From: Parapedobacter soli
Lineage (GTDB): Bacteria; Bacteroidota; Bacteroidia; Sphingobacteriales; Sphingobacteriaceae
Assembly: GCF_025460835.1 (NCBI RefSeq)
Contig: NZ_JAMXAY010000002.1
Span: forward strand, 138,995 to 202,994
Reading direction: 5' to 3'
Length of the DNA: 64,000 nucleotides
Below are positions 1 to 64,000 of this stretch, piece by piece. The translations under genes and the position numbers were made by a program. The notes beneath the pieces are model-generated. The model saw only the letters and a program-made list of their open reading frames with translations, did no database searches and was not told the DNA's origin. Within the stretch, counting starts at the first letter, position 1; the number at the start of each line of letters is the position of its first letter.

Positions 1-106
1 ACATTAGTCAATGACCCCTCTATTTATGCCGGTTGTGGTCAATATCAGTAAATCAATTATTTAATGAAAATCAAAACATTAGTCAATGACCCCTCTATTT
101 ATGCCG
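1..106. repeat. Degenerate repeat flanked by the same spacer
   Basis: Bases 3-31 and 78-106 are the same 29-bp spacer. The repeat between them (32-77) keeps the full 46-bp length and its first 24 bases match consensus, but the second half is strongly changed (ATTATTTAATGAAAATCAAAAC). The two bases before the first spacer copy (AC) fit another repeat end, so the array continues to the left. Degenerate repeats usually sit at the leader-distal end of an array; here both visible ends carry abnormal repeats. Confidence 0.85.
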
Positions 107-607
107 GTTGTGGTCAATATCAGTAAATCAAAGAATGAAAGCAAATCACAACATGCCGAAATAATGGCTAAACGGCAGGTCGTTGTGGTCAATATCAGTA
201 AATCAAAGAATGAAAGCAAATCACAACACAGAGCAATTTATTCAGGAAGCTAGGAAAGTTGTGGTCAATATCAGTAAATCAAAGAATGAAAGCAAATCAC
301 AACAATCCGCTCGTTGTGGATGCAGAGGCAGGAGTTGTGGTCAATATCAGTAAATCAAAGAATGAAAGCAAATCACAACTATAGAGTAATATTATTATGT
401 GTGTATATTGTTGTGGTCAATATCAGTAAATCAAAGAATGAAAGCAAATCACAACACACGACCTGATTGATGCCGTAATTGCAAAGTTGTGGTCAATATC
501 AGTAAATCAAAGAATGAAAGCAAATCACAACTTGTTTATTGAGTTCAAAACGGAAACAGGGGTTGTGGTCAATATCAGTAAATCAAAGAATGAAAGCAAA
601 TCACAAC

Positions 608-1012
608 GGGATGCTTAGCATAATATTATTTAGACAGTTGTGGTCAATATCAGTCAATCAAAGAATGAAAGCTAATCACAACGGGATACTTAGCATAATA
701 TTATTTAGACAGTTGTGGTCAATATCAGTCAATCAAAGAATGAAAGCTAATCACAACGGGATACTTAGCATAATATTATTTAGACAGTTGTGGTCAATAT
801 CAGTCAATCAAAGAATGAAAGCTAATCACAACGGGATACTTAGCATAATATTATTTAGACAGTTGTGGTCAATATCAGTAAATCAAAGAATGAAAGCAAA
901 TCACAACACTCCGTCTGATTTCTCCAACCAACCGCCCGTTGTGGTCAATATCAGTAAATCAAAGAATGAAAGCAAATCACAACGGGATACTTAGCATAAT
1001 ATTATTTAGACA
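608..1012. repeat. Spacer present five times, three with a variant repeat
   Basis: A 29-bp spacer occurs at 608-636, 683-711, 758-786, 833-861 and 984-1012. The first copy reads GGGATGCTTAG, the others GGGATACTTAG. The three repeats between the first four copies (637-682, 712-757, 787-832) all carry the same two changes, GTCAATC for GTAAATC and GCTAATC for GCAAATC. The fifth copy is separated from the others by an unrelated spacer at 908-937 and normal repeats. Unit duplication by recombination or slippage fits better than five independent acquisitions. Confidence 0.9.
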
Positions 1013-1513
1013 GTTGTGGTCAATATCAGTAAATCAAAGAATGAAAGCAAATCACAACTATAGACTAATGTTATGATGTATGTATATTGTTGTGGTCAAT
1101 ATCAGTAAATCAAAGAATGAAAGCAAATCACAACATACACTCCAAAGCTTTTTGACTTTATTTGTTGTGGTCAATATCAGTAAATCAAAGAATGAAAGCA
1201 AATCACAACGGGATGACGGTTTGCCTCAACAAGAATTTAGTTGTGGTCAATATCAGTAAATCAAAGAATGAAAGCAAATCACAACCCTATTGCATAGAGG
1301 AATGCTTAGAAACGGGTTGTGGTCAATATCAGTAAATCAAAGAATGAAAGCAAATCACAACCCTATTGCAATGGATGCTTAGAAACGGGATGTTGTGGTC
1401 AATATCAGTAAATCAAAGAATGAAAGCAAATCACAACCCTTGTCGAGGTTCTTTTTACGCCCTTTTTGTTGTGGTCAATATCAGTAAATCAAAGAATGAA
1501 AGCAAATCACAAC

Positions 1514-1847
1514 CGGTGTAGGGGATGTTCCCCAACGCAATAGGTTGTGGTCAATATCAGTAAATCAAAGAATGAAAGCAAATCACACCCGGTGTAGGGG
1601 ATGTTCCCCAACGCAATAGGTTGTGGTCAATATCAGTAAAACAAAGAATGAAAGCAAATCACACCCGGTGTAGGGGATGTTCCCCAACGCAATAGGTTGT
1701 GGTCAATATCAGTAAAACAAAGAATGAAAGCAAATCACACCCGGTGTAGGGGATGTTCCCCAACGCAATAGGTTGTGGTCAATATCAGTAAAACAAAGAA
1801 TGAAAGCAAATCACACCCGGTGTAGGGGATGTTCCCCAACGCAATAG
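1514..1847. repeat. Tandem five-fold spacer expansion
   Basis: One 30-bp spacer beginning CGGTGTAGGGG occurs at 1514, 1590, 1666, 1742 and 1818 with no other spacer between. The four internal repeats end CACACC in place of CACAAC, and the last three also have GTAAAACAAAG in place of GTAAATCAAAG. Repeats just outside the block (1468-1513, 1848-1893) are normal. The stepwise build-up of repeat changes gives an order of duplication. Confidence 0.9.
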
Positions 1848-2121
1848 GTTGTGGTCAATATCAGTAAATCAAAGAATGAAAGCAAATCACAACGACCAGC
1901 ATCGAATGCTGGACTTTTACCGAGTTGTGGTCAATATCAGTAAATCAAAGAATGAAAGCAAATCACAACTCGCTATGCACGGGTTAGGTCACTACATATG
2001 TTGTGGTCAATATCAGTAAATCAAAGAATGAAAGCAAATCACAACGACAAAATGAAGCGTTTGACCGGCAAAACAGTTGTGGTCAATATCAGTAAATCAA
2101 AGAATGAAAGCAAATCACAAC

Positions 2122-2455
2122 TAAACGTAAGAAGAGCAATACAAGCCCCCGGTTGTGGTCAATATCAGTAAATCAAAGAATGAAAGCAAATCACACCTAA
2201 ACGTAAGAAGAGCAATACAAGCCCCCGGTTGGGGTCAATATCAGTAAATCACAGAATGAAAGCAAATCACACCTAAACGTAAGAAGAGCAATACAAGCCC
2301 CCGGTTGGGGTCAATATCAGTAAATCACAGAATGAAAGCAAATCACACCTAAACGTAAGAAGAGCAATACAAGCCCCCGGTTGGGGTCAATATCAGTAAA
2401 TCACAGAATGAAAGCAAATCACACCTAAACGTAAGAAGAGCAATACAAGCCCCCG
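2122..2455. repeat. Tandem five-fold spacer expansion
   Basis: One 30-bp spacer beginning TAAACGTAAGAAG occurs at 2122, 2198, 2274, 2350 and 2426. The first internal repeat (2152-2197) has only the CACACC end; the next three (2228-2273, 2304-2349, 2380-2425) also have GTTGGGG for GTTGTGG and ATCACAG for ATCAAAG. The flanking repeats are normal. The pattern is the same as in the 1514-1847 block: five copies, one end change first, then further changes shared by three repeats. Confidence 0.9.
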
Positions 2456-2984
2456 GTTGTGGTCAATATCAGTAAATCAAAGAATGAAAGCAAATCACAA
2501 CAATTTGCATCGTATTATCTTTTATCCCTAGTTGTGGTCAATATCAGTAAATCAAAGAATGAAAGCAAATCACAACTGCTAGTGCCATGTTAGGCGATGG
2601 ATTAAAGTTGTGGTCAATATCAGTAAATCAAAGAATGAAAGCAAATCACAACTTTCGTACTAATTCCCTATCTTTGCAACCGTTGTGGTCAATATCAGTA
2701 AATCAAAGAATGAAAGCAAATCACAACTCAACGGTGGCAATCCAGCCATTTACCGCGGTTGTGGTCAATATCAGTAAATCAAAGAATGAAAGCAAATCAC
2801 AACAATACACATATCCTGTATTTTCAAACGAAAGTTGTGGTCAATATCAGTAAATCAAAGAATGAAAGCAAATCACAACACGAACGTCATATTCCTGTTT
2901 CCAGTCCTCGTTGTGGTCAATATCAGTAAATCAAAGAATGAAAGCAAATCACAACAAGGATCAATATAGGTTGTTAAGTCCTTG

Positions 2985-3083
2985 GTTGTGGTCAATATCA
3001 GTAAATCAAAGAACCGACCGAAGGGAGCTCACGAATGCCGATGAAAAAAATAGGCTAAAATGAGTAATAAAGCAAATCACAAC
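2985..3083. repeat. Terminal CRISPR repeat split by about 55 bp
   Basis: The first 29 bases of the repeat (2985-3013) and its last 15 bases (3069-3083, AAAGCAAATCACAAC) are intact but separated by 3014-3068, which replaces two repeat bases. The insert has no inverted ends and no recognisable coding content. A 30-bp spacer-sized piece follows (3084-3113), and then only GTTG of a further repeat. This is the right-hand end of the array. Confidence 0.85.
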
Positions 3084-3114
3084 TCGGGCTTCCTTATACG
3101 GCTGGATATTATAG

Positions 3115-3325
3115 TTGGTAGCCATAGGCGTATCCTTTTTCCGAAGGGATAGCGAACAGCAGGCGGGATTAATCAGCCGTGATCGCAAATACTATGCGGC
3201 GCAGGTAGTAGAAACCGCTTATATCAAAGATGGTGGTGTTCAAGTATCGTAATGAGAAGCTCGATCCCGTTATGCCGACGCCGGAATCCGATGTGGTTAA
3301 AATCAAATGGGATGGCGGGGATTAG
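3115..3325 (+). pseudogene. Frameshifted C-terminal gene remnant (unknown family)
   Basis: No intact gene is present. One frame (to the stop at 3250-3252) gives DRKYYAAQVVETAYIKDGG at its end, and the frame offset by one base continues from about 3230 as VVFKYRNEKLDPVMP and stops at 3323-3325. Joined at the GGTGGTG run near 3231-3238 they read as one plausible protein tail, suggesting a one-base slip in a decayed gene whose 5' part is gone at the CRISPR boundary. I do not recognise the family. The opposite strand can also be read from an ATG at 3124 with an upstream AAAGGA, but that frame runs into the repeat and is less convincing. Confidence 0.35.
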
Positions 3326-3397
3326 GGTTTTTGCCGTATAATATGCAAAAAAATCGTATTTTTACATTGATGACGCTTACATAAAGAAGAAATACGC

Positions 3398-3691
3398 ATG
3401 ACGTTCCAGGAAACAATCAATCAGGATAAGCCGGTATTGGTAGATTTTTTTGCGGAGTGGTGTGGGCCCTGTAAAACACAAGCTCCCATATTGGAAGAGC
3501 TAAAAGGGCGCATCAGCGACCGGGCAACCATTATTAAAGTAGATGTAGACAAGAACCCGCAAGCGGCGGCCAAGTTTGGTATACGAAGTGTACCGACACT
3601 GATGATTTTCAAAAATGGCGAAGTGAAATGGCGGCAATCGGGTGTTTTCTCCGCAAATGAACTCGAACGGCTCCTAAAGGAAAACTACTAA
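3398..3691 (+). CDS. trxA: Thioredoxin
   Basis: A 97-residue cytoplasmic thioredoxin. The active site WCGPCK has its cysteines at 22 and 25, preceded by the VLVDFFAEW strand. The cis-proline loop SVPTLMIF places Pro at 66, followed by the FKNGE turn. Length and order match the stand-alone family (about 100-105 residues). It reduces protein disulfides using thioredoxin reductase, which is not in this window. The next gene starts 13 bp downstream, so the two may be cotranscribed. The start is the only ATG that keeps the N-terminal helix. No signal peptide. Confidence 0.95.
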   Translation: MTFQETINQDKPVLVDFFAEWCGPCKTQAPILEELKGRISDRATIIKVDVDKNPQAAAKFGIRSVPTLMIFKNGEVKWRQSGVFSANELERLLKENY

Positions 3692-3704
3692 TACCAATTA
3701 TACA

Positions 3705-4856
3705 ATGACAATACATACAAATACCTTGGCCTGTGGATGGCTTGCCATCATACTTTTGGTCGCCTGCAACCACAAACCTGATGTACAGCAGACGAAATCA
3801 GGACTCGATAGAAGGGATTTCCAAACCGTGGTAAACGGCGATTCGACCGACTTATTCGTAATCCGTAATGCAAGTGGGATGGAGGCATGCATTACCAATT
3901 ACGGCGGCCGCATCGTTTCGTTGATGGTGCCCGATGCGGCAGGCAATTTTCGCGATGTGGTGCAGGGATTTGCACATATCGATGACTACACTTCCGAGTC
4001 TTCGTCTTTCGGGGCCACCATGGGCCGCTTCGCAAACCGCATTAACCGGGGCCGCTTTGTGTTAGACGGCGATACGGTGCAGCTGGACCTCAACAGTGGC
4101 CAACATACCATCCACGGCGGCAGAGATGGCTGGAGAGGGCAGGTGTTCGCGGCTAAACAGCTCAACGATAGTACATTGGTGCTTACCTATGTATCGCCCG
4201 ATGGGGAAAGCGGGTTCCCCGGTGAGGTCACTGTAAGCGTAACATTTGCAGTAAACCAACGTAACGAGCTGGCAATCAATTACGAGGCACAAACCGCCGA
4301 AAAGACGGTCATCAACCTAACCAATCATAGCTTCTTCAACCTTTCGGGAAATCCGGCCAATAACGTTCTCGATAACGTACTCTATGTTAACGCAACGCAG
4401 TACACACCGCTCGATAGCACACTCATCACCACGGGCGAAATACTCGCTGTGGCGGACAGCCCGTTCGACTTTACAGAACCCGTAGCCATAGGTGCGGCAT
4501 TAGCACGTGAGCCAGCGCACCCGCAGTTGCAGATCGCCAGCGGTATCGACCATAATTTTGTACTGAATACCGACGGCCGCATCGATGAGGTGGCAGCACG
4601 TCTCTATGCGCCAAGCAGTGGCATTGCCCTGGAAGTGTATACCAACGAACCGGGCATGCAAGTGTACACGGGAAACATGCTGGACGGCTCGCGGACCGGT
4701 AAGGAAAATGTGCCCTACGCAAAACAAACGGCCGTGTGCTTGGAAACACAGCATTTCCCAGACGCACCGAATAAACCTGATTGGCCCACTACCGTGCTCC
4801 AGCCCGGCGAAACATACACCAGTACGTGTATTTATCGGTTTTCGGTAATAAAATAA
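3705..4856 (+). CDS. galM: Aldose 1-epimerase, lipoprotein form
   Basis: 383 residues. The N-terminus is a lipoprotein signal ending in LLVAC (lipid Cys at 21), so the enzyme is exported and membrane-anchored. It interconverts alpha and beta anomers of aldoses. Family marks are visible: GRFANRI (107-113), TIHGG with His137, NLTNHSFFNLSG with the catalytic His208, GIDHNF, and CLETQHFPD carrying the catalytic Glu347. Exported galactose mutarotases are common in Bacteroidota, where they act on sugars released in the periplasm. It follows trxA after 13 bp but has no obvious functional link to it. Confidence 0.93.
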   Translation: MTIHTNTLACGWLAIILLVACNHKPDVQQTKSGLDRRDFQTVVNGDSTDLFVIRNASGMEACITNYGGRIVSLMVPDAAGNFRDVVQGFAHIDDYTSESSSFGATMGRFANRINRGRFVLDGDTVQLDLNSGQHTIHGGRDGWRGQVFAAKQLNDSTLVLTYVSPDGESGFPGEVTVSVTFAVNQRNELAINYEAQTAEKTVINLTNHSFFNLSGNPANNVLDNVLYVNATQYTPLDSTLITTGEILAVADSPFDFTEPVAIGAALAREPAHPQLQIASGIDHNFVLNTDGRIDEVAARLYAPSSGIALEVYTNEPGMQVYTGNMLDGSRTGKENVPYAKQTAVCLETQHFPDAPNKPDWPTTVLQPGETYTSTCIYRFSVIK

Positions 4857-5042
4857 CCGGTACTGGTGCCGTTAATGGCCGGTAGAAGTGTGAAAAAATG
4901 TTAAAAAATTAAGTTTTCTAAATAAAAATGCGTTATTTGCATTTTTGCATCGTGCGATGGATAAGTGGTGGCGGCAGCTACCGATTAACTTAAATAAATA
5001 CTGGAGTCGGCTTTTGGAGATTCTAACTACCTATAGCAAGAA

Positions 5043-6401
5043 ATGACCTCAAGAAAAAATGTACTTGCACTTATTGTGCTTGGCGTAATTGTATTGGGCG
5101 CCACGTTTGTTTCTCTTTCCTCTTTTGACACAAGCCCCGAACAGCCGCAGGCGATAGCTGAGGCCACAGCAGAAGTTGAAAACAGTGAGTTGTTGTATGG
5201 GCTGTCCATCGGTGGGTTCGACATCGAAACGGAAACTGTTAAACGTAATGAATTCCTTTCGGATATCTTACAGCGCTACCAGATAGACCTCCCAACCATA
5301 TCGACCGTGGCAGAAAAAGCAAAGCCGGTGTTTGATGTACGTAAGATCGCCGCGGGCCAAGAGTATACCGTTTTTAAAGATAAATCAGGCAAAGCCCACT
5401 ACTTTGTGTACCAGCCCAACCCGATTGATTACGTGGTATACGACTTGCGCGAGGAAACTTCGGTATACAAGGCCCAGAAGCCGGTAATTACCAAAATAGA
5501 AACCGTAGCGGGAACAATACAGAGCTCGCTCTATGAAACGTTGGAAGCTAATGGGGCCAGCCCCGACTTGGCCGTGCAACTGGCAGAGATATATGGCTGG
5601 GCGGTCAATTTTTACCGCATCAATAAAGGCGACTGGTTTAAGCTGATGTACGAGCGCAGATACGTAGACGGCCAGCCCGTAGGGCCGGGGCGGATAGAGT
5701 CGGCCGTGTTTGGGCACAATGGCAAGGAATACCAGGCATTCTATTTTGAGGGTGACGACGGCGAACGTGGAGCATACTACGATGAAAACGGGAAAAGCCT
5801 ACGTCGTACATTCCTCAAGGCTCCGCTGAAATATAGCCGTATTTCATCGCGCTATACCATGCGGCGGTTCCATCCCGTGCAACGGCGCTGGAAAGCACAT
5901 TTGGGCACGGATTTCGCTGCTCCGCATGGCACACCGATTGTTGCGACAGCCGCCGGCGTGGTGACCGAATCGAGCTACGGTAGTGGTAACGGCAACTACG
6001 TGAAAATTAAACACGACAATGTATATACTACGCAATACCTGCACATGAGCAAACGTGCCGTGAAACGCGGCCAACGTGTGAGCCAGGGGCAGGTCATCGG
6101 CTACGTAGGCAGCACCGGGCTTGCTACGGGCCCCCATGTGTGCTATCGCTTTTGGAAAAATGGCAAGCAGGTTGATGCCCTCGCGCAGGTATTCCCGCCT
6201 TCAGAGCCCATCAACGAGAAATACTTCGCTGCCTTTAACCGGTCGATGAACGCTAAGCGGCAGGTATTGGCGTCAGTAGGTTTTGGAAAGCAGAGTAATT
6301 TGGAGGTGTATGGTGCACTGGCATTTCGCATCGACCAGCTTTTCGAACCCGAAGAGCAGGATAGCCGCATATTGGAAGGCTTTTCCGCATTGATGCTTTA
6401 A
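5043..6401 (+). CDS. M23-family peptidoglycan endopeptidase
   Basis: 452 residues. An N-terminal hydrophobic segment (about 8-28) anchors or exports it. A central region (about 75-190) resembles the LysM-like/OapA domain found before M23 domains in MepM-type enzymes. The C-terminal M23 domain has HLGTDFAAPHG with zinc ligands His286 and Asp290, then GPHVCYRF. His365 is the catalytic histidine of the usual HxH; the third zinc ligand position is Cys367 instead of His. The probable role is cutting peptide cross-links during wall growth. The gene is monocistronic and convergent with the ClC gene 16 bp away. Confidence 0.88.
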   Translation: MTSRKNVLALIVLGVIVLGATFVSLSSFDTSPEQPQAIAEATAEVENSELLYGLSIGGFDIETETVKRNEFLSDILQRYQIDLPTISTVAEKAKPVFDVRKIAAGQEYTVFKDKSGKAHYFVYQPNPIDYVVYDLREETSVYKAQKPVITKIETVAGTIQSSLYETLEANGASPDLAVQLAEIYGWAVNFYRINKGDWFKLMYERRYVDGQPVGPGRIESAVFGHNGKEYQAFYFEGDDGERGAYYDENGKSLRRTFLKAPLKYSRISSRYTMRRFHPVQRRWKAHLGTDFAAPHGTPIVATAAGVVTESSYGSGNGNYVKIKHDNVYTTQYLHMSKRAVKRGQRVSQGQVIGYVGSTGLATGPHVCYRFWKNGKQVDALAQVFPPSEPINEKYFAAFNRSMNAKRQVLASVGFGKQSNLEVYGALAFRIDQLFEPEEQDSRILEGFSALML

Positions 6402-6402
6402 C

Positions 6403-6416
6403 CGTGCCGCGGCACG
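6403..6416. other. 14-bp perfect palindrome between convergent genes
   Basis: CGTGCCGCGGCACG fills nearly all of the 16-bp gap between the M23 and ClC stop codons. It may act as a shared transcript end, but no T-run follows on either strand, so an intrinsic terminator is not shown. Confidence 0.4.
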
Positions 6417-6417
6417 C

Positions 6418-8295
6418 TCAACCGTTTCGTTTTCTTACTAGGATTTTCTTTCCCTTTATGAGCATCCGCATACTGGAGCGCTTGATGGAGATGTTGGTGC
6501 CGAGCTGCTCGTTCCGCATATCGGCAGCTTGGTAGGCGGCTAAGATATTTTTGTAATGCAATAGCCCGATTACCGTGTTGCCCCGGGCAGCGAGCACGGG
6601 GAGCACGTCCACATTCTCATGCGTCATCTTGTGGATGGCCTCTTTCAGGCTATTGGTAGCCCTGAGGTACGCAGGCTGCCTTTTGATCAGCGATTTAATC
6701 GTTTGCGTTTGGTCCTGGTGATGGGCAAATATGCTGGAGGAACTAACAATGCCGATATACTGGTAATCCGGATCGACAACAATGTAATAGTTGTCCGTAA
6801 GTCCCTCGGCGGTCGACCAGTTCCGTAGCTCCTCGATGGTATTGTCGCCCTCAATAACTGTACTGGTTTGCTCAAGGGCTTGTTCCACAGTCAGCTGGTT
6901 GAGTTGGTCGGGTTGATAAGAGTCTGGTGTGTGGATGCCCCGCCGGGTGATCTTTTCGGTCATAATGGTGGTATCCATAAATAGATATGAAACGAGGTAA
7001 GCAGCCACGCACGACCCCAGTAGTGGTAGCATCGCATTGAACTGCCCGGTGGTCTCCAATGCGAATATGATGGAGGTGAGTACCGCCCGCGATGCCCCTG
7101 CAAACATGGCCGACATGCCGACAAGCGCGGCCAAGGGTAGGCTAACGCCGCATGTAGGGAAAAGAATGAGCAGGAGGTGCCCAGCCAATAGGCCTGCAGC
7201 AGCCCCGATGGTGAGTAGCGGGGCGAGTGTACCACCCGAAGTGCCGCTGCCGAGGGCGATGACCCATGAGAGGAATTTGAGCAGGCATAAGGAAATCACC
7301 ATGGCCAGCGGCAGGCTGTTGTTGAGTAGGTCGGTGATGTTTTCGTAGCCGACGCCCAGTGTACGCGGCGCAAAATAACCTACGATACCTACCGCAAGGC
7401 CGCCAATGGCAGGCCACCACATCCAGTGGCAGGGCAGCCGCTCAAACGCATCTTCCACCCAGTAGACTGCCTTGGTGATGCCGATAGAAAGAAAGCCGAT
7501 GGCCAGCCCGATTATACTGTAACTTAGAATAGCCGGATTGGATGCCGTGGGGATTACATGTGCCAATGCGAAGACGGGGGATGCGCTGAATAGGAAGTGA
7601 TGGCCCGCAGCACCCGTGATGCACGCCAACGATACGGCAATGAGCGATTTAGGGGTGAATTCGAAAAGCAGCAGCTCGATGGCAAGGAAGATGGCGGCTA
7701 CCGGGCTGCCGAAAATTGCCGTCATACCTGCAGTGGCACCGGCGGCCAGTAGGATCTTGCGCTCGGAATGCGATATCTTGAGCAACTGCCCCAACGTTGA
7801 ACCAAGTGCTCCACCGGTGGCGATGATGGGGCCTTCAGCACCGAAAGGTCCACCGGTGCCGATAGCGATGGCAGAAGATACCGGTTTCAGATATGTAATG
7901 GACGGTCTGATCTTACTTTGATTGGTCAATACTTGTTCCATAGCCTCAGGGATGCCATGCCCCCGGATGGCTTTCGAGCCGTATAACGCCATGAAACCAA
8001 CAATCAACCCGCCGATTGCTGGAACGGCAATAACCCAGATGCCAAGGCCCGTATCCCACGGACTGCCTTCGTGGAAGGAAAGCGTGCCGTGAAAAGAAAG
8101 GTTGGTGATTACATTGATAAACAGGATCAGGAACTTTGCAATGACACTGATTATCGCAGCAATAGCTACCGCATACGCGGCGATAATAATAATGCGTGTT
8201 TTGTTCGGTATCGCTGATGAATTGATTCCTTCGGAGCTGAGGGTATCGGTCAACGACATCGAGATGGGGATACCCGCTTGATGTTTTGACGCCAT
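6418..8295 (-). CDS. ClC-family chloride channel/transporter with CBS pair
   Basis: 625 residues: a ClC membrane core (about 35-450, many hydrophobic helices) followed by a cytoplasmic region with two CBS motifs (about 480-590). Signature stretches are RGHGIPE (variant of GSGIPE), GAEGP (containing the gating glutamate of GKEGP) and GGTLAP in place of the usual GGIFAP. It moves chloride across the inner membrane, either as a channel or in exchange for protons; the sequence alone does not decide. CBS pairs often bind adenine nucleotides. It is transcribed alone, with a hairpin 40 bp upstream of its start. Confidence 0.92.
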   Translation of the reverse strand: MASKHQAGIPISMSLTDTLSSEGINSSAIPNKTRIIIIAAYAVAIAAIISVIAKFLILFINVITNLSFHGTLSFHEGSPWDTGLGIWVIAVPAIGGLIVGFMALYGSKAIRGHGIPEAMEQVLTNQSKIRPSITYLKPVSSAIAIGTGGPFGAEGPIIATGGALGSTLGQLLKISHSERKILLAAGATAGMTAIFGSPVAAIFLAIELLLFEFTPKSLIAVSLACITGAAGHHFLFSASPVFALAHVIPTASNPAILSYSIIGLAIGFLSIGITKAVYWVEDAFERLPCHWMWWPAIGGLAVGIVGYFAPRTLGVGYENITDLLNNSLPLAMVISLCLLKFLSWVIALGSGTSGGTLAPLLTIGAAAGLLAGHLLLILFPTCGVSLPLAALVGMSAMFAGASRAVLTSIIFALETTGQFNAMLPLLGSCVAAYLVSYLFMDTTIMTEKITRRGIHTPDSYQPDQLNQLTVEQALEQTSTVIEGDNTIEELRNWSTAEGLTDNYYIVVDPDYQYIGIVSSSSIFAHHQDQTQTIKSLIKRQPAYLRATNSLKEAIHKMTHENVDVLPVLAARGNTVIGLLHYKNILAAYQAADMRNEQLGTNISIKRSSMRMLIKGKKILVRKRNG

Positions 8296-8335
8296 AGTTG
8301 GCTACAAAAGTAAGATTTATGAGAGTTATCCAAAA

Positions 8336-8369
8336 TAAAAAACCCCGGTGATTCTCATCAGCGGGGGTT
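8336..8369 (-). terminator. Hairpin with T-run upstream of the ClC gene
   Basis: On the minus strand AACCCC pairs with GGGGTT (8364-8369 with 8341-8346) around an imperfect inner stem, followed by TTTTTTATTTT. It lies 41 bp upstream of the ClC start, in the same direction. TATAGTTTA lies about 17 bases before it on the minus strand and resembles a -7 box, so this may make a very short RNA or an attenuated ClC leader. Confidence 0.5.
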
Positions 8370-8557
8370 CCAGCAACTAAACTATACAATTAAAATCACA
8401 GTTTTAAAGTTGTGTTTTTAGCTTGTTTTGGGCGGCTTTATAGATTGCTAATTTCTATTTTTGATTTTTTTTGGCTAGTTTTTGATTTTTTTAATCAGTT
8501 AGCTGCATGTCTTATGGATCGGGTAAACCATATTTATGAGATTCTTTTTTAAAACGT

Positions 8558-8565
8558 TACCTTTG
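8558..8565 (+). promoter_or_regulatory. Predicted -7 box of the toxin-antitoxin operon
   Basis: TACCTTTG matches the Bacteroidota TAnnTTTG element exactly and ends 13 bp before the antitoxin ATG. The gap from the box to GAGGAG leaves only a very short leader. The -33 element is weak (TTTA about 21 bp upstream). Confidence 0.5.
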
Positions 8566-8578
8566 TGATGAGGAGATT

Positions 8579-8791
8579 ATGGCTATGAAATTGCTTCTGG
8601 AAATTAAAGAGAATAAAGCAGATGCCTTGTTGGCGTTACTAAGGGACTTGCCTTATGTAAAAGTCCATCCTGTTGACGATAACGGAGTCCGTTTCCTATC
8701 GGAGTTACAAGAGGCTATCGAGGAAATCAAACTAATTAAAGCCGGTAAATTAGAAGGTCGCCCTGCCGAAGAATTATTGGATGAGTTATAG
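8579..8791 (+). CDS. Type II antitoxin-like protein
   Basis: 70 residues, acidic C-terminus. It starts with KLLLEIKENKADALLALL, followed by a helical stretch rich in Glu and Lys; this is the layout of the small antitoxins paired with RelE-type toxins in Bacteroidota. GAGGAG lies 6 bp before the ATG at 8579, and a second ATG follows at 8585. The stop overlaps the toxin start (8781), giving translational coupling. It would bind and neutralise the toxin and repress its own promoter. Since the toxin is cut short, the antitoxin may be a leftover without a working partner. Confidence 0.75.
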   Translation: MAMKLLLEIKENKADALLALLRDLPYVKVHPVDDNGVRFLSELQEAIEEIKLIKAGKLEGRPAEELLDEL

Positions 8792-9038
8792 CGTTATCAC
8801 GATCAAGCCCTTTGATCGACAAGCCAAACGACTGCTAAAAAAATATCCATCGCTTAAGTCCGAGTTAAGAGACTTGATTAGCCAATTGAAGACGAACCCA
8901 ACGCTAGGTACGGAATTAGCCCATGGCTGCTATAAAATTAGACTGGGCATCCAAAGCAAAGGTAAGGGAAAAAGTGGAGGGGCAAGGGTGATACTCTTCT
9001 TGGATACGTGCCGTTATAAGCAAATTGTCGTCAGATAA
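8781..9038 (+). pseudogene. RelE/ParE-family toxin, C-terminus lost
   Basis: Residues 1 to about 71 follow the RelE/ParE mRNA-interferase fold: an initial strand (SVITIKPF), two helices with FDRQAKRLLKKYPSLKSEL, the strand YKIRLGI, and GKGKSGGARVI. Family members continue about 25-40 residues with a last strand and a YDKS-like end that carries residues needed for activity. Here the frame instead runs antisense through a TonB receptor fragment (residues 72-85) and stops. The junction is near 8990-8994. The shortened toxin is probably inactive. Confidence 0.8.
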
Positions 9039-9533
9039 CTTCTTGTTGGTGATGATGTTGATCACCCCGGCCAAAGCATCCGTGCCGTAGGTGACAGACA
9101 TGGGGCCCTCAACCACTTCAATGCGGTTAATGATGTTAACATCGATCTGGCTAAGGCTTTGCTTGGTGGCGCCACGGTCAATCAGCGGAACACCGTCAAC
9201 CAATACTTTTACATTCTGGCCAGACATCCCCATCAGCTGGATATCAGTTTCGCCGAGTGTCAAGTCATTAGAAAACCGCATGCCCAACTGGGTGTTCAAG
9301 ATATTTTCGACTGTGGTCGACGCGCGCAACCGGATTTGGTCGTTTGTAATGGTGCGTACCCGGTATACCGAGTTTTTGATGGATTGCGGCTCGTATTGGC
9401 CGGTCACCACCACTTCGTCAAGCGCTTTTGTTCTGAGGGAATCCCATGAAGAACCGGTGTGGGTTGCCTGTGCAAGGGAGACACTGGGTACTATAAATGC
9501 ACACAGTGAAAAGAGGAGAATCCGTCGGCCCAT
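8994..9533 (-). pseudogene. TonB-dependent receptor, N-terminal fragment only
   Basis: Starts MGRRILLFSLCAF with a signal peptide (about 1-22), then a TonB-box-like DEVVVTGQ (39-46) and the plug domain with VLVDGVPLIDRG, RIEVVEGPMSVTYGTDALAGVINIIT. Native sequence ends at about residue 180 (ARIQEE). Receptors of this family have 600-800 residues, so the whole barrel is missing. The open frame runs on to 8916 only because it crosses the toxin gene antisense. The remains cannot form a transporter. This is the partner break of the toxin gene at 8781. Confidence 0.88.
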
Positions 9534-9621
9534 TTATTTAGACTTTTTATAAATAATAGGCAAACTTATGAGTTATTAAGACTAGTTACAAATAATTTAT
9601 TCTTTTTGGAGCTGACCAGCC

Positions 9622-9656
9622 AAAAAAAAATGCCCAACCATCGTCGGTGGTTGGGC
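9622..9656 (-). terminator. Intrinsic terminator of the barrel-protein gene
   Basis: GCCCAACCA (9632-9640) pairs perfectly with TGGTTGGGC (9648-9656) around a 7-base loop. On the minus strand it is followed by nine T (9622-9630). It lies 26 bp past the stop of the gene at 9682-10227. Confidence 0.88.
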
Positions 9657-9681
9657 AACGTAAGTGGTACCAAACGGCTAC

Positions 9682-10227
9682 CTAATCAAACATAATATTG
9701 AAGGTAGTACCGATGCCCACGTATTGCAGGTTAGCGCCGTTCGTGTCTTTCCTGAAAATGCCGTTATAGAAGCCGAAAATATTCCACAGCCGGTTGTGGT
9801 AGCCCACTTGCGGCCGCACGTACATACCACCGTTACCGTTAAGGTCGCTTCCGGTTTGGAAACTATAGCCAACGTCAGTGCCCGCGAAGAATCCCTGCCT
9901 CGCAGGGTAATAGCGGCCGAAAATGCCCACGGGTATTGACCCGAAGTTCTCGTAGCCTTCCTTTGGGAAATAATGGGTGTATCCCGATGTGATACCGAGC
10001 CCCCAGTTAGGTGTCGACATAAGCTGACCCTTGACATCGGCACCTAAAGCGAAACTGCTTTGGTCGGCCAGATCCGCAATCGGCAGTCCTACATTCACAC
10101 CTGCCTTTATCCATGAATTTTTACGGCTGATTTCCGTAGCGCGTTGTTGGGCATGGGCGCCCCACACAAATACACTCACCATTACGGTGAGCAAAGTAGC
10201 GCGATTTATGAGTTGTTTCCGTTTCAT
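9682..10227 (-). CDS. Predicted outer-membrane beta-barrel protein
   Basis: 181 residues with a signal peptide of about 26 residues ending AHAQ. The mature part is made of alternating short strands (WIKAGVNVGLPI, GLGITSGYTHYF, GFFAGTDVGYSF, GMYVRPQVGYHN) and ends in an aromatic residue region (TTFNIMFD), as in small porin-like or OmpW/OmpA-barrel proteins of Bacteroidota. The specific function is unknown. It has its own terminator, and upstream lies the stop of the epimerase gene 60 bp away. No peptidoglycan-binding domain is attached. Confidence 0.75.
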   Translation of the reverse strand: MKRKQLINRATLLTVMVSVFVWGAHAQQRATEISRKNSWIKAGVNVGLPIADLADQSSFALGADVKGQLMSTPNWGLGITSGYTHYFPKEGYENFGSIPVGIFGRYYPARQGFFAGTDVGYSFQTGSDLNGNGGMYVRPQVGYHNRLWNIFGFYNGIFRKDTNGANLQYVGIGTTFNIMFD

Positions 10228-10287
10228 GGTCGATATGTTGCAAACGCTATACCAATTTCCACGGAACGGGCTAGCTACGGATGGCAG

Positions 10288-11262
10288 TTATAGCATCTTG
10301 CGGCTTTTGAACCATGCAATGGCCGCGCTGATGCCATTATCGATGGGATGGAACGTGGTGCCCAGTTCGGTTTGTGCTTTGTTACTGCAATAATAATTAT
10401 TGATGCGGAGGATTTTCATGTTAACGGTAGACAAGGCGGTACGAACCCCTAGTAGCCGCAGTAAGTCGCCGATATATCCGGTGATGCGTAGCAAGGTGCC
10501 CGGTACGCGGATAAGTAGCGTTTGCTGGCCGGTCTGTACACATAGCCTTTTGAAAAATGCCCGGTATGTGAGGTTTTCGCCGGCCAGTAGGTAGGCTTCT
10601 TTATGTCTGCCCTTCTCCAGTGCATCTACAACCCCGTTGGCCGCGTCTACCACGTTTACAAAGTTTTTGCCACCCGGTGGATGGAACAGCACTTTTTTGC
10701 GGTAGCCCATCCGGATGATGGCGCCCGAGCTTGGCTTCCCGTCGTAAGGCCCGATCATGAACGTGGGGCTTACGATAGTAACGGCCATTTCCCCGGTAGC
10801 GGCTAAGACAAGACGTTGCCCCTCGAGTTTACTTTTTGCATACCATGCGTTAGTAAATGGCGGCTTTGGCGGCAGTGTCTCATCGCCCGGCACCGTGGGA
10901 GTGCCGTAGCCAAAAGTATTTGCCGTGCCTACGTACACCATTTTCTTGACACCATGTTTCTGTGCCACTCGTACCACATGCTCCGTGCCCACGACGTTGA
11001 TGAGATGGTAATCTTCGTAACGTAGCAGCCGTTGGTCGGTGGTGGCAGCGCAATGGACCACAAAATCGCAGCCAGCGGTTGCCCGTTCGAGCGATGCAGC
11101 GTCGGTAATATCGCCGATTACCAATTCCAAGCCACTGCCGATAGGGAGGGTGAACTTTCCCGTGTCACGGATAAGGCCCCTTACTTCGTATCCCCGCGAT
11201 AGGAGTGTGGCGATTGTATTGGTGGCTAATAAGCCATTTGCACCTGTAACCAATACTCTCAT
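10288..11262 (-). CDS. NAD-dependent epimerase/dehydratase-like extended SDR
   Basis: 324 residues from the ATG at 11262, which overlaps the upstream SDR stop by 4 bp (ATGA) and is directly followed by the nucleotide-binding motif GANGLLATN; a longer frame upstream has no support. The catalytic YAKSK (Tyr-x3-Lys) and the acidic LVIGDITD turn are present. Extended SDRs of this dihydroflavonol-reductase/3-beta-HSD-like kind act on sugar nucleotides, flavonoids or steroids; the substrate cannot be told. It is translationally coupled to the SDR gene at 11259-12047, so the two probably work on related carbonyl or hydroxyl compounds. Confidence 0.85.
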   Translation of the reverse strand: MRVLVTGANGLLATNTIATLLSRGYEVRGLIRDTGKFTLPIGSGLELVIGDITDAASLERATAGCDFVVHCAATTDQRLLRYEDYHLINVVGTEHVVRVAQKHGVKKMVYVGTANTFGYGTPTVPGDETLPPKPPFTNAWYAKSKLEGQRLVLAATGEMAVTIVSPTFMIGPYDGKPSSGAIIRMGYRKKVLFHPPGGKNFVNVVDAANGVVDALEKGRHKEAYLLAGENLTYRAFFKRLCVQTGQQTLLIRVPGTLLRITGYIGDLLRLLGVRTALSTVNMKILRINNYYCSNKAQTELGTTFHPIDNGISAAIAWFKSRKML

Positions 11263-12047
11263 GTGCGTTTGACTTCCTTTTTCATGGCCTTGGTGAGCAG
11301 CGGCAGCCGGATATATACGGGAAGGAATTTCATGACCACCCACGTGAGCTTATTCACCCAGTTGAGCATAATGAGCGCGTCCCGCTTGAAAAGCCGCCGA
11401 ACGGCAATGGCGGCGACCTGCTCGGGGGTAAGCAGCCCCATGGTGGCAAAAAAGCCTTGCTGCTGCAGGCGGGTGCACGAATCACCGTTGGTCATCATAG
11501 GACCCGGATTGACCACGCTAAAAAATACATTGGTATCTGCAAACTCTTGATAGAGCCCACGGCTGAGGCTGTATACAAATGCCTTGGAGGCCGGGTATAC
11601 CGTTTTGAAGCCGATGGGGCTATAGGCGGCCACGCTACCCACATTGAGCACGTAGGCTTGCTCGCGTTTCATCAGGTTAGGCAGCAATTGGTGGGTGAGC
11701 AGGGAGGTGGCCTTGACATTCAGCTGGATGATGTTGTCCAAGTAATCCACGTCAACATCCTGAAACTGCTGCGTACCGCCACAACCCGCATTGTTGATCA
11801 GAACACGTAGCGCGAACCGGTCATTGACCCAGTGGGCCAAGGCTACAATATTCGTTTTTTGGGTAAGGTCTGTCTCATAGCAATGGGCCTCTTGACCCAG
11901 CGCGGCCACCTGCGCAGCTACGGAGTCGAGGCCCTCGCCGGGAAGGCTGACCAAAATGATATTCAGCTTCCGCTTTGCCAGCTCCAGTACAAACGCTTTG
12001 CCCAACCCTTGGCTGGCCCCTGTTACCAATGCGTACGTTTTGCCCAT
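11259..12047 (-). CDS. Classical short-chain dehydrogenase/reductase
   Basis: 262 residues. TGASQGLGKAF is the cofactor-binding glycine motif; NNAG, the serine in VGSVAAY and the catalytic YPASK follow in order. The C-terminal part (about 215-250) is hydrophobic (TWVVMKFLPVYIRLPLL), hinting at membrane association, as in lipid-acting SDRs. First gene of a two-gene unit with the epimerase. Substrate unknown. Confidence 0.88.
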   Translation of the reverse strand: MGKTYALVTGASQGLGKAFVLELAKRKLNIILVSLPGEGLDSVAAQVAALGQEAHCYETDLTQKTNIVALAHWVNDRFALRVLINNAGCGGTQQFQDVDVDYLDNIIQLNVKATSLLTHQLLPNLMKREQAYVLNVGSVAAYSPIGFKTVYPASKAFVYSLSRGLYQEFADTNVFFSVVNPGPMMTNGDSCTRLQQQGFFATMGLLTPEQVAAIAVRRLFKRDALIMLNWVNKLTWVVMKFLPVYIRLPLLTKAMKKEVKRT

Positions 12048-12086
12048 CAGTTGTAAAAGTACAATAATTTCTGATATTCGATTTGA

Positions 12087-12836
12087 CTAGCCACCTTTGG
12101 TCCGCGTCAGTTCGGCACAGAAAAGCGCGGCAGAGATAGCTACATTGAGCGATTCAGCACCGCCGATACGCGGAATGGTAACGCCACGGGTAATATACGG
12201 TAACACCGCTGCACCGATACCATTACCCTCATTGCCCAGCACAACCAGTCCATGCTTGCCGAAATCGGTGTCGTAGATGGAACTGCCGTTGAGGACAGCT
12301 CCGAAAACCGGCACGGGCGAACGGGTCACCAGCTCGGCGACGGCTGTGTAATGTACCTGGATACGGGATAGCGACCCCATGCTGGCCTGCACGGTTTTGA
12401 CATTGTATGCATCTACCGAACCTACCGAACATATAACACGCTTGAAACCGAACCAATCTGCCGTGCGGATGATGGTGCCGAGATTTCCGGGGTCCTGGAT
12501 GTCGTCAAGTACCAAGTGGAAGCCGCTGCGCAGTATGTTGTCTGTAAGGGGTGCGTAATCGGGTATACTTACCAGTGCCAACACGCCCTGCGGGGTCTTG
12601 AGCGAACTGATGCGCTTTAACGTCTGGTCGTCGATTTCAACGGATTTTATATTTTGAGGTATTTTAGGCAATTTTGCAGCCGCTTGGGCAGTATGATAAA
12701 TACATTGTACCCGATAGTCCGAATGGAGGAATTCCGTGACAGATTTAATGCCTTCTACAATAAATAACCCGTGTTCCCTACGGAATTTCTTTTGTTGGAG
12801 TGATGTAATGGCACGGATTTGTGGTTTTGAAAGCAT
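12087..12836 (-). CDS. TrmH/SpoU-family RNA 2'-O-methyltransferase
   Basis: 249 residues from the ATG at 12836; a TTG two codons earlier is possible. The N-terminal substrate-binding domain (FIVEGIKSV) precedes the knotted SPOUT domain with its three motifs: DIQDPGNLGTIIRTADW, VVLGNEGNGIG, and IPRIGGAESLNVAISAAL. It uses S-adenosylmethionine to methylate a ribose 2'-OH in rRNA or tRNA; the exact site is not evident. It diverges from the BamA-like gene, whose ATG lies 6 bp away, so the two promoters must overlap the other gene's 5' end. Confidence 0.92.
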   Translation of the reverse strand: MLSKPQIRAITSLQQKKFRREHGLFIVEGIKSVTEFLHSDYRVQCIYHTAQAAAKLPKIPQNIKSVEIDDQTLKRISSLKTPQGVLALVSIPDYAPLTDNILRSGFHLVLDDIQDPGNLGTIIRTADWFGFKRVICSVGSVDAYNVKTVQASMGSLSRIQVHYTAVAELVTRSPVPVFGAVLNGSSIYDTDFGKHGLVVLGNEGNGIGAAVLPYITRGVTIPRIGGAESLNVAISAALFCAELTRTKGG

Positions 12837-12841
12837 TGTCA

Positions 12842-15190
12842 ATGGTTAAACGGAATTGTCTTTTTACGTATGCAAGTATAATGCTTTTGTCGGTATTATT
12901 AGCATCGTGCCGCTCTACACGTTTGCTTGAGTCGGGCCAGGCGCTGGTGACGAAAGTAGAGATCGAAGGCGTTGACCATCAATTTGCCGAAGGCGCCCAA
13001 TCATATATCCCCCCCATGCTCAGGCCCAATTCGCGTATCAATCTATTTATATATAACTTGGCAAATGCCCGAAATGGACATTACCGGACAACCAATATAC
13101 GTAATGTAGGCGAACCACCGCATATCTTGGATAGCGCTCTTGTTGATTTTTCAAGGCAACAGATAGGCCGGTACCTGATATCGAAAGGGTTTTTCAATGC
13201 AGAAGTGGCACAGGAAATTGAGCTGCGGGGCAAACGTGCACAAGTTTATTTCCACGTTACACCGGGTGAGCCGTTCACGCTCCGCGGGGTAGAAGTCGAC
13301 ATCGCCGACACGTCACTGGCAACCCTGTATGACCGGCATATCGATGCAGCTAGCCCGATTAAGCCCGGTGCACGTTATGATGCCGATTCGTTGGTGGTGG
13401 AGCGCGAGCGGGTTTACAACCTGATGCGGCAGCACGGGTACTACGATTACCTGCGACAGTATATGCGTGTAGATGTCGATTCTAGCCTGAACCTTAATCA
13501 GGCAGATGTCAAATTGATTGTCGATAATCCGGAAGGACAGCCAAACCACACCAAATTCTATATCGATAGTAGCTTCGTGATTATCCAGCACGATCGTGCC
13601 GATCTGAACCAGCCGGTGCCCGACCGAGAAAAACGGGACGGGCAGGTAGACTTCAAAGACCATACAGGCCGCTTCCGGGCAGCCCCGATTGTGCGGTATC
13701 TGTTCCACCGCCAAGGGGATAGTTACAACGTCGATTTGGAGAACTTGACCTATGACCGCCTTTATGAGCTCAATGGTTTCCGGAATGTGAAAATCGATTA
13801 CGAGAAGGTAGATTCCAATCGGCTAAATGTACACTACACATTGGTGCCACGGTCTTATATGGGCAATCAGATCGAAGGTGAATATACATTCAACGCGGGG
13901 ATGAGCGGTTTCAACATCGGTAATACCTTTACGCACCGCAACCTCTTTGGCGGACTGGAGCAACTGGAAGTGAAGCTGCGTTATGGCGTGTTGTTCGACT
14001 CACGACTGCCGGGCAATCTACTGGATCGCGTGTTTAACAACGACTTCCAGGCGGGGGTCAACATCACCGTGCCCAGGCTGATTACGCCGTTCCCGGTACC
14101 GTCTGTGAGCAGAAGCGGATTGCCACGCACCATATTTGCCGCAAACGTGCAGGCGTTCGACCAATTTCAGACCTATTCGAACCGCTATTTCAGCGGGACA
14201 TTATCATACAACTGGTTCGATACACGCTATAAACAGCATAACCTGACACCGGTGGTGCTTGAATACCGGTATGGTCGGCTAAATGAAGATTTTGCACAGC
14301 GACTTATCGACCAGGATTTTCTGCTGTATGTAAGGAGTAACAATAGGGCTTACTTTGGCTTGGGCTCCCAGTACGCCTACACAGTGAATGCAATACGGCT
14401 CTCGCGGCTGGAAAATTTCCTTTATTTCCGCGGGGCATTGGATCTGAGCGGCAACCTTTTGGGACTTGCGGGCCAGTTAATCCGTTTTAATGAGAATGAA
14501 GACGGCGAAAAAAAAATATTCGGTGTGCCCTACCTGCAATATGCAAAAGTGGAAACGGATATACGCTATTATCGGTATCTGGGAGGAGATAGGCAGTTGG
14601 TGGTGCGGATCAACCCCGGGGTGGCCATCCCCTATGGCAACAACTCAAGCCTGCTGATTTTCGAGAAAAGCTTTTTCGGTGGGGGGATGAACGGCATACG
14701 GGCTTGGCGGGCACGCACGCTGGGGCCGGGAAACTACAACCGTGAGGTGCTTGATGAGAGCCTGCGCCTTAACCTCCGGAACTTGGATCAATTAGGTGAA
14801 ATCAAGCTGGAAGGGAATGTGGAATACCGGTTTAAGCTGTTGAATGATGTCTTCGGCGCCAAATTGAAAGCCGCTACATTTGCCGACTTCGGCAATATCT
14901 GGCGGATTAGTGAGAATGAATTGAACCCGAAAGGTGAATTCAGGTTCGACCGTTTCCTTAATCAGCTGGCTATCGGTGCCGGTGCTGGCCTGCGGTTTGA
15001 CCTGGATTATTTCGTAATCCGGCTAGACGCCGGGATAAAGGTGCGCGACCCGCAGTTTAGCGGAAAAGAACAATGGGTAATCTCCGAACTCTTCGATAGC
15101 AGGGCGTTTAAAGACCAGTATAATCTTACCAACGCGCCCGACCGCTATAATTTCATACAGTACAATTTCGGGATCGGCATGCCGTTTTAA
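12842..15190 (+). CDS. BamA/TamA-like outer-membrane barrel lipoprotein
   Basis: 782 residues from the ATG at 12842, chosen because it gives a clean lipoprotein signal ending LLASC. After it come POTRA-like segments (about 30-330, with FTLRGVEVD and GFRNVKIDYEKV) and a C-terminal Omp85/surface-antigen barrel. The motif GGMNGIRAWRARTLGPG matches the conserved lid-loop region (often GG...IRGY/F) of Omp85 proteins. Bacteroidota often have such a lipid-anchored TamL-type protein. It should act in inserting or moving proteins at the outer membrane. It ends at 15190, overlapping the convergent gene at 15187 by 4 bp. Confidence 0.88.
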   Translation: MVKRNCLFTYASIMLLSVLLASCRSTRLLESGQALVTKVEIEGVDHQFAEGAQSYIPPMLRPNSRINLFIYNLANARNGHYRTTNIRNVGEPPHILDSALVDFSRQQIGRYLISKGFFNAEVAQEIELRGKRAQVYFHVTPGEPFTLRGVEVDIADTSLATLYDRHIDAASPIKPGARYDADSLVVERERVYNLMRQHGYYDYLRQYMRVDVDSSLNLNQADVKLIVDNPEGQPNHTKFYIDSSFVIIQHDRADLNQPVPDREKRDGQVDFKDHTGRFRAAPIVRYLFHRQGDSYNVDLENLTYDRLYELNGFRNVKIDYEKVDSNRLNVHYTLVPRSYMGNQIEGEYTFNAGMSGFNIGNTFTHRNLFGGLEQLEVKLRYGVLFDSRLPGNLLDRVFNNDFQAGVNITVPRLITPFPVPSVSRSGLPRTIFAANVQAFDQFQTYSNRYFSGTLSYNWFDTRYKQHNLTPVVLEYRYGRLNEDFAQRLIDQDFLLYVRSNNRAYFGLGSQYAYTVNAIRLSRLENFLYFRGALDLSGNLLGLAGQLIRFNENEDGEKKIFGVPYLQYAKVETDIRYYRYLGGDRQLVVRINPGVAIPYGNNSSLLIFEKSFFGGGMNGIRAWRARTLGPGNYNREVLDESLRLNLRNLDQLGEIKLEGNVEYRFKLLNDVFGAKLKAATFADFGNIWRISENELNPKGEFRFDRFLNQLAIGAGAGLRFDLDYFVIRLDAGIKVRDPQFSGKEQWVISELFDSRAFKDQYNLTNAPDRYNFIQYNFGIGMPF

Positions 15191-15720
15191 ACCAACGACG
15201 TTATCCCATGTGAAATCGTTTCAAAGATATTATCCAGATTCAGCCCTTTGCTGTAATTATAAATGAAGAGGCCGACCAGCACCACGATAGCCAATACCAT
15301 CAATCGCTTGAAAAGATAAGCGATGAGCAGGATAATAGCAGGAATGAGGATGAGGAAATACCAGTTGATAGCGATGGGGTTGAGACCTTGATTGCTTTTC
15401 AATACATAATAAAGCCTGCCGTGCGAACCCTGTTGGTTGCGGTGCTTGATGAATACGAATGCGGATGTCTCGATCGCGTTTGGTGTAACGGCCACTCCCT
15501 CACGGAACTGCAGCTCCTGTTTGAATCCGTTGATGATAAATTGGTATGTGCCCGAAATAGCATCATTGGGATGCTCTTCCGCATCCGTGGTAATGATGGC
15601 CAGCTTACCGTTCTTGACTAGGTTTTCCTTCACAATGAAATGATCGATATCGCGCGCATCTTGCGCATGTACCGATAGTACCGCAATAAAAGCAACTGCA
15701 AAGCAACCGAATCTCAACAT
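15187..15720 (-). CDS. Small exported/membrane protein of unknown function
   Basis: 177 residues, family not recognised. A signal peptide (1-19, ending VHAQ) is followed by a soluble part with beta-like strands (about 30-110, including GTYQFIINGFKQELQF) and then two adjacent hydrophobic segments (about 115-155, WYFLILIPAIILLIAYLF and VLAIVVLVGLFIY). The soluble part would lie in the periplasm. It is convergent with the BamA-like gene (4-bp overlap) and divergent from the gluconate kinase. No function can be assigned. Confidence 0.7.
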   Translation of the reverse strand: MLRFGCFAVAFIAVLSVHAQDARDIDHFIVKENLVKNGKLAIITTDAEEHPNDAISGTYQFIINGFKQELQFREGVAVTPNAIETSAFVFIKHRNQQGSHGRLYYVLKSNQGLNPIAINWYFLILIPAIILLIAYLFKRLMVLAIVVLVGLFIYNYSKGLNLDNIFETISHGITSLV

Positions 15721-15803
15721 CTTGAAGCTGGTAATGACTGTTGCAATGTTAATGAAAAAATGTAAAAGTTGGGTGCCTTTATGTATTTCCGCTTCAATTT
15801 ATC

Positions 15804-15811
15804 TATGTTTG
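15804..15811 (+). promoter_or_regulatory. Predicted -7 box of the gluconate operon
   Basis: TATGTTTG fits TAnnTTTG exactly, 21 bp before the kinase ATG. The -33 region is weak (TTTA about 22 bp upstream). It lies in the divergent gap with the gene at 15187-15720. Confidence 0.45.
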
Positions 15812-15832
15812 TGAGTTAACTATCCCCAACCA

Positions 15833-17323
15833 ATGGGTATCATAATCGGTGTAGATATCGGAACTTCAGGTACCAAGGCCGTCGCCTTCCGCGCATCGGC
15901 GGGTATGCTGGTACAGGAGCAGGTGGACTACCCGCTGCTAAACCCACGGGCAGGGTGGTTGGAGCAGGAGCCTGCCGTACTGTTTAACGCCGTAATCAAA
16001 GCGATTGCCGGTGTGGTACGTAAAGCCCGGCAGCACGACAGCTACGTGGAATGCCTGGGTATAGGCTTCAGCAGTGCCATGCACGGGCTGATTGCCATGG
16101 ATGAGCAGGGCCAGCCACTGACCAACTGCATTACCTGGGCCGATATGCGTAGTGCGGCTATCGCTTCGCAGCTGAAAAATACGGCCGAAGGCCTCGATAT
16201 TTATCTGAAAACCGGCACACCGATCCACCCAATGTCGCCCCTCTGCAAACTAGTTTGGTTGCGGGAACACATGCCGGAAGTCTTTAAGGCATCCGGAAAG
16301 TTTATTTCTATTAAAGAATATGTTTTCCTCCGGTTGTTCGGCCGCTACGTTGTCGACGAGTCGATTGCATCGGCAACGGGGTTATTTGATATCCATACGT
16401 TCCGGTGGTACAGCCCGGCACTCTCGCTGGCTGGTATTTCGACAGAACAGCTTTCAGAGCCCGTACCCATTACCTACAAGCTGGCGGGGCTGGATGAACA
16501 GCTTGCCGGCGACATGGGAATCGCACCCGATACGCCGTTTGTTGTAGGCGGGAGCGACGGTTGTTTGGCCAATTTGGGTGCCGGGGCCGTGGCCCCCGGT
16601 GAAGCGGCCGTAAGCATCGGTACCAGCGGAGCGATAAGGATGGTGGCCGAAACCCCGCAGACCGATAACAAGGCGCGTACATTTTGCTATGTGCTTACCA
16701 ACCGGCGGTTTGTGGTAGGTGGCGCCGTGAACAGTGGTGGTATGGTGTTCCGTTGGTACCGCGACAATTTCGGGCCCGATACTGAATCGAGTGACGGGGC
16801 CTATCAGGCGCTTGTTGCCGAGGCATCGGCTATCCAGCCGGGGGCCGATGGCCTGCTCTTTTTACCTTATCTTGCGGGTGAGCGGGCACCGCATTGGAAT
16901 GCGAATGCAAAAGGGCTTTTCTTTGGCGTGCAGCTCCATCATACCAGGGCACATTTTACCAGAGCGGTACTGGAGGGTATTACCTATGGAATGTACAGCG
17001 TAGGGAAGGTGCTTGAAGAGCTTGCAGGTCCCATCCAGATAATCCACGCCAACGGTGGGTTCGCACAAGCGCCTTTTTGGGTACAATTGCTGGCTGATGT
17101 CTTCAACAGGCGGGTAGTGGTATCTAAAGAAAGTGTGCAGGATGCGGCAAAGGGGGCCTGCATGGTGGTATTGGATGCGCTAGAAGGAGTGGAGGGATTT
17201 GATGTCTCTGAGCATTCGTCGGCTAAGGTCAGTTATGAGCCTGATGCCCGAGCACACCGCCGTTATATGGAACATTTTGAAGTGTTCGAGCGGTTGTACG
17301 ACCGTGTGAAAGACGAATTTTAA
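15833..17323 (+). CDS. gntK: Gluconate kinase, FGGY family
   Basis: 496 residues, the normal FGGY length. The N-terminal ATP-binding fold starts GVDIGTSGTKAVAF; SSAMHGLIAMD and CITWADMRS lie in the sugar-binding domain; GTSGAIRM and GGAVNSGG come from the phosphate regions; ANGGFAQAPFWVQLLADVF matches FGGY signature 2. It phosphorylates a sugar or sugar acid with ATP in the cytoplasm. Gluconate is inferred from the gluconate permease gene that starts 27 bp downstream; xylulose or another substrate is less likely. Confidence 0.88.
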   Translation: MGIIIGVDIGTSGTKAVAFRASAGMLVQEQVDYPLLNPRAGWLEQEPAVLFNAVIKAIAGVVRKARQHDSYVECLGIGFSSAMHGLIAMDEQGQPLTNCITWADMRSAAIASQLKNTAEGLDIYLKTGTPIHPMSPLCKLVWLREHMPEVFKASGKFISIKEYVFLRLFGRYVVDESIASATGLFDIHTFRWYSPALSLAGISTEQLSEPVPITYKLAGLDEQLAGDMGIAPDTPFVVGGSDGCLANLGAGAVAPGEAAVSIGTSGAIRMVAETPQTDNKARTFCYVLTNRRFVVGGAVNSGGMVFRWYRDNFGPDTESSDGAYQALVAEASAIQPGADGLLFLPYLAGERAPHWNANAKGLFFGVQLHHTRAHFTRAVLEGITYGMYSVGKVLEELAGPIQIIHANGGFAQAPFWVQLLADVFNRRVVVSKESVQDAAKGACMVVLDALEGVEGFDVSEHSSAKVSYEPDARAHRRYMEHFEVFERLYDRVKDEF

Positions 17324-17350
17324 CCATTATATGCTTATAAAACATTGTGT

Positions 17351-18670
17351 ATGACACCTATTATCATTGTAGCCGGCAGCGTTTTATTCCTATTGATCCT
17401 TGTCGTTGTTTTTAAGTTAAGTGCTTTTTTCGCACTCATTATCACCTCGCTGGCGGTAGGCGTGGCACTAGGTATGCCAGCATCGGATGTGGTTGTTTCG
17501 ATTGAGAATGGCATGGGCAGCACGTTGGGATCGCTGACAATGATACTGGGCTTCGGTGTCATGCTTGGCAAACTGATCGCGGATGGAGGGGGTGTACAAC
17601 GGATATCGACGCGCCTGATTGACGCATTCGGAATCAAAAATGTGCAGTGGGCCGTGGTGGTCATCGGGTTTGCCGTAGGTATTCCGATGTTTTATAATGT
17701 AGGCTTCGTTATTTTGGTGCCTTTCGTTTTCGCAATAGCCGCGCAAACCGGGCTGCCACTTATGTACGTGGGGCTCCCCATGCTCGCGTCGCTATCGGTG
17801 ACGCATGGCTATTTGCCGCCACACCCTGGGCCAACGGCAATCGGGATACTGTACCATGCCGATATGGGGCTTACATTGGTCTACGGAATTATTGTTGCCA
17901 TACCGGCCGTGATTCTGGGAGGCGTATTATTTTCGCGTACACTGAAAGGAATACACCCCAACCCGCCGGCAGAGTTCATGGAAGTAACCGTGCCGCCCGA
18001 ATCCGAAACACCGGGATTTTTTGTTAGTTTGTTTACCGGGTTGTTTCCCGTGTTACTCATCGCAATCGCTTCTGTCTTATCGTTTTTCTTACCAGCAGAT
18101 TCATCCATAATGGCTGTTGTATCATTCGTGGGCAATCCGGTCATAGCCCTGTTGATTGCGGTATTTGTGGCGGTCTTCACCATGGGGATAGCCCGGGGCC
18201 GGACGATGAAGGCGGTGATGGGCAGTTTGGAAGAGTCGGTGCGCAGCATCGTCATGATTTTGTTTATTATCGGTGCGGCAGGCTCATTTAAGCAGGTACT
18301 GGTCGATAGCGGCGTGGGCGACGATATAGCTGAATGGGCGGGGACACTTCCGCTATCGCCGCTGGTGCTCGTTTGGGTTATCGCGGCCATCATCAGGGTC
18401 GCTTTGGGCTCCGCGACCGTAGCGGGGTTGATGGCAGCCGGTATTGTGCTGCCGCTAATCGGTACAACCGGTACCAGCCCCGAACTTATGGTGCTGGCTA
18501 CCGGTGCGGGCTCACTGATGTTTTCTCACGTCAACGACACGGGCTTTTGGATGTTTAAAGAATACTTCGGCCTCAGTATCCGTGATACGATCATGTCTTG
18601 GTCGCTCATGGAAACAATCGTCTCTGTGGTGGGGTTACTAGGCGTGCTCCTGTTAGATATCTATATTTAA
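17351..18670 (+). CDS. gntP: Gluconate:H+ symporter, GntP family
   Basis: 439 residues from the ATG at 17351 (a TTG at 17345 is possible). Twelve or so hydrophobic segments; GntP-type stretches include GMGSTLGSLTMILGFGVMLG, FAVGIPMFYNVGFVILVP, SVTHGYLPPHPGP and LMFSHVNDTGFWMFKEYF. It imports gluconate or a related sugar acid with protons across the inner membrane. Cotranscribed with the kinase, giving uptake and phosphorylation in one operon. No dehydratase or gntR-type regulator is adjacent. Confidence 0.92.
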   Translation: MTPIIIVAGSVLFLLILVVVFKLSAFFALIITSLAVGVALGMPASDVVVSIENGMGSTLGSLTMILGFGVMLGKLIADGGGVQRISTRLIDAFGIKNVQWAVVVIGFAVGIPMFYNVGFVILVPFVFAIAAQTGLPLMYVGLPMLASLSVTHGYLPPHPGPTAIGILYHADMGLTLVYGIIVAIPAVILGGVLFSRTLKGIHPNPPAEFMEVTVPPESETPGFFVSLFTGLFPVLLIAIASVLSFFLPADSSIMAVVSFVGNPVIALLIAVFVAVFTMGIARGRTMKAVMGSLEESVRSIVMILFIIGAAGSFKQVLVDSGVGDDIAEWAGTLPLSPLVLVWVIAAIIRVALGSATVAGLMAAGIVLPLIGTTGTSPELMVLATGAGSLMFSHVNDTGFWMFKEYFGLSIRDTIMSWSLMETIVSVVGLLGVLLLDIYI

Positions 18671-18771
18671 TTGCCCGCTTGATTTCGTGGCTTGCTAGGC
18701 CCAATACGGAGTGTGTCTAATGCATTTCCGTAAAAAAAGTGATACAGCTACGAATTAGTTGACTATTCCAG

Positions 18772-18779
18772 TAGATTTG
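18772..18779 (+). promoter_or_regulatory. Predicted -7 box of the RND efflux operon
   Basis: TAGATTTG fits TAnnTTTG, 74 bp upstream of the adaptor ATG. No clear -33 element at the expected distance. Best box in the 183-bp gap after gntP. Confidence 0.35.
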
Positions 18780-18853
18780 GCTGACGAAAAGCCGTACATT
18801 TATGTTTTTTGAGGTGGTAGGCATAGCCCTGCGCCTGATTTTCAGATACCAGA

Positions 18854-19912
18854 ATGAGCAAAAAATACCTATACATAGCGATTGCCGTCGTTGCCGTAGC
18901 CTTTGTGAGTTATTGGCTTACGCGAAGCCCCAAGGCCAAAGTTGCTGCTCCCGAACAAGCCCGGGGAAGCGGTGTCATGGAGGTCAATGCCATTGTGGTA
19001 GTACCCCGGGCGTTTTCAAATATCATTTCGCTATCGGGCTCGATTGAGCCCGACGAGCAAGTCCAGATACGCAGTGAAGTGTCGGGCATCGTAAGGGAAT
19101 TGTCATTTCGTGAGGGGACGGCCGTACAAAAAGGACAAGTACTGCTACGTATCGACGATTCGGAATTGCAGGCGCGGCTTATCCAGGCGGTTAGCAGCGA
19201 GAAGCTGGCAGAAGACAACGAAGAGCGTGCGCGGCTCCTATTGGAAAAAGAGGCCATCAGCCAGCAGGAGTATGACGTGGCGCACGCCGACTACGAGTCG
19301 GCCAAAGCCCAAACCGAGCTTATACGGGCCCAAATAGCCAAAACTACCGTACGTGCTCCGTTTAGTGGCAAAATCGGCCTCCGGTCGATTTCTGAAGGCG
19401 AATACCTGACCCCTTCTGTCGTAGTGGCCAATTTGTTGAGCGTCAATCCGGTAAAAGTTTTGTTCTCGGTCCCCGAAAAATATAGCAACGAAATTAAGGT
19501 AGGGCAGGGGCTTACATTCGGCGTGAGCGGGTCGGAAGCGAGGTATCATGCAGAGATTTATGCCATCGAGCCCGGAGTGGATCCGGCGACACGCACCGTC
19601 AGTATCCGTGCAATTGCCGACAATCCGGAAGGCCGGCTATTCCCGGGAACCTTTGCCCACATCGAGCTGGCCCTGGACCATACCGAAGATGCGGTTTTGG
19701 TGCCTACAGAAGCGGTCGTTCCGGTGCAAAATGGCAAACAGGTCTTTTTGTACAAAGATGGTAAGGCAACCGCCACACCCGTGGAAGCTGAAAGCCGTAC
19801 CCGTACCGATGTACTGATCACCAGTGGCGTATCTATCGGAGATACCGTGCTGACATCCGGGATCATGTCACTTACAGATAGTATGGCCGTATCCGTGCAG
19901 GTAACGGAATAG
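18854..19912 (+). CDS. RND efflux periplasmic adaptor (MFP)
   Basis: 352 residues with one N-terminal membrane anchor (about 4-21). Order of parts: barrel-lipoyl half (SGSIEPDEQVQIRSEVSG, about 55-75), a short alpha-hairpin (about 100-150), second lipoyl half (TTVRAPFSGKIGLRSISEGEYL), beta-barrel, and membrane-proximal domain. It bridges the RND pump and the TolC channel. First gene of a three-gene operon: 17 bp to the pump, which overlaps tolC by 4 bp. Substrate unknown; drugs, metals or lipids are all possible. Confidence 0.93.
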   Translation: MSKKYLYIAIAVVAVAFVSYWLTRSPKAKVAAPEQARGSGVMEVNAIVVVPRAFSNIISLSGSIEPDEQVQIRSEVSGIVRELSFREGTAVQKGQVLLRIDDSELQARLIQAVSSEKLAEDNEERARLLLEKEAISQQEYDVAHADYESAKAQTELIRAQIAKTTVRAPFSGKIGLRSISEGEYLTPSVVVANLLSVNPVKVLFSVPEKYSNEIKVGQGLTFGVSGSEARYHAEIYAIEPGVDPATRTVSIRAIADNPEGRLFPGTFAHIELALDHTEDAVLVPTEAVVPVQNGKQVFLYKDGKATATPVEAESRTRTDVLITSGVSIGDTVLTSGIMSLTDSMAVSVQVTE

Positions 19913-19929
19913 GATTAAACGATAAGCAC

Positions 19930-22900
19930 ATGAGTAGTCTCTCCACCATCAGTATCAAAAGGCCGGTTCTCACCATCGTGATGAACCTGATGCTTATTCT
20001 ATTTGGCGTTATTGGGTATACGTTTTTGGGCGTGCGGGAGTTTCCTTCCATCGATCCGCCCATTGTATCTGTACGGACAAACTATGCGGGGGCCAACCCA
20101 GATATTATCGAGTCGCAGATTACAGAACCATTGGAACGGTCGATTAACCAAATCGACGGCATCCGTAATATATCGTCGTCCAGCAGCCAAGGGTCTAGTC
20201 GGATAAATATCGAATTTGTGCTGGGTAAAGATCTGGAAGAGGCTGCGAATGACGTGCGCGACAAGGTGTCGCAAGCCATGCGGAGCCTGCCACAGGATAT
20301 CGATGCGCCGCCCGTGGTATCTAAAGCTGATGCCGACTCCGACCCCATCATTGTGATGACGGTGCAAAGCGGGTCGCGTTCACCCCTGGAGCTGGGCGAG
20401 ATCGCCGATAATGTAATAGCCCAACGGTTGCAGACATTACCGGGCGTGAGTTCCGTGCAGATTTGGGGCGAAAAGCGCTACGCGATGCGGTTATGGATAG
20501 ACCCGATGCGGCTATCCGCTTACGGGCTCACCCCCCTGGATGTACGCAACGCCCTGAATCGTCAGAATGTGGAGCTGCCCTCGGGTAAAATAATGGGTGA
20601 GAATACCGAATTGGCGATAAAAACCGTAGGTAACCTTACCACCGAAGAGGAGTTCAATAACTTGATAATCCGCTCGGAGGGCGATCGGATTATCCGGTTT
20701 GAAGACGTGGGCACTGCGGTACTGGGCCCCGAGAATCTGGAAAGCGAATTCAGGGAGTCGAATTCGATTATGGCAGCCATGGCCATTATACCGCAGCCCG
20801 GTACCAACTACATCGACATAGCCGATGCGTTTTACGAGCGGCTTGAGCAGCTCAGAAATGAAGTGCCTGCCGATATCGTGATGGATGTAGCGATAGACAA
20901 TACGCTATTTATCAAGCAATCGGTAACCGAGGTTGCTGAAACCATCGTTATCGCCTTGATACTGGTGATCTTGATTATTTTCCTCTTTTTCCGCGATTGG
21001 GCCATCGCATTCCGGCCACTGATCGATATACCGGTGTCGCTGATTGCCACCTTTTTTGTCATGTATCTCTTTGGGTTCTCGATCAATGTGCTGACATTGC
21101 TTGCTATCGTGCTGGCTACGGGTCTGGTGGTCGACGATGGTATTGTGGTGACCGAGAATATCTATAAGAAGGTAGAAGAAGGCATGTCGCCGATCATGGC
21201 GGCAATCAAGGGGTCGAATGAGATTTTCTTTGCGGTGATTTCCATCTCCGTGACACTGGCTGCGGTGTTTTTACCAGTGATGTTTATGGAGGGCTTCGTA
21301 GGGCGGCTGTTCCGGGAGTTCGGGGTGGTTATTGCCTCTGCTGTACTGATTTCGGCGTTCGTATCGTTATCCCTCACACCGATGCTCAACGCATACCTCA
21401 TGCGCCGCGGGGCGAGCCATTCGTGGTTTTATAATGCCACCGAGCCCTACTTCGTGAAGATGACCGAGGGTTATGGTCGCTCGCTGCGCCGCTTTATGGG
21501 CGCTAAATGGTTGAGTTTCCCGATTTTGGCTATTTGTTTTGGCCTTATTGCCTGGTTTTGGGTACACCTGCCTAAGGAAACGGCGCCTTACGAAGATCGC
21601 AGCTTATTACGCGCGAGTATCACTGGGCCCGAGGGGAGTACGTTCGAGTATATGGATCGCTTTATGCTAAAGCTGATCCAGCTGGTGAACGACTCGGTAC
21701 CGGAGAAAACGGTCAATATGGTCAATACATCACCTTCTTGGGGTGGCTCCGGATCGGCCAATACAGGTATGATGCGCATCGGCTTGGTGCCACCGGGAGA
21801 ACGTGAGCGTTCGCAGGAGGAGATTGCAGAGGCACTGTCGAGGCAGACACGGCGGTTTACGGAGGCGCGTACATTTGTATCCCAACAGCCTACCATATCA
21901 GTGGGCAGGAGGGGAGGCATGCCAATCCAATACATTATCCAAGCCCCTAATTTCGAGAAGTTGGAAGAGAAAATTCCCGTGTTTATGGAACGGGCTACGG
22001 CAGATCCTACCTTCGACAACGTAGATGTGAACCTAAAATTCAACCGCCCTGAATTGAATGTGAGCATCGACAGGGATAAAGCGCAAAGTTTGGGGGTTTC
22101 GGTATTGGATGTAGCACAAACATTGCAGCTTTCGCTGAGTGGCCAGCGGTTTGCCTATTTCTTGATGCATGGGAAGCAATATGAGGTAATAGGCCAATTT
22201 TCCGATAGTGATAGAAGTTCGCCGTTAGACTTGGCAACCATTTTTGTGCGTAGCAGTACTGGCGAGCTGATACAGCTGGATAACCTGGTTGACATGGTAG
22301 AACAAAGCAGCCCACCGCAGCTATTTCACAACAACCGGTTTATGTCGGCCACGGTTTCGGCGTCGCTGGCACGGGGCAAAACGATAGAAGACGGCATCAA
22401 TGCCATGGACCGCATCGCGGATGAGGTGCTCGACGATAGTTTCTCGACGGATTTGAGCGGCGAATCCCGGGACTTTACAGAAAGTAGCTCAAATGCCATG
22501 TTTGCTTTCGGTTTGGCGCTGTTGCTGGTGTATTTAATCTTAGCCGCGCAATTTGAAAGTTTCCTAGACCCTGTAATCATCATACTCACCGTGCCCATGG
22601 CGGTTGCTGGGGCTATGCTTTCCCTTTGGCTTACCGGCCAATCGTGGAATATTTTCAGCCAGATCGGTACGGTGATGCTCATCGGACTGGTTACCAAAAA
22701 CGGGATACTCATCGTGGAGTTTGCCAACCAGCTCAAGGAGCGGGGCAAGCCGGTTAAGCAGGCCATTGTGGAGGCTGCCGAAGCCCGGCTCCGCCCGATA
22801 CTCATGACCAGCTTGGCAATTTCGCTGGGGGCACTACCCATTGCCATGGCTTTTGGCGCTGCTGCCACCAGCCGCATTGGGATGGGGGTAGTTATCGTAG

Positions 22901-23046
22901 GCGGCACGCTGTTCTCATTGATCCTTACTTTATATATCATCCCGGCAGTATATGCCATGTGGTCGCGCGAGTACAAACCCAATCCCGATCTGGAAGAAGC
23001 CAAGCGCATAGAAGCGGAAGTAATGGCAGGTGAACATTTGTTATGA
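19930..23046 (+). CDS. RND-family efflux pump, inner-membrane transporter
   Basis: 1038 residues, typical for the AcrB/MexF (HAE1) class. The first membrane helix starts about residue 12; two large periplasmic loops lie after helices 1 and 7. The proton-relay aspartates are in GLVVDDGIVVTENIYKKVEEG (about residues 403-408). The second half repeats the first, with LIGLVTKNGILIVEFANQ in helix 10. It pumps substrates outward using the proton gradient. Its stop overlaps the tolC start as ATGA. Confidence 0.95.
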   Translation: MSSLSTISIKRPVLTIVMNLMLILFGVIGYTFLGVREFPSIDPPIVSVRTNYAGANPDIIESQITEPLERSINQIDGIRNISSSSSQGSSRINIEFVLGKDLEEAANDVRDKVSQAMRSLPQDIDAPPVVSKADADSDPIIVMTVQSGSRSPLELGEIADNVIAQRLQTLPGVSSVQIWGEKRYAMRLWIDPMRLSAYGLTPLDVRNALNRQNVELPSGKIMGENTELAIKTVGNLTTEEEFNNLIIRSEGDRIIRFEDVGTAVLGPENLESEFRESNSIMAAMAIIPQPGTNYIDIADAFYERLEQLRNEVPADIVMDVAIDNTLFIKQSVTEVAETIVIALILVILIIFLFFRDWAIAFRPLIDIPVSLIATFFVMYLFGFSINVLTLLAIVLATGLVVDDGIVVTENIYKKVEEGMSPIMAAIKGSNEIFFAVISISVTLAAVFLPVMFMEGFVGRLFREFGVVIASAVLISAFVSLSLTPMLNAYLMRRGASHSWFYNATEPYFVKMTEGYGRSLRRFMGAKWLSFPILAICFGLIAWFWVHLPKETAPYEDRSLLRASITGPEGSTFEYMDRFMLKLIQLVNDSVPEKTVNMVNTSPSWGGSGSANTGMMRIGLVPPGERERSQEEIAEALSRQTRRFTEARTFVSQQPTISVGRRGGMPIQYIIQAPNFEKLEEKIPVFMERATADPTFDNVDVNLKFNRPELNVSIDRDKAQSLGVSVLDVAQTLQLSLSGQRFAYFLMHGKQYEVIGQFSDSDRSSPLDLATIFVRSSTGELIQLDNLVDMVEQSSPPQLFHNNRFMSATVSASLARGKTIEDGINAMDRIADEVLDDSFSTDLSGESRDFTESSSNAMFAFGLALLLVYLILAAQFESFLDPVIIILTVPMAVAGAMLSLWLTGQSWNIFSQIGTVMLIGLVTKNGILIVEFANQLKERGKPVKQAIVEAAEARLRPILMTSLAISLGALPIAMAFGAAATSRIGMGVVIVGGTLFSLILTLYIIPAVYAMWSREYKPNPDLEEAKRIEAEVMAGEHLL

Positions 23047-24344
23047 AGAGATTGATTATTGTTACGTTATTTTTCATTCCCTTTTGTGGGGTTGGCCAGT
23101 CGGTACTTACAATGGAGGAGGCGGTTGCGATCGCACTGGAAAATAATTATGACATCCGGCTGGTGGCCAAAGATAGCGATGTGGCCTCGAACAACGTAAG
23201 TGTAGGCAATGCAGGGATGCTGCCTACCGTTAGTGGTGATGTATCGGCAGCGGCAAGTATCCAGAATACCACGCAGACACTCCTTAGTGGCGAGACCCGC
23301 GCGCTGCGCGGTGCGCGCAACCGGTCGATGGCGTATGGGGTAAGTTTGGACTGGACAGTTTTCGACGGTCTCCAGATGTTTACCCGGTATGATCAACTGA
23401 AAGCACTAAAGGAGCTAGGCGAAGCAAATCTCAAAACGACCATCCTGTCCACCGTATACGAGGTGATAAGCAACTATTATGACCTGGTACAGCAACAACA
23501 GCTTATCAAAGCTACACGAACGGCCCTGGAACTCTCTGCCTTCCGCCACGAAACGGCAGAGAACAGGTACCAGATCGGCCGAGCCTCAAAGCTGGAAGTA
23601 CTGGCTGCCAGTGTCGATCTGAATACGGATACTACCAATGTGTTGCGGCAACGTGACCTTTTTCGACGTACACAAATCAGACTCAACGAGCTGCTGGCCC
23701 GCGACGTGAATACTGATTTTACCGTTGTGGACACCATTTTGATAGCCAGCGACCTCCATTATGAAACCCTGGCCGAACAGGCAAAGCGGCTCAATCCGGC
23801 ATTACAATCCGCCTTGGTTAGCCACCGCATCAGTCAACTGGAGCTGAAGCGCGTGAAGGGCGAGCGTTACCCCGTTGTGAGCGTTTCTTCGGCTTATACC
23901 AGGTCGAGGTCGGCTGCCGAGCTGGGCTTCTCTACCCGTTCGCACAACAACGGCCTTAGTTATGGCGTTTCGGCTTCGATGAATATATTTAATGGATTCA
24001 TGCAGCGCCGTAATGAACGGAACGCTGAACTGATGCTGGATGCGGCAGAAATTGAAGTGACTAAGACCGAAGAAAATATCCATGCCCAATTGCTCGCCGC
24101 ATACCAGACCTATTTGATGAACTTGGAACTGGTCCGGTTGGAAGAACGGAACAAGGATATCGCACGGGAGAACATGGATATTACCCTGGAGAAATTTAAG
24201 CTCGGGAGCATTGCCCCGGTGGAGTTTCGTGAAGCACAGCGTAATTTTGTGGATGCCAGTACCCGCTACAGCACGGCCCAGTACCAGGCTAAACTGGCCG
24301 AAATAACGTTAAATCAAATAGCTGGTGTGCTGAAGGTAGATTGA
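23043..24344 (+). CDS. TolC-family outer-membrane channel
   Basis: 433 residues with a signal peptide (about 1-18). Two similar halves rich in coiled-coil helices, each starting with a MEEAVAIALENN-like or NPALQSAL-like stretch, as in TolC/OprM trimers. It forms the exit duct of the efflux system, with the adaptor and pump encoded immediately upstream (4-bp overlap). No lipobox is present, so it is the non-lipidated type. Confidence 0.92.
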   Translation: MKRLIIVTLFFIPFCGVGQSVLTMEEAVAIALENNYDIRLVAKDSDVASNNVSVGNAGMLPTVSGDVSAAASIQNTTQTLLSGETRALRGARNRSMAYGVSLDWTVFDGLQMFTRYDQLKALKELGEANLKTTILSTVYEVISNYYDLVQQQQLIKATRTALELSAFRHETAENRYQIGRASKLEVLAASVDLNTDTTNVLRQRDLFRRTQIRLNELLARDVNTDFTVVDTILIASDLHYETLAEQAKRLNPALQSALVSHRISQLELKRVKGERYPVVSVSSAYTRSRSAAELGFSTRSHNNGLSYGVSASMNIFNGFMQRRNERNAELMLDAAEIEVTKTEENIHAQLLAAYQTYLMNLELVRLEERNKDIARENMDITLEKFKLGSIAPVEFREAQRNFVDASTRYSTAQYQAKLAEITLNQIAGVLKVD

Positions 24345-24355
24345 AGATGAAGATA

Positions 24356-24386
24356 TTGCATATAAAAGCAAATTTACCTAAGTTTG
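24356..24386 (+). promoter_or_regulatory. Predicted promoter of the amino-sugar kinase
   Basis: TTG at 24356-24358, a 20-bp spacer, then TAAGTTTG at 24379-24386, a full match to TAnnTTTG. It is 38 bp before the kinase ATG and follows the tolC stop by 11 bp, so the kinase has its own transcript. Confidence 0.6.
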
Positions 24387-24424
24387 ATATCCCTTAATGA
24401 TACGGATACAGTAAAACTAAATCA

Positions 24425-25291
24425 ATGATATTAGTAGCAGATAGCGGTTCGTCTCAATCGGATTGGATGTTGGCGTTGCCCGACGGCAAGCGGCTGGCTT
24501 TTACTACGAAGGGCCTGAATCCCTTTTTTGTGAGTGAAAAGGATATCGCCAAAATCATCCAGAACGCGAACGAGGTGCTTCCCCATGCCGAGGGGGTGAC
24601 AGAAGTATATTTTTTCGGATCCGGCTGCACAAGCCCCGACCGGCGCGAAATGGTTTCCAATGCGTTATCGCAGTTGTTTACCAATGCATTCATCTCTGTA
24701 GAAACTGATTTGATAGGTGCCGCCTATGCCACATGTGGCAGTAGGAAAGGATACATCGCTACATTGGGCACCGGATCTGACGTGAGTTTCTACGATGGCG
24801 AAGAACTGCTCCCGTCGCGGCAGGGAATCGGTTATGTGCTCGGCGATGAGGGGTCGGGCGTTTGGTTCGGGAAACAATTGGTGACGAAGTTCCTGTATGG
24901 AGCAATGCCTGCCGATCTTGCGGCGGCGTTTGAACAGAAGTACCGGCTCAATAAAGAGATTGTTATAAAAAATGTGTACCAGCGTGCTACCCCAAATGCG
25001 TATCTGGCTTCGTTTGCCTTATTTATGGCAGCAAATAGTGAACACCCCTTCATAGATGATTTGCTCAAAAGAGGCTTTACCGAATTTGTCAAGACGAATA
25101 TTAAGCCATTTCCCGACCACGGTGAATATGTGTGCCATTTTGTGGGCTCAATCGCCTATTTTTTTATAGAGCAGTTACGGGAGGTGTGTGGACAGCATGG
25201 TGTTAAGATCGGCAAGGTATTGAGCCGCCCGATTACGGAGCTGTTCAACTTTATTGTCCAGCGGGAGCGGAATTATGAAATACACGTTTAG
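24425..25291 (+). CDS. BadF/BadG-type ATPase, probable N-acetylglucosamine kinase
   Basis: 288 residues. The ASKHA nucleotide-binding fold begins LVADSGSSQSDWML (phosphate 1 loop, with the Asp at 5); TLGTGSDVSFYDG is the second phosphate loop; GYVLGDEGSGVWFGKQL is the family signature, and VGSIAYFF is near the adenosine site. Members in Bacteroidota are annotated as N-acetylglucosamine kinases that feed amino sugars from the wall or diet into metabolism. The substrate is inferred from the family, not seen. Confidence 0.82.
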   Translation: MILVADSGSSQSDWMLALPDGKRLAFTTKGLNPFFVSEKDIAKIIQNANEVLPHAEGVTEVYFFGSGCTSPDRREMVSNALSQLFTNAFISVETDLIGAAYATCGSRKGYIATLGTGSDVSFYDGEELLPSRQGIGYVLGDEGSGVWFGKQLVTKFLYGAMPADLAAAFEQKYRLNKEIVIKNVYQRATPNAYLASFALFMAANSEHPFIDDLLKRGFTEFVKTNIKPFPDHGEYVCHFVGSIAYFFIEQLREVCGQHGVKIGKVLSRPITELFNFIVQRERNYEIHV

Positions 25292-25321
25292 AGAATGGCA
25301 TAGTGTTTATAAAATAATATA

Positions 25322-25840
25322 ATGATGAAAGTAGCGATTTTAATGTTGGGTGCAATCATGGTTGGTGCCCCTGCGGATGATGTATACCAATTTACCTTTA
25401 CGTCTATCGACGGCAAACAGGTTAGTCTTTCTCAATTTGAAGGGAAGAAACTGTTATTGGTGAATACGGCGTCGGAATGTGGATTTACCAAACAATATGC
25501 GGGGCTGCAGGAATTGTCTGAGAAATATGGCGATAAAGTGGTCGTTATCGGTTTCCCGGCCAATAATTTCGGTGGGCAGGAGCCGGGTAGCAACGAGGAG
25601 ATCCAAGGGTTTTGTGAGAAGAATTTCGGTGTCACGTTTCTGCTGGCCGAAAAAAGCAGTGTGAAAGGAGCCGATATATCGCCTTTGTTCGCTTATCTGA
25701 CGTCTGCAGAAAACCCTGATTTTACCGGTGAAATCAAGTGGAATTTTGAAAAGTTCTTGATTGATGAGCACGGCAAGCTGGTACATCGGTTCCGTTCGAA
25801 AGTTGAGCCGATGAGTGATGCCATCGTCAAAGAGCTGTGA
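25322..25840 (+). CDS. Glutathione/thiol peroxidase
   Basis: 172 residues. An N-terminal hydrophobic stretch with a likely signal cleavage after GAPA points to export. Peroxidatic Cys in NTASECGFTKQY (Cys rather than selenocysteine), Gln in FPANNFGGQEPG and Trp in KWNFEKFLID form the family triad. It reduces peroxides; such bacterial enzymes often use thioredoxin instead of glutathione. It ends 2 bp from the convergent thymidine kinase stop. It is 30 bp after the kinase and may be cotranscribed with it. Confidence 0.92.
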   Translation: MMKVAILMLGAIMVGAPADDVYQFTFTSIDGKQVSLSQFEGKKLLLVNTASECGFTKQYAGLQELSEKYGDKVVVIGFPANNFGGQEPGSNEEIQGFCEKNFGVTFLLAEKSSVKGADISPLFAYLTSAENPDFTGEIKWNFEKFLIDEHGKLVHRFRSKVEPMSDAIVKEL

Positions 25841-25842
25841 TG

Positions 25843-26424
25843 TTATTCTACTGACCGGTAGAAACACGAGCGGCATCGCGGCTCATAGTTATCCTTTTCG
25901 CCCACCAGCAGCTGCTGGTCGTCTTGGGTAAGCCGGTAAGAGTAGTTGGCCGGAGCACCGCAACGTACACACACCGCATGCACCTTGGTGACGTGCTCGG
26001 CAATGGCCATTAATGCCGGCACCGGACCAAACGGTTGCCCTTTGAAGTCCATGTCCAAGCCGGCCACTATTACCCGGATTCCGGCGTTGGCCAGTTTCGT
26101 GCATACACCGGGCAACGTATCATCAAAGAACTGCGCTTCATCTATACCCACCACTTTGGCACCGGTTGCCAAAAGTGATATGGCAGACGAGTGGTCTACC
26201 GGTGTAGACGGTATGCGGTTACTATCGTGCGACGTGATATCCGTACGGTGGTAGCGCGTATCCATTGCCGGCTTAAAGATCTGCACGGGTAGTCTGGCGA
26301 GCTGTGCACGTCGCACCCGACGGATCAGCTCTTCGGTTTTGCCCGAAAACATCGACCCACAGATTACCTCAATACTCCCGTATGCCGTATCCCTATGTAT
26401 TAAACGGTCTTCTGAAAAAAGCAT
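25843..26424 (-). CDS. tdk: Thymidine kinase
   Basis: 193 residues, type II (TK1-like). P-loop CGSMFSGKTEELIRR near the N-terminus, the Mg-binding DEAQFFDD, and the lasso loop, with a structural zinc site formed by CVRCGAPANYS and CRSCF near the end. It phosphorylates thymidine with ATP for salvage. Divergent from the acidic-protein gene. The 5' end overlaps no other gene; the ATG at 26424 gives normal family length. Confidence 0.95.
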   Translation of the reverse strand: MLFSEDRLIHRDTAYGSIEVICGSMFSGKTEELIRRVRRAQLARLPVQIFKPAMDTRYHRTDITSHDSNRIPSTPVDHSSAISLLATGAKVVGIDEAQFFDDTLPGVCTKLANAGIRVIVAGLDMDFKGQPFGPVPALMAIAEHVTKVHAVCVRCGAPANYSYRLTQDDQQLLVGEKDNYEPRCRSCFYRSVE

Positions 26425-26538
26425 GTTCCATTTGCTGCCGTATGCGGGAATCGCAATTAATTGTGCGCCCGAGGCCTGCTAATATCAGAATTTAATGTTA
26501 ATTTTGAATCATCTTTATCGGCATACGCTTTTTATAAT

Positions 26539-27564
26539 ATGGCAACAAAACAGCAGGTTCTCGGAAAAATAGCAGATTTATTAAACGATATCAATAGCCA
26601 GTTTGACGATTTGGAAAATGACACGGTACCGGGAGATAGCCTAAAGGGTGATCTATTCGAAGCAACGGTCAATTATTTTGCGGCGAACGTAGCGGTGTAC
26701 AATAAATTGAAGAAAGCCGAAATAGCTGTGGCTGATGAAGCAGAACAAGGTGTCGGTGCCGAGTTAGACAACGTGGCTGGGCAGGGTGACTTAGCAGAGC
26801 AGGATGATATCGTCGAACGGGCTGACGATGTAACCGAACTTGATGGTGAAGCGCCCGCAGTTGATGCCGGTAACGAGGCCCCGGAAGAAATCGTGTTTAC
26901 TCCAGGTATCGACGAGACGGAAGAAGATGAAACTCTTGCCGATGATGTGGAATCAGGTGCAGATGACAACGGTGCTGACGAGGATACAGATGAAGAGGCC
27001 TCTGACATCGTAGAGGTATATGAAGAGACGGACGGCAGCACAGCTGTGGATGAAGCGAAGAGTGATTCCGCGGATAACGAAGCGGGTATTGAAGCGGACG
27101 GCGATGGGGTGATAGATATTGACGAGACAGTAACTGATGATGTGGGGGAAGAAGGTGTGGAAGAAGTTATCATCGAAGAAAAGACCGTTCAAATTGATTC
27201 GGCCGATGTATCTGTATCGCCCGAGGAGGAGGAAAAACCGGCACGGCCGCTTTCACTAAACGAACGTCTTTCAGCACATCGGAAAACCGGAGGCAACCCA
27301 TTGGCTGCTATCCAAGGTAGCGGTGAGCGCATTTCTGATATCAAATCGGCCATCAGTCTCAATGATAAACTGTTGTTTATCAAAGATCTTTTCAACGGTT
27401 ATAGCCTGGCTTATAGCGAAGCTGTCGAGTTGCTGAATAGGTATGATGACTTTGCTTCTGCAGATAACTTCTTACAAACAAACTACGCCGAGAAAAATAA
27501 CTGGGCCGACAAGCCCGAGACCGTGGATAAACTGTATGCTATCCTTCGGAAGCGTTTCGGCTAA
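26539..27564 (+). CDS. Highly acidic protein with conserved C-terminal domain
   Basis: 341 residues from the ATG at 26539; an upstream in-frame ATG at 26461 has no support and sits in the tdk promoter region. Residues about 1-55 form a helical N-terminus (QQVLGKIADLLNDINSQFDDLEND). Residues about 60-245 are low-complexity and very rich in Asp, Glu, Ala and Val. The C-terminal 100 residues are ordered (LSLNERLSAHRK, ISLNDKLLFIKDLFNG, WADKPETVDKLYAILRKRFG). I know similar annotated-only proteins in Bacteroidota but no function. No signal peptide. Confidence 0.8.
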   Translation: MATKQQVLGKIADLLNDINSQFDDLENDTVPGDSLKGDLFEATVNYFAANVAVYNKLKKAEIAVADEAEQGVGAELDNVAGQGDLAEQDDIVERADDVTELDGEAPAVDAGNEAPEEIVFTPGIDETEEDETLADDVESGADDNGADEDTDEEASDIVEVYEETDGSTAVDEAKSDSADNEAGIEADGDGVIDIDETVTDDVGEEGVEEVIIEEKTVQIDSADVSVSPEEEEKPARPLSLNERLSAHRKTGGNPLAAIQGSGERISDIKSAISLNDKLLFIKDLFNGYSLAYSEAVELLNRYDDFASADNFLQTNYAEKNNWADKPETVDKLYAILRKRFG

Positions 27565-27577
27565 TCCTCGACTTCGG

Positions 27578-28738
27578 CTATTTTAAGCTTACCGCACCGT
27601 AACGTGCACTCACACTTAATGAATTGTCTACGGCTTTGTTCCAATAACCGGAATAGCTGGTAGAGGTGCGGCTTCCAGACTTGCTGCCGATATTGATGAG
27701 GTTACGGTCGTAATCAAACCCACCATAGCTTACCGCGACATCGAAATTAAAGGCAGCATCACGCGACGGCCGGATGCGTACGTTGGAGTAAGCAGCCTCC
27801 ACACTGGCTTTTTGTATGGACGGGCCAAGGCCCATCTCGAACCCACCGCTATACCGCAAGCTGATATCAGCCTGATGGTTGATTTCGCCTATTTTACCGC
27901 CGCTTGAGCTCATGGCTAACGTTAGTTTTTCGGCCTCAGCCAACGTGAACCCCCCATAACGAACAATGACGTCAGCTTCATTTACATATTCAACTTCCGC
28001 TTTTGAATAGGCCACGGTCAACGAATTCCCCCGTGCATTCAAACGCCCGGCCGAAAGGCTTCCATAGCTCACCGATGCGTCTACACGGCCATCGCGATCG
28101 GGTAGTTCGATAGCACCATACCGGTTTGTAAGTATGAGTTCGTTTTGGTGGGGGAGATAAATGTCGTAATCTACACGCAATGCCCGGTCGCCGGCACCAC
28201 TGGTAAGTAACGACCACCAATTTGAGTCGCCCGACTCGATGGAGGTCTCAAAGGAAATCGTGTTGCCCGATTGGGACTGGATGACATGCACGCGGTCCAA
28301 CGCATCTTGTGCCCGCCGTTCCGAACTTTCGGCAGTGCGTATTGTTAGGATTACTTTAACTTCTTTTTTTGTCCAATTGTTGACCGATATTTTACCATAG
28401 CGGTTGTCAATCTTTACTGATTGACGGTTATTGATGGGATACGAATATTCGGCGACCTTTTCCTTCTGGTACCCCAAAAAAAGAGGTATTTCTTTGGATT
28501 CTTTATGCCTCTGTTGCCAGTCGAGTTCAGAAAAGTCCCTAGCCAACGACTCACTTACCAATCCGGCTATGTCAATTGATTTCAGTGCATTGTTTACCTC
28601 TTCGCCGACTTCTGCTGCCAACAGGTCGATATTCTGCACGATAGCCTGTAACTCTTGGTGGTCCATGGGCTGGGCAGCTGCGGTGATGGTCCAGAACGGG
28701 AGCATCGAAAGCGCTAGATATGTCTTAAATCTGTTCAT
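27578..28738 (-). CDS. DUF4097-type putative adhesin-like protein
   Basis: 386 residues with a signal peptide (1-22, ending AAAQP). From about residue 100 it is a run of short beta-strands with turns (SVKIDNRYGKISVNNW, LTNRYGAIELPD, SVSYGSLSAGRL, VRYGGFTLAEAEK), a right-handed beta-helix-like pattern typical of DUF4097. Third gene of an ECF sigma / membrane regulator / effector unit; its start overlaps the upstream gene by 14 bp. Family members are often encoded beside anti-sigma factors and may sense or shape the envelope; the role is not known. Confidence 0.82.
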   Translation of the reverse strand: MNRFKTYLALSMLPFWTITAAAQPMDHQELQAIVQNIDLLAAEVGEEVNNALKSIDIAGLVSESLARDFSELDWQQRHKESKEIPLFLGYQKEKVAEYSYPINNRQSVKIDNRYGKISVNNWTKKEVKVILTIRTAESSERRAQDALDRVHVIQSQSGNTISFETSIESGDSNWWSLLTSGAGDRALRVDYDIYLPHQNELILTNRYGAIELPDRDGRVDASVSYGSLSAGRLNARGNSLTVAYSKAEVEYVNEADVIVRYGGFTLAEAEKLTLAMSSSGGKIGEINHQADISLRYSGGFEMGLGPSIQKASVEAAYSNVRIRPSRDAAFNFDVAVSYGGFDYDRNLINIGSKSGSRTSTSYSGYWNKAVDNSLSVSARYGAVSLK

Positions 28739-29282
28739 CGCGGTTTTGGTTTTTTGAGTTATTGATATAATTCAATACGTCCAACTGCTGACTAAGTATG
28801 TCGATTTGTGCACGCAGGTTACGTATCATGGCCTCCAGTGTCAGCTCTTTATTCGGACTCCGGGTAAACTCTTCTTTCAGCATGTCGTAGTTTGCCTCCA
28901 TTTGGTTGAGCACATTCGAAAACTCACCATACAGCTCGGGGTCTGATACGGCGATATAAGCAATGGAGTCTTTTTTACGCAGAACCATTTGGGTATATAA
29001 TTGCTGCTCGGCGGCCAAGTCTGGATTTATACGGCTATAGTCCAAATAGGCCTCCCGTTTCCCATAGAAATAAACCAGTATCCCGGCTGTGCCTACCAGG
29101 AACGTAACGGCGGCTACTTTCAAGACGTGGCTAAGCCGGGCTATCTTTTGCGGCTTTTTGCTATTACCGCGGTGTTGCTTATCCAGCCCGTCGGCAATCC
29201 GCTGCCAAAGGTCCTCCGGCGGGTTAGCACTGTCGAAGGCCCCCCGGTTTTCTTGGATGAATGATTTTAAGTCCGTTTTCAT
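28725..29282 (-). CDS. Putative anti-sigma factor (single-pass membrane protein)
   Basis: 185 residues from the ATG at 29282, which has AGGAGC 5 bp upstream; a longer frame to 29408 overlaps the sigma gene and is rejected. A cytoplasmic N-terminus (about 1-60, with PPEDLWQRIADGLDKQ) is followed by one membrane helix (about 65-85, AAVTFLVGTAGILVYFYG) and a periplasmic coiled-coil-rich part (EANYDMLKEEF, LRAQIDILSQQLDVL). Lies 22 bp after the ECF sigma gene stop. It most likely holds that sigma factor at the membrane. Confidence 0.78.
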   Translation of the reverse strand: MKTDLKSFIQENRGAFDSANPPEDLWQRIADGLDKQHRGNSKKPQKIARLSHVLKVAAVTFLVGTAGILVYFYGKREAYLDYSRINPDLAAEQQLYTQMVLRKKDSIAYIAVSDPELYGEFSNVLNQMEANYDMLKEEFTRSPNKELTLEAMIRNLRAQIDILSQQLDVLNYINNSKNQNRDEQI

Positions 29283-29304
29283 ATCAGCTCCTATGCTTTT
29301 CCCC

Positions 29305-29841
29305 TCAGTTTGCCAAATAATCCAATAATTTCCGTTTTCCCCGGAGGTACTGGCTCCGGGATGTTGCTTCACTGATCCGTAAGATATGGGCAATCTCTTC
29401 GTGGTCATACCCTTCTAGCAGGTATAGTGTGAGCACCAGTCGATAACCTTCGGGCAGGCGGCCTATCGCTTGCTTGATGGCAGCCACCTGCAACTCGACA
29501 TCGTTCTCGCTCTCTTCCTCTTCAACGGGCTCGTCGCTTTCGTCCAGCGATTGGAAGTCCAACTTCCGTTTGCGCAGCGTAGATATCGATTTGTTTACGA
29601 CGATTTGCTTCATCCACAGGCCAAACGTGCTTTCTTGGCGGAAGCTGTCCAGGCGCGAGAACGCATCGATAAATGCTTCCTGCAATACGTCGGCTGCCTC
29701 AGCCTCATCCTGTACGATACGCAATGCCGTATTATACATTGCCTTTGCGTATAGGTTATACAGTTTGAATTGTGATTGGCGATCACCTTGTTTACAGGCA
29801 ACGACCAATTGGTAATGCTTGTCAGTGAATGAGGCTTCCAA
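29305..29841 (-). CDS. ECF RNA polymerase sigma factor
   Basis: 178 residues. Region 2 (DEAEAADVLQEAFIDAFSRLDSF, helix for -10 binding) is followed by a short acidic linker (DESDEPVEEEESENDVE) and region 4 (LPEGYRLVLTLYLLEGYDHEEIAHILRISEATSRSQYLRGKRKL, HTH). This is the SigW/RpoE-like layout. First gene of the sigma / anti-sigma / DUF4097 unit. The unusually acidic linker is worth noting. Confidence 0.92.
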   Translation of the reverse strand: MEASFTDKHYQLVVACKQGDRQSQFKLYNLYAKAMYNTALRIVQDEAEAADVLQEAFIDAFSRLDSFRQESTFGLWMKQIVVNKSISTLRKRKLDFQSLDESDEPVEEEESENDVELQVAAIKQAIGRLPEGYRLVLTLYLLEGYDHEEIAHILRISEATSRSQYLRGKRKLLDYLAN

Positions 29842-29892
29842 CGAGTTGTCTTGTTATATTTCCCAGTCCTTTGTTTAAAAGACGCAAGGGGA

Positions 29893-29915
29893 CCGTCCGA
29901 TGTTGCATCGGACGG
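29893..29915 (-). terminator. Strong 10-bp hairpin after the aminotransferase gene
   Basis: CCGTCCGATG (29893-29902) pairs perfectly with CATCGGACGG (29906-29915) around a 3-base loop, 27 bp past the aminotransferase stop. On the minus strand only CCTTGCGTCTTTT follows, so the T-run is weak; it could also block or stabilise RNA ends. Confidence 0.5.
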
Positions 29916-29941
29916 AATAAATAATGCTGGTGGGTATTTCC

Positions 29942-31126
29942 TTACAAGCGGTCGAGCCCGTTTAAAATCACACTGCAAGCCATCGCTATATCGTCGTCGC
30001 TGATGATAAGGGGGGGAGAAACACGGAGGGCAGTAGTGCAATGTAGGAACCAATCGATGATTACGCCGTTTTCCGCACAGTATTTGCTTACGCTTTCCAC
30101 TTGCTCGAAAGTGTCCAATTGGATGCATAGCATCAAGCCGACACCTCTGATTTCGCGGATGGCGGGATGTTGCAAATGGTGGCGGAATAATTGCGATTTC
30201 CGCCCCACATCTGCCATGAGTTGTTCGTTGAGAATGACATTGAGCGATGCCAAAGCCGCAGCGCAGCTCACGGGATGCCCCCCGAAAGTCGTAATGTGTC
30301 CCAGCATTGGGTTATCCTTGATTACGTCCATAACGGCTTTGTTGGCTACGAAAGCACCGATTGGCATACCGCCGCCCATTCCCTTGGCCAGAAGCAGGAT
30401 GTCGGGCTCGATGCCGTAGTGCTGGAATGCAAAGAGTTCACCTGTACGGCCGAACCCCGTTTGTATTTCATCGAAGATGAGCAACGTACCGGTTTCATCG
30501 CAACGTTTGCGTATGGCCTGCATGTAGGATATGTCCGGCACTCGGATACCGGCTTCGCCCTGCACAGCTTCGAGGATTACCGCAGCGGTAGCTGTGGTGA
30601 TTTTGCCGATGTGGCCGGGCTCATTGTAGCGGATAAACTCGATGTCGGGTAATAAGGGAGCATAAGCACGGTGATACTCGGGGTTACCAATCAAGCTCAA
30701 CGCACCTTGTGTACTGCCATGATAGGCTTTTTCCGCCGCGATGATTTGGCGACGCCCCGTAAATTTCTTGGCAATCTTCATAGCGCCCTCGGTGGCCTCC
30801 GTACCCGAATTGGTAAAGTAAACCGAATTGAAGCGATCCGGGAGCACGGCGAGCAATTGGGTGGCCAGCGCGACCTGAGGGGCTTGGACAAATTCGCCGT
30901 ACACGGTTACGTGGAGGAACCTGTCGAGTTGAGTGGTGATCGCTTCGAGCACCCGGGGGTGCCGATGGCCAATGTTGCTCACCGCAAAGCCCGAAACCAG
31001 GTCTAGATAACGTTCGCCGTTCGGTCCGTATAGGTATACCCCTTCGGCACGTTCTATTTCGATAAGTCGAGGCGAAGCGGATGTTTGCGCGGTATTGGAG
31101 AGGAAAAGTTGCCGATTACTAAGCAT
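29942..31126 (-). CDS. Class III (ArgD/OAT-like) aminotransferase
   Basis: 394 residues from the ATG at 31126. PLP fold-type I with GSTQGALSLIG, the aspartate motif LIFDEIQTGFGRTGELFAFQHYGIEPDI, and the PLP lysine in LLAKGMGGGMPIGAFV. HRHPRVLEAI is at the N-terminal loop. Family members act on acetylornithine, ornithine or 4-aminobutyrate; the substrate is not set by the sequence, and no arginine genes adjoin. It lies between two ECF sigma units on the same strand. Confidence 0.88.
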   Translation of the reverse strand: MLSNRQLFLSNTAQTSASPRLIEIERAEGVYLYGPNGERYLDLVSGFAVSNIGHRHPRVLEAITTQLDRFLHVTVYGEFVQAPQVALATQLLAVLPDRFNSVYFTNSGTEATEGAMKIAKKFTGRRQIIAAEKAYHGSTQGALSLIGNPEYHRAYAPLLPDIEFIRYNEPGHIGKITTATAAVILEAVQGEAGIRVPDISYMQAIRKRCDETGTLLIFDEIQTGFGRTGELFAFQHYGIEPDILLLAKGMGGGMPIGAFVANKAVMDVIKDNPMLGHITTFGGHPVSCAAALASLNVILNEQLMADVGRKSQLFRHHLQHPAIREIRGVGLMLCIQLDTFEQVESVSKYCAENGVIIDWFLHCTTALRVSPPLIISDDDIAMACSVILNGLDRL

Positions 31127-31152
31127 ACGCAAAGCTACGGAATAATTTACGG

Positions 31153-31629
31153 TTAGTCGCGGTCGCGCCGCCGTTGTTGTAATTCGCGGAGTAAATAATT
31201 CCGGAATTCTTCTTCGACCTCAAAAAATCGCGATGCCCGGGCCTGGCCTATGATTGAAGCGAAGCGGTTCCGGTATATTTTTTTTACCTCCAGCTCCTTG
31301 GCATCAAATGCGAGGACATCCCGATCGGTGCGGTTGTTGTTGAAATTATTGCCCGGGATTTTCTGGTTTTCCAACTTGCGTTTACTGCCTAGCCGATTTG
31401 TGGAGCGTCTTTCCTGCTTAAGTTTAGAGATCTCCCGGAAATATTGGTTATACACGGGGAAGAACTTCTGGGCCTCAGAGGGTGTGAGGTTCAGCTCTTT
31501 GGTGATGAATGCTATTTTCTCCGCTTCAATCCGTTCAAAACGCTCGGCCCTGCTCTCCTGTGCCACTGTGAAGGTGGCAGGTAGCAATAGCGCCAATGCG
31601 ATGAGACGAAGTGGTTTTACGATGATCAT
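31153..31629 (-). CDS. Spy/CpxP-like periplasmic protein
   Basis: 158 residues with a signal peptide (about 1-23, ending TVAQ). The mature part is almost all helical and highly charged (AERFERIEAEKIAFITKELNLTPSEAQKFFPVYNQYF, LLRELQQRRRDRD), like the sensor or chaperone proteins encoded with ECF sigma factors in Bacteroidota. Third gene of the 32907-31153 unit, 3 bp after the preceding gene. It may sense envelope stress or modulate the anti-sigma factor. Confidence 0.75.
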   Translation of the reverse strand: MIIVKPLRLIALALLLPATFTVAQESRAERFERIEAEKIAFITKELNLTPSEAQKFFPVYNQYFREISKLKQERRSTNRLGSKRKLENQKIPGNNFNNNRTDRDVLAFDAKELEVKKIYRNRFASIIGQARASRFFEVEEEFRNYLLRELQQRRRDRD

Positions 31630-31632
31630 TTG

Positions 31633-32328
31633 CTACAACGTATGATTAAGGTATGCTTCAATATCCTCCTCACTGAGCCCTTCTCCGATACTTTGCTCAT
31701 CGAATTCGAGCTGCTCGGAGATATAAATCATATCGCTTGGGGTACCATAAAGCTCCAGGTAATCGAGGATTTGCTGGTCAGATACCGAAGCCAACGGATT
31801 CTTGGTTTCGGAATTGTCATGCCCGGTTCGGAGTATGCCTGCCAAGCCGATGACCAGTGCGATACTGGCAGCGGCGGCGTATGCCACCCATTTCCTGCGA
31901 TTCAATTTGCGGACAGGTACTTCGGTTTCCCGGATCTGCTGGTTGATTGCTTCGGGCAACCGATCGAAATAATGCTCGGGTGTGGTAAAGCCGGTATCGG
32001 CTGCCACCTTCGCGATTTTGCTGTAGGCTACCAGTTGTTGCTCCAACTCACCGAAATAACCATCAGGCACCATAAAACCCGGGTCCCTCACGATGGATTT
32101 CAGCCTTTGTTCGGCAATATTCGCCTTTATACTGTCCGTCAATTGTTCAAAATATCCGTCGGGGACTCCCAAGCCCGTTGGGATGTTGCCGGTATTTTGG
32201 CATTTTTGAACTGTTCGATGATAGAGGTTTTCAAAGTAACCATTGGGCACAGTATACGGATTCGCACGCAACACCTCGGGCAGTTTGCCCGTGGCATCAA
32301 CGTGGTGGTATGTGTGTTTTTCCTTCAT
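31633..32328 (-). CDS. Putative anti-sigma factor with four repeated VPxGYF motifs
   Basis: 231 residues. The cytoplasmic part (about 1-140) has four copies of a short motif: NPYTVPNGYFENL, LGVPDGYFEQL, GFMVPDGYFGEL and GFTTPEHYFDRL, spaced about 30-40 residues apart. One membrane helix (about 147-166, YAAAASIALVIGLAGIL) follows, then a periplasmic acidic tail. It sits 33 bp after an ECF sigma gene, which suggests anti-sigma activity. No zinc-binding (ZAS) His/Cys pattern is visible. Confidence 0.75.
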   Translation of the reverse strand: MKEKHTYHHVDATGKLPEVLRANPYTVPNGYFENLYHRTVQKCQNTGNIPTGLGVPDGYFEQLTDSIKANIAEQRLKSIVRDPGFMVPDGYFGELEQQLVAYSKIAKVAADTGFTTPEHYFDRLPEAINQQIRETEVPVRKLNRRKWVAYAAAASIALVIGLAGILRTGHDNSETKNPLASVSDQQILDYLELYGTPSDMIYISEQLEFDEQSIGEGLSEEDIEAYLNHTL

Positions 32329-32361
32329 GGTACTCTTTAGATGTTTTTGTTACGCGAAGGT

Positions 32362-32907
32362 TTAATCGTTTTCCTCAAAAAAATGGGCTATCTTCTTTAC
32401 CGCCAAATGATAGGACGCTTTCAGCGCACCCACACTGGTGCCCAGCATAGCTGATATCTCTTCGTATTTTAGATCATCGAAATATTTCATGTTAAATACG
32501 ATGCGTTGTTTCTCGGGCAATGTGAGCAGGGCTTGCTGCAGCTTCAATTGCGCTTGATCGCCGTTGAAATAACTGGTATCCGTTAGCGTATCAGCTAGGT
32601 AAGCAGAGCTATCATCGTCAAGCGAGACCTGTTGCCTTTGCTTTTTCCTATTCAGGAACGTGATGCATTCATTGGTGGCTATGCGGTATAGCCATGTATA
32701 CAGCTGCGCATCTTCCCTGAAGTTTTCCAGGTTCTTCCATACTTTAATGAATATCTCCTGGACCAGATCGTCGGCATCATCATGATCAATAACCAAACGC
32801 CGCACATGCCAATAGATCTTTTGCTGGTACTTTTTCAGCAGCTGCCCAAATGCCTCGTCGCGCGTGCTTTTGTCGGCAAAGTTCGCTAGTATTTGAGCGT
32901 CCTCCAT
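32362..32907 (-). CDS. ECF RNA polymerase sigma factor
   Basis: 181 residues. Region 2 with DHDDADDLVQEIFIKVWKNLENF and TWLYRIATNECITFLNRKK; region 4 with LPEKQRIVFNMKYFDDLKYEEISAMLGTSVGALKASYHLAVKKI. SigW/RpoE-like. First gene of the sigma / VPxGYF protein / Spy-like unit. The start at 32907 is 32 bp downstream, on the same strand, of the transketolase subunit stop. Confidence 0.93.
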   Translation of the reverse strand: MEDAQILANFADKSTRDEAFGQLLKKYQQKIYWHVRRLVIDHDDADDLVQEIFIKVWKNLENFREDAQLYTWLYRIATNECITFLNRKKQRQQVSLDDDSSAYLADTLTDTSYFNGDQAQLKLQQALLTLPEKQRIVFNMKYFDDLKYEEISAMLGTSVGALKASYHLAVKKIAHFFEEND

Positions 32908-32939
32908 ATCGTACTGTGCGGCGTTCCGTGGTTAACGCT

Positions 32940-33893
32940 TTATTTACGTTTGATCACGCGCTGTACGGCAGCCACAATATTAGCGGCATTAAGTCCGTAT
33001 TTTTCCATCAGTTGTGCGGGTGTCCCGCTTTCGCCAAAGCTGTCATTCACTGCTACGTACTCTTGGGGTGTCGGGTTATTTTTTGCCAATACCTGTGCAA
33101 TGCTGTCGCCGAGGCCACCTAGCCGGTTATGTTCTTCGGCAGTAACCACACATCGGGTTTTTGCTGCTGATTTCAATACCGCTTCTTCGTCCAAAGGCTT
33201 AATCGTGTGGATGTTGATAATCTCCGCATCGATACCCAGCTCAGCCAATTGCTCGCCGGCTTGTATGGCTTCCCATACGAGGTGCCCCGTAGCAAAGATA
33301 CTGACATCGGCACCTTCATTTACCATCCACGCTTTACCGATTTCGAACTTCTGGTCGGCATCGGTAAAGATGGGTACCACAGGGCGCCCAAAACGTAGGT
33401 ATACCGGACCATCGTGGTCGGCGATAGCGATAGTTGCCGCTTTTGTTTGGTTATAATCACATGGGTTGATTACGGTCATCCCCGGAAGCATCTTCATCAG
33501 GCCAATATCTTCCAGAATTTGGTGGGTGGCGCCGTCTTCACCCAACGTTAAGCCTGCATGCGATGCACAGATTTTGACATTCTTATTGGAGTAGGCGATG
33601 GATTGGCGGATTTGGTCATAAACACGGCCAGTGGAAAAATTGGCGAACGTGCCGGTATAGGGGATTTTACCGCCGATGGTAAGCCCTGCAGCTATGCCCA
33701 TCATGTTCGCTTCGGCGATACCTATTTGGAAAAAGCGTTCAGGAAACTCCTTGATGAAGTCGTTCATCTTGAGTGAGCCAACCAAATCCGCACAAAGTGC
33801 CACGACGTTGTCGTTTTTTCGACCTACTTCTAATAGCCCCGCACCAAATCCAGAGCGGGTATCTTTTTTATCTGTATATGTGTATTTTTTCAT
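32940..33893 (-). CDS. Transketolase, C-terminal subunit
   Basis: 317 residues covering the pyrimidine-binding and C-terminal transketolase domains: GIAEANMMGIAAGLTIGG with the catalytic Glu, THAGLTLGEDGATHQ (here ASHAGLTLGEDGATHQ), and DHDGPVYLRFGRP. Paired with the N-terminal half encoded at 34072-34917. The split form is common in Bacteroidota and archaea. Together they carry the two-carbon transfers of the non-oxidative pentose phosphate path. A 178-bp spacer with simple repeats lies between the halves. Confidence 0.93.
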   Translation of the reverse strand: MKKYTYTDKKDTRSGFGAGLLEVGRKNDNVVALCADLVGSLKMNDFIKEFPERFFQIGIAEANMMGIAAGLTIGGKIPYTGTFANFSTGRVYDQIRQSIAYSNKNVKICASHAGLTLGEDGATHQILEDIGLMKMLPGMTVINPCDYNQTKAATIAIADHDGPVYLRFGRPVVPIFTDADQKFEIGKAWMVNEGADVSIFATGHLVWEAIQAGEQLAELGIDAEIINIHTIKPLDEEAVLKSAAKTRCVVTAEEHNRLGGLGDSIAQVLAKNNPTPQEYVAVNDSFGESGTPAQLMEKYGLNAANIVAAVQRVIKRK

Positions 33894-33904
33894 TGCTTTT
33901 TTTA

Positions 33905-34070
33905 AGATATGAGATATGAGACATTAGATATGAGACGTTAGATATGAGATATGAGACTTGGATAAGAAGCATTTGACTCGTTGTATTTAATAGTGTCTAA
34001 TGTCTAATGTCTAATGTCTAGTGTCTAATGTCTAGTGTCTAATGTCTAGTGTCTAATGTCTAGTGTCTAA
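33905..34070. repeat. Short-repeat tract between the transketolase halves
   Basis: Left part (33905-33958): repeated GATATGAGA and AGACATTAGA. Right part (33991-34070): repeated TGTCTAATGTCTAG units of 14 bp. The two parts are partly inverse complements (AGACATTAGA against TCTAATGTCT), so the spacer can fold into a long hairpin in the RNA between the two coding regions. No coding content. Confidence 0.85.
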
Positions 34071-34071
34071 T

Positions 34072-34917
34072 CTAATAATCTCCTAATGTTTCCTCCAATT
34101 GGGAGAGTGCGGATGCGAGCTGTTCGTCATTAGGTGCTACGCCATGCCATTTGTGGGAGCCCATCATGAAGTCTACGCCATTGCCCATTTCGGTTTTCAT
34201 AAGAATCAACACCGGCTTTCCCTTTCCTGTCCGTGATTTGGCTTCGGCCAATCCGGATAATACTTCGCTCATCACATTACCATTCATTTCGAGCACGTCC
34301 CACCCAAAAGCTTCCCATTTTGCCCGGAGGTTGCCCAGTGATAGCACTTGGTCGGTCGCGCCATCGATTTGCTGGCCATTGTAATCAATGGTAGCGATCA
34401 GGTTGTCTACTTTATTAAAGGGGGCGTAAAGGGCAGCTTCCCAGATTTGCCCTTCCTGCTGTTCGCCATCGCCCATCAGCACATATACGAGGTGGTTGTC
34501 GTTGTTGAGTTTTTTGGCGCGTGCTGCTCCGATGGCAACGGAAAGGCCTTGTCCCAACGACCCTGAAGCGATTCTTATGCCAGGCAGTCCCTCGTGCGTG
34601 GTAGGGTGCCCCTGTAGACGGGAATTGATCTTCCGGAAGGTGGCTAGCTCACTCACATCGAAATAGCCTGAGCGGGCCAATGTACTGTAAAATACCGGAG
34701 AGATGTGTCCGTTGGATAGGAAGAATAAATCTTCGCCAATGCCGTCGATGTCGAATCCGGGTTTCCGCTCCATAGCACTAAAGTATAGGGCTACAAAAAA
34801 ATCTGTGCAGCCCAATGACCCCCCAGGGTGTCCCGATTGGCAGGCGTGGACCATGCGGACGATATCTCGCCGTACTTGTGATGCAATTCGTTCTAATTTG
34901 ATGATTTCTTCGCTCAT
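34072..34917 (-). CDS. Transketolase, N-terminal (TPP-binding) subunit
   Basis: 281 residues forming the thiamine diphosphate domain: GHPGGSLGCTDF, the Mg/TPP motif VYVLMGDGEQQEGQIWEAALYAP followed by IDYNGQQIDG, and HKWHGVAPN near the end. Works as one enzyme with the C-terminal subunit encoded downstream. The start at 34917 leaves about a 120-bp gap to the esterase gene. The 3' end runs into a repeat tract. Confidence 0.93.
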   Translation of the reverse strand: MSEEIIKLERIASQVRRDIVRMVHACQSGHPGGSLGCTDFFVALYFSAMERKPGFDIDGIGEDLFFLSNGHISPVFYSTLARSGYFDVSELATFRKINSRLQGHPTTHEGLPGIRIASGSLGQGLSVAIGAARAKKLNNDNHLVYVLMGDGEQQEGQIWEAALYAPFNKVDNLIATIDYNGQQIDGATDQVLSLGNLRAKWEAFGWDVLEMNGNVMSEVLSGLAEAKSRTGKGKPVLILMKTEMGNGVDFMMGSHKWHGVAPNDEQLASALSQLEETLGDY

Positions 34918-35040
34918 TATAAAGTGGTTATTAACGATTTTGGGGCTAAAGTTAAGGATTAATTATCAAATTCATTGTGATTTGCTTGGTGGGTTTTTAC
35001 TTTCGCATTCATTTGGCTCCAACGTTGGCAGCAGTCCTTA

Positions 35041-35724
35041 TCAAAGCAGTGGCTGTAGTACCTCCCATACTTCGTTGGCTATGATGCGATGGCCTTCTTC
35101 GGTGGGATGGATACCGTCCCGCTGGTTCAGTTCAGGCTCTCCAGCTACACCGGCTAATAGGAAGGGTACGAATGCCATGTTGTTTTCCTCGGCCAATGTA
35201 GGGAAAATTGCAGTGAAGGCTTTTCCGTAGTCGCCCCCCATACTAGGTGGTACCATCATACCCGTAAGCACCATCCGGCAATCGGGGTATTTTGCTTTTA
35301 CTTTATCAATGATCTCCTGTAAGTTTCTGCTGGTCTCCTCGGTAGGTATTCCCCGGAGCCCGTCATTGGCGCCCAACTCCAATACAAAGATATCTATCTG
35401 TTCGCGCAGCAGCCAGTCGATACGTTCCTTTCCGGCCGCCGATGTTTCTCCGCTTAGCCCACCGTTGATTACCCGGTAGGCGAGCTGTAACGAGTCGAGC
35501 CATTGCTGGATAATGCCGGGGAATGCCAGATTTTGGCTCTCAAGCCCATATCCAGCGGTAAGGCTATTGCCAAAAAAAAGAATATTCTTTGTTTCTGTCT
35601 CCGACCGGGAGTCAGCTGTCGCTTCTTCTTGGTCAACAGATTGTTGGTCTGCCTGGTTAGACGTTCCTCCGCAGGCTGCGGCAAGCAATAATATCAAGGC
35701 CAGCTGCCATTTGAGAACCTTCAT
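35041..35724 (-). CDS. GDSL/SGNH-family esterase lipoprotein (TesA-like)
   Basis: 227 residues. Lipoprotein signal ending LLAAACG. SGNH blocks: FFGNSLTAGYG (block I, catalytic Ser), INGGLSGET, LELGANDGLRG (block III, Asn), and QRDGIHPTEEGH (block V, Asp/His). Arylesterase/thioesterase/lysophospholipase activity; substrate unknown. Its ATG overlaps the stop of the Nfu gene (TAATG), so the two are cotranscribed, though no functional link is clear. Confidence 0.9.
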   Translation of the reverse strand: MKVLKWQLALILLLAAACGGTSNQADQQSVDQEEATADSRSETETKNILFFGNSLTAGYGLESQNLAFPGIIQQWLDSLQLAYRVINGGLSGETSAAGKERIDWLLREQIDIFVLELGANDGLRGIPTEETSRNLQEIIDKVKAKYPDCRMVLTGMMVPPSMGGDYGKAFTAIFPTLAEENNMAFVPFLLAGVAGEPELNQRDGIHPTEEGHRIIANEVWEVLQPLL

Positions 35725-36278
35725 TACATGGCTTCAGCTACGACTTCTTCTACTTCGGGAACCATTCGTTTAAGCAACCCCTCTATGCCTGCCTTGAGGG
35801 TAATCATCGATGACGGGCAACCGCTGCAGGATCCACGCAGCTCCACCAGTACCCGTCCCTCTTCGAATGCGATGTAGCTAATCGCCCCACCATCTTGTTC
35901 CACGGCAGGCCGAACGTAATCATGCAAGATTTGCTGGATTTTGATTTCCGTTTCTGTTCCCTCGAAGGTTACCTCTTCGTCGTGAGGTACCTCTTTCACC
36001 TGCAGCTCAGACTCTACGGCACCTTTTACGAAGTCTTTCAAAATCGCTTCGATGTCTTCCCACTCGGCATCTTCTGTTTTGGTGATGGTTACGAAATTGC
36101 TGGCGAAAAATACGCCATTTACGAAATTAAACTTGAAGAGTTCTCGGGCGAACGGTGATTCCTGTGCTTTTTCGCGGTCAGGATAATCCAGACTCCCGTT
36201 GATCAACAGCTTGTTGACCAAAAACTTCATTGTTGCGGGGTTAGGGGTGTATTCGGTATATACGTTTATCGTTGCCAT
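35724..36278 (-). CDS. Nfu-type iron-sulfur carrier protein
   Basis: 184 residues: an N-terminal NFU_N scaffold domain (YTPNPATMKFLVNK, about 1-85) and a C-terminal NifU domain with GSCSGCPSS, cysteines at 151 and 154, which bind a cluster between two subunits. It delivers [4Fe-4S] clusters to target enzymes in the cytoplasm. Translationally coupled to the GDSL esterase downstream. Confidence 0.92.
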   Translation of the reverse strand: MATINVYTEYTPNPATMKFLVNKLLINGSLDYPDREKAQESPFARELFKFNFVNGVFFASNFVTITKTEDAEWEDIEAILKDFVKGAVESELQVKEVPHDEEVTFEGTETEIKIQQILHDYVRPAVEQDGGAISYIAFEEGRVLVELRGSCSGCPSSMITLKAGIEGLLKRMVPEVEEVVAEAM

Positions 36279-36343
36279 TTCTTCATCATTTTTACAAAAG
36301 TATCAATATTTCCCAGAAATCAGGGTCAGCGTATCGTCAAACA

Positions 36344-37687
36344 TTATATGCCGGTATAGTTCCATGGTGTTATCGACTTCAGCTCCGTTTTGATTTCTTC
36401 GTTCACATTCAATGTTTCCACAAATGCGGCAATGGTGTCTTGTGTTACCGCCTCATTGGTTCGGGTGAGCGCCTTTAATGCTTCGTAAGGTTTGGGGTAG
36501 CCTTCACGCCGTAAGATGGTCTGGATAGCCTCGGCCACCACCGCCCAGTTTTGCTCCAAATCATTTCTCAACGCTGCTTCGTTGAGAATGAGCTTCTGGA
36601 GGCCCCTTGCGGCCGACTTAATTGCGATAAGCGCATGGGCCATCGGCACCCCGGTATTACGGAGCACCGTGGAGTCCGTGAGGTCGCGCTGCAGGCGTGA
36701 TACGGGAAGTTTGGCAGCCAGGTGCTCCAGTAAAGCATTGGCTATGCCCAGATTCCCCTCGGCGTTTTCAAAATCTATCGGGTTGACCTTATGTGGCATA
36801 GCCGACGAACCGATTTGCCCTGCAGTGATTTTCTGTTTGAAGTAATCCATCGAGATATACGTCCAAATATCACGGCACAGGTCGATTAAAATAGTGTTGA
36901 TGCGTTTCATCGCATCGCATTGTGCCGCGAAGTAATCATAGTGCTCGATCTGGGTAGTGGTCTGTGAGCGGTTCAATCCCAGCGTACTGTTGACAAAATC
37001 ATTGCCGAATGTAATCCAGTCCATGTCGGGGTAGGCTACGCGGTGTGCGTTGAAATTGCCGGTAGCACCCCCGAACTTCGCGGCGTGGGGGAGGTGTTCG
37101 AGCAGCTGCACCTGGTTGGTCAACCGTTCGGTGAATACCCTGATTTCCTTTCCCAGACGGGTAGGGGAAGCAGGCTGGCCATGGGTGCGGGCAAGCATCG
37201 GGATATCGTTCCATTCGGTGGCCCGCTGTTCTAAAGCCGTAATAAGTGCTTTCAATGCGGGGAGGTAAATCTTAGAAAGTGCTTCCTTCCAAGCATAGGG
37301 TATGGCGGTGTTATTGATGTCTTGGGAAGTCAGCCCAAAATGGATGAATTCGAGGGACTTTGTCAGCCCGAGGGCTTCAAACCGGTCTTTAAGGAAGTAT
37401 TCTACTGCTTTTACATCATGATTGGTCTCTTTTTCCTTATCTTTAATCCACTGCGCGTCTTCCAAATCAAAATCGGCATAAATACCACGGAGCTTTTTGT
37501 TGAGGCTTCCGTCAAAATGTTTCAGCTGTGGTATCCCGCTTTCACATAGAGCGATGAAATATTCAACCTCTATGAAAACACGGTATTTGATCAGTGCATA
37601 CTCGGAAAAATAAGCAGCGAGCTCTTCGGTCGTACGGCGGTAGCGGCCATCTATGGGAGAGATTGCGGTCAGTGGAGATAACGTCAT
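36344..37687 (-). CDS. purB: Adenylosuccinate lyase
   Basis: 447 residues from the ATG at 37687 (an upstream TTG is possible). LSPLTAISPIDGRY begins the protein; the family signature GSSAMPHKVNPIDFEN (about residues 291-306) holds the catalytic Ser loop; RTHGQPASPTRLGKE carries the catalytic His. It splits SAICAR and adenylosuccinate in purine synthesis. This matches the longer E. coli-type PurB rather than the Bacillus type. Single gene, 66 bp from the Nfu gene. Confidence 0.95.
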   Translation of the reverse strand: MTLSPLTAISPIDGRYRRTTEELAAYFSEYALIKYRVFIEVEYFIALCESGIPQLKHFDGSLNKKLRGIYADFDLEDAQWIKDKEKETNHDVKAVEYFLKDRFEALGLTKSLEFIHFGLTSQDINNTAIPYAWKEALSKIYLPALKALITALEQRATEWNDIPMLARTHGQPASPTRLGKEIRVFTERLTNQVQLLEHLPHAAKFGGATGNFNAHRVAYPDMDWITFGNDFVNSTLGLNRSQTTTQIEHYDYFAAQCDAMKRINTILIDLCRDIWTYISMDYFKQKITAGQIGSSAMPHKVNPIDFENAEGNLGIANALLEHLAAKLPVSRLQRDLTDSTVLRNTGVPMAHALIAIKSAARGLQKLILNEAALRNDLEQNWAVVAEAIQTILRREGYPKPYEALKALTRTNEAVTQDTIAAFVETLNVNEEIKTELKSITPWNYTGI

Positions 37688-38023
37688 ATACTTGCTTTTG
37701 GGCAAAGGTAACTATTTGGAGTACGAAATACGAAATAACCATGGCATCATGTGTTCAGCATACAACTTAAAGTTGTAACGATCATGGGCTCTGCCGGTTT
37801 CAGTTTTTTCAAACATTCGACGTTGTCAATTGTCGTTTACAGTGAAGGCACAAACGTAACAGTCACTGGGATATAGCGATAGCGAGAGAAAAGGTTGTGA
37901 CAGACCTTGGGATACAATCTTTTTGAATACGTAACGTTATGATAGTAACACTGGCTAGCGTTATTGAGTAGACTTAAAATAATGTGATTTATCAACTGAA
38001 TAATTGACCATGATAGGTGCCTT
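37688..38023. other. 336-bp intergenic region, little recognised
   Basis: Divergent spacer between purB and the response regulator. It contains a 7-1-7 palindrome ACAACTTAAAGTTGT at 37762-37776, which could be an operator, and a loosely repeated GTAACGTTA / GCGTTATTG pair at 37931-37966. No tRNA, clear promoter box or ORF. Confidence 0.4.
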
Positions 38024-38386
38024 ATGAGGAGAAAAATTTTGTACATCGAAGATGATCCGGATATGGCGGATATCGTCATGGAGATTATGCAGTTTGAGGA
38101 TTGTGAAGTCCTTACCGATAGTGGTAAATCATTGTACAAGCTTTTAAAAAGCAATGATATTGGTCTCATATTAATGGACGAAGGACTAAGCTGGTGCTGG
38201 GGAAGCAGCCTTTGTAAAGAGCTGCGCGCTAATTCAGAAACGGCAGATATACCGATTGTTATGATTTCCGCAGCCCACGAGATAGATAACATTGCAGCGC
38301 ACTGTGGAGCCAACGCTTATATCCGGAAGCCTTTTGAGATATACGATGTTATTGATGTTGTAAACGACCATTATCCAAGGAAGTGA
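38024..38386 (+). CDS. Single-domain response regulator (CheY-like)
   Basis: 120 residues, one receiver domain and no output domain. Acidic pair in YIEDDPDM, phospho-acceptor Asp in LILMDEGL, Thr/Ser position in MISAAH, and Lys in YIRKPF are all present. It probably relays phosphate from a hybrid or orphan kinase. A histidine kinase is not adjacent; the nearest is at 45133. Confidence 0.9.
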   Translation: MRRKILYIEDDPDMADIVMEIMQFEDCEVLTDSGKSLYKLLKSNDIGLILMDEGLSWCWGSSLCKELRANSETADIPIVMISAAHEIDNIAAHCGANAYIRKPFEIYDVIDVVNDHYPRK

Positions 38387-38409
38387 TTGTTGTCAGAAAT
38401 ATAGATACG

Positions 38410-38607
38410 ATGAAAAGAGCAAAAGTAAATTACGGACCACAGCTGAGCCGTGGTCCGCAACGTGAATCCCTTTCGGAAAGTACAGACGTGGATAGTGTAG
38501 CCGACGGCAAAGTGCAGGAGGTATCACGCATCAGGACGCTTGAAAACCTCAAACTCGCCCTGTTTTTTTGCCGGGCCCAGGGGCGGATGGCGCGAGGGGA
38601 GTTATGA
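38410..38607 (+). CDS. Small protein of unknown function
   Basis: 65 residues from the ATG at 38410, 24 bp after the response regulator stop. Basic N-terminus (MKRAKVNYG), a Ser/Glu/Asp-rich middle, and RTLENLKLALFFCRAQGRM near the end. The DNA includes an 8-bp stem hairpin (CGGACCAC with GTGGTCCG, 38433-38457), which raises some doubt on coding. Possible partner of the regulator; no family recognised. Confidence 0.4.
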   Translation: MKRAKVNYGPQLSRGPQRESLSESTDVDSVADGKVQEVSRIRTLENLKLALFFCRAQGRMARGEL

Positions 38608-38613
38608 TCGCTG

Positions 38614-41109
38614 CTAAATCGCTTCGATATTGAAACCGGCGTGCTGCACCGTCTCTATAATCTGCTGCTCGGAAGCTCCGCCAGATACTACCGTCAATAT
38701 TTTATCTTTATTGTCGGTGTCTACCTCCCAGCGGATAACACCGTCTAACCGATCGAGGTGTGGCGTTACGGCGGCGATGCAGCCCCCACAATTAATGTTT
38801 GTCTTGAATTTAAAATTCGGATTATTATTGTCCATTTTGCTTGAATTTACTTTTTTTATTGAATAATCTATTTTTTTCCATTTCAATCGCAGGCTGTTGC
38901 TCACCACACTTACGCTACTCAATGCCATGGCTGCTCCAGCTATCATCGGATTGAGTAGAAAGCCGTTTATCGGGTATAGTATGCCTGCGGCTATGGGTAT
39001 GCCGATGAGGTTATAAATAAATGCCCAGAAAAGATTCTGTTTGATGGTGGCTACCGTCTGCCTAGATAGGCGTATCGCCTGCGGGATTTTCGTGAGGTCG
39101 GACGATATGATAGTCATTTTTGCCACATCCATGGCAATGTCGCTGCCCTTACCCATGGCAATGCTTACATCGGCAGTAGCCAGTGCTGTACTATCGTTTA
39201 TCCCGTCGCCAACCATAGCCACGGTTTTGCCTTGGCGTTGCAACCCCTTCACAAAATCAGCTTTGTGTTGCGGCAATACTTCTGCCTTGTAATGTGCTAT
39301 GCCCGTTTGCTGTGCAATGGCTTTGGCAGTGGCTTCGTTGTCGCCTGTGAGCATGTAAAGATCGATACCCATGGCCTGCATCTGTTCGATAGCCGATACA
39401 GAAGTCTCTTTTATCCTGTCAGAAATGGCCAATACTGCCAGCGCTTCGGTACTGTTGGCGAACCAAATAACCGTTTTAGATTGCAGCGCCCATTCGTCGG
39501 CCCGCTGTTGCAGTTCGGTGGCAATGGAAACATTGTTTTCGGTGAGCAGTCTTTTGTTGCCGGCATAATAGGTTTCGCCTTCGTGCGCCGCTGCTGCACC
39601 TGTGCCTGTAATACTCTCAAATGCTGTCAAGCCTACGGTTTTTATCCCTTCTAAGTGGTTTGTTACCGCCTCAGCCAACGGGTGCTCGGATTGTTTTTCG
39701 AGGCTGAACAGGATTTGTTTTACGGTGTCGTCTTGGTACAGCCATTTGACGCCTGTTACTTCTGGTCTGCCCTCGGTGATGGTTCCGGTTTTGTCCAATA
39801 CCACAGCATCTATTTTCTTCGCCAATTCCAGGCTTTCGGCGTCTTTGATGAGTATCCCATGTTCCGCGCCTTTGCCCACACCGACCATGATGGCCGTCGG
39901 TGTGGCTAGTCCCAAAGCACAGGGGCAGGCAATGACCAGCACCGTGATAGCTGCTAACAGACCGTGTACCACCCCATGGTCACCGCCTAGGATCACCCAC
40001 AGCACAAACGTGAGGATAGCGATACCGATTACGACGGGAACGAAGATACCCGCTATCTTGTCCACCAATTTCTGTACCGGCGCTTTACTACCCTGTGCAT
40101 CCTGTACCGTTTTGATGATTTGTGCGAGCATGGTTTCCTTGCCTACCTTCACGGCTTTGAACCGGAAGCTGCCCTTCTGATTGATGGTGCCGGAAAATAC
40201 CTTTTCGTTTTCATTTTTCAAAACAGGCACCGGTTCGCCGCTTAGCATGCTTTCATCTACGTACGAGCTCCCCGATATAACCATGCCGTCCACCGCAATC
40301 TGTTCGCCCGGTTTGACTAAAATCACATCACCTACGTGGACATCCTCGATGGCAGCTTGCTTTTCCCTACCATCGGGCAGTATCAAGGTCACTGTTTTGG
40401 GTTGTAGACCCATCAGCTTTTTGATAGCCGAGGACGTGTTGCCTTTTGCTCTTTCTTCCAGTAACTTTCCCAGGAGTATGAATGCGATGATGACGGCTGC
40501 AGCTTCGAAATATACGTGCGCTTCCAAACCCCGCTGGTGCCAGAAATCGGCAAACAGCATATTGAACACACTGAATATATACGCGATACCCGTACTCAGG
40601 GCGACCAATGTGTCCATGTTGGCTGACCGATGCTTGGCTTGTTTCCACGCATTGATATAGAAATCCCTGCCCAGCCATAACACCACGGGTGTGGTAAATA
40701 GCCACATGATTTCGTTTCCGTAGGGTATGTCCATGAAGAACATACCGATAATAACTACAGGCAAGGATAGGATGATTGCCCAAATCGTTTTGTTCTTGAG
40801 CTTTTGAAAGTTCCGCGCGTTGATCGCATCCAGGGTGTCCTGCTGTGTCGATTCGTCTTCTACCAATAAATCGTATCCAACAGCTTGCACGGCTTTCTTC
40901 AATGTTGATGCGTCTGTCATGCCGGGCAGGTATTCAACGAGGAGGTTTCCTGTTGCAAAGTTGACGGAGGCATTGACGACTCCCGGCTCGTGCTTTACAG
41001 TGCTTTCGGCACTGCTGGCACACGATGCGCAGGTCATGCCCAGCACCGGGAACGTACTTCTAACGGTGGTCGTGCTGTAATCGGGTTCTTTATTGCTTGT
41101 TGCTGCCAT
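38614..41109 (-). CDS. copA: Copper-exporting P1B-type ATPase with extra C-terminal HMA domain
   Basis: 831 residues from the ATG at 41109. Order: N-terminal HMA domain (GMTCASCASS, Cys27 and Cys30), eight membrane helices, TGE-like actuator (LSGEPVPV), CPC metal site in ACPCALGLATPTA, phosphorylation DKTGT, nucleotide-binding HP region, GDGINDS hinge. After the normal end (RLKWKKI) a linker and a second HMA-like domain (CGGC, Cys774 and Cys777) follow without a stop. Exports Cu+ from the cytoplasm. The tail resembles a separate CopZ-like protein; an internal ATG at 38835 could also make it alone. Regulator AraC lies just upstream. Confidence 0.93.
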   Translation of the reverse strand: MAATSNKEPDYSTTTVRSTFPVLGMTCASCASSAESTVKHEPGVVNASVNFATGNLLVEYLPGMTDASTLKKAVQAVGYDLLVEDESTQQDTLDAINARNFQKLKNKTIWAIILSLPVVIIGMFFMDIPYGNEIMWLFTTPVVLWLGRDFYINAWKQAKHRSANMDTLVALSTGIAYIFSVFNMLFADFWHQRGLEAHVYFEAAAVIIAFILLGKLLEERAKGNTSSAIKKLMGLQPKTVTLILPDGREKQAAIEDVHVGDVILVKPGEQIAVDGMVISGSSYVDESMLSGEPVPVLKNENEKVFSGTINQKGSFRFKAVKVGKETMLAQIIKTVQDAQGSKAPVQKLVDKIAGIFVPVVIGIAILTFVLWVILGGDHGVVHGLLAAITVLVIACPCALGLATPTAIMVGVGKGAEHGILIKDAESLELAKKIDAVVLDKTGTITEGRPEVTGVKWLYQDDTVKQILFSLEKQSEHPLAEAVTNHLEGIKTVGLTAFESITGTGAAAAHEGETYYAGNKRLLTENNVSIATELQQRADEWALQSKTVIWFANSTEALAVLAISDRIKETSVSAIEQMQAMGIDLYMLTGDNEATAKAIAQQTGIAHYKAEVLPQHKADFVKGLQRQGKTVAMVGDGINDSTALATADVSIAMGKGSDIAMDVAKMTIISSDLTKIPQAIRLSRQTVATIKQNLFWAFIYNLIGIPIAAGILYPINGFLLNPMIAGAAMALSSVSVVSNSLRLKWKKIDYSIKKVNSSKMDNNNPNFKFKTNINCGGCIAAVTPHLDRLDGVIRWEVDTDNKDKILTVVSGGASEQQIIETVQHAGFNIEAI

Positions 41110-41131
41110 AGTTCGATTCGTTTTTCGATTG

Positions 41132-41189
41132 TACAAAGATGTCCATAATAACTCCGGCCTTTGTTACGTAATTATGGAAAATCTTTGTA
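41132..41189. promoter_or_regulatory. Large dyad at the copA promoter
   Basis: Left arm TACAAAGATGTCCATAATAA (41132-41151, then C) and right arm (to 41189) whose complement reads TACAAAGATTTTCCATAATT are near-perfect inverted copies, with about 10 bases between. They lie between the regulator stop (41216) and the copA ATG (41109). On the minus strand the left arm includes CATCTTTG, close to a -7 box, so a protein on the dyad would touch the promoter. Likely operator of the adjacent AraC-type regulator; an RNA hairpin is the alternative. Confidence 0.6.
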
Positions 41190-41215
41190 AGATTCGGTGG
41201 ATGTACCCCTGTTCT

Positions 41216-41779
41216 CTAAACCTGATCTAATGGTTTCCGTTTGTCTTCCTTGATTTTTTTGAAGTGGCTTGGCGTGAGCCCGGTCACCTTTTTGAATTGG
41301 TTGCTGAGGTAAGCTACGCTGGAATAGTTGAGCATATTGGCAATCTCGCTTAATGTCAACTCACCGTATACCAACAACTCCTTGACTTTTTCGATTTTTT
41401 GGGCGATGAAGTATTTTTCAATGGTTACGCCTTCTACTTCGGAAAATAAGTTGGATAGGTAACTATAGTCATGATGGAGTTCTTTACTGAGTATATCTGA
41501 CAAGTTATGTTTTTTATGGTCTTGCTGATAATGTACCAGGTTGATCACCGCTGTTTTAATCTGTTCGATGATGCGGCTTTTCCTGTCATCGATGAGTTCA
41601 AACCCAAGGTTCGTCAGGGCGTTGTCCAACGTGTCCCTTTCGGCCTTGGACAACTGCTTGTCAAGTGTGACCTCCCCTAATTTTATATGCTTAACGTTCA
41701 CGCCCAGCTTGTCCAATTCGTTCTGCACTGCCATGACACAACGATTGCACACCATATTCTTTATGAATAATCTATCCAT
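41216..41779 (-). CDS. AraC-family regulator with N-terminal metal-binding (HMA-like) domain
   Basis: 187 residues. N-terminal about 70 residues: KNMVCNRCVMAVQNELDKLG with Cys11 and Cys14 and the LDKQLS... strand pattern of an HMA/ferredoxin-like fold. C-terminal AraC domain (about 85-180) with two HTHs: VEGVTIEKYFIAQKIEKVKELL and LSEIANMLNYSSVAYLSNQFKKVTGLTPSHFKK. It probably senses copper in the cytoplasm and controls copA, whose gene follows 106 bp downstream on the same strand across the dyad. Confidence 0.88.
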   Translation of the reverse strand: MDRLFIKNMVCNRCVMAVQNELDKLGVNVKHIKLGEVTLDKQLSKAERDTLDNALTNLGFELIDDRKSRIIEQIKTAVINLVHYQQDHKKHNLSDILSKELHHDYSYLSNLFSEVEGVTIEKYFIAQKIEKVKELLVYGELTLSEIANMLNYSSVAYLSNQFKKVTGLTPSHFKKIKEDKRKPLDQV

Positions 41780-41793
41780 TGCCTTAAATGTAC

Positions 41794-41801
41794 CAAAGAT
41801 A
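41794..41801 (-). promoter_or_regulatory. Predicted -7 box of the AraC regulator
   Basis: TATCTTTG on the minus strand is an exact TAnnTTTG, 14 bp before the regulator ATG. Its TACCAAAGAT on the plus strand resembles the TACAAAGAT arm of the copA dyad, so the same protein might bind both. Confidence 0.4.
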
Positions 41802-41871
41802 CTAAATATTGCCTTCCGCTATCTGCCGGGTCTGGTATTTTTCAATGATCCGATGGGGCGGCAGATCGGTT

Positions 41872-42339
41872 TTAAAAGAAGGGGCGGAAGTTCGGCCGGC
41901 TTGTGAATGGTGAAAAAACCCAAGGAATCGATGCCACGATAATCAGTAAGGCGATGGTATACCAAATCGCCATGGCCCTAAACTTGTCGTTGTCTACCGG
42001 TTTTCGTTTCGTTGTCACGGCGCCTACGGTAACCAGTGCAATAGCGATAAACATCATCAAGCTATGCTCCATACCAAAAAAGCGGAGATCCCGCTGGTGG
42101 ACCGAATTGTTGAAATCTTTCAGGAACTGATTAGCGAACGGGCTGATGACGTAGAGCCACAAGCCTAATATAAGCTGGATATGGGCGATGGTTGCCGTCC
42201 ACTGCCGCACCGCATTGTCAAATCGGGAGAACTTCCTGTTAGTGTACCAGCCGTTATAGGCACAGCCAATAGCAACGAGCAGTGCGGCCAACACGAGCCA
42301 CCTGACCAATGAATGCGTTGCCAATAGCGTGGGATACAT
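41872..42339 (-). CDS. Cytochrome b-like four-helix membrane protein
   Basis: 155 residues, four predicted membrane helices (about 10-28, 45-68, 93-112, 120-142). Histidines near helix starts (THSLVRW, ATIAHIQ, MEHSLMM) could bind heme, which is why relatives are called cytochrome b. Precise role unknown. The last gene of a unit beginning with ddh (14 bp gap). Confidence 0.7.
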   Translation of the reverse strand: MYPTLLATHSLVRWLVLAALLVAIGCAYNGWYTNRKFSRFDNAVRQWTATIAHIQLILGLWLYVISPFANQFLKDFNNSVHQRDLRFFGMEHSLMMFIAIALVTVGAVTTKRKPVDNDKFRAMAIWYTIALLIIVASIPWVFSPFTSRPNFRPFF

Positions 42340-42352
42340 GGTTGGACTTGAA

Positions 42353-43345
42353 TTACAGCAATGCTTGCCTCAGCTCTTCGGCAGATTTTGGCGACAAATA
42401 TCCTAAGGGTATGTCGAATACCGTCCTTGCACCCGTTTGCCCTTCTTTGGCCAACCGGCCTACCGCCCTTGCATATGCGACCAGTACGCTCGCCGTAAAT
42501 TCAGGATTGCTTTCCAGAGCCAGGCTGAACTCAATCCGCTGCCGGGAACCCTTGCCGGTAATGCCCGATCGGAATACCGTTCCACCATGGGGCATGCCCG
42601 AGTGGTTTTCCAGTAACTCTTCTTCGCTGATGAAATGCACTGTCGTATCGTAGGGCTCGAAGTAGTGGGGCATGTTCTTGATATCTTTCTCGATTTTTGC
42701 CAAATCGGCCCCTTCCTGTGCTACCACATAGCAAACCCGCCGATGGCGTTCGGCTGTTGTAAGGCTTGGCGTTTCGCCGGCACGTACCTTTTGAATGGCG
42801 CTCTCCATCGGAATGGTGTACTGTACTCCGTTTTTCACGCCGACCACCCGCCGCACTGCGTCGGAATGGCCTTGGCTCAAACCTTCGCCCCAAAAAGTGT
42901 ATTCTTCGCCTTGGGGTAATATACTTTGCCCTAGCAGCCGGGACAATGAGAACAGCCCTGGGTCCCAACCGGTCGATATCAGTGACAGTGTATTTGCGCT
43001 TGTCGCGGTTTTATCCACTGCGGAGAAATAGGCAGGGATTTTAGCATGTGTATCGAAACTGTCGACGGTGTTGAAATGTTTGGAGACAGACAGCACCTGT
43101 TCGGGAAGATCCGTCGAAGACCCCCCACAGAGAATCATTACATCGATATGACCTTTATAGTCGGCTATCTTCGAATATGAAACTGCGTTTCTAACATCTG
43201 CCAGTCCTTCCGGCGATCGCCGGGTAAATACGGCCACCAATTCCATGTCCGGGTTTTGCTGTATGGCTGATGCCACACCCTTGCCTAAATTCCCGTAGCC
43301 AACTATTCCGACCCGTAAGATAGGGCTGTCCAATTCTTTCTGCAT
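42353..43345 (-). CDS. ddh: Meso-diaminopimelate D-dehydrogenase
   Basis: 330 residues. NAD(P)-binding start VGIVGYGNLGKGVASAI, then CGGSSTDLPEQ and DSFDTHAKIPAYF, and substrate region TGWDPGLFSL...FWGEGLSQGHSDAVRR, all characteristic of Ddh. Makes meso-diaminopimelate from tetrahydrodipicolinate and ammonia in one step, for lysine and peptidoglycan. Promoter region 43346-43497 has no distinct box. Present in many Bacteroidota as an alternative DAP path. Confidence 0.93.
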   Translation of the reverse strand: MQKELDSPILRVGIVGYGNLGKGVASAIQQNPDMELVAVFTRRSPEGLADVRNAVSYSKIADYKGHIDVMILCGGSSTDLPEQVLSVSKHFNTVDSFDTHAKIPAYFSAVDKTATSANTLSLISTGWDPGLFSLSRLLGQSILPQGEEYTFWGEGLSQGHSDAVRRVVGVKNGVQYTIPMESAIQKVRAGETPSLTTAERHRRVCYVVAQEGADLAKIEKDIKNMPHYFEPYDTTVHFISEEELLENHSGMPHGGTVFRSGITGKGSRQRIEFSLALESNPEFTASVLVAYARAVGRLAKEGQTGARTVFDIPLGYLSPKSAEELRQALL

Positions 43346-43497
43346 TTTTTGTACTTAAATCTAGCTGATCCGCTTCGGTAACCGAATAGGTTATCGAGCG
43401 ACGAAGATAGTAAAAAAATATGGAAGGGATTTTCAAGAATCTCAGCCTTCGATTTTTCCAATGAACTCAAAACACCAATTAAAACTGAAAAATTGAA

Positions 43498-44013
43498 TCA
43501 GTGTGCGGCGGGGCGGTAGGGTTTCAATTTCTTCTTAAGCTGTTGCCGTGCTACGTGGATACGGGTTTTTACCGTGCCGATAGGGATGTTGAAATGTTCA
43601 GCGATTTCATGGTATTTAAACCCTTCGTAATACATGGAGAAAGGGGTATAGTACTCTTCAGATAGTGCAGACAATGCATGCTCGATATCGTCCATCACGA
43701 ATTTGCCCTCAGCACCGTTACGCAGTGAACTTCTATACAGGTCTGCAGACGATATGGTGTCAGATTTGCTGATGATGGAATTCGCTTTAACGTTCCTCCG
43801 GTAATAGTTGATGAAGGTGTTTTTGAGTATTGTATACAGCCAAGCCTGAAGATTGGTGCCCGCTTTGAATTTATTGTAATATGAAAACGCCTTTAACATG
43901 GTGTCTTGCACGAGATCGTGCGCATTTTCTTCATCGCGTGTAAAGTAAAGTGCATAGCTGTTTAACGAATTTACTTCTTGTACGACCTTGGTGTTAAATT
44001 CAATCTTATCCAT
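43498..44013 (-). CDS. RNA polymerase sigma factor, ECF/sigma-70 family
   Basis: 171 residues. Region 2: NSYALYFTRDEENAHDLVQDTMLKAFSYYNKF and TILKNTFINYYRRN; region 4: LSEEYYTPFSMYYEGFKYHEIAEHFNIPIGTVKTRIHVARQQLKKKL. The LNSYALYFTRDEENAHDLVQ type is widespread in Bacteroidota and often has no adjacent anti-sigma gene, as here. No partner is visible: the upstream 280 bp are empty and ddh is convergent-free downstream. Confidence 0.92.
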   Translation of the reverse strand: MDKIEFNTKVVQEVNSLNSYALYFTRDEENAHDLVQDTMLKAFSYYNKFKAGTNLQAWLYTILKNTFINYYRRNVKANSIISKSDTISSADLYRSSLRNGAEGKFVMDDIEHALSALSEEYYTPFSMYYEGFKYHEIAEHFNIPIGTVKTRIHVARQQLKKKLKPYRPAAH

Positions 44014-44293
44014 AACTACAGAATTTATCGTTTATTACGTGCTTACGCTCCGTTTTCAGTGACCGATTTCAGTTCCCATCCTGCTGACAAGCACATTCTG
44101 GCGGAGGCTCGTGATAGGAGAAGAATCATCAAGAGAACTTAACGAAACAACAAAGCAGGTAGCCGTTTCTTCATAGTAATTATGTTACCGTTTTTCTATC
44201 AATGGACTGTCTTTTGTACTGGTAGTGTTAATAACCTATTGGGTTCGATTTTGTTTGGGAAAAGTTCAAGTATTTTTAATTTTTGTTACATTG
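44014..44293. other. 280-bp intergenic region, nothing recognised
   Basis: Contains no tRNA, promoter box of good quality, hairpin with T-run, or credible ORF. Lies between two minus-strand genes. Confidence 0.5.
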
Positions 44294-44974
44294 TCAGCCC
44301 ACTCGCTTGGTATTGATAGCGCTTACCCATTCGTCATGCTGGCAGCGCTTGCATTGGTGATGGCCGGGTGTCAACCGGTTTAATGTACCGCAGATGATAC
44401 AGGCATATAAGCCTGCTTCGGTAATTGTATCTGAATATTTATTATAAGCATGTGGAAGAATGGGTAAGCCATATTTGACGTCCTCGTCGGCATAAAAAAA
44501 GACGCTTAGATTTCCTTCGGTTTCCAAGATGGCCGCACGTACCTGTCCCAAGTGCTCTACCCCTTTTTCGCGCAGTTCAGCAAAGAATTCGTCTTTAGAA
44601 AGACTGTCTTTTCGCCCTTCTTTGATCACCATTACACTGTCTTCGATGATATAAACGGGGTGGCCCTCCAGCAATTTTTCGAAACGACTGCTTTTAGTCA
44701 TTAGCCATGTGATGAGGCGATATACACTGATGGCTGTGATACATACCAGGACGGTAGCTAGTAGTGCTACGTCTTTGTAAAACATGGCGTCGCCGGCTGC
44801 CGATCCCAATGTGAGGATGATCGCCAACTCAAATATGGAGAGTTGCCGAACACCCCGTTTGCCGGATAAACGGAGGATAACGAGCACGACGATAAACATG
44901 AATACGGTACGGAAGGCAATCTCAAAGACGAAATGACCATCCAGTTCAGATAGAAAAATCCGTTTCCAATCCAA
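44294..44974 (-). CDS. DUF421 (YetF/YcaP-like) membrane protein with zinc ribbon
   Basis: 226 residues. Three N-terminal membrane helices (about 18-100, with LRLSGKRGVRQLSIFELAIILTLGSAAGD, the DUF421 mark), then a cytoplasmic domain (VYIIEDSVMVIKEG, KDEFFAELREKGVEHLGQVRAAILE...NLSVFF). The C-terminal end adds CIICGTL...CKRCQHDEW, a rubredoxin/zinc-ribbon-like CxxC pair absent from Bacillus YetF. Function unknown; some members are linked to germination or stress. Confidence 0.85.
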   Translation of the reverse strand: MDWKRIFLSELDGHFVFEIAFRTVFMFIVVLVILRLSGKRGVRQLSIFELAIILTLGSAAGDAMFYKDVALLATVLVCITAISVYRLITWLMTKSSRFEKLLEGHPVYIIEDSVMVIKEGRKDSLSKDEFFAELREKGVEHLGQVRAAILETEGNLSVFFYADEDVKYGLPILPHAYNKYSDTITEAGLYACIICGTLNRLTPGHHQCKRCQHDEWVSAINTKRVG

Positions 44975-45132
44975 CGTATCCGTGTTTGCCTGGCGAATAG
45001 CTGCCTAGTCAATATACAAGTGATTGATTTAAATGTTTTGTCGCATTGTGATAAAACAATCGTAATTTCGTTAATTGTCTGGTGAAAAGCGAAAATGACT
45101 GATGCCCTTTGGGTTAGGAAGGTACCTAAAAG

Positions 45133-47118
45133 ATGAAAAAATCACGTGTTGGGGTTGATAACCGTATCTATAAAGAGCTTTTTTTAGCATCGCCCGTGGC
45201 TAGTTATATATGTGATGAGAATGGTTATATCATTGCGTACAATGAAGCCGCAGCACTGCTTTGGGGACGTCATCCGGAAATTGGGAAGGAGAAGTGGACG
45301 GGTGCTGTTTCTACCTTTTACACCGATGGTAAACCAATGCCATGGGAGGTCATGCCGATTTCCAGGGCTATGCGTGGGCAGGTTGAATTATGCGGAGAGG
45401 AGCTAATCATTGTCCGCCCGAATGGGGAGCGCCGAGTCGTGTTAGCCTTCCCCAAACCTATGCGGACCGATAAAGGCGAGTTGATAGGCTCATATAACAC
45501 GCTCGTTGATATTACCGAACACAGGCAATACGAGGAAAAACAGACAATCTTGACAGAGATTGTACAATCATCAGACGATGCTATCGTTAGTAAAAACCTC
45601 GATGGTATTGTCATGAGCTGGAACCACGGGGCAGAGCGGATATTCGGATATCGCGAAGCGGAGATTATTGGGAAATCAATCAATATGCTTATTCCTCCTT
45701 ATCTTCAAAATGAGGAGGCTACCATTATAAGCGAGATTAAGGCGGGCCATACGGTAGACCATTACCAGACTATTCGTGTCACTAAGGCCGGCAAAGAAAT
45801 ACCTATTTCACTTACTATTTCACCCATGCGTAACAAAGCCGGGCAAATTATCGGTGCTTCCAAAATTGCCCGTGATATTTCCGACAAAGTCCGTCGGGAG
45901 CAAGCCATACAATTCCATGCAAAGAAGTTAGAAACATTACACGCGTTAGGCAAAATCATCTCGGAAAAATCAGACACCCCGTCGCTCATTCAAACAGTTA
46001 TCGATTCTACTACACATCTTATTGCGGCAGATGTAGGCATTTGCTTTTATCGGGTATCTGATGACCAGGGGCAATCCAAGCTTTCTGCATCGGTAGCGGC
46101 AATAGCAGCCCTGAAAGGTGATTTCAGTAACTTACGTGTGGAAGAAGGATTGATCCATACCATTTTTGGCGGTGAAAGCGCGATAAAATTTGACGATGTA
46201 CCGGCCTCGCCTTATATCCGGGCATTGTTTGAGCCTTGCGAGCGTGCCGGAGCACCGGCAATTCGGCATAGCTTGGCCATTCCTATTCGGTCCACAGATA
46301 AATTATTGATAGGGGCAATGTTTTTTGGCTACGCGCAAACTGATATTTTCAATGCTGCTGACGAAGATATCATACACAGCATCGTGTCGCTGGTTGCTGT
46401 TACTTTAGAAAATGCCCGGTTATTCGAAAAGGTAAATGCCTTGAACCTGCGGAAAAATGAATTTATAGCGTTGGCTAGCCACGAGTTAAAAACGCCGCTT
46501 ACAACCACCAAAGGCTACCTGCAGATATTGGAACGGTCGGAGATCGATCAAGTGGGACGTCGCTTTCTGACCAAAGCACTTAAGCAGTTGGAACGGATCA
46601 ATTCTTTGATTGCTGAATTGCTGGATATATCGAAAATTGAGGCGGATAAGCTGAGCTTCCATTTCGAGACTTTTGAGATGAATGAAATGATATTAGATGT
46701 GGTGGAGACATTCCATTTCAGTAGCCAGACGCACACCGTGTTTGTGAACAATATTCGCGGCGACTATATGGTAAAAGCCGATCGGCAGCGTATGGAGCAG
46801 GTAATTATTAATTTGATTACTAACGCAATAAAGTACTCGCCGGATGCGCATCAGGTACACGTAGTGCTGGAGTCGTCGGCACGTGAGGTGAGTGTGCAGG
46901 TTATCGATGAGGGGATGGGGCTGACACCCGATGAGAAAGACAAGGTTTTCACCCGGTTTTACCAAGTGGAGGGTACCTCCAAAATGACCGGGCTGGGGCT
47001 CGGCTTATATTTGAGCAAAGAAATCGTAGAGCGGCACGGTGGTCGCATAGGAGTAAACAGCCGAATAGGTGAGGGATCAACATTTTATTTTTCCATACCA
47101 AGGACTCCGCTAGCGTGA
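45133..47118 (+). CDS. Multi-sensor histidine kinase (PAS-PAS-GAF)
   Basis: 661 residues, no membrane helix, so cytoplasmic. PAS 1 (about 12-130), PAS 2 with PAC (about 145-260, DDAIVSKNLDGIVMSWNHGAERIFGY, GREAEIIGKS-like), GAF (about 275-430), HisKA with phospho-acceptor His in LASHELKTPLTTTKGYL, HATPase with N box (INLITNAIKYSPDAHQV), G1 (DEGMGLTPDEKD) and G2 (GLGLGLYLSKEI). The cognate regulator may be the LuxR-type protein convergent downstream. Overlaps the gene at 47110-47379 by 9 bp. Confidence 0.93.
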   Translation: MKKSRVGVDNRIYKELFLASPVASYICDENGYIIAYNEAAALLWGRHPEIGKEKWTGAVSTFYTDGKPMPWEVMPISRAMRGQVELCGEELIIVRPNGERRVVLAFPKPMRTDKGELIGSYNTLVDITEHRQYEEKQTILTEIVQSSDDAIVSKNLDGIVMSWNHGAERIFGYREAEIIGKSINMLIPPYLQNEEATIISEIKAGHTVDHYQTIRVTKAGKEIPISLTISPMRNKAGQIIGASKIARDISDKVRREQAIQFHAKKLETLHALGKIISEKSDTPSLIQTVIDSTTHLIAADVGICFYRVSDDQGQSKLSASVAAIAALKGDFSNLRVEEGLIHTIFGGESAIKFDDVPASPYIRALFEPCERAGAPAIRHSLAIPIRSTDKLLIGAMFFGYAQTDIFNAADEDIIHSIVSLVAVTLENARLFEKVNALNLRKNEFIALASHELKTPLTTTKGYLQILERSEIDQVGRRFLTKALKQLERINSLIAELLDISKIEADKLSFHFETFEMNEMILDVVETFHFSSQTHTVFVNNIRGDYMVKADRQRMEQVIINLITNAIKYSPDAHQVHVVLESSAREVSVQVIDEGMGLTPDEKDKVFTRFYQVEGTSKMTGLGLGLYLSKEIVERHGGRIGVNSRIGEGSTFYFSIPRTPLA

Positions 47119-47379
47119 CTGGGACGCAATTGCGTTGCCCATTTGCTCCACAGAATCGGCCGGGAAGCTGCCCCAGAGTTGCACCCATTCGCCCGATGTT
47201 TCCTGGCGTAATTCGCAGACCAAGGCACCGTCGGCCGAATAACAATGATAAATCGAGATACCATCGGTCGTTTGTTCCGGCCGCACATGCAACGTCTTTA
47301 CAAGCTGGCCATCGTTTACTTCGATTTCAAAAATATTTTCTGTGCTTTCCAAAACGTTATTGTTTAAATTTCTAATCAA
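47110..47379 (-). CDS. Small conserved protein, coupled to a LuxR regulator
   Basis: 89 residues starting at a TTG whose TTGA overlaps the stop of the upstream regulator gene (4 bp), so translation is probably coupled. No ATG in frame. The sequence (IFEIEVNDGQ, SIYHCYSADGALVCELRQ, EWVQLWGSFPADSVEQMGNAI) reads as an ordered alpha/beta domain and not as an antisense shadow, though it overlaps the kinase 3' end by 9 bp. Function unknown; no family name known to me. Confidence 0.6.
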   Translation of the reverse strand: MIRNLNNNVLESTENIFEIEVNDGQLVKTLHVRPEQTTDGISIYHCYSADGALVCELRQETSGEWVQLWGSFPADSVEQMGNAIASQSR

Positions 47380-48029
47380 TTCAATACGCCCTGTTGAAGA
47401 GCCATTCGGATTACCGTGCCGATATCGGGAGCACCGGTTTTTTGGAGTAAACTCTCCCGGTATTTCAAAATGGTACGCTTATTAGTGAATAGCTGGTAGG
47501 CAATTTCTTGATTGGAATAGCCTTCCAGGATGAGTTTGAGAATCTGCTCTTCCCGCACGGAAAACGCTAAAGCAGCCCCTTTTTGTTCAATTCCCAGCGC
47601 AGCAATCGATTCCAGGACCTGAAGATAGAGGGCCGTGCATATATAGGTATTACCCGCCAAGATATGCCTAATGGCAAAAACGAGTTCATCTTTGTCGGCC
47701 TCGTTCACAATATAGCCGTCTGCACCCGCTTTCATCAAACCAAGGATGTCTTCGTCGTACTTGATGCCCGATAGCACGAGGATTTTTATTGAGGGAACGA
47801 TGTCTTTTAGTGACGCAAGAAGATGCTGGTCATTAAAGAAAAGATGATCAACTATCAGCAGGTCGGCAGTAGGTCCTGCAGTGATTGCATTCACTATATC
47901 CTCCCGTGTGGAAACGATCTCTGCAAAAGTGAAACCGGGCTCTTGATCCAAGAGTAGGATGATGCCGTCACGTGTGAGCGATGGAGGAGAAGCCCAGATA
48001 ATTTTTGCTGAATTTTTCATGTCTTTCAT
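47376..48029 (-). CDS. LuxR/NarL-type response regulator with atypical receiver
   Basis: 217 residues. Receiver domain (about 8-125) with the phospho-Asp region LLIVDHLF and Lys-like positions, but the N-terminal acidic pair is missing (IIWASPPSLTRDG), so metal-dependent phosphorylation may be impaired. C-terminal LuxR HTH (about 150-210): LAFSVREEQILKLILEGYSNQEIAYQLFTNKRTILKYRESLLQKTG. Likely DNA-binding regulator; neighbours: small protein (coupled) and a convergent kinase gene. Confidence 0.85.
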   Translation of the reverse strand: MKDMKNSAKIIWASPPSLTRDGIILLLDQEPGFTFAEIVSTREDIVNAITAGPTADLLIVDHLFFNDQHLLASLKDIVPSIKILVLSGIKYDEDILGLMKAGADGYIVNEADKDELVFAIRHILAGNTYICTALYLQVLESIAALGIEQKGAALAFSVREEQILKLILEGYSNQEIAYQLFTNKRTILKYRESLLQKTGAPDIGTVIRMALQQGVLN

Positions 48030-48155
48030 GATATAAATGTAAAAGGGTGTTTTTTATGTTTCGTTATAAGGGAACACACTTCGACGGCGAGAAATGTTTT
48101 AAATATTTTCAGTTTTTCCTGTTCTACCAACAATCCGTCGGGTTTTTAGTACAAC

Positions 48156-48257
48156 ATGCATGGCAAAGTAATCGATATGGATGAAGGTTGCCCCGCTTTA
48201 TTGAATGGCGCAATATATGAGTTGCTTTTACAGGGTAAAGATGACATGGATAATTAA
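48156..48257 (+). CDS. Possible 33-residue small protein
   Basis: ATG at 48156 to TAA at 48255-48257: MHGKVIDMDEGCPALLNG, then AIYELLLQGKDDMDN. Ends 11 bp before the DUF4142 ATG. No clear ribosome binding site, but many genes here lack one. Acidic, with no Cys pair or membrane part; may be chance. Confidence 0.3.
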   Translation: MHGKVIDMDEGCPALLNGAIYELLLQGKDDMDN

Positions 48258-48268
48258 ATGGAGGTGTT

Positions 48269-48871
48269 ATGAAACTTTTGCAATTTATAGGGATGATAGC
48301 CACAATAATAGTGGCGGTAGCCGCGTGCCATAACACGAATCGGCGAGGGGCGGACGACAGTATTGAGCAGGCACAGACCGTGAACGATACGTCGGCGATG
48401 GTGAGTGAGCAGGATGCGGACTTTGCCGTTAAGGCGGCGGATGCCAGTCTAGCAGAAATCGAATTGGGTAAGTTGGCCCGGGAGACGGCATCTGACCAGC
48501 GCCTGAAGGATTTCGCACAGCAGATGGCCACTGACCATCAAAAGGTAAATGACAAGCTCAGGTCAATTGCAACGAGTTTCAACATCACGCTGCCACCGGT
48601 TATCAGTGAGCAACGTGTAGGCGAGCAACGGAAGCTTCGGGATAAAACAGGCGATGCTTTTGAAGAAGAATACATCGATATCATGGTAAAAGATCATGAT
48701 CAGATTGTATCGCTATTCGAAGATGCCGTATCTGATGTGCGTAACGTTGAGCTGCAGGCATTTGCAGCGGAGACACTGCCGATGCTGAAAAGGCATTTCG
48801 AAGAAGCCAAAATCCTGCGTGACTCGATAAGCCCGCTGGATACGACAACGATACAACGGGTGATGCCTTGA
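48269..48871 (+). CDS. DUF4142 lipoprotein
   Basis: 200 residues. GGAGG lies 7 bp before the ATG. Lipoprotein signal ending VAVAACH. Mature part is a helical DUF4142 (ferritin-like-fold predicted) domain, with DADFAVKAADASLAEIELGKLARE, QQMATDHQKVNDKL and EEEYIDIMVKDHDQIVSLFEDA. Exported, function unknown; members are common in stress-related loci of Bacteroidota. Confidence 0.88.
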   Translation: MKLLQFIGMIATIIVAVAACHNTNRRGADDSIEQAQTVNDTSAMVSEQDADFAVKAADASLAEIELGKLARETASDQRLKDFAQQMATDHQKVNDKLRSIATSFNITLPPVISEQRVGEQRKLRDKTGDAFEEEYIDIMVKDHDQIVSLFEDAVSDVRNVELQAFAAETLPMLKRHFEEAKILRDSISPLDTTTIQRVMP

Positions 48872-48965
48872 TGAGCGACCCTATGATGGTTCACTAGCAC
48901 AGACCCTGCCCGTGGTCCGTGGCTTTTGACTTGTTGCTGACGGTATTTTATCTCCCGGCCGTTGA

Positions 48966-49430
48966 TTATGAAATTTCGGTGATATGATAAGTTTTGCCAT
49001 TAAAAGCAATAGGTTGGCCCACCTTCGTCCCAATAAGCCGTTGGCCCAGGGGTGATACCGGCGAAATAATCCAATAGGATGTGCCGTTGATTTGTATGCG
49101 ACCGATACTGATGGCAATGAAAAAATTACCCTCGCTTGTGATTACCAAACTTCCCGCTCGTACCGACTCCTTGTGAATCCCTATATCCAGTTGATTCAGT
49201 GATTGTTCCATTCGTGAAGCGTCGGTCAGAAGCTGCTGGTGCCGGTTCAATTCCTGCTGCATCATCTCGCGGGTAGTTTCAAATTTGTCGCCAGCACTGC
49301 TTTTCGTATCCGCTGCCACGGCATCACTTGCTGCTGCAATTGCTTCCCGTGCATTCGCTATCCGCTGTTCAATATATTCCCTGCAAGCGGCGAGGAGAGC
49401 CGGTTTTATAGTGATGTTCTCCTTGTCCAT
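48966..49430 (-). CDS. GreA/GreB-like transcription factor homologue
   Basis: 154 residues. N-terminal coiled-coil (about 10-80) with an acidic tip region DTKSSAGDKFETTREMMQQE, then a small beta-domain (GSLVITSEGNFFIAISIG, ISPVSPLGQRLIGTKVGQPIAFNG) matching Gre C-terminal (FKBP-like) domains. Relatives in Bacteroidota are often labelled Gre-like or mis-annotated as 3-oxoacyl-ACP synthase. It may bind RNA polymerase's secondary channel. Downstream of, and 5 bp from, the desaturase gene on the same strand. Confidence 0.72.
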   Translation of the reverse strand: MDKENITIKPALLAACREYIEQRIANAREAIAAASDAVAADTKSSAGDKFETTREMMQQELNRHQQLLTDASRMEQSLNQLDIGIHKESVRAGSLVITSEGNFFIAISIGRIQINGTSYWIISPVSPLGQRLIGTKVGQPIAFNGKTYHITEIS

Positions 49431-49435
49431 AGGTA

Positions 49436-50503
49436 CTAAGCACGCCCGAGCCGGTAAATATGCCGGAGATGGGAAATAAACGCCGCGCCCATCGTTCGAT
49501 GTTCCAGATAGGTTACGCCGAATTCTTTACAGGTAGCCTTTACCAATTTGTTGATGGCGGGATAGTGCACGTGACTAATACGGGGAAATAAGTGATGTTC
49601 CACTTGGAAGTTAAGCCCACCGAGTAGCCAGGATACGGTGCGGCTGCCGGTAGCGAAATTGGCGGTGGTACTCAGTTGATGTACCATCCACTCTTGTTCA
49701 ATCTTGCCGCTATCCTCATTGGCTACAGGAAACTGGGTAGCCTCCACCACGTGTGCAAGCTGGAAAACAATCGCTAAAAAGAGACCACAGGAGACACCGG
49801 CGATAAGCCAGCCAATCAATGCCGGAAACCAACCGACGGAAATAACAGGAATAACGAGGTAAACCGCGATATAAGTAGCCTTTGTAGCCCAGAAGATAAG
49901 ATGTTCGCGTAGAGGCATGGTTTTCCGTTCGGCCTGTTGGCCCATCTTGCCCGAAAAATATTTTTCGAAATCCTGGAACAATACCCACGCAATATAGGAA
50001 ATACCATATAAAATAAACCAATAGGCAAACTGAAAGCGATGAAACCACCGGTGGGGCTGATCGGTATGCATACGCATGAATTTAACATCGATGTCGTGGT
50101 CCAGGCCGTCTATATTAGTATAGGTGTGGTGGTTGATATTGTGTTTCTGTTTCCAGAAATAGATGGTGCCGCCGAGCATGTTCAATGTATAGGCTGATAT
50201 GGTATTCAATAGCTTGTTTTTGGAGAAACTTTGGTGCCCGCCCTCGTGCATGATGTTGAATCCGATGGCGGCAAAATTAATACCAAGCAATATGCATAGT
50301 AAGCAGGAGAGCCATACCGGCATAGTAAGCACGAGCAAAATAATGTAAAGTGAAATAGCCGTGGTTACCAATGTAATGCTTTTAATGTAGAGCCTGCTGT
50401 TGCCAGTGCTGGCAAGTTGCTGTGTCTTGAAATAATCGCTCACGCGTTTACGAAGCGTGGAGGCAAAAGGCTTGTTGATGCTATTAAAGCTGGTTTTGGA
50501 CAT
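49436..50503 (-). CDS. Acyl-lipid / acyl-CoA fatty acid desaturase
   Basis: 355 residues from the ATG at 50503; an ATG at 50521 is also possible. Three histidine clusters: HEGGHQSF, HNINHHTYTN, and QVEHHLFPR; four to five membrane helices between them. Di-iron enzyme that inserts a double bond into membrane fatty acids, using O2. The QxxHH third box is typical of the front-end/linoleoyl-CoA class. Placed next to the cold-shock gene, fits cold adaptation of membranes. Confidence 0.9.
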   Translation of the reverse strand: MSKTSFNSINKPFASTLRKRVSDYFKTQQLASTGNSRLYIKSITLVTTAISLYIILLVLTMPVWLSCLLCILLGINFAAIGFNIMHEGGHQSFSKNKLLNTISAYTLNMLGGTIYFWKQKHNINHHTYTNIDGLDHDIDVKFMRMHTDQPHRWFHRFQFAYWFILYGISYIAWVLFQDFEKYFSGKMGQQAERKTMPLREHLIFWATKATYIAVYLVIPVISVGWFPALIGWLIAGVSCGLFLAIVFQLAHVVEATQFPVANEDSGKIEQEWMVHQLSTTANFATGSRTVSWLLGGLNFQVEHHLFPRISHVHYPAINKLVKATCKEFGVTYLEHRTMGAAFISHLRHIYRLGRA

Positions 50504-50527
50504 TAAGGGGGTATTAAGCATAAACTA

Positions 50528-50562
50528 CAAAAAAACCATCCGGTGACAACCGCCGGATGGTT
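50528..50562 (-). terminator. Intrinsic terminator of the cold-shock gene
   Basis: AACCATCCGG (50534-50543) and CCGGATGGTT (50553-50562) form a 10-bp stem with a 9-base loop. On the minus strand it is followed by seven T. It lies 26 bp after the cspA stop and 7 bp ahead of the desaturase frame. Confidence 0.85.
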
Positions 50563-50587
50563 CCTGTACAATATCTGAAAAATGAAT

Positions 50588-50779
50588 TTAAATCAATTTG
50601 ACATTTACTGCGTTGGGCCCTTTTTGGCCTTGAGCGACTTCAAATGAAACTTCGTCATTCTCACGGATGCGGTCTTTCAATCCCGACGTGTGAACGAAAA
50701 CTTCCTTACCGCCGTCGTTAGGGGTGATGAAACCGAAACCTTTGGTCTCATTGAAAAATTTTACTTTGCCTTCTTGCAT
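50588..50779 (-). CDS. cspA: Cold-shock protein (CspA family)
   Basis: 63 residues, one cold-shock domain. RNP1 KGFGFITP and RNP2-like VFVHTSGL are present. Binds single-stranded RNA/DNA and unwinds mRNA structures. Ends ...[11 protein letters not shown]. Own terminator downstream. Upstream 294 bp hold the duplicated element (50971-51050). Long leader, if present, may help cold regulation; not shown. Confidence 0.95.
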
Positions 50780-50970
50780 GGCATTTTGAATAAAAAATGA
50801 ATAAAAATAATTAATTGCCCGTAAAGGTAGTTATAATTTATGGTTGTCCAGTAATTTTAATTTTCGCGCTTTGTTGCTCGCTGTACCTTAGCTGTTCGCT
50901 CCTCGATAGAGATTTACAAAATTCTGACATACACTGCTGATTGCGGCACAGTAATTGGTCAATTAAAGTT

Positions 50971-51050
50971 GTAAAATTGTCTTTTCATAATTTAGGTTTA
51001 TAATTGGTTAGTTTGAAAGGCCCGATTCTCCCCGTTTCGGGGCTTTCTTT
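50971..51050 (+). ncRNA. Candidate short transcript, duplicated element copy 1
   Basis: About 80 bp that recur at 53592-53670 with few changes. Contains TTTATAATTGG and TTAGTTTG (close to a -7 box), then hairpin CCCCG-TTT-CGGGG (51030-51042) followed by CTTTCTTTTTAT, an intrinsic terminator on the plus strand. Neighbouring genes (cspA and cupin) are on the minus strand, so a separate plus-strand transcript is implied. Confidence 0.45.
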
Positions 51051-51073
51051 TTATGTGCCTTGTGATGCCTGTG

Positions 51074-51478
51074 CTATACTGATTTGACGGCCGGTGCTAG
51101 CGTAAGCAGAAACAGGCTTTCTTTCAACGCGAGTACATTGTGTGGTATTCTTTCATGTAAAGTGACCATCTGGCCTTTGTCTAATTGCACCGATTCTTCG
51201 GCGGTTCCAAATCGAATACTGCCTTCCAATACCTGGACGCTGATTGTGCCGTCGGCTGTATGGGTGGGTAGATCGGATCCATCATGTAGCGCAATCAATA
51301 CGATGCGTAGGCGTTCTGACTTGAACACCGTAATAGCGTTCCGCGGTCCGTTTAGCCATGCAGGCTCGTTCTTGATCTGTTCCATGAACCGAGGGAGATC
51401 TATTGCCACCAGCGGAGCATTCACGGTACGCTCTCCCTCGGGGCGCTGTGGTGTTGACTCATTTATTTTCTCTTCCAT
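51074..51478 (-). CDS. Cupin-domain protein
   Basis: 134 residues, single cupin barrel (about 50-125): HDGSDLPTHTADGTISVQVLEGSIRF, LDKGQMVTLHERIPHNVLAL match the two cupin motifs, with His residues likely to bind a metal. Small anti-oxidant or ligand-binding function is typical. 10 bp after the GlxA-type regulator stop, so cotranscribed with it. Confidence 0.8.
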   Translation of the reverse strand: MEEKINESTPQRPEGERTVNAPLVAIDLPRFMEQIKNEPAWLNGPRNAITVFKSERLRIVLIALHDGSDLPTHTADGTISVQVLEGSIRFGTAEESVQLDKGQMVTLHERIPHNVLALKESLFLLTLAPAVKSV

Positions 51479-51488
51479 ATCCTAAAAA

Positions 51489-52466
51489 TTATACTTCATT
51501 TGCCACCCTGGTAAATTTATTCCGATACTCAATAGGAGTAAGCCCTGTGATCTTTTTAAATGTGCCTCTAAAAGCCTTTGTATCGGTATACCCTACGTCA
51601 AACATGGTTTCTGTAACGTTTTTCCTTGCGGCCTCAAAGATTTTTTTGGCAGCTTCTATTCTGACACGCTGTATATAAGTAATGGGTGTATTATTCGTTG
51701 CTTCTTTGAACCTCCTCTCAAAAGTTCTGCGGCCTATGTTAATTAAATTTGACAATGATTCTATTGATAATTTTTCGCAATAGTTTTCCTCGATGTAGTC
51801 CTGCACTTTTTCAATATCGTCATCGCCATGGTTGCGCTGGCCTTTGAATATAGCGAATTGATATTGGTTATCCCGGCCGATATCCAATGCAAAATATTTT
51901 GAAACCATCACAGCTGTTTCTCTATCGGCAAACTTTTCAACTAAATACAATATCAAATTCCACAAGCTGCTTGCGCCGCCGCTACTGTATATATTGCCGT
52001 GTTCTGTTATTATTGCTCCATCTTCCACTTCAACATCAGGATATCTTTCTCTAAATTCCTGGATATGGGCCCAGTGTGTAGAGCACTTTTTCCCATTGAG
52101 TAAGCCTGTTTCTGCTAAAAGAAAAGCACCGATGCATAAACTGGCTATGCTTGCACCTTTTTCGTGTAGTTTTTTAAAATAGGGGATTGCTTCCGCGTTG
52201 GCCGCTACCCCTTTGGCGGTGTCACCGAAGGCGGGTGGTATGATGAGTAAATCCGTTTCAGTGACGTCTTTCAACAGCCTGTTGGTCTTTATAGTATATT
52301 CACCATGGTTGGCAGGCACGTATTCTCTCAATCCTACATACTCTACTTCGAAAACGGGTTTTTTACCGGAGGCGATTAAAAACTCATTGGCGGTGTTGAA
52401 GGTCCTGAACGGTGGGGTAATGGCTTCAATTACTCCGTAGTCAGGCACGAAGACAGCTACTTGCAT
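51489..52466 (-). CDS. GlxA/AraC-type regulator with DJ-1/PfpI domain
   Basis: 325 residues. N-terminal DJ-1/PfpI-like domain (about 1-175) with ASLCIGAFLLAETGLLNGKKCSTHWAHI (nucleophile-elbow Cys) and ITEHGNIYSSGGASSLWNLILYLVEKF; C-terminal AraC HTH (about 215-315) with YCEKLSIESLSNLINIGRRTFERRFKEATNNTPITYIQRVRIEAAKK. Transcription regulator; ligand unknown. Divergent from the DoxX-like/SRPBCC pair, which it may control. Confidence 0.9.
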   Translation of the reverse strand: MQVAVFVPDYGVIEAITPPFRTFNTANEFLIASGKKPVFEVEYVGLREYVPANHGEYTIKTNRLLKDVTETDLLIIPPAFGDTAKGVAANAEAIPYFKKLHEKGASIASLCIGAFLLAETGLLNGKKCSTHWAHIQEFRERYPDVEVEDGAIITEHGNIYSSGGASSLWNLILYLVEKFADRETAVMVSKYFALDIGRDNQYQFAIFKGQRNHGDDDIEKVQDYIEENYCEKLSIESLSNLINIGRRTFERRFKEATNNTPITYIQRVRIEAAKKIFEAARKNVTETMFDVGYTDTKAFRGTFKKITGLTPIEYRNKFTRVANEV

Positions 52467-52668
52467 ATCAATTATTCAGAATCATAACGCAAGGTAAACA
52501 ATTATTTTGTCATAATTCACCCCTGAAATTGTCGTTTTCATAACAACCGCTCTTGTGCCTTCCATTGTAATTTTGAATTGTAAAATTTAGTAATCAAAAA
52601 TCACGTTTGAATGTTTTAAATGAATCAATGCGAAATGGCTTGTTTATAAATAATTAATAACCAATGAA

Positions 52669-53046
52669 ATGAGAAAGAATAAAATAATCTTTTGGGTGGC
52701 CACCATCATCATCGTGGCTTGGGAAGGCGTTATGCCACTTAGTGCACTGATTTTTTCACCGGATCAAGCCACTGTAGGTACTAAACCTTTGGGCTATCCC
52801 GATTACTTTGCGTACACCCTGATTATCTGTAAAGTACTCGGTGTTTTTGCCATTTCTTACCGTAAGACACCCCCTACGTTGAGGGAGTGGGCTTATGCCG
52901 GCCTTACATTCAATTTAATTTTTGCTTTTATCAGTCATGCAGTGGTCGACAAGAACTTGGGCTTTATGATCATGCCGCTTGTCGTGTTGGGCGTCCTGAT
53001 GGTTTCTTACATTTATAGTAATAAAATTCGAACGGAGGAAAAATAA
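52669..53046 (+). CDS. DoxX-like membrane protein
   Basis: 125 residues, four predicted helices: IIFWVATIIIVAWEGVMPLSALIF, DYFAYTLIICKVLGVFAISY, EWAYAGLTFNLIFAFISHAVV and MIMPLVVLGVLMVSYIYS. DoxX-like (DUF/DoxX_2) family. A TAATTTTG box lies at 52568-52575. It lies 2 bp ahead of the SRPBCC gene, as one operon. Function unknown. Confidence 0.82.
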   Translation: MRKNKIIFWVATIIIVAWEGVMPLSALIFSPDQATVGTKPLGYPDYFAYTLIICKVLGVFAISYRKTPPTLREWAYAGLTFNLIFAFISHAVVDKNLGFMIMPLVVLGVLMVSYIYSNKIRTEEK

Positions 53047-53048
53047 CA

Positions 53049-53498
53049 ATGGAAAATCAAACTATTTCATTACATCGGGTCATCAAGGCAAGCCCGGAAA
53101 AGGTATTTCGGGCATTTGCGGATCCATTAGCGCATGCTACCTGGCTGCCGCCTTATGGTTATATATGCACGGTACAACATATGGATTTCAAGGTAGGTGG
53201 AACGTATAGCATGGCATTCATTAATTTCAGTACAGGGAATAAGCATTCCTTCGGTGGGTCTTATCTCGAAATAAAACCTAATGCGTTTATCAAATACAGC
53301 GACAGGTTTGATGACCCAAATATGCCCGGAGAAATGACAACCACGGTATGGTTGAACGCGGTTTCGTGCGGTACGGACCTTAAAGTGGTACAGGAAGGTG
53401 TTCCAACGTTTATACCGGCAGAAATGTGTTACCTTGGTTGGCAAGATTCATTGGATAAGTTGATCAAACTGGTGGAACCTGAAATCCCAGACGCTTGA
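53049..53498 (+). CDS. SRPBCC (AHSA1-like) domain protein
   Basis: 149 residues: START/Bet v1-like fold beginning TISLHRVIKASPEKVFRAFADPLAHATWLPP (the family's hallmark) and ending WQDSLDKLIKLVEPEIP. A hydrophobic pocket to bind lipids or aromatic compounds; precise ligand unknown. Cotranscribed with the DoxX-like gene and divergent from the GlxA-type regulator. Confidence 0.9.
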   Translation: MENQTISLHRVIKASPEKVFRAFADPLAHATWLPPYGYICTVQHMDFKVGGTYSMAFINFSTGNKHSFGGSYLEIKPNAFIKYSDRFDDPNMPGEMTTTVWLNAVSCGTDLKVVQEGVPTFIPAEMCYLGWQDSLDKLIKLVEPEIPDA

Positions 53499-53591
53499 TG
53501 TGGCTTGTATTGAATAAAAGCAGTTATTTAACAACTTTTAACACTTGCCTTGTAACAAAACGGGGCTTGGTGCGTTATATAGATAAACATT

Positions 53592-53670
53592 AGTAAAGTT
53601 TGTCTTTTCATAATTAGGTTTATAATTGGTTAGTTTGAAGGCCCCGATTCTCCCCGTTTCGGGGCTTTTC
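53592..53670 (+). ncRNA. Candidate short transcript, duplicated element copy 2
   Basis: Second copy of the element at 50971-51050, same strand. TATAATTGGTTAGTTTG is followed by hairpin CCCCG-TTT-CGGGG (53652-53664) and CTTTTC. It lies 94 bp after the SRPBCC stop and could simply terminate that operon; the close match over the part before the hairpin suggests more than a terminator. Confidence 0.45.
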
Positions 53671-53712
53671 ATTTCCCGCCTTTTGTTTTTCCACGAAACC
53701 ATCAAAAAATGA

Positions 53713-53743
53713 TTTCCGGTTAAGAAAAAGAATATTACCTTTG
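53713..53743 (+). promoter_or_regulatory. Predicted promoter of a small RNA
   Basis: TTTC (53713-53716), a 19-bp spacer, and TACCTTTG (53736-53743): exact -7 box at the consensus distance, one base off in the -33 box. Confidence 0.55.
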
Positions 53744-53747
53744 TGTT

Positions 53748-53822
53748 AGGTTTAGGTTGATGGTCCCAATCCCTTGGGGCGGATTCCCGTCTAGTTTTAA
53801 ACGAGACGGGTTTCTTTTTTTC
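53748..53822 (+). ncRNA. Candidate small RNA, about 75 nt
   Basis: Starts just after the promoter at 53736-53743. Contains a CCCAATCCCTTGGGG small hairpin and ends in a strong terminator: CCCGTCT-A-GTTT against AAAC-G-AGACGGG (53786-53810) followed by TTTCTTTTTTTCT. Its end meets the convergent stop of the Gfo/Idh gene at 53822, so it could act in cis on that mRNA's 3' end or in trans. A 21-codon frame crosses the terminator and is not thought to be coding. Confidence 0.5.
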
Positions 53823-55252
53823 TAAAACGCCCTGTACTCGCCCGTCAGATACTGATTTGCTTTTTCTTCTTTGAATCTTGCGTTTTTTGCATCCCAGTGC
53901 AAGGTTTCGCCAGGAAAACGCCCGGCAATGGTACCCAAAAGGATAGTCTCTGTCAACTTTGAAGCATATTCGAAGGGTGCGGAGCACTCCCCTTTTCCCA
54001 GGCACGCATCTACAAATTGGTGGTAATGCTTTGGCCCCTCTGTGTCGTAGTTACGGATAGGCTCACCCAAACCATGCTCTTTGCTCACCTTTTCAATTTC
54101 AGACGAAATATCGACATACTTTCCCTTCACAATTTTACGGGGCAGTTGCATGAAGTGGGGCAGCAATAACCGGCCTTTGCTTCCGACGAACATAGCACCC
54201 TGGTCGGGCAACTCATAATCACCGGCTATCTTCGGGTCTAGCGAGACTTTGCCAGGGGTTTCTGTATTTGCGTTTGCTTTTTTCTTGTCCCCTTGGCTAT
54301 CCATCCCCGGCAGCACAAGGTCCTCATGCATTGGTGGGGCACCTGGGCCATCGTACCAGATCCATTTTAGCGACTTGGCGGTGTATTTGGTGCCTGGAAA
54401 CTCATAGGTTACCGTATTGTGTTCGGGGAAGCCGAAACCATTTGGAGGGCGGCATTCATTACTGACCGTGCGCGGTACATCCAACTGAAGGGCATTGTAA
54501 GGGGTGTCAAAAATATGAACACCCATATCGCCTAGGGTGCCGCAACCATAGTCCATTAATTTCCGCCAGACTCCGGGATGGTATACCCCCGCTTTGTAAG
54601 GTGGCTTGGGTGAAGTGCCTGCCCAAAGGTTCCAGTGCAGTTCTCTCGGAATCGGGTCTTCGCCTTCCGGAGGGGGGCCGTCATAGCCGTGGTTTTTAGG
54701 CGACCAGGCATGAACGGTATGTACTTTCCCGATAATGCCCGACTGAATCAAGAATGTGGCCAGTTTGTAGTCATAAAAAGAATGCACCTGGATGCCCATT
54801 TGCGTAACCAGTCCTTTTTCGGTAGCAACTTTCTTCATTTCCCGAGCTTCAGAGACATAGTGACTGAGTGGCTTCTGGCAATAAACAGGTTTGTTCATCT
54901 GCATGGCCAGCAAGGAAGCGGGAGCGTGGGTGTGGTCTGGCGTGGATACGATGACTGCGTCAATTTCATCACCCAGCTCGTTTAACATTACACGGTAATC
55001 AAAAAACACACGGGCCCCGGGGTGGAGTTTGTGGGCGGCTGATAAATTCAGGGCGTCCACATCGCAAAGTGCCACCACGTCTACATCGGGATGGGATGAA
55101 ATGGCCTTCAGGTCTTCTGCCCCCATGTTTCCTACACCGATATGGGCAGTGCGCAAACGCTTCCCTGCGGGGAAAGCTTTCAATAGTGAGGGGACCAGCA
55201 TGGCACCCAGAGCACCCAGCGTGCTCGTTTTTAAGAATTCACGTTTATTCAT
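53822..55252 (-). CDS. Gfo/Idh/MocA-family oxidoreductase, exported
   Basis: 476 residues. An N-terminal stretch (KREFLKTSTLGALGAMLVPSLLKAF) resembles a Tat-like signal but has no twin Arg, so export is probable, not sure. NAD(P)-binding fold: RTAHIGVGNMGAEDLKAI and VVALCDVD; conserved KPLSHYVSEAREM (Lys of the EKP-like motif), and the C-terminal sheet domain to the end. Acts on sugars or inositols, common in Bacteroidota glycan loci. Transcribed alone. Confidence 0.88.
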   Translation of the reverse strand: MNKREFLKTSTLGALGAMLVPSLLKAFPAGKRLRTAHIGVGNMGAEDLKAISSHPDVDVVALCDVDALNLSAAHKLHPGARVFFDYRVMLNELGDEIDAVIVSTPDHTHAPASLLAMQMNKPVYCQKPLSHYVSEAREMKKVATEKGLVTQMGIQVHSFYDYKLATFLIQSGIIGKVHTVHAWSPKNHGYDGPPPEGEDPIPRELHWNLWAGTSPKPPYKAGVYHPGVWRKLMDYGCGTLGDMGVHIFDTPYNALQLDVPRTVSNECRPPNGFGFPEHNTVTYEFPGTKYTAKSLKWIWYDGPGAPPMHEDLVLPGMDSQGDKKKANANTETPGKVSLDPKIAGDYELPDQGAMFVGSKGRLLLPHFMQLPRKIVKGKYVDISSEIEKVSKEHGLGEPIRNYDTEGPKHYHQFVDACLGKGECSAPFEYASKLTETILLGTIAGRFPGETLHWDAKNARFKEEKANQYLTGEYRAF

Positions 55253-55371
55253 AACTTAGTATCAATCTTCTTCTTTAATTGTAGCCGAAAGTAAAACTAT
55301 TGTCGGTTTATTCCAAGCCATTTTGAATAAAGATGTCTAGGTGGCACGTTTTTGGCGGGATTTTACCTGCT

Positions 55372-55803
55372 ATGGAAAGAAAAACCATTACACATCTGTT
55401 GTTAAGCATCATGCTGCTGATTGGAGCAGGGGCTTGTGAAAAGAAAGAGCAGATCCTTACCGGGACGAAGGAAGGTGACGAAGAAAAGCTCCGGGAGCTG
55501 CGGGAGAAAATAGATTCGCTCTCACTGATGTATCCTTGCAGTGATGCGGCTGAGTGGCGGTTCACCGCGGTCGGTAAGAAAGCTTGCGGCGGCCCTACGG
55601 GGTATGTGCCTTATTCGACCAGATTGGATACGGCAGCCTTCCTGAAAATCGTGGAAACCTATACCGAGCTTCAAGATGCATATAACCGTGAATACGGTGT
55701 CGCGTCGGATTGTGCCTATGTAACCCCACCCAGTGAGGTAGTCTGCGAAGACGGCAAACCGAAGTTGGTGTGGGAAGGGCGTGCGTTCGAGCCATTAAAG
55801 TGA
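55372..55803 (+). CDS. Lipoprotein of unknown function
   Basis: 143 residues from the ATG at 55372; an upstream ATG at 55333 is less likely since it would hide the signal. Lipoprotein signal ending GAGACEKKE. The mature part has a coiled-coil (GDEEKLRELREKIDSL) and a globular part with four Cys (YPCSDAAEWRF, KKACGGPTGYVPYS, ASDCAYVTPPSEVVCEDGK), likely disulfides. No family known to me. Confidence 0.7.
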   Translation: MERKTITHLLLSIMLLIGAGACEKKEQILTGTKEGDEEKLRELREKIDSLSLMYPCSDAAEWRFTAVGKKACGGPTGYVPYSTRLDTAAFLKIVETYTELQDAYNREYGVASDCAYVTPPSEVVCEDGKPKLVWEGRAFEPLK

Positions 55804-56026
55804 GCTGACAAGATTTTTCAGGCATTGGCTGACCTGGGGCAGGTGGGAGGACGGTCCGAACCGGCGGGCCCGTTAGTGCAGGAACCTATGACTTGGCTGA
55901 TGCGCAGCAAACCCTACAGCCTTTTCTTGGCCGAATCTCCTGTTTTACTTCGTCTTAATTTGTTGTCAGGTATTTAAAAATTGATGCTTTTAAGTTATAT
56001 TTGTATTTCCTTGTAAGCTGGGTGTT

Positions 56027-57445
56027 TTGTTGAGAAATAAATTATTGGATTCGATTGCCAGCGCACGCTGGCGATATTGGAATAGCCTGGTAGGTAAACC
56101 TGATGAACTGCCGCGACAAAACCGTGGGTTTAATGTGGTGTCGACACTCGCATTCCTGCTGTTGGCGATTTTAATACCGCTCGACTGGTATTTGGGGCTG
56201 ACGGAAATCGCCATGGTGCTCCTCGTTACCGAAGGGATGCTTCTCGTGATGTATTTCCTTTCGCGGTATCGCGGATGGTACCAAACGGGCCTGCAGGTGT
56301 ACATGGCTTGGAGTTACCTGCTGATCACGTTTGTTTTTCTGTATAACGGCGGGAGTGATGGACCTGCACTTTATTTTTTCCTGCTTTCTTACCAGCTCAT
56401 CATCGTTTTTGCCAGTGAACGCCTGCAAGCGGTAGGCATGATGTTACACCTTATTTTTCCGGTTGGCCTGTTGGTGCTCGAGTACGTCCATCCAGCTATT
56501 GTTATGGCTGGTTACGAATCCGAAAGCGCGCGATACATCGACCTCATCACTTCGCTGCCCATTATCGTGGTTTCTATTTTTCTAACCACACGGTATCTCC
56601 GGAGAGCATACGACCGTGAGCGGACGGCGGCCGAGGAACGAGCCAAGTTGATTGAACACCAGAGTGAACGCATCAAGAACCAAAACCGGTTGCTGCAGGA
56701 AGCCAATCGCGAAAAACTGGGGCTAATCTCTATTTTGGGTCACGACCTGCGGAATCCCCTGAGCGCGATTACAGGCACGCTTGAAATCCTATCGGAAGAG
56801 GAGCTCCCGGCTATGGAGGAGCGGAAGCTGAAGGAGGACTTGTTGATTACGGCACGAAATACCTCTGACCTGCTGAATAATGTGCTTTCTTGGGTACTCG
56901 CTCAGGTAAAAGGAATTCATCCGGTATTTACTGCGGTGGAACCGATGGCCGTGATCGATCGCGTATTGGCCGTACAGCGGTTTATCGCCGAAAAAAAAGG
57001 AATAGCCATTCGAGTGGATGCAGCCGGTGATGCACCGGTGGTTGCCGATATGGAGATGCTGGAATTGATTATCCGCAATCTCGTCAGCAACGCCATTAAA
57101 TTTACGGGGCAGGGTGGTGTGGTAACGGTGGGTGTAATCGAGAATGCCGATGGGGAAGAATGCACCATCTTTGTGCGCGATAACGGCGTAGGCATGACAG
57201 ACGAAGACATCAAGGAGATTTTCAACGGGCAAATCCAATCGACCTACGGCACCGAAAGCGAAAAAGGAATCGGCTTGGGGTTGTTCCTGTGCCGGGAATT
57301 GACCCACCGGTTGAACGGAAGAATAAGGGTAGAAAGTGTGCTAGGAGCGGGTTCTACCTTCTATCTCACGTTGCCGGGGGCTCAGGCGGCGGAAGCCGAT
57401 AACGAAGAGGCTACCGCTGTATCCAATGGCGAAGCTTATGCGTAG
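56027..57445 (+). CDS. Membrane sensor histidine kinase
   Basis: 472 residues. There is no ATG near the start; TTG at 56027 or 56030 is the best choice. Five to six membrane helices (about 40-190) form an input domain, then a coiled-coil linker and HisKA with His in ILGHDLRNPLSAITGTL, HATPase with NLVSNAIKFTGQGG (N box), DNGVGMTDEDI (G1) and GIGLGLFLCRELTHRLNG (G2). No response regulator adjacent. Senses an unknown signal at or in the inner membrane. Confidence 0.9.
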   Translation: MLRNKLLDSIASARWRYWNSLVGKPDELPRQNRGFNVVSTLAFLLLAILIPLDWYLGLTEIAMVLLVTEGMLLVMYFLSRYRGWYQTGLQVYMAWSYLLITFVFLYNGGSDGPALYFFLLSYQLIIVFASERLQAVGMMLHLIFPVGLLVLEYVHPAIVMAGYESESARYIDLITSLPIIVVSIFLTTRYLRRAYDRERTAAEERAKLIEHQSERIKNQNRLLQEANREKLGLISILGHDLRNPLSAITGTLEILSEEELPAMEERKLKEDLLITARNTSDLLNNVLSWVLAQVKGIHPVFTAVEPMAVIDRVLAVQRFIAEKKGIAIRVDAAGDAPVVADMEMLELIIRNLVSNAIKFTGQGGVVTVGVIENADGEECTIFVRDNGVGMTDEDIKEIFNGQIQSTYGTESEKGIGLGLFLCRELTHRLNGRIRVESVLGAGSTFYLTLPGAQAAEADNEEATAVSNGEAYA

Positions 57446-57623
57446 GTTGGGAAAAACTTCTTTTGCCATGCGCTGGTTGACGGCTTTGGAATATGGGGAG
57501 TGTGTCTGATCCCATGGCCTTTCGGATTTTTCGGTCAATGTGGTGGTATTGCTTTTGGGCTGCTTTGATGGGCAAACCAGTTTGCATGCCTGGTCGGCAT
57601 TGGCCATTGCGAACGTTAACGAG

Positions 57624-58643
57624 TCACAATGAATTACGAACGATAACCCGCGTCGGGTTCCGTAATACAGTTGTTTCCCGGTTGATGATGGCATGGCTGA
57701 CGGCCTTTCCCATAGCTTCGAAATCAGTTGAAATGACCGTAATGCCGTCTTCCAAAATTTCCTTAACAGCCGTATCGTTGTAAGAAATCAGACCGATGTC
57801 CTTGCCAAGCTTATAGCCTTTTCCCCGCGCCAGTTTGATCAGCGCCACATCATCCGTGTCGTACCGGCTGAACGTGATGTAAGCATTGCCTTTCTTGAAA
57901 CTTCCGGCCTCCACTTCATGCTCAATGGCATATCGGTATCCATGCTCCATGCAAAATCGCAGGAAACCATCTACCACGTGGCGGGCATGAGTGGCCTCAT
58001 GGGGCGCGATAAGGACCAATTTTTTATATCGGGAAAGTCGATCTTTCAACTGGCTTAGCCCATCAAAAAGATCGTGCTCATAATCTTGGAATATACATGA
58101 ATATTCACCTTCAAGCTTTGGCTCGTTATAATCGATGATGATTCGCTTTTGTTCCGGTATAAGGTTGAGCACTTCGCTGGGGTCCTCTTTGAGGAAAGTG
58201 GCGATAACGAAATGGGTATAGTTGTGCAGGTTTTCGCGGATGAGGTTTTCAAACACCTTGAAGTTGTGATGATGAAAGTATATATCCACGTCAGCCATAT
58301 CCCGCAGTTCATCGAACAGCGTGTGGTAAAACCGATCGCGCATCACGTTCATCTTGTCGAGTAGCAAGAATACGCGATAGGTGTGGTCTACCGATTTCTT
58401 TTTGACGTAATAGCCCTTGCGGTACACGGATTCGATGATGCCTTTTTCGAGCAGGTGGTTGAGCCCCTTGAGCAAGGTCTCTTTGCTCATACCTAGGTCC
58501 TTTTCTAGCTGTTTAAGTGAAGGTAAGCGGTCACCGATGTGGAGCTGGTCCGATTCGACAAGGCGATTGATGTGGTCGACTAATTGCATGTATTTCATGC
58601 GGTGGGTTGTTGGCCCGTTATTTTCCAGGAGCGCTGTTTGCAT
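57624..58643 (-). CDS. GntR-family repressor with sugar-binding (LacI-like) domain
   Basis: 339 residues from the ATG at 58643; ATG 58598 is equally possible because the predicted RNA start is only a few bases upstream. N-terminal winged HTH (about 15-80) with LVDHINRLVESDQLHIGDRLPSLKQLEKDLGMSKETLLKGLNHLLEKGIIESV. C-terminal periplasmic-binding-protein fold (YRVFLLLDKM, VLIAPHEATHARHVVDGFLRF, IGLISYNDTAVKEIL) for a sugar ligand. Regulates its own gene and probably the SusC/D genes it diverges from. Confidence 0.92.
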   Translation of the reverse strand: MQTALLENNGPTTHRMKYMQLVDHINRLVESDQLHIGDRLPSLKQLEKDLGMSKETLLKGLNHLLEKGIIESVYRKGYYVKKKSVDHTYRVFLLLDKMNVMRDRFYHTLFDELRDMADVDIYFHHHNFKVFENLIRENLHNYTHFVIATFLKEDPSEVLNLIPEQKRIIIDYNEPKLEGEYSCIFQDYEHDLFDGLSQLKDRLSRYKKLVLIAPHEATHARHVVDGFLRFCMEHGYRYAIEHEVEAGSFKKGNAYITFSRYDTDDVALIKLARGKGYKLGKDIGLISYNDTAVKEILEDGITVISTDFEAMGKAVSHAIINRETTVLRNPTRVIVRNSL

Positions 58644-58650
58644 ATGTCTG

Positions 58651-58690
58651 CAAAAATAATCTAAATACCATAACAAACCAAACCAGTGAA
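58651..58690 (-). promoter_or_regulatory. Predicted GntR promoter with TGGT repeats
   Basis: Minus strand: TTTG at 58679-58682, 20-bp spacer, TATTTTTG at 58651-58658, exact -7 box. The -33 part is embedded in CTGGTTTGGTTTGTTATGG, direct TGGTTTG repeats resembling those at the SusC promoter, so autorepression is plausible. Confidence 0.55.
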
Positions 58691-58777
58691 GTGCGGATTG
58701 AAATGTGATTAATGGGTATTAGTCGTTGATAATCTTATTTTTTTCAAAAAAAAGTAGTTAATATTAAGATAATACTG

Positions 58778-58820
58778 TATACTTGCAACGTGGTTTGTAA
58801 ACCAGACCAGACCATACCAG
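58778..58820 (+). promoter_or_regulatory. SusC promoter region with palindrome and ACCAG repeats
   Basis: TATACTTG (58778-58785) is one base off TAnnTTTG. Six bases later lies the inverted repeat TGGTTTGTAAACCA (58791-58804), continuing as ACCAGACCAGACCATACCAG direct repeats (58801-58820). Placed at the transcription start, ideal for repression by the adjacent GntR protein. The rest of the 58821-59046 leader shows no feature. Confidence 0.6.
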
Positions 58821-59046
58821 ATGTATTTGAAACCAGTTAGGTAGTCATCACAACATGAAGTTTGTTAAACACCGTATGTGAAATCGATTGTGATGGACTT
58901 AACTACCGGCAAGAGGATGCGAACGGCATGGGAAAGGCATACCCTTCGGTTTGTGATGGAAGCCGGAGCACCATTATGTGATTGAGTAATTTTTTTTCAG
59001 CAAAATAAAGTAGTAGATCAATTATCAATTTAACCAGAAACAAGTT

Positions 59047-62000
59047 ATGAAGAATTATCGAGCCGTTTTTAGACGGGTATTATTAATTTGCCCTCCTGTG
59101 TTGAGGGCGCTGGTTATTAAATGTGTGCCGATTGTTTTTTTATTGGCGCATGTGCACTACGCCGCAATGGCGATGTCGCATTCCGTGGAACCGTCGTCAA
59201 CCAACATCGTTCAGGCTAAACGAATCGAGGGGCGTGTGACGGACCAGGACGGAACGCCATTAGCTGGTGTAACGGTTGCGGTGAAAGGTACGTCTGCCGT
59301 TGCCATCACTGACGACACAGGCGTTTATCGTATCGTTGTGCCAGAGGGTGGAACCGTTTTGGTTTTTACCATTGTTGGGTTTGCATCCATTGAACGAACA
59401 ATAAGCAATAATGCAATCGTCAACGTTTCGATGACCACTTCGATTAGCGATCTGGAAGAAGTGGTGGTTGTGGGGTATGCCACTCAGAAAAAAATTAACC
59501 TGACCGGTGCAGTAGAAAACATCAACCTCGAGGATGTACAGGATCGGGTGTTAACGGATGCCAGCCAGATTCTTCAAGGAAAGTCATCTGGGGTGCTGAT
59601 TACGCAGGTTTCCGGACAGCCGGGAAGGGACCAGGCGGATGTCCGTATCCGTGGTATTTCATCTATTGACAATAATAGTAACCCGTTGATTATCATTGAC
59701 GGCGTAGAGTCTTCTTTAAGTGACGTGAACCCGAATGATATCGCATCCATTTCGGTACTGAAAGACGCGTCTGCGGCATCTATTTATGGAAACCGTGCCG
59801 CGGGCGGTGTGTTGATTATTACCACAAAACAAGGGCGGAGCGGGTTGGACGTTAATTATGTGGGGACAGTTTCCGTACAGGAACCTACGCGGATTCCGGA
59901 GGCTGCTAGCGCTACTGAGTTTGCCAAGGCTTACAATGAGGGGCGGTTAAATTCTGGATTGCCAATAGGTTACACGGAAGAGGAAATTCAGTTGTTTGAA
60001 GAGGCGACGTTACCCGAATATAAAGGTGTTAATTTATATGATGAATATTTTTCAAACGCGCTGACCCAAAACCATTACCTCAGTGCCCGGGGAGGGCAGC
60101 CGAATAAGTATAACTTTTCAGTATCCGGCGGATACCTGGATCAAGATGGGATTTTGGTGGGTACAGATCAGCGTAAGATTAGCTATTCGGCGAACGTGAA
60201 CACATTTTTCCTTGATGGCAAGCTCAAGGTCAGCGGCCGGTTGCTTGGATACGAGCGCAAGATGAACGAGTTGGATAAATCTACCGAGGGAATTTTACAG
60301 ACGGTTGGTACAACACGTTCCACCGCATATTTCAAATCAACGACTGGTTTATATTCGTATCCGGCCATCAACTACAGCTCTTATGTGAACGGGGGCGGGA
60401 CGTTTCGTAGCAATGGTAATTTAAAGTACCAACTGGGCCTCGAACTTAAGCCGGTAGAATCGCTGACTTGGACAGCGATGTATGCCAGTACGGGAAATTC
60501 ACTGGATTTTACAAGATTCTCGCCCAATCAGTATACGGCGGGGAGCGTATTTGATGAAGACGGCGTGTACCGACCGTCGTCAATCAATCTGCAGCGGAGC
60601 TATTCGACCTTAAGAACATTTAATTCTACCCTGAGATTTGATGAATCGTTCGCAGAGACGCATAACTTTTCGGCGTTATTGGGTTATGAAGCGATTGCGT
60701 TCAAGACAGAAGGGTTCGGTGCCCAAGGGACAGATTTGTCGGCAAACTTGCCAATCCTGTCGTTAGCCGATCCAGCTTCTATCGCACCGATAGACATTGC
60801 CAATGCGCAGCGGACGTCATTGTCTTTCTTTGGCCGGATTAATTACAATTACGACGAGAGGTACCTTTTGGAAGCGAATATCCGTCGGGATGGTTCGTCG
60901 CGTTTTATGGCAGGCAAGCGTTGGGGTACATTCCCGTCGATTGCAGCGGGATGGGTAGTTTCGAAGGAATCGTTCTTGTCGTCAGTGGATTGGCTGGATT
61001 TGTTGAAAATCCGGGGCTCTTGGGGGCTCCTTGGAAACTCGGGAATTGGAACAAACTATGCGGCTTCGGATGTCTTGTCTGCTGGTCTGGATTACAATTT
61101 CGGAGGTACCATTGTGCCCGGAACGGCCATCTCTTTGCTGGCCAACAGGAATACCACATGGGAAACCACCGAGCAACTTAATATCGGGATCGATGTATCC
61201 GTTTTAAACCGGCTGAATATCAATGTCAATTACTTCGACAAGAAAACCTCCGATATTCTGGCCCGTATCACGATTCCGGGATCATTGGGTATTTCCGGTA
61301 CGCCGTACCAGAATGTGGGCACCATGACGAACAAAGGTGTGGAGTTGGGTGTTGAGTATAACAGCGACCCCGCGAAGGCGTTTCAATACCGTATCAATGG
61401 CAATGTTTCCTACCAGAAAAACCGGGTGGTTGATATTGGTCCTTTACCCTATATTTTCCATAGTGCAGTATCTGGCTACGCGCCCCCGGCAGGGGTAATC
61501 CGTTCCGTTGTGGGCGAGTCATTTGGGTCCTATTTTGGGATGGTAGCGGACGGGATCTATCAGGTTGATGACTTCACTTGGCAAAACAATAGCGACCCTA
61601 GTATCGATTTTTATGATCGGGAGTTCGAATTGAAAGAAAATTATGCCGATCCGTCTGGCATTATGCAAAACCCGATGCCGGGGGATATCCGCTTTAAGGA
61701 CCTCAACAAAGATGGCGTAATCGATGATGGCGATCAACAGATAATCGGTAAACCAATGCCCGACTATATTTACTCGCTAAACCTCAATGGGCGCTTTAAG
61801 AATTTCGAACTGAATATACTCGCGCAGGGTGTGCTAGGAGCCGATGCGTATATTATGGGGGCTATGGTGACACCTTTTTGGAACGGGACCGGCAGTATCT
61901 CGAAAGAGCTATATGAAAATCGCTGGACACCCGACCGACCCAGTGAAACCTGGCAGCGACTGTACGACGATCGCACCCGTTCTGGCCTGATATCTTCTTA

Positions 62001-62241
62001 TTACCTGCAGAACGCTGCCTATTTGAGGTTGAAGAACATTACCTTGGGGTATGCAGTTGATCCGGGCCTGTTGCATCGATTGAACGTGAAATCATTAAAA
62101 TTATTTCTTAGTGTCGAGAACCTCTTCACGGTTACCCGGTTGAATAAAGGTTTTGATCCCGAGAAAAGCTTTAATCGGATTACTTCTGATTTTCATCCAC
62201 AAATACGAACCACCGCATTAGGATTGAACATTGGTCTATAA
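59047..62241 (+). CDS. SusC-family TonB-dependent outer-membrane transporter
   Basis: 1064 residues. Signal region (about 28-45), then a carboxypeptidase-like domain IEGRVTDQDGTPLAGVTVAVKGTSAVAITDDTGVYRI (about 60-135), TonB box region DLEEVVVVGYATQKK, plug with SGVLITQVSGQPGRDQADVRIRG, IIIDGVESSLSDVNPNDIASISVLKDASAASIYGNRAAGGVLIITTKQG, and a 22-strand barrel ending in TTALGLNIGL. Imports glycan fragments together with the SusD protein encoded 17 bp downstream. No anti-sigma-specific extension. Confidence 0.96.
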   Translation: MKNYRAVFRRVLLICPPVLRALVIKCVPIVFLLAHVHYAAMAMSHSVEPSSTNIVQAKRIEGRVTDQDGTPLAGVTVAVKGTSAVAITDDTGVYRIVVPEGGTVLVFTIVGFASIERTISNNAIVNVSMTTSISDLEEVVVVGYATQKKINLTGAVENINLEDVQDRVLTDASQILQGKSSGVLITQVSGQPGRDQADVRIRGISSIDNNSNPLIIIDGVESSLSDVNPNDIASISVLKDASAASIYGNRAAGGVLIITTKQGRSGLDVNYVGTVSVQEPTRIPEAASATEFAKAYNEGRLNSGLPIGYTEEEIQLFEEATLPEYKGVNLYDEYFSNALTQNHYLSARGGQPNKYNFSVSGGYLDQDGILVGTDQRKISYSANVNTFFLDGKLKVSGRLLGYERKMNELDKSTEGILQTVGTTRSTAYFKSTTGLYSYPAINYSSYVNGGGTFRSNGNLKYQLGLELKPVESLTWTAMYASTGNSLDFTRFSPNQYTAGSVFDEDGVYRPSSINLQRSYSTLRTFNSTLRFDESFAETHNFSALLGYEAIAFKTEGFGAQGTDLSANLPILSLADPASIAPIDIANAQRTSLSFFGRINYNYDERYLLEANIRRDGSSRFMAGKRWGTFPSIAAGWVVSKESFLSSVDWLDLLKIRGSWGLLGNSGIGTNYAASDVLSAGLDYNFGGTIVPGTAISLLANRNTTWETTEQLNIGIDVSVLNRLNINVNYFDKKTSDILARITIPGSLGISGTPYQNVGTMTNKGVELGVEYNSDPAKAFQYRINGNVSYQKNRVVDIGPLPYIFHSAVSGYAPPAGVIRSVVGESFGSYFGMVADGIYQVDDFTWQNNSDPSIDFYDREFELKENYADPSGIMQNPMPGDIRFKDLNKDGVIDDGDQQIIGKPMPDYIYSLNLNGRFKNFELNILAQGVLGADAYIMGAMVTPFWNGTGSISKELYENRWTPDRPSETWQRLYDDRTRSGLISSYYLQNAAYLRLKNITLGYAVDPGLLHRLNVKSLKLFLSVENLFTVTRLNKGFDPEKSFNRITSDFHPQIRTTALGLNIGL

Positions 62242-62258
62242 ACCCGTTTTTAACCAAC

Positions 62259-63863
62259 ATGATTAAGATGAAAAGCAAAACACTAACTATAGCCCTATTC
62301 GTTGGCATATTGTCTTTTGGAGGATGCTCTGATTTTTTGGAAACCGAGCCTATGGATTTTGTAAGTCCGGATAATTTCTCCACTGAAAATGATATTATTT
62401 TGGCCTTGAATGGCAGTTACCAAGCACTAATGGCTGATAAACGAAGTCCAATCAGTATCGATTTTATCACCGACAACGGAATTGTAACGTTGGCGAACAC
62501 TGGAGAAATCGAATTCTGGGACCAGACCCAGACACCTATTTCGGCTCCGGCACTCCGGAAGTGGGAACAGAATTATGCCGGCATATTGCGGGCTAACACC
62601 GTACTCAAGTATATTGTTAATGTGCCTATTGAGGAGAGTAAACAGCAACGGTATACAGGCGAGGCGCTTTTTTTACGTGCTTATTTTTATGCGGACCTTG
62701 TCGATTTTTATGGCGATGTGCCTTTCCGGACCGAGCCCGAGGGTTTAGAGAAAAAAGATTCTCCCCGTGTGGATAAGTCGATTATTGTAGATGCTATTCT
62801 GGCAGACCTGACGCAGGCAGCGGCATATCTTCCCAATCCGGGGACCTACAGCGGTAGCGACGTTGGCAGAGCAACCAAAGGGGCTGCATTGGCGCTGAAA
62901 GCTAAGGTAGCGTTGTACAATGGACTTTGGGAAGAGGCCATATCGGCTTGCCAACAAGTAGAAGAGCTGGGGTATTACTCACTATATCCCGATTTTTATG
63001 CCATGTTTAGTGGCGAAGCCGCTGAAAACAACCCGGAGGTCATTTTTGACATCCAATATATGCAAAACCAGGCGAGCAAAGGGATGTCTCATCAGTGGAA
63101 AACGTTTTTTAACAGTTGGAGCTCATACATGGCCCTACAGAACTTGGAGAAAGAATACTATATGGCCAATGGAAAACCCATTGACGATCCTTCTTCGGGA
63201 TACGATGCTAGTCGCCCGTGGGAAGGGCGCGATCCGCGTTTGGGTTATACTTTTGTGTTGCCGTATTCGATGGATGGGCATACTGTTGCTGGCGCGGTAA
63301 AGTATTATTTCCCCATCCAAAAACGATCCGCTAATTTTTCGAGTTTACGAATCCGGAAATGGGTTGACTACTCCGACGGAAGTGTCAATAGCATTTCGGG
63401 TAACAATATTATACTGCTCCGGTATGCCGACGTACTGTTGATGCATGCGGAGGCATTGTTGGAGTCGGGTACTTGGGCGAATAATAAGGCGGAAATCTTG
63501 CGTTTGGTTAACCTGGTCAGGCAACGACCGGGCGTAGAAATGCCCACCATTGAAGAATCGGAAGGCGAGGATGTAGGCCGGTCCGAACTGCGGGATATCA
63601 TCCGCCATGAACGGCGGGTGGAATTTGCTTTCGAAGGGACCCGCCTGAGTGATATACGCAGGTGGGAAATCGGAGCGGAAGCATTTACGGACGCGATAGG
63701 CTATCGTCCTGAACTTCTCACTACTAACGAAAGCAACGCGGTCTATGAAACGTACGCTTTTCGGAATCGCAACTTCAACACAAATAAGGGGTATTTGTGG
63801 CCTATCCCTGAAGAAGAAATACAGGCTAATTTGGCGTTAACAGGTAATAACCCGGGGTATTAG
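62259..63863 (+). CDS. SusD/RagB-family glycan-binding lipoprotein
   Basis: 534 residues. Lipoprotein signal ending LSFGGCSDF (lipid Cys about residue 23), followed by FLETEPMDFVSPDNF and TPR-like helices with ALFLRAYFYADLVDFYGDVPF (family mark), ILLRYADVLLMHAEALLE and RRVEFAFEGTRLSDIRRWEI. Ends YLWPIPEEEIQANLALTGNNPGY. Surface lid for the SusC channel. Start ATG 62259 or 62268. The substrate is not predicted. Confidence 0.96.
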   Translation: MIKMKSKTLTIALFVGILSFGGCSDFLETEPMDFVSPDNFSTENDIILALNGSYQALMADKRSPISIDFITDNGIVTLANTGEIEFWDQTQTPISAPALRKWEQNYAGILRANTVLKYIVNVPIEESKQQRYTGEALFLRAYFYADLVDFYGDVPFRTEPEGLEKKDSPRVDKSIIVDAILADLTQAAAYLPNPGTYSGSDVGRATKGAALALKAKVALYNGLWEEAISACQQVEELGYYSLYPDFYAMFSGEAAENNPEVIFDIQYMQNQASKGMSHQWKTFFNSWSSYMALQNLEKEYYMANGKPIDDPSSGYDASRPWEGRDPRLGYTFVLPYSMDGHTVAGAVKYYFPIQKRSANFSSLRIRKWVDYSDGSVNSISGNNIILLRYADVLLMHAEALLESGTWANNKAEILRLVNLVRQRPGVEMPTIEESEGEDVGRSELRDIIRHERRVEFAFEGTRLSDIRRWEIGAEAFTDAIGYRPELLTTNESNAVYETYAFRNRNFNTNKGYLWPIPEEEIQANLALTGNNPGY

Positions 63864-63913
63864 GGGTTCTATGCGAGCATCGGTAAATGCTGAATACATT
63901 AAAATTGATGATT

Positions 63914-64000
63914 ATGAGATTGAGAAAGTTAGGCGTTGTATGTGTTGTTTCTATGCTTCTTTGTCCCGGTTGCGCCAATAGCCAGGACATAATGAGTGGC
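63914..64000 (+). CDS. Lipoprotein, start only (cut by window end)
   Basis: 29 codons are visible from the ATG at 63914 (63908 also possible): RLRKLGVVCVVSMLLCPGCAN is a lipoprotein signal with Cys in CPGC. It follows SusD by 50 bp, the usual place for a surface glycan-binding protein or glycoside hydrolase of the locus. Confidence 0.6.
   Translation, partial: MRLRKLGVVCVVSMLLCPGCANSQDIMSG

Follow-up and report, generated by a model that had tools for sequence, protein, structure and literature searches.

Two tandem arrays of ACCA/TGGT boxes with a 5-bp period lie between a GntR-type regulator gene and a divergent susC-like gene of Parapedobacter soli, within the 64,000-nucleotide stretch of DNA analysed here (the window). 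Judged from the sequences, it is highly likely that these arrays are the operators of the GntR-LacI protein encoded by the divergent gene, through which this protein would repress both its own gene and susCD until relieved by a sugar. The array itself is very probably the binding site of the regulator, and control of the uptake system probably lies with a simple repressor that senses a sugar. Most well-described Sus loci are under membrane-sensor control; here a SusCD locus would be controlled by one cytoplasmic repressor through an operator that is short and readable.

The regulator gene, gntR (57624–58643, minus strand), is arranged divergently from a gene for a SusC-like TonB-dependent outer membrane transporter (59047–62241, plus strand; TIGR04056, 826.7 bits against a cut-off of 368.25). 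On the 3' side of the latter lies a gene for a SusD-like surface lipoprotein (62259–63863, plus strand; SusD_RagB, 168.3 bits against a cut-off of 23.1), and the locus therefore has the adjoining susC and susD genes by which a SusC/SusD locus is recognised. The next gene on the plus strand encodes a 928-aa protein with no Pfam match at E ≤ 0.001; its 5' part occupies 63887–64000 and the remainder runs past the end of the window (L050:5881–8667). It is followed there by genes for an SGNH (GDSL) hydrolase, an FAD oxidoreductase and an SSF symporter. As candidates for linked carbohydrate-active enzymes (CAZymes), the locus itself offers the SGNH hydrolase and the 928-aa protein, whose GH127-like match is weak (E 0.07); the loci of relatives additionally contain GH2, GH3, GH97 and GH31-like genes. 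The family of the 928-aa protein was present in 13 of 17 clustered loci, and at E ≤ 1 weak matches were obtained to GH127 (10 of the 12 scanned members) and to GH88 (9 of 12), which suggests a distant enzyme family of the GH127/GH88 kind; the predicted structure of the protein was poor (pLDDT 58.8) and its fold matches were unusable. Neither a hybrid sensor nor an ECF sigma/anti-sigma pair was found beside susC, where the upstream neighbour is the GntR-LacI gene and eight downstream genes were scanned, and a histidine kinase encoded at 56027–57445 had neither a receiver nor an AraC domain match. According to an excerpt of a 2024 review, CAZyme genes are commonly under hybrid two-component systems, ECF sigma/anti-sigma pairs or catabolite repression (PMC10766802), so that the contrast with the usual Sus control drawn in the preliminary description was a fair one as far as that excerpt goes. 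Elsewhere in the window, the protein encoded at 51489–52466 (minus strand) resembles, by eye, a DJ-1/PfpI-type domain with an AraC-type helix-turn-helix behind it.

The regulator joins a GntR-type winged helix to a LacI-like (periplasmic-binding-like) effector domain and is 339 aa long from the ATG at 58643. Pfam searches matched the GntR winged helix (PF00392) with 34.4 bits (cut-off 27) and Peripla_BP_3 with 27.7 bits (cut-off 26.5). The best fold matches of the predicted model (pLDDT 86.2, pTM 0.73) were mostly LacI-family regulators, with RbsR first, in agreement with the Peripla_BP_3 match and with the LacI-like effector domain that had been proposed at the outset. An all-helical C-terminal domain is the mark of the FadR subfamily; no such domain was found here, where strands and helices alternate and Peripla_BP_3 matches, and no MocR aminotransferase-like C-terminal domain was found either. 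The first 14 residues, ahead of the winged helix, were modelled with low confidence. The start codon is ambiguous: the ATG at 58643 would be almost leaderless, and that at 58598 is an alternative.

The predicted susC operator (ACCAGACCAGACCATACCAG, 58801–58820, plus strand) contains four ACCA boxes, at 58801, 58806, 58811 and 58816, and begins 15 nt past a -7-like box, TATACTTG (58778–58785, plus strand), which is one base off TAnnTTTG, the -7 consensus of Bacteroidota. The susC ATG at 59047 is found about 230 nt past this array and promoter region, and the predicted leader is roughly 250 nt long. The predicted gntR operator (ACCATAACAAACCAAACCAG, 58667–58686, plus strand), in which boxes 1, 3 and 4 are ACCA, spans the spacer and the -33 region of the gntR promoter, whose -7-like box, TATTTTTG, was read from the sequence at 58651–58658 on the minus strand. 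Both arrays have the same absolute orientation. All the sequence pieces named for this region in the preliminary description are present, including TGGTTTG, found twice over the gntR -33 region (minus strand, 58674–58680 and 58679–58685), 16–27 nt upstream, in the gntR sense, of TATTTTTG. The palindrome and the direct repeats said to lie at the start of SusC exist as well, provided that this start is taken as the promoter or probable transcription start and not as the ATG at 59047. The palindrome, TGGTTTGTAAACCA (58791–58804, not assigned to a strand), is built from an inverted TGGT 6 nt before box 1 plus box 1 of the susC array itself.

Taken alone, the words originally singled out are within chance, while the 5-bp array is beyond it. 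TGGTTTG occurs nine times in the window against 12.4 expected, with no enrichment, and the palindrome with up to three mismatches occurs 11 times against 6.4 expected, a weak enrichment that 8 of 100 shuffles reached. The exact four-box array, for its part, occurs a single time in the 5.17-Mb genome, in the gntR/susC region. A stricter pattern is matched twice in the genome, by the 58801 and 58667 sites. With the looser TGGTNTGGTNTG, 17 matches were obtained in the genome: three belong to the two sites of the gntR/susC region, three (L009, L012 and L016) lie inside frames of 101–186 aa, a candidate for an unlinked regulon member at C145:17420 (L014) is intergenic, upstream of another susC-like gene, and the remaining ten lie inside frames of at least 323 aa. 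The C145:17420 candidate was left out of the regulon because it fails the strict pattern. The susC-like gene at that place has ACCAAACCAC and scattered ACCA boxes upstream (L014:1401–1860) and is divergent from a malate:quinone oxidoreductase-like gene, both genes being assigned by eye. Identical TGGTATGGTCTGGT matches in contig C107 of the same genome and in G093:C11 are within frames of 910–920 aa, and similar ones were seen in G019:C59 and G052.

Conservation of the array was analysed upstream of regulator orthologs. The regulator was searched for in 151 genomes of the family and 400 of the order, giving a set of 57 genes with at least 56% identity, the P. soli gene included; 0.4–2.5 kb of upstream DNA was taken per ortholog and a 20-base matrix was fitted to all regions. 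A site of at least 18 bits was found upstream of 52 of the 57 orthologs, and none was found on the opposite strand (0/57), in dinucleotide shuffles (0/570) or in the upstream regions of 15 paralogs, namely those with returned loci; the 52 sites are not independent, given the shared ancestry of the orthologs. Among them, box 1 reads ACCA in 51 and box 3 in 49, with both being ACCA in all 21 non-redundant loci, whereas box 2 varies (ACCA in 30, TCTA in 11, TCCA in 7, others in 4), as does box 4 (ACCA in 24, ACTA in 27). Such near-invariance of boxes 1 and 3 points to strong boxes separated by one helical turn and a weaker set offset from them by half a turn, and in one ortholog (L171) it is boxes 2 and 4, likewise 10 bp apart, that read ACCA. 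In the non-redundant loci, the information content was 1.4–1.5 bits per position inside the site against 0.1–0.4 in the 10-nt flanks. Three-unit ACCA runs with period 5 were present in the first 400 nt of 27 of the 57 regions, and at periods 4 and 6–11 no 4-mer formed such runs in more than two regions, AT-only and single-letter words being omitted from the count. A matrix built from 43 distant orthologs, with nine close ones including the P. soli locus omitted, scored 28.7–32.4 bits in those nine; in the window it placed the 58801 site first (32.4 bits) and the 58667 site second (22.7), followed by register-shifted overlaps of the 58801 site (11.0 and 10.0) and by 7.6 bits at 54927. This cross-check is not fully independent, because the positions of the training sites came from the joint fit. 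Two homologs at 46–47% identity had no array.

The same set of sites speaks against the palindrome as the operator element suggested in the preliminary description. Its inverted partner (TGGT-N6/7-ACCA) is kept in only 5 of the 52 orthologous sites, the conserved element being the direct repeat, and a palindromic operator was rejected. A different palindrome was noticed in some relatives. Box 2 is TCTA, TCCA, TACA or ACTA in L129, L131, L133–L149, L153 and L158, and the sites with TCTA contain GTCTAGAC, which matches the HutC-type GntR palindrome GTMTAKAC as given in part of the source (PMC4494728); these sites may show how palindromic and tandem readings interconvert.

The array also tracks the regulator across genomes. 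The four-box array was detected in 14 of 151 family genomes, comprising 12 of the 15 that hold the ortholog and 2 of the 136 others (Fisher p = 2e-13, with genomes treated as independent). A period-6 version was chosen as control, because TGGT reads the same when reversed and a reversed-pattern control is uninformative for TGGT arrays, and it was unlinked to the ortholog, being present in 1 of the 15 holders and in 15 of the 136 other genomes. One of the two non-holders, G024, has a plain TGGTA microsatellite; the other, G028, has TGGTG boxes between a susC-like gene (assigned by eye) and another GntR-LacI gene, whose product is 31–33% identical to the regulator of the window. The sole other homolog of the G028 protein at E ≤ 1e-70 in the family sample is a regulator of G085, 56% identical to it, which also faces a susC-like gene (by eye) with ACCAcACCAcacaacACCA between them. 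These proteins (L076 and L150 in G028:C39; L151 in G085:C258) form a second GntR-LacI subfamily, 31–33% identical to the first and divergent from a susC-like gene, with ACCAC/TGGTG boxes in its intergenic regions. The strict pattern was written from the matrix fitted to the same orthologs, and 25 holder genomes were chosen from those found; it matched in 24 of these 25 and in 1 of 25 genomes without the ortholog, namely G028. The holder lacking it (G371) nevertheless has a site of 23.7 bits. Chance matches to a pattern of this kind are not rare, since its reversed version matched 5 of the 25 non-holders, G028 included, where the true pattern matched G028 alone; strict matches at G063:C2, G052:C1:2944064 and G240:C2 are far from the regulator and chance-like. 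In a sample of the phylum, the four-box array was present in 6 of 395 genomes, the P. soli genome included, and in the other five no GntR or SusC context was seen by eye at the one or two loci inspected in each. The pair of regulator and operator was found in seven genera of the family. With the same array at both genes and this co-occurrence, the earlier proposal of one operator common to gntR and susC is supported.

At the promoters themselves, an exact TAnnTTTG, which the window lacks, was found within 32 nt upstream of 28 of the 52 ortholog sites. An exact two-box run occurs within 140 bp of gntR in 36 of the 57 orthologs, 34 of which show TAnnTTTG no more than 45 nt away towards gntR, a count made with no chance control; as the run is absent from the other 21, autoregulation appears less conserved than the susC site. 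The distance between both arrays, measured by hand in ten loci, varies from 104 to 151 bp, and fixed-phase looping between them is therefore unsupported.

Within the DNA fetched, 37 of the 52 arrays, that of P. soli included, have a SusC-like match on their downstream side. The other 36 neighbours are just 31–42% identical to the P. soli SusC over the aligned parts, a divergence that holds even where the regulators share 82–85% identity. The operator thus persists beside very different targets, and it could serve to predict the member operons of the regulon as well as to test how a symmetric repressor reads half-turn-spaced direct repeats. In several loci the first gene differs, encoding a 776-aa protein (G087) or a relative of GH3 enzymes (G109, G117), and in five loci (L053, L055, L059, L061 and L064) further arrays precede other nearby genes. 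For the five array-less orthologs (L157, L160, L164, L165 and L167), about 2.5 kb of upstream DNA contained no SusC-like match, and two ACCA boxes are retained at gntR, although this contrast is weak because 15 of the 52 array-bearing orthologs, several with less DNA fetched, also have no such match. A frame near the L157 regulator resembles, by eye, an RNA polymerase sigma factor.

From the positions of the arrays we infer the following mode of action. In the absence of ligand, the GntR-LacI protein would bind the tandem ACCA/TGGT boxes, probably using two of them that are separated by one helical turn (10 bp), while the intervening boxes would add half-turn sites. At susC, the bound protein would cover about +10 to +30, as counted from the predicted -7 box, and block RNA polymerase; at gntR, it would cover the -33 region and the spacer and so repress its own gene. 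Binding of a sugar that the locus has released and imported to the cytoplasmic LacI-like domain would then free the DNA, switching on susCD and the downstream genes. Since the arrays cover the start region of susC and the -33 region of gntR, the simplest reading is that RNA polymerase is occluded and both genes are repressed, and this part of the preliminary description stands as the natural one even though its palindromic operator does not. One point against it is that a symmetric dimer is not obviously suited to direct repeats. In geometrical terms the site is compatible with several dimers on tandem half-sites, and more speculatively GntR-LacI dimers might load side by side on the half-turn array, on alternating faces of the helix, to give a steep cooperative Sus switch; a NanR-like multi-dimer repressor would then have evolved on a LacI-type sensor as a portable module while the SusC genes change. 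We regard this extension as possible but rather doubtful.

LacI-like domains can serve activators, and the two arrays share their absolute orientation, both of which would suit a protein that represses itself and activates susC when loaded with sugar. The susC array is poorly placed for this, lying downstream of the -7-like box and over the start region, and GntR proteins on comparable operators, NanR and, at second hand, AusR, are repressors in the portions of the literature considered, so that we take an activator or dual role to be unlikely. Being within the 5' part of the predicted leader of about 250 nt, the susC array could alternatively act in the mRNA, bound by RNA or by an RNA-binding protein. 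The gntR array, however, is upstream of its -7-like box, where the predicted transcript does not reach, and its sense relative to the gene is the opposite one; the presence of the array, moreover, tracks a DNA-binding protein. A role in the leader is accordingly very improbable.

Repression by the neighbouring GntR-LacI protein must also be weighed against a reading of the arrays by another conserved transcription factor, given that TGGT-like half-sites are common to many regulators, as stated in part of the source (PMC4494728). Such a factor would be expected to have sites in genomes without the ortholog, yet such a site turned up in only one of 25, where it is flanked by a susC-like gene and a different GntR-LacI gene, and the P. 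soli genome has just the two strict matches; we give this explanation very little credit. A chance tandem repeat or microsatellite is conceivable in so far as pure 5-bp repeats do occur, such as TGGTA in G024 and TGGTT in G605. In the arrays, however, boxes 1 and 3 are kept from genus to genus whereas the spacers and boxes 2 and 4 are variable, the period-6 version does not follow the ortholog, and periods other than 5 give hardly any three-unit runs in these regions, which leaves this origin with a negligible probability.

AusR is FadR-like, is not known to have a LacI domain, and is said to have been described as a GntR repressor of alginate use by Dudek et al. in 2020. That paper is outside the literature searched, in whose partial coverage we found no earlier account of this tandem operator. 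The sources that we cite for known systems are represented by excerpts, and the comparisons are to be read with that scope. AusR of the flavobacterium Zobellia galactanivorans is a GntR repressor of alginate loci (PMC7874173, PMC8286568, PMC8073546) and, at second hand, its operator is said to occur at promoters in one, two or three bound copies, from which metabolic intermediates release the protein (PMC7874173). By second-hand description it thus resembles the presumed role of the present regulator, that of a GntR-family repressor of SusC/D-type loci in Bacteroidota. FucR (BT1272) and ManR (BT2103) of Bacteroides thetaiotaomicron, GntR-family sugar regulators listed for monosaccharide pathways (PMC3878776), are alike by description only, in the GntR-family control of sugar use in this phylum. 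Direct-repeat operators are known for other GntR proteins, including NanR (TGGTATAW), NagQ (TGGTATT) and the MocR regulators (PMC4494728, PMC5320631). The latter (GabR, PdxR, TauR) combine a GntR winged helix with frequent direct-repeat operators, ATACCA in the case of GabR (PMC4494728, PMC5320631), but differ in their aminotransferase-like domain, absent from our regulator.

The same protein plan is known from AraR of Bacillus subtilis, in which a GntR winged helix is likewise joined to a GalR/LacI-type effector domain and which acts on sugar genes and has an operator at its own gene (PMC4218819). In sequence, AraR matched the winged helix at 5.4e-10, below several other GntR proteins, and gave no effector-domain match at E ≤ 0.001. 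Its operators are palindromic, At(T/A)tGTaCGTAcaa(A/T)T, some being paired with looping (PMC4218819), whereas no operator of that type was found at the regulator of the window, where the conserved element is a direct-repeat array; phylum and targets differ as well. The operator is closer to that of Escherichia coli NanR, a member of the FadR subfamily (PMC4494728), of which three dimers assemble cooperatively on (GGTATA)3, with a displacement of roughly half a helical turn from each to the next (PMC8012715). Both systems pair a GntR winged helix with GGT-containing direct repeats in tandem, and they differ in the LacI-like C-terminal domain found here and in the boxes, which follow every 5 bp with 1 bp between. 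An N-terminal extension helps the assembly of NanR, and the 14 residues before the winged helix of our regulator could conceivably do the same. On these comparisons, the system would best be classed as one that combines, at Sus loci, an AraR-like protein plan with a tandem operator that resembles the one of NanR and has a period of 5 bp.
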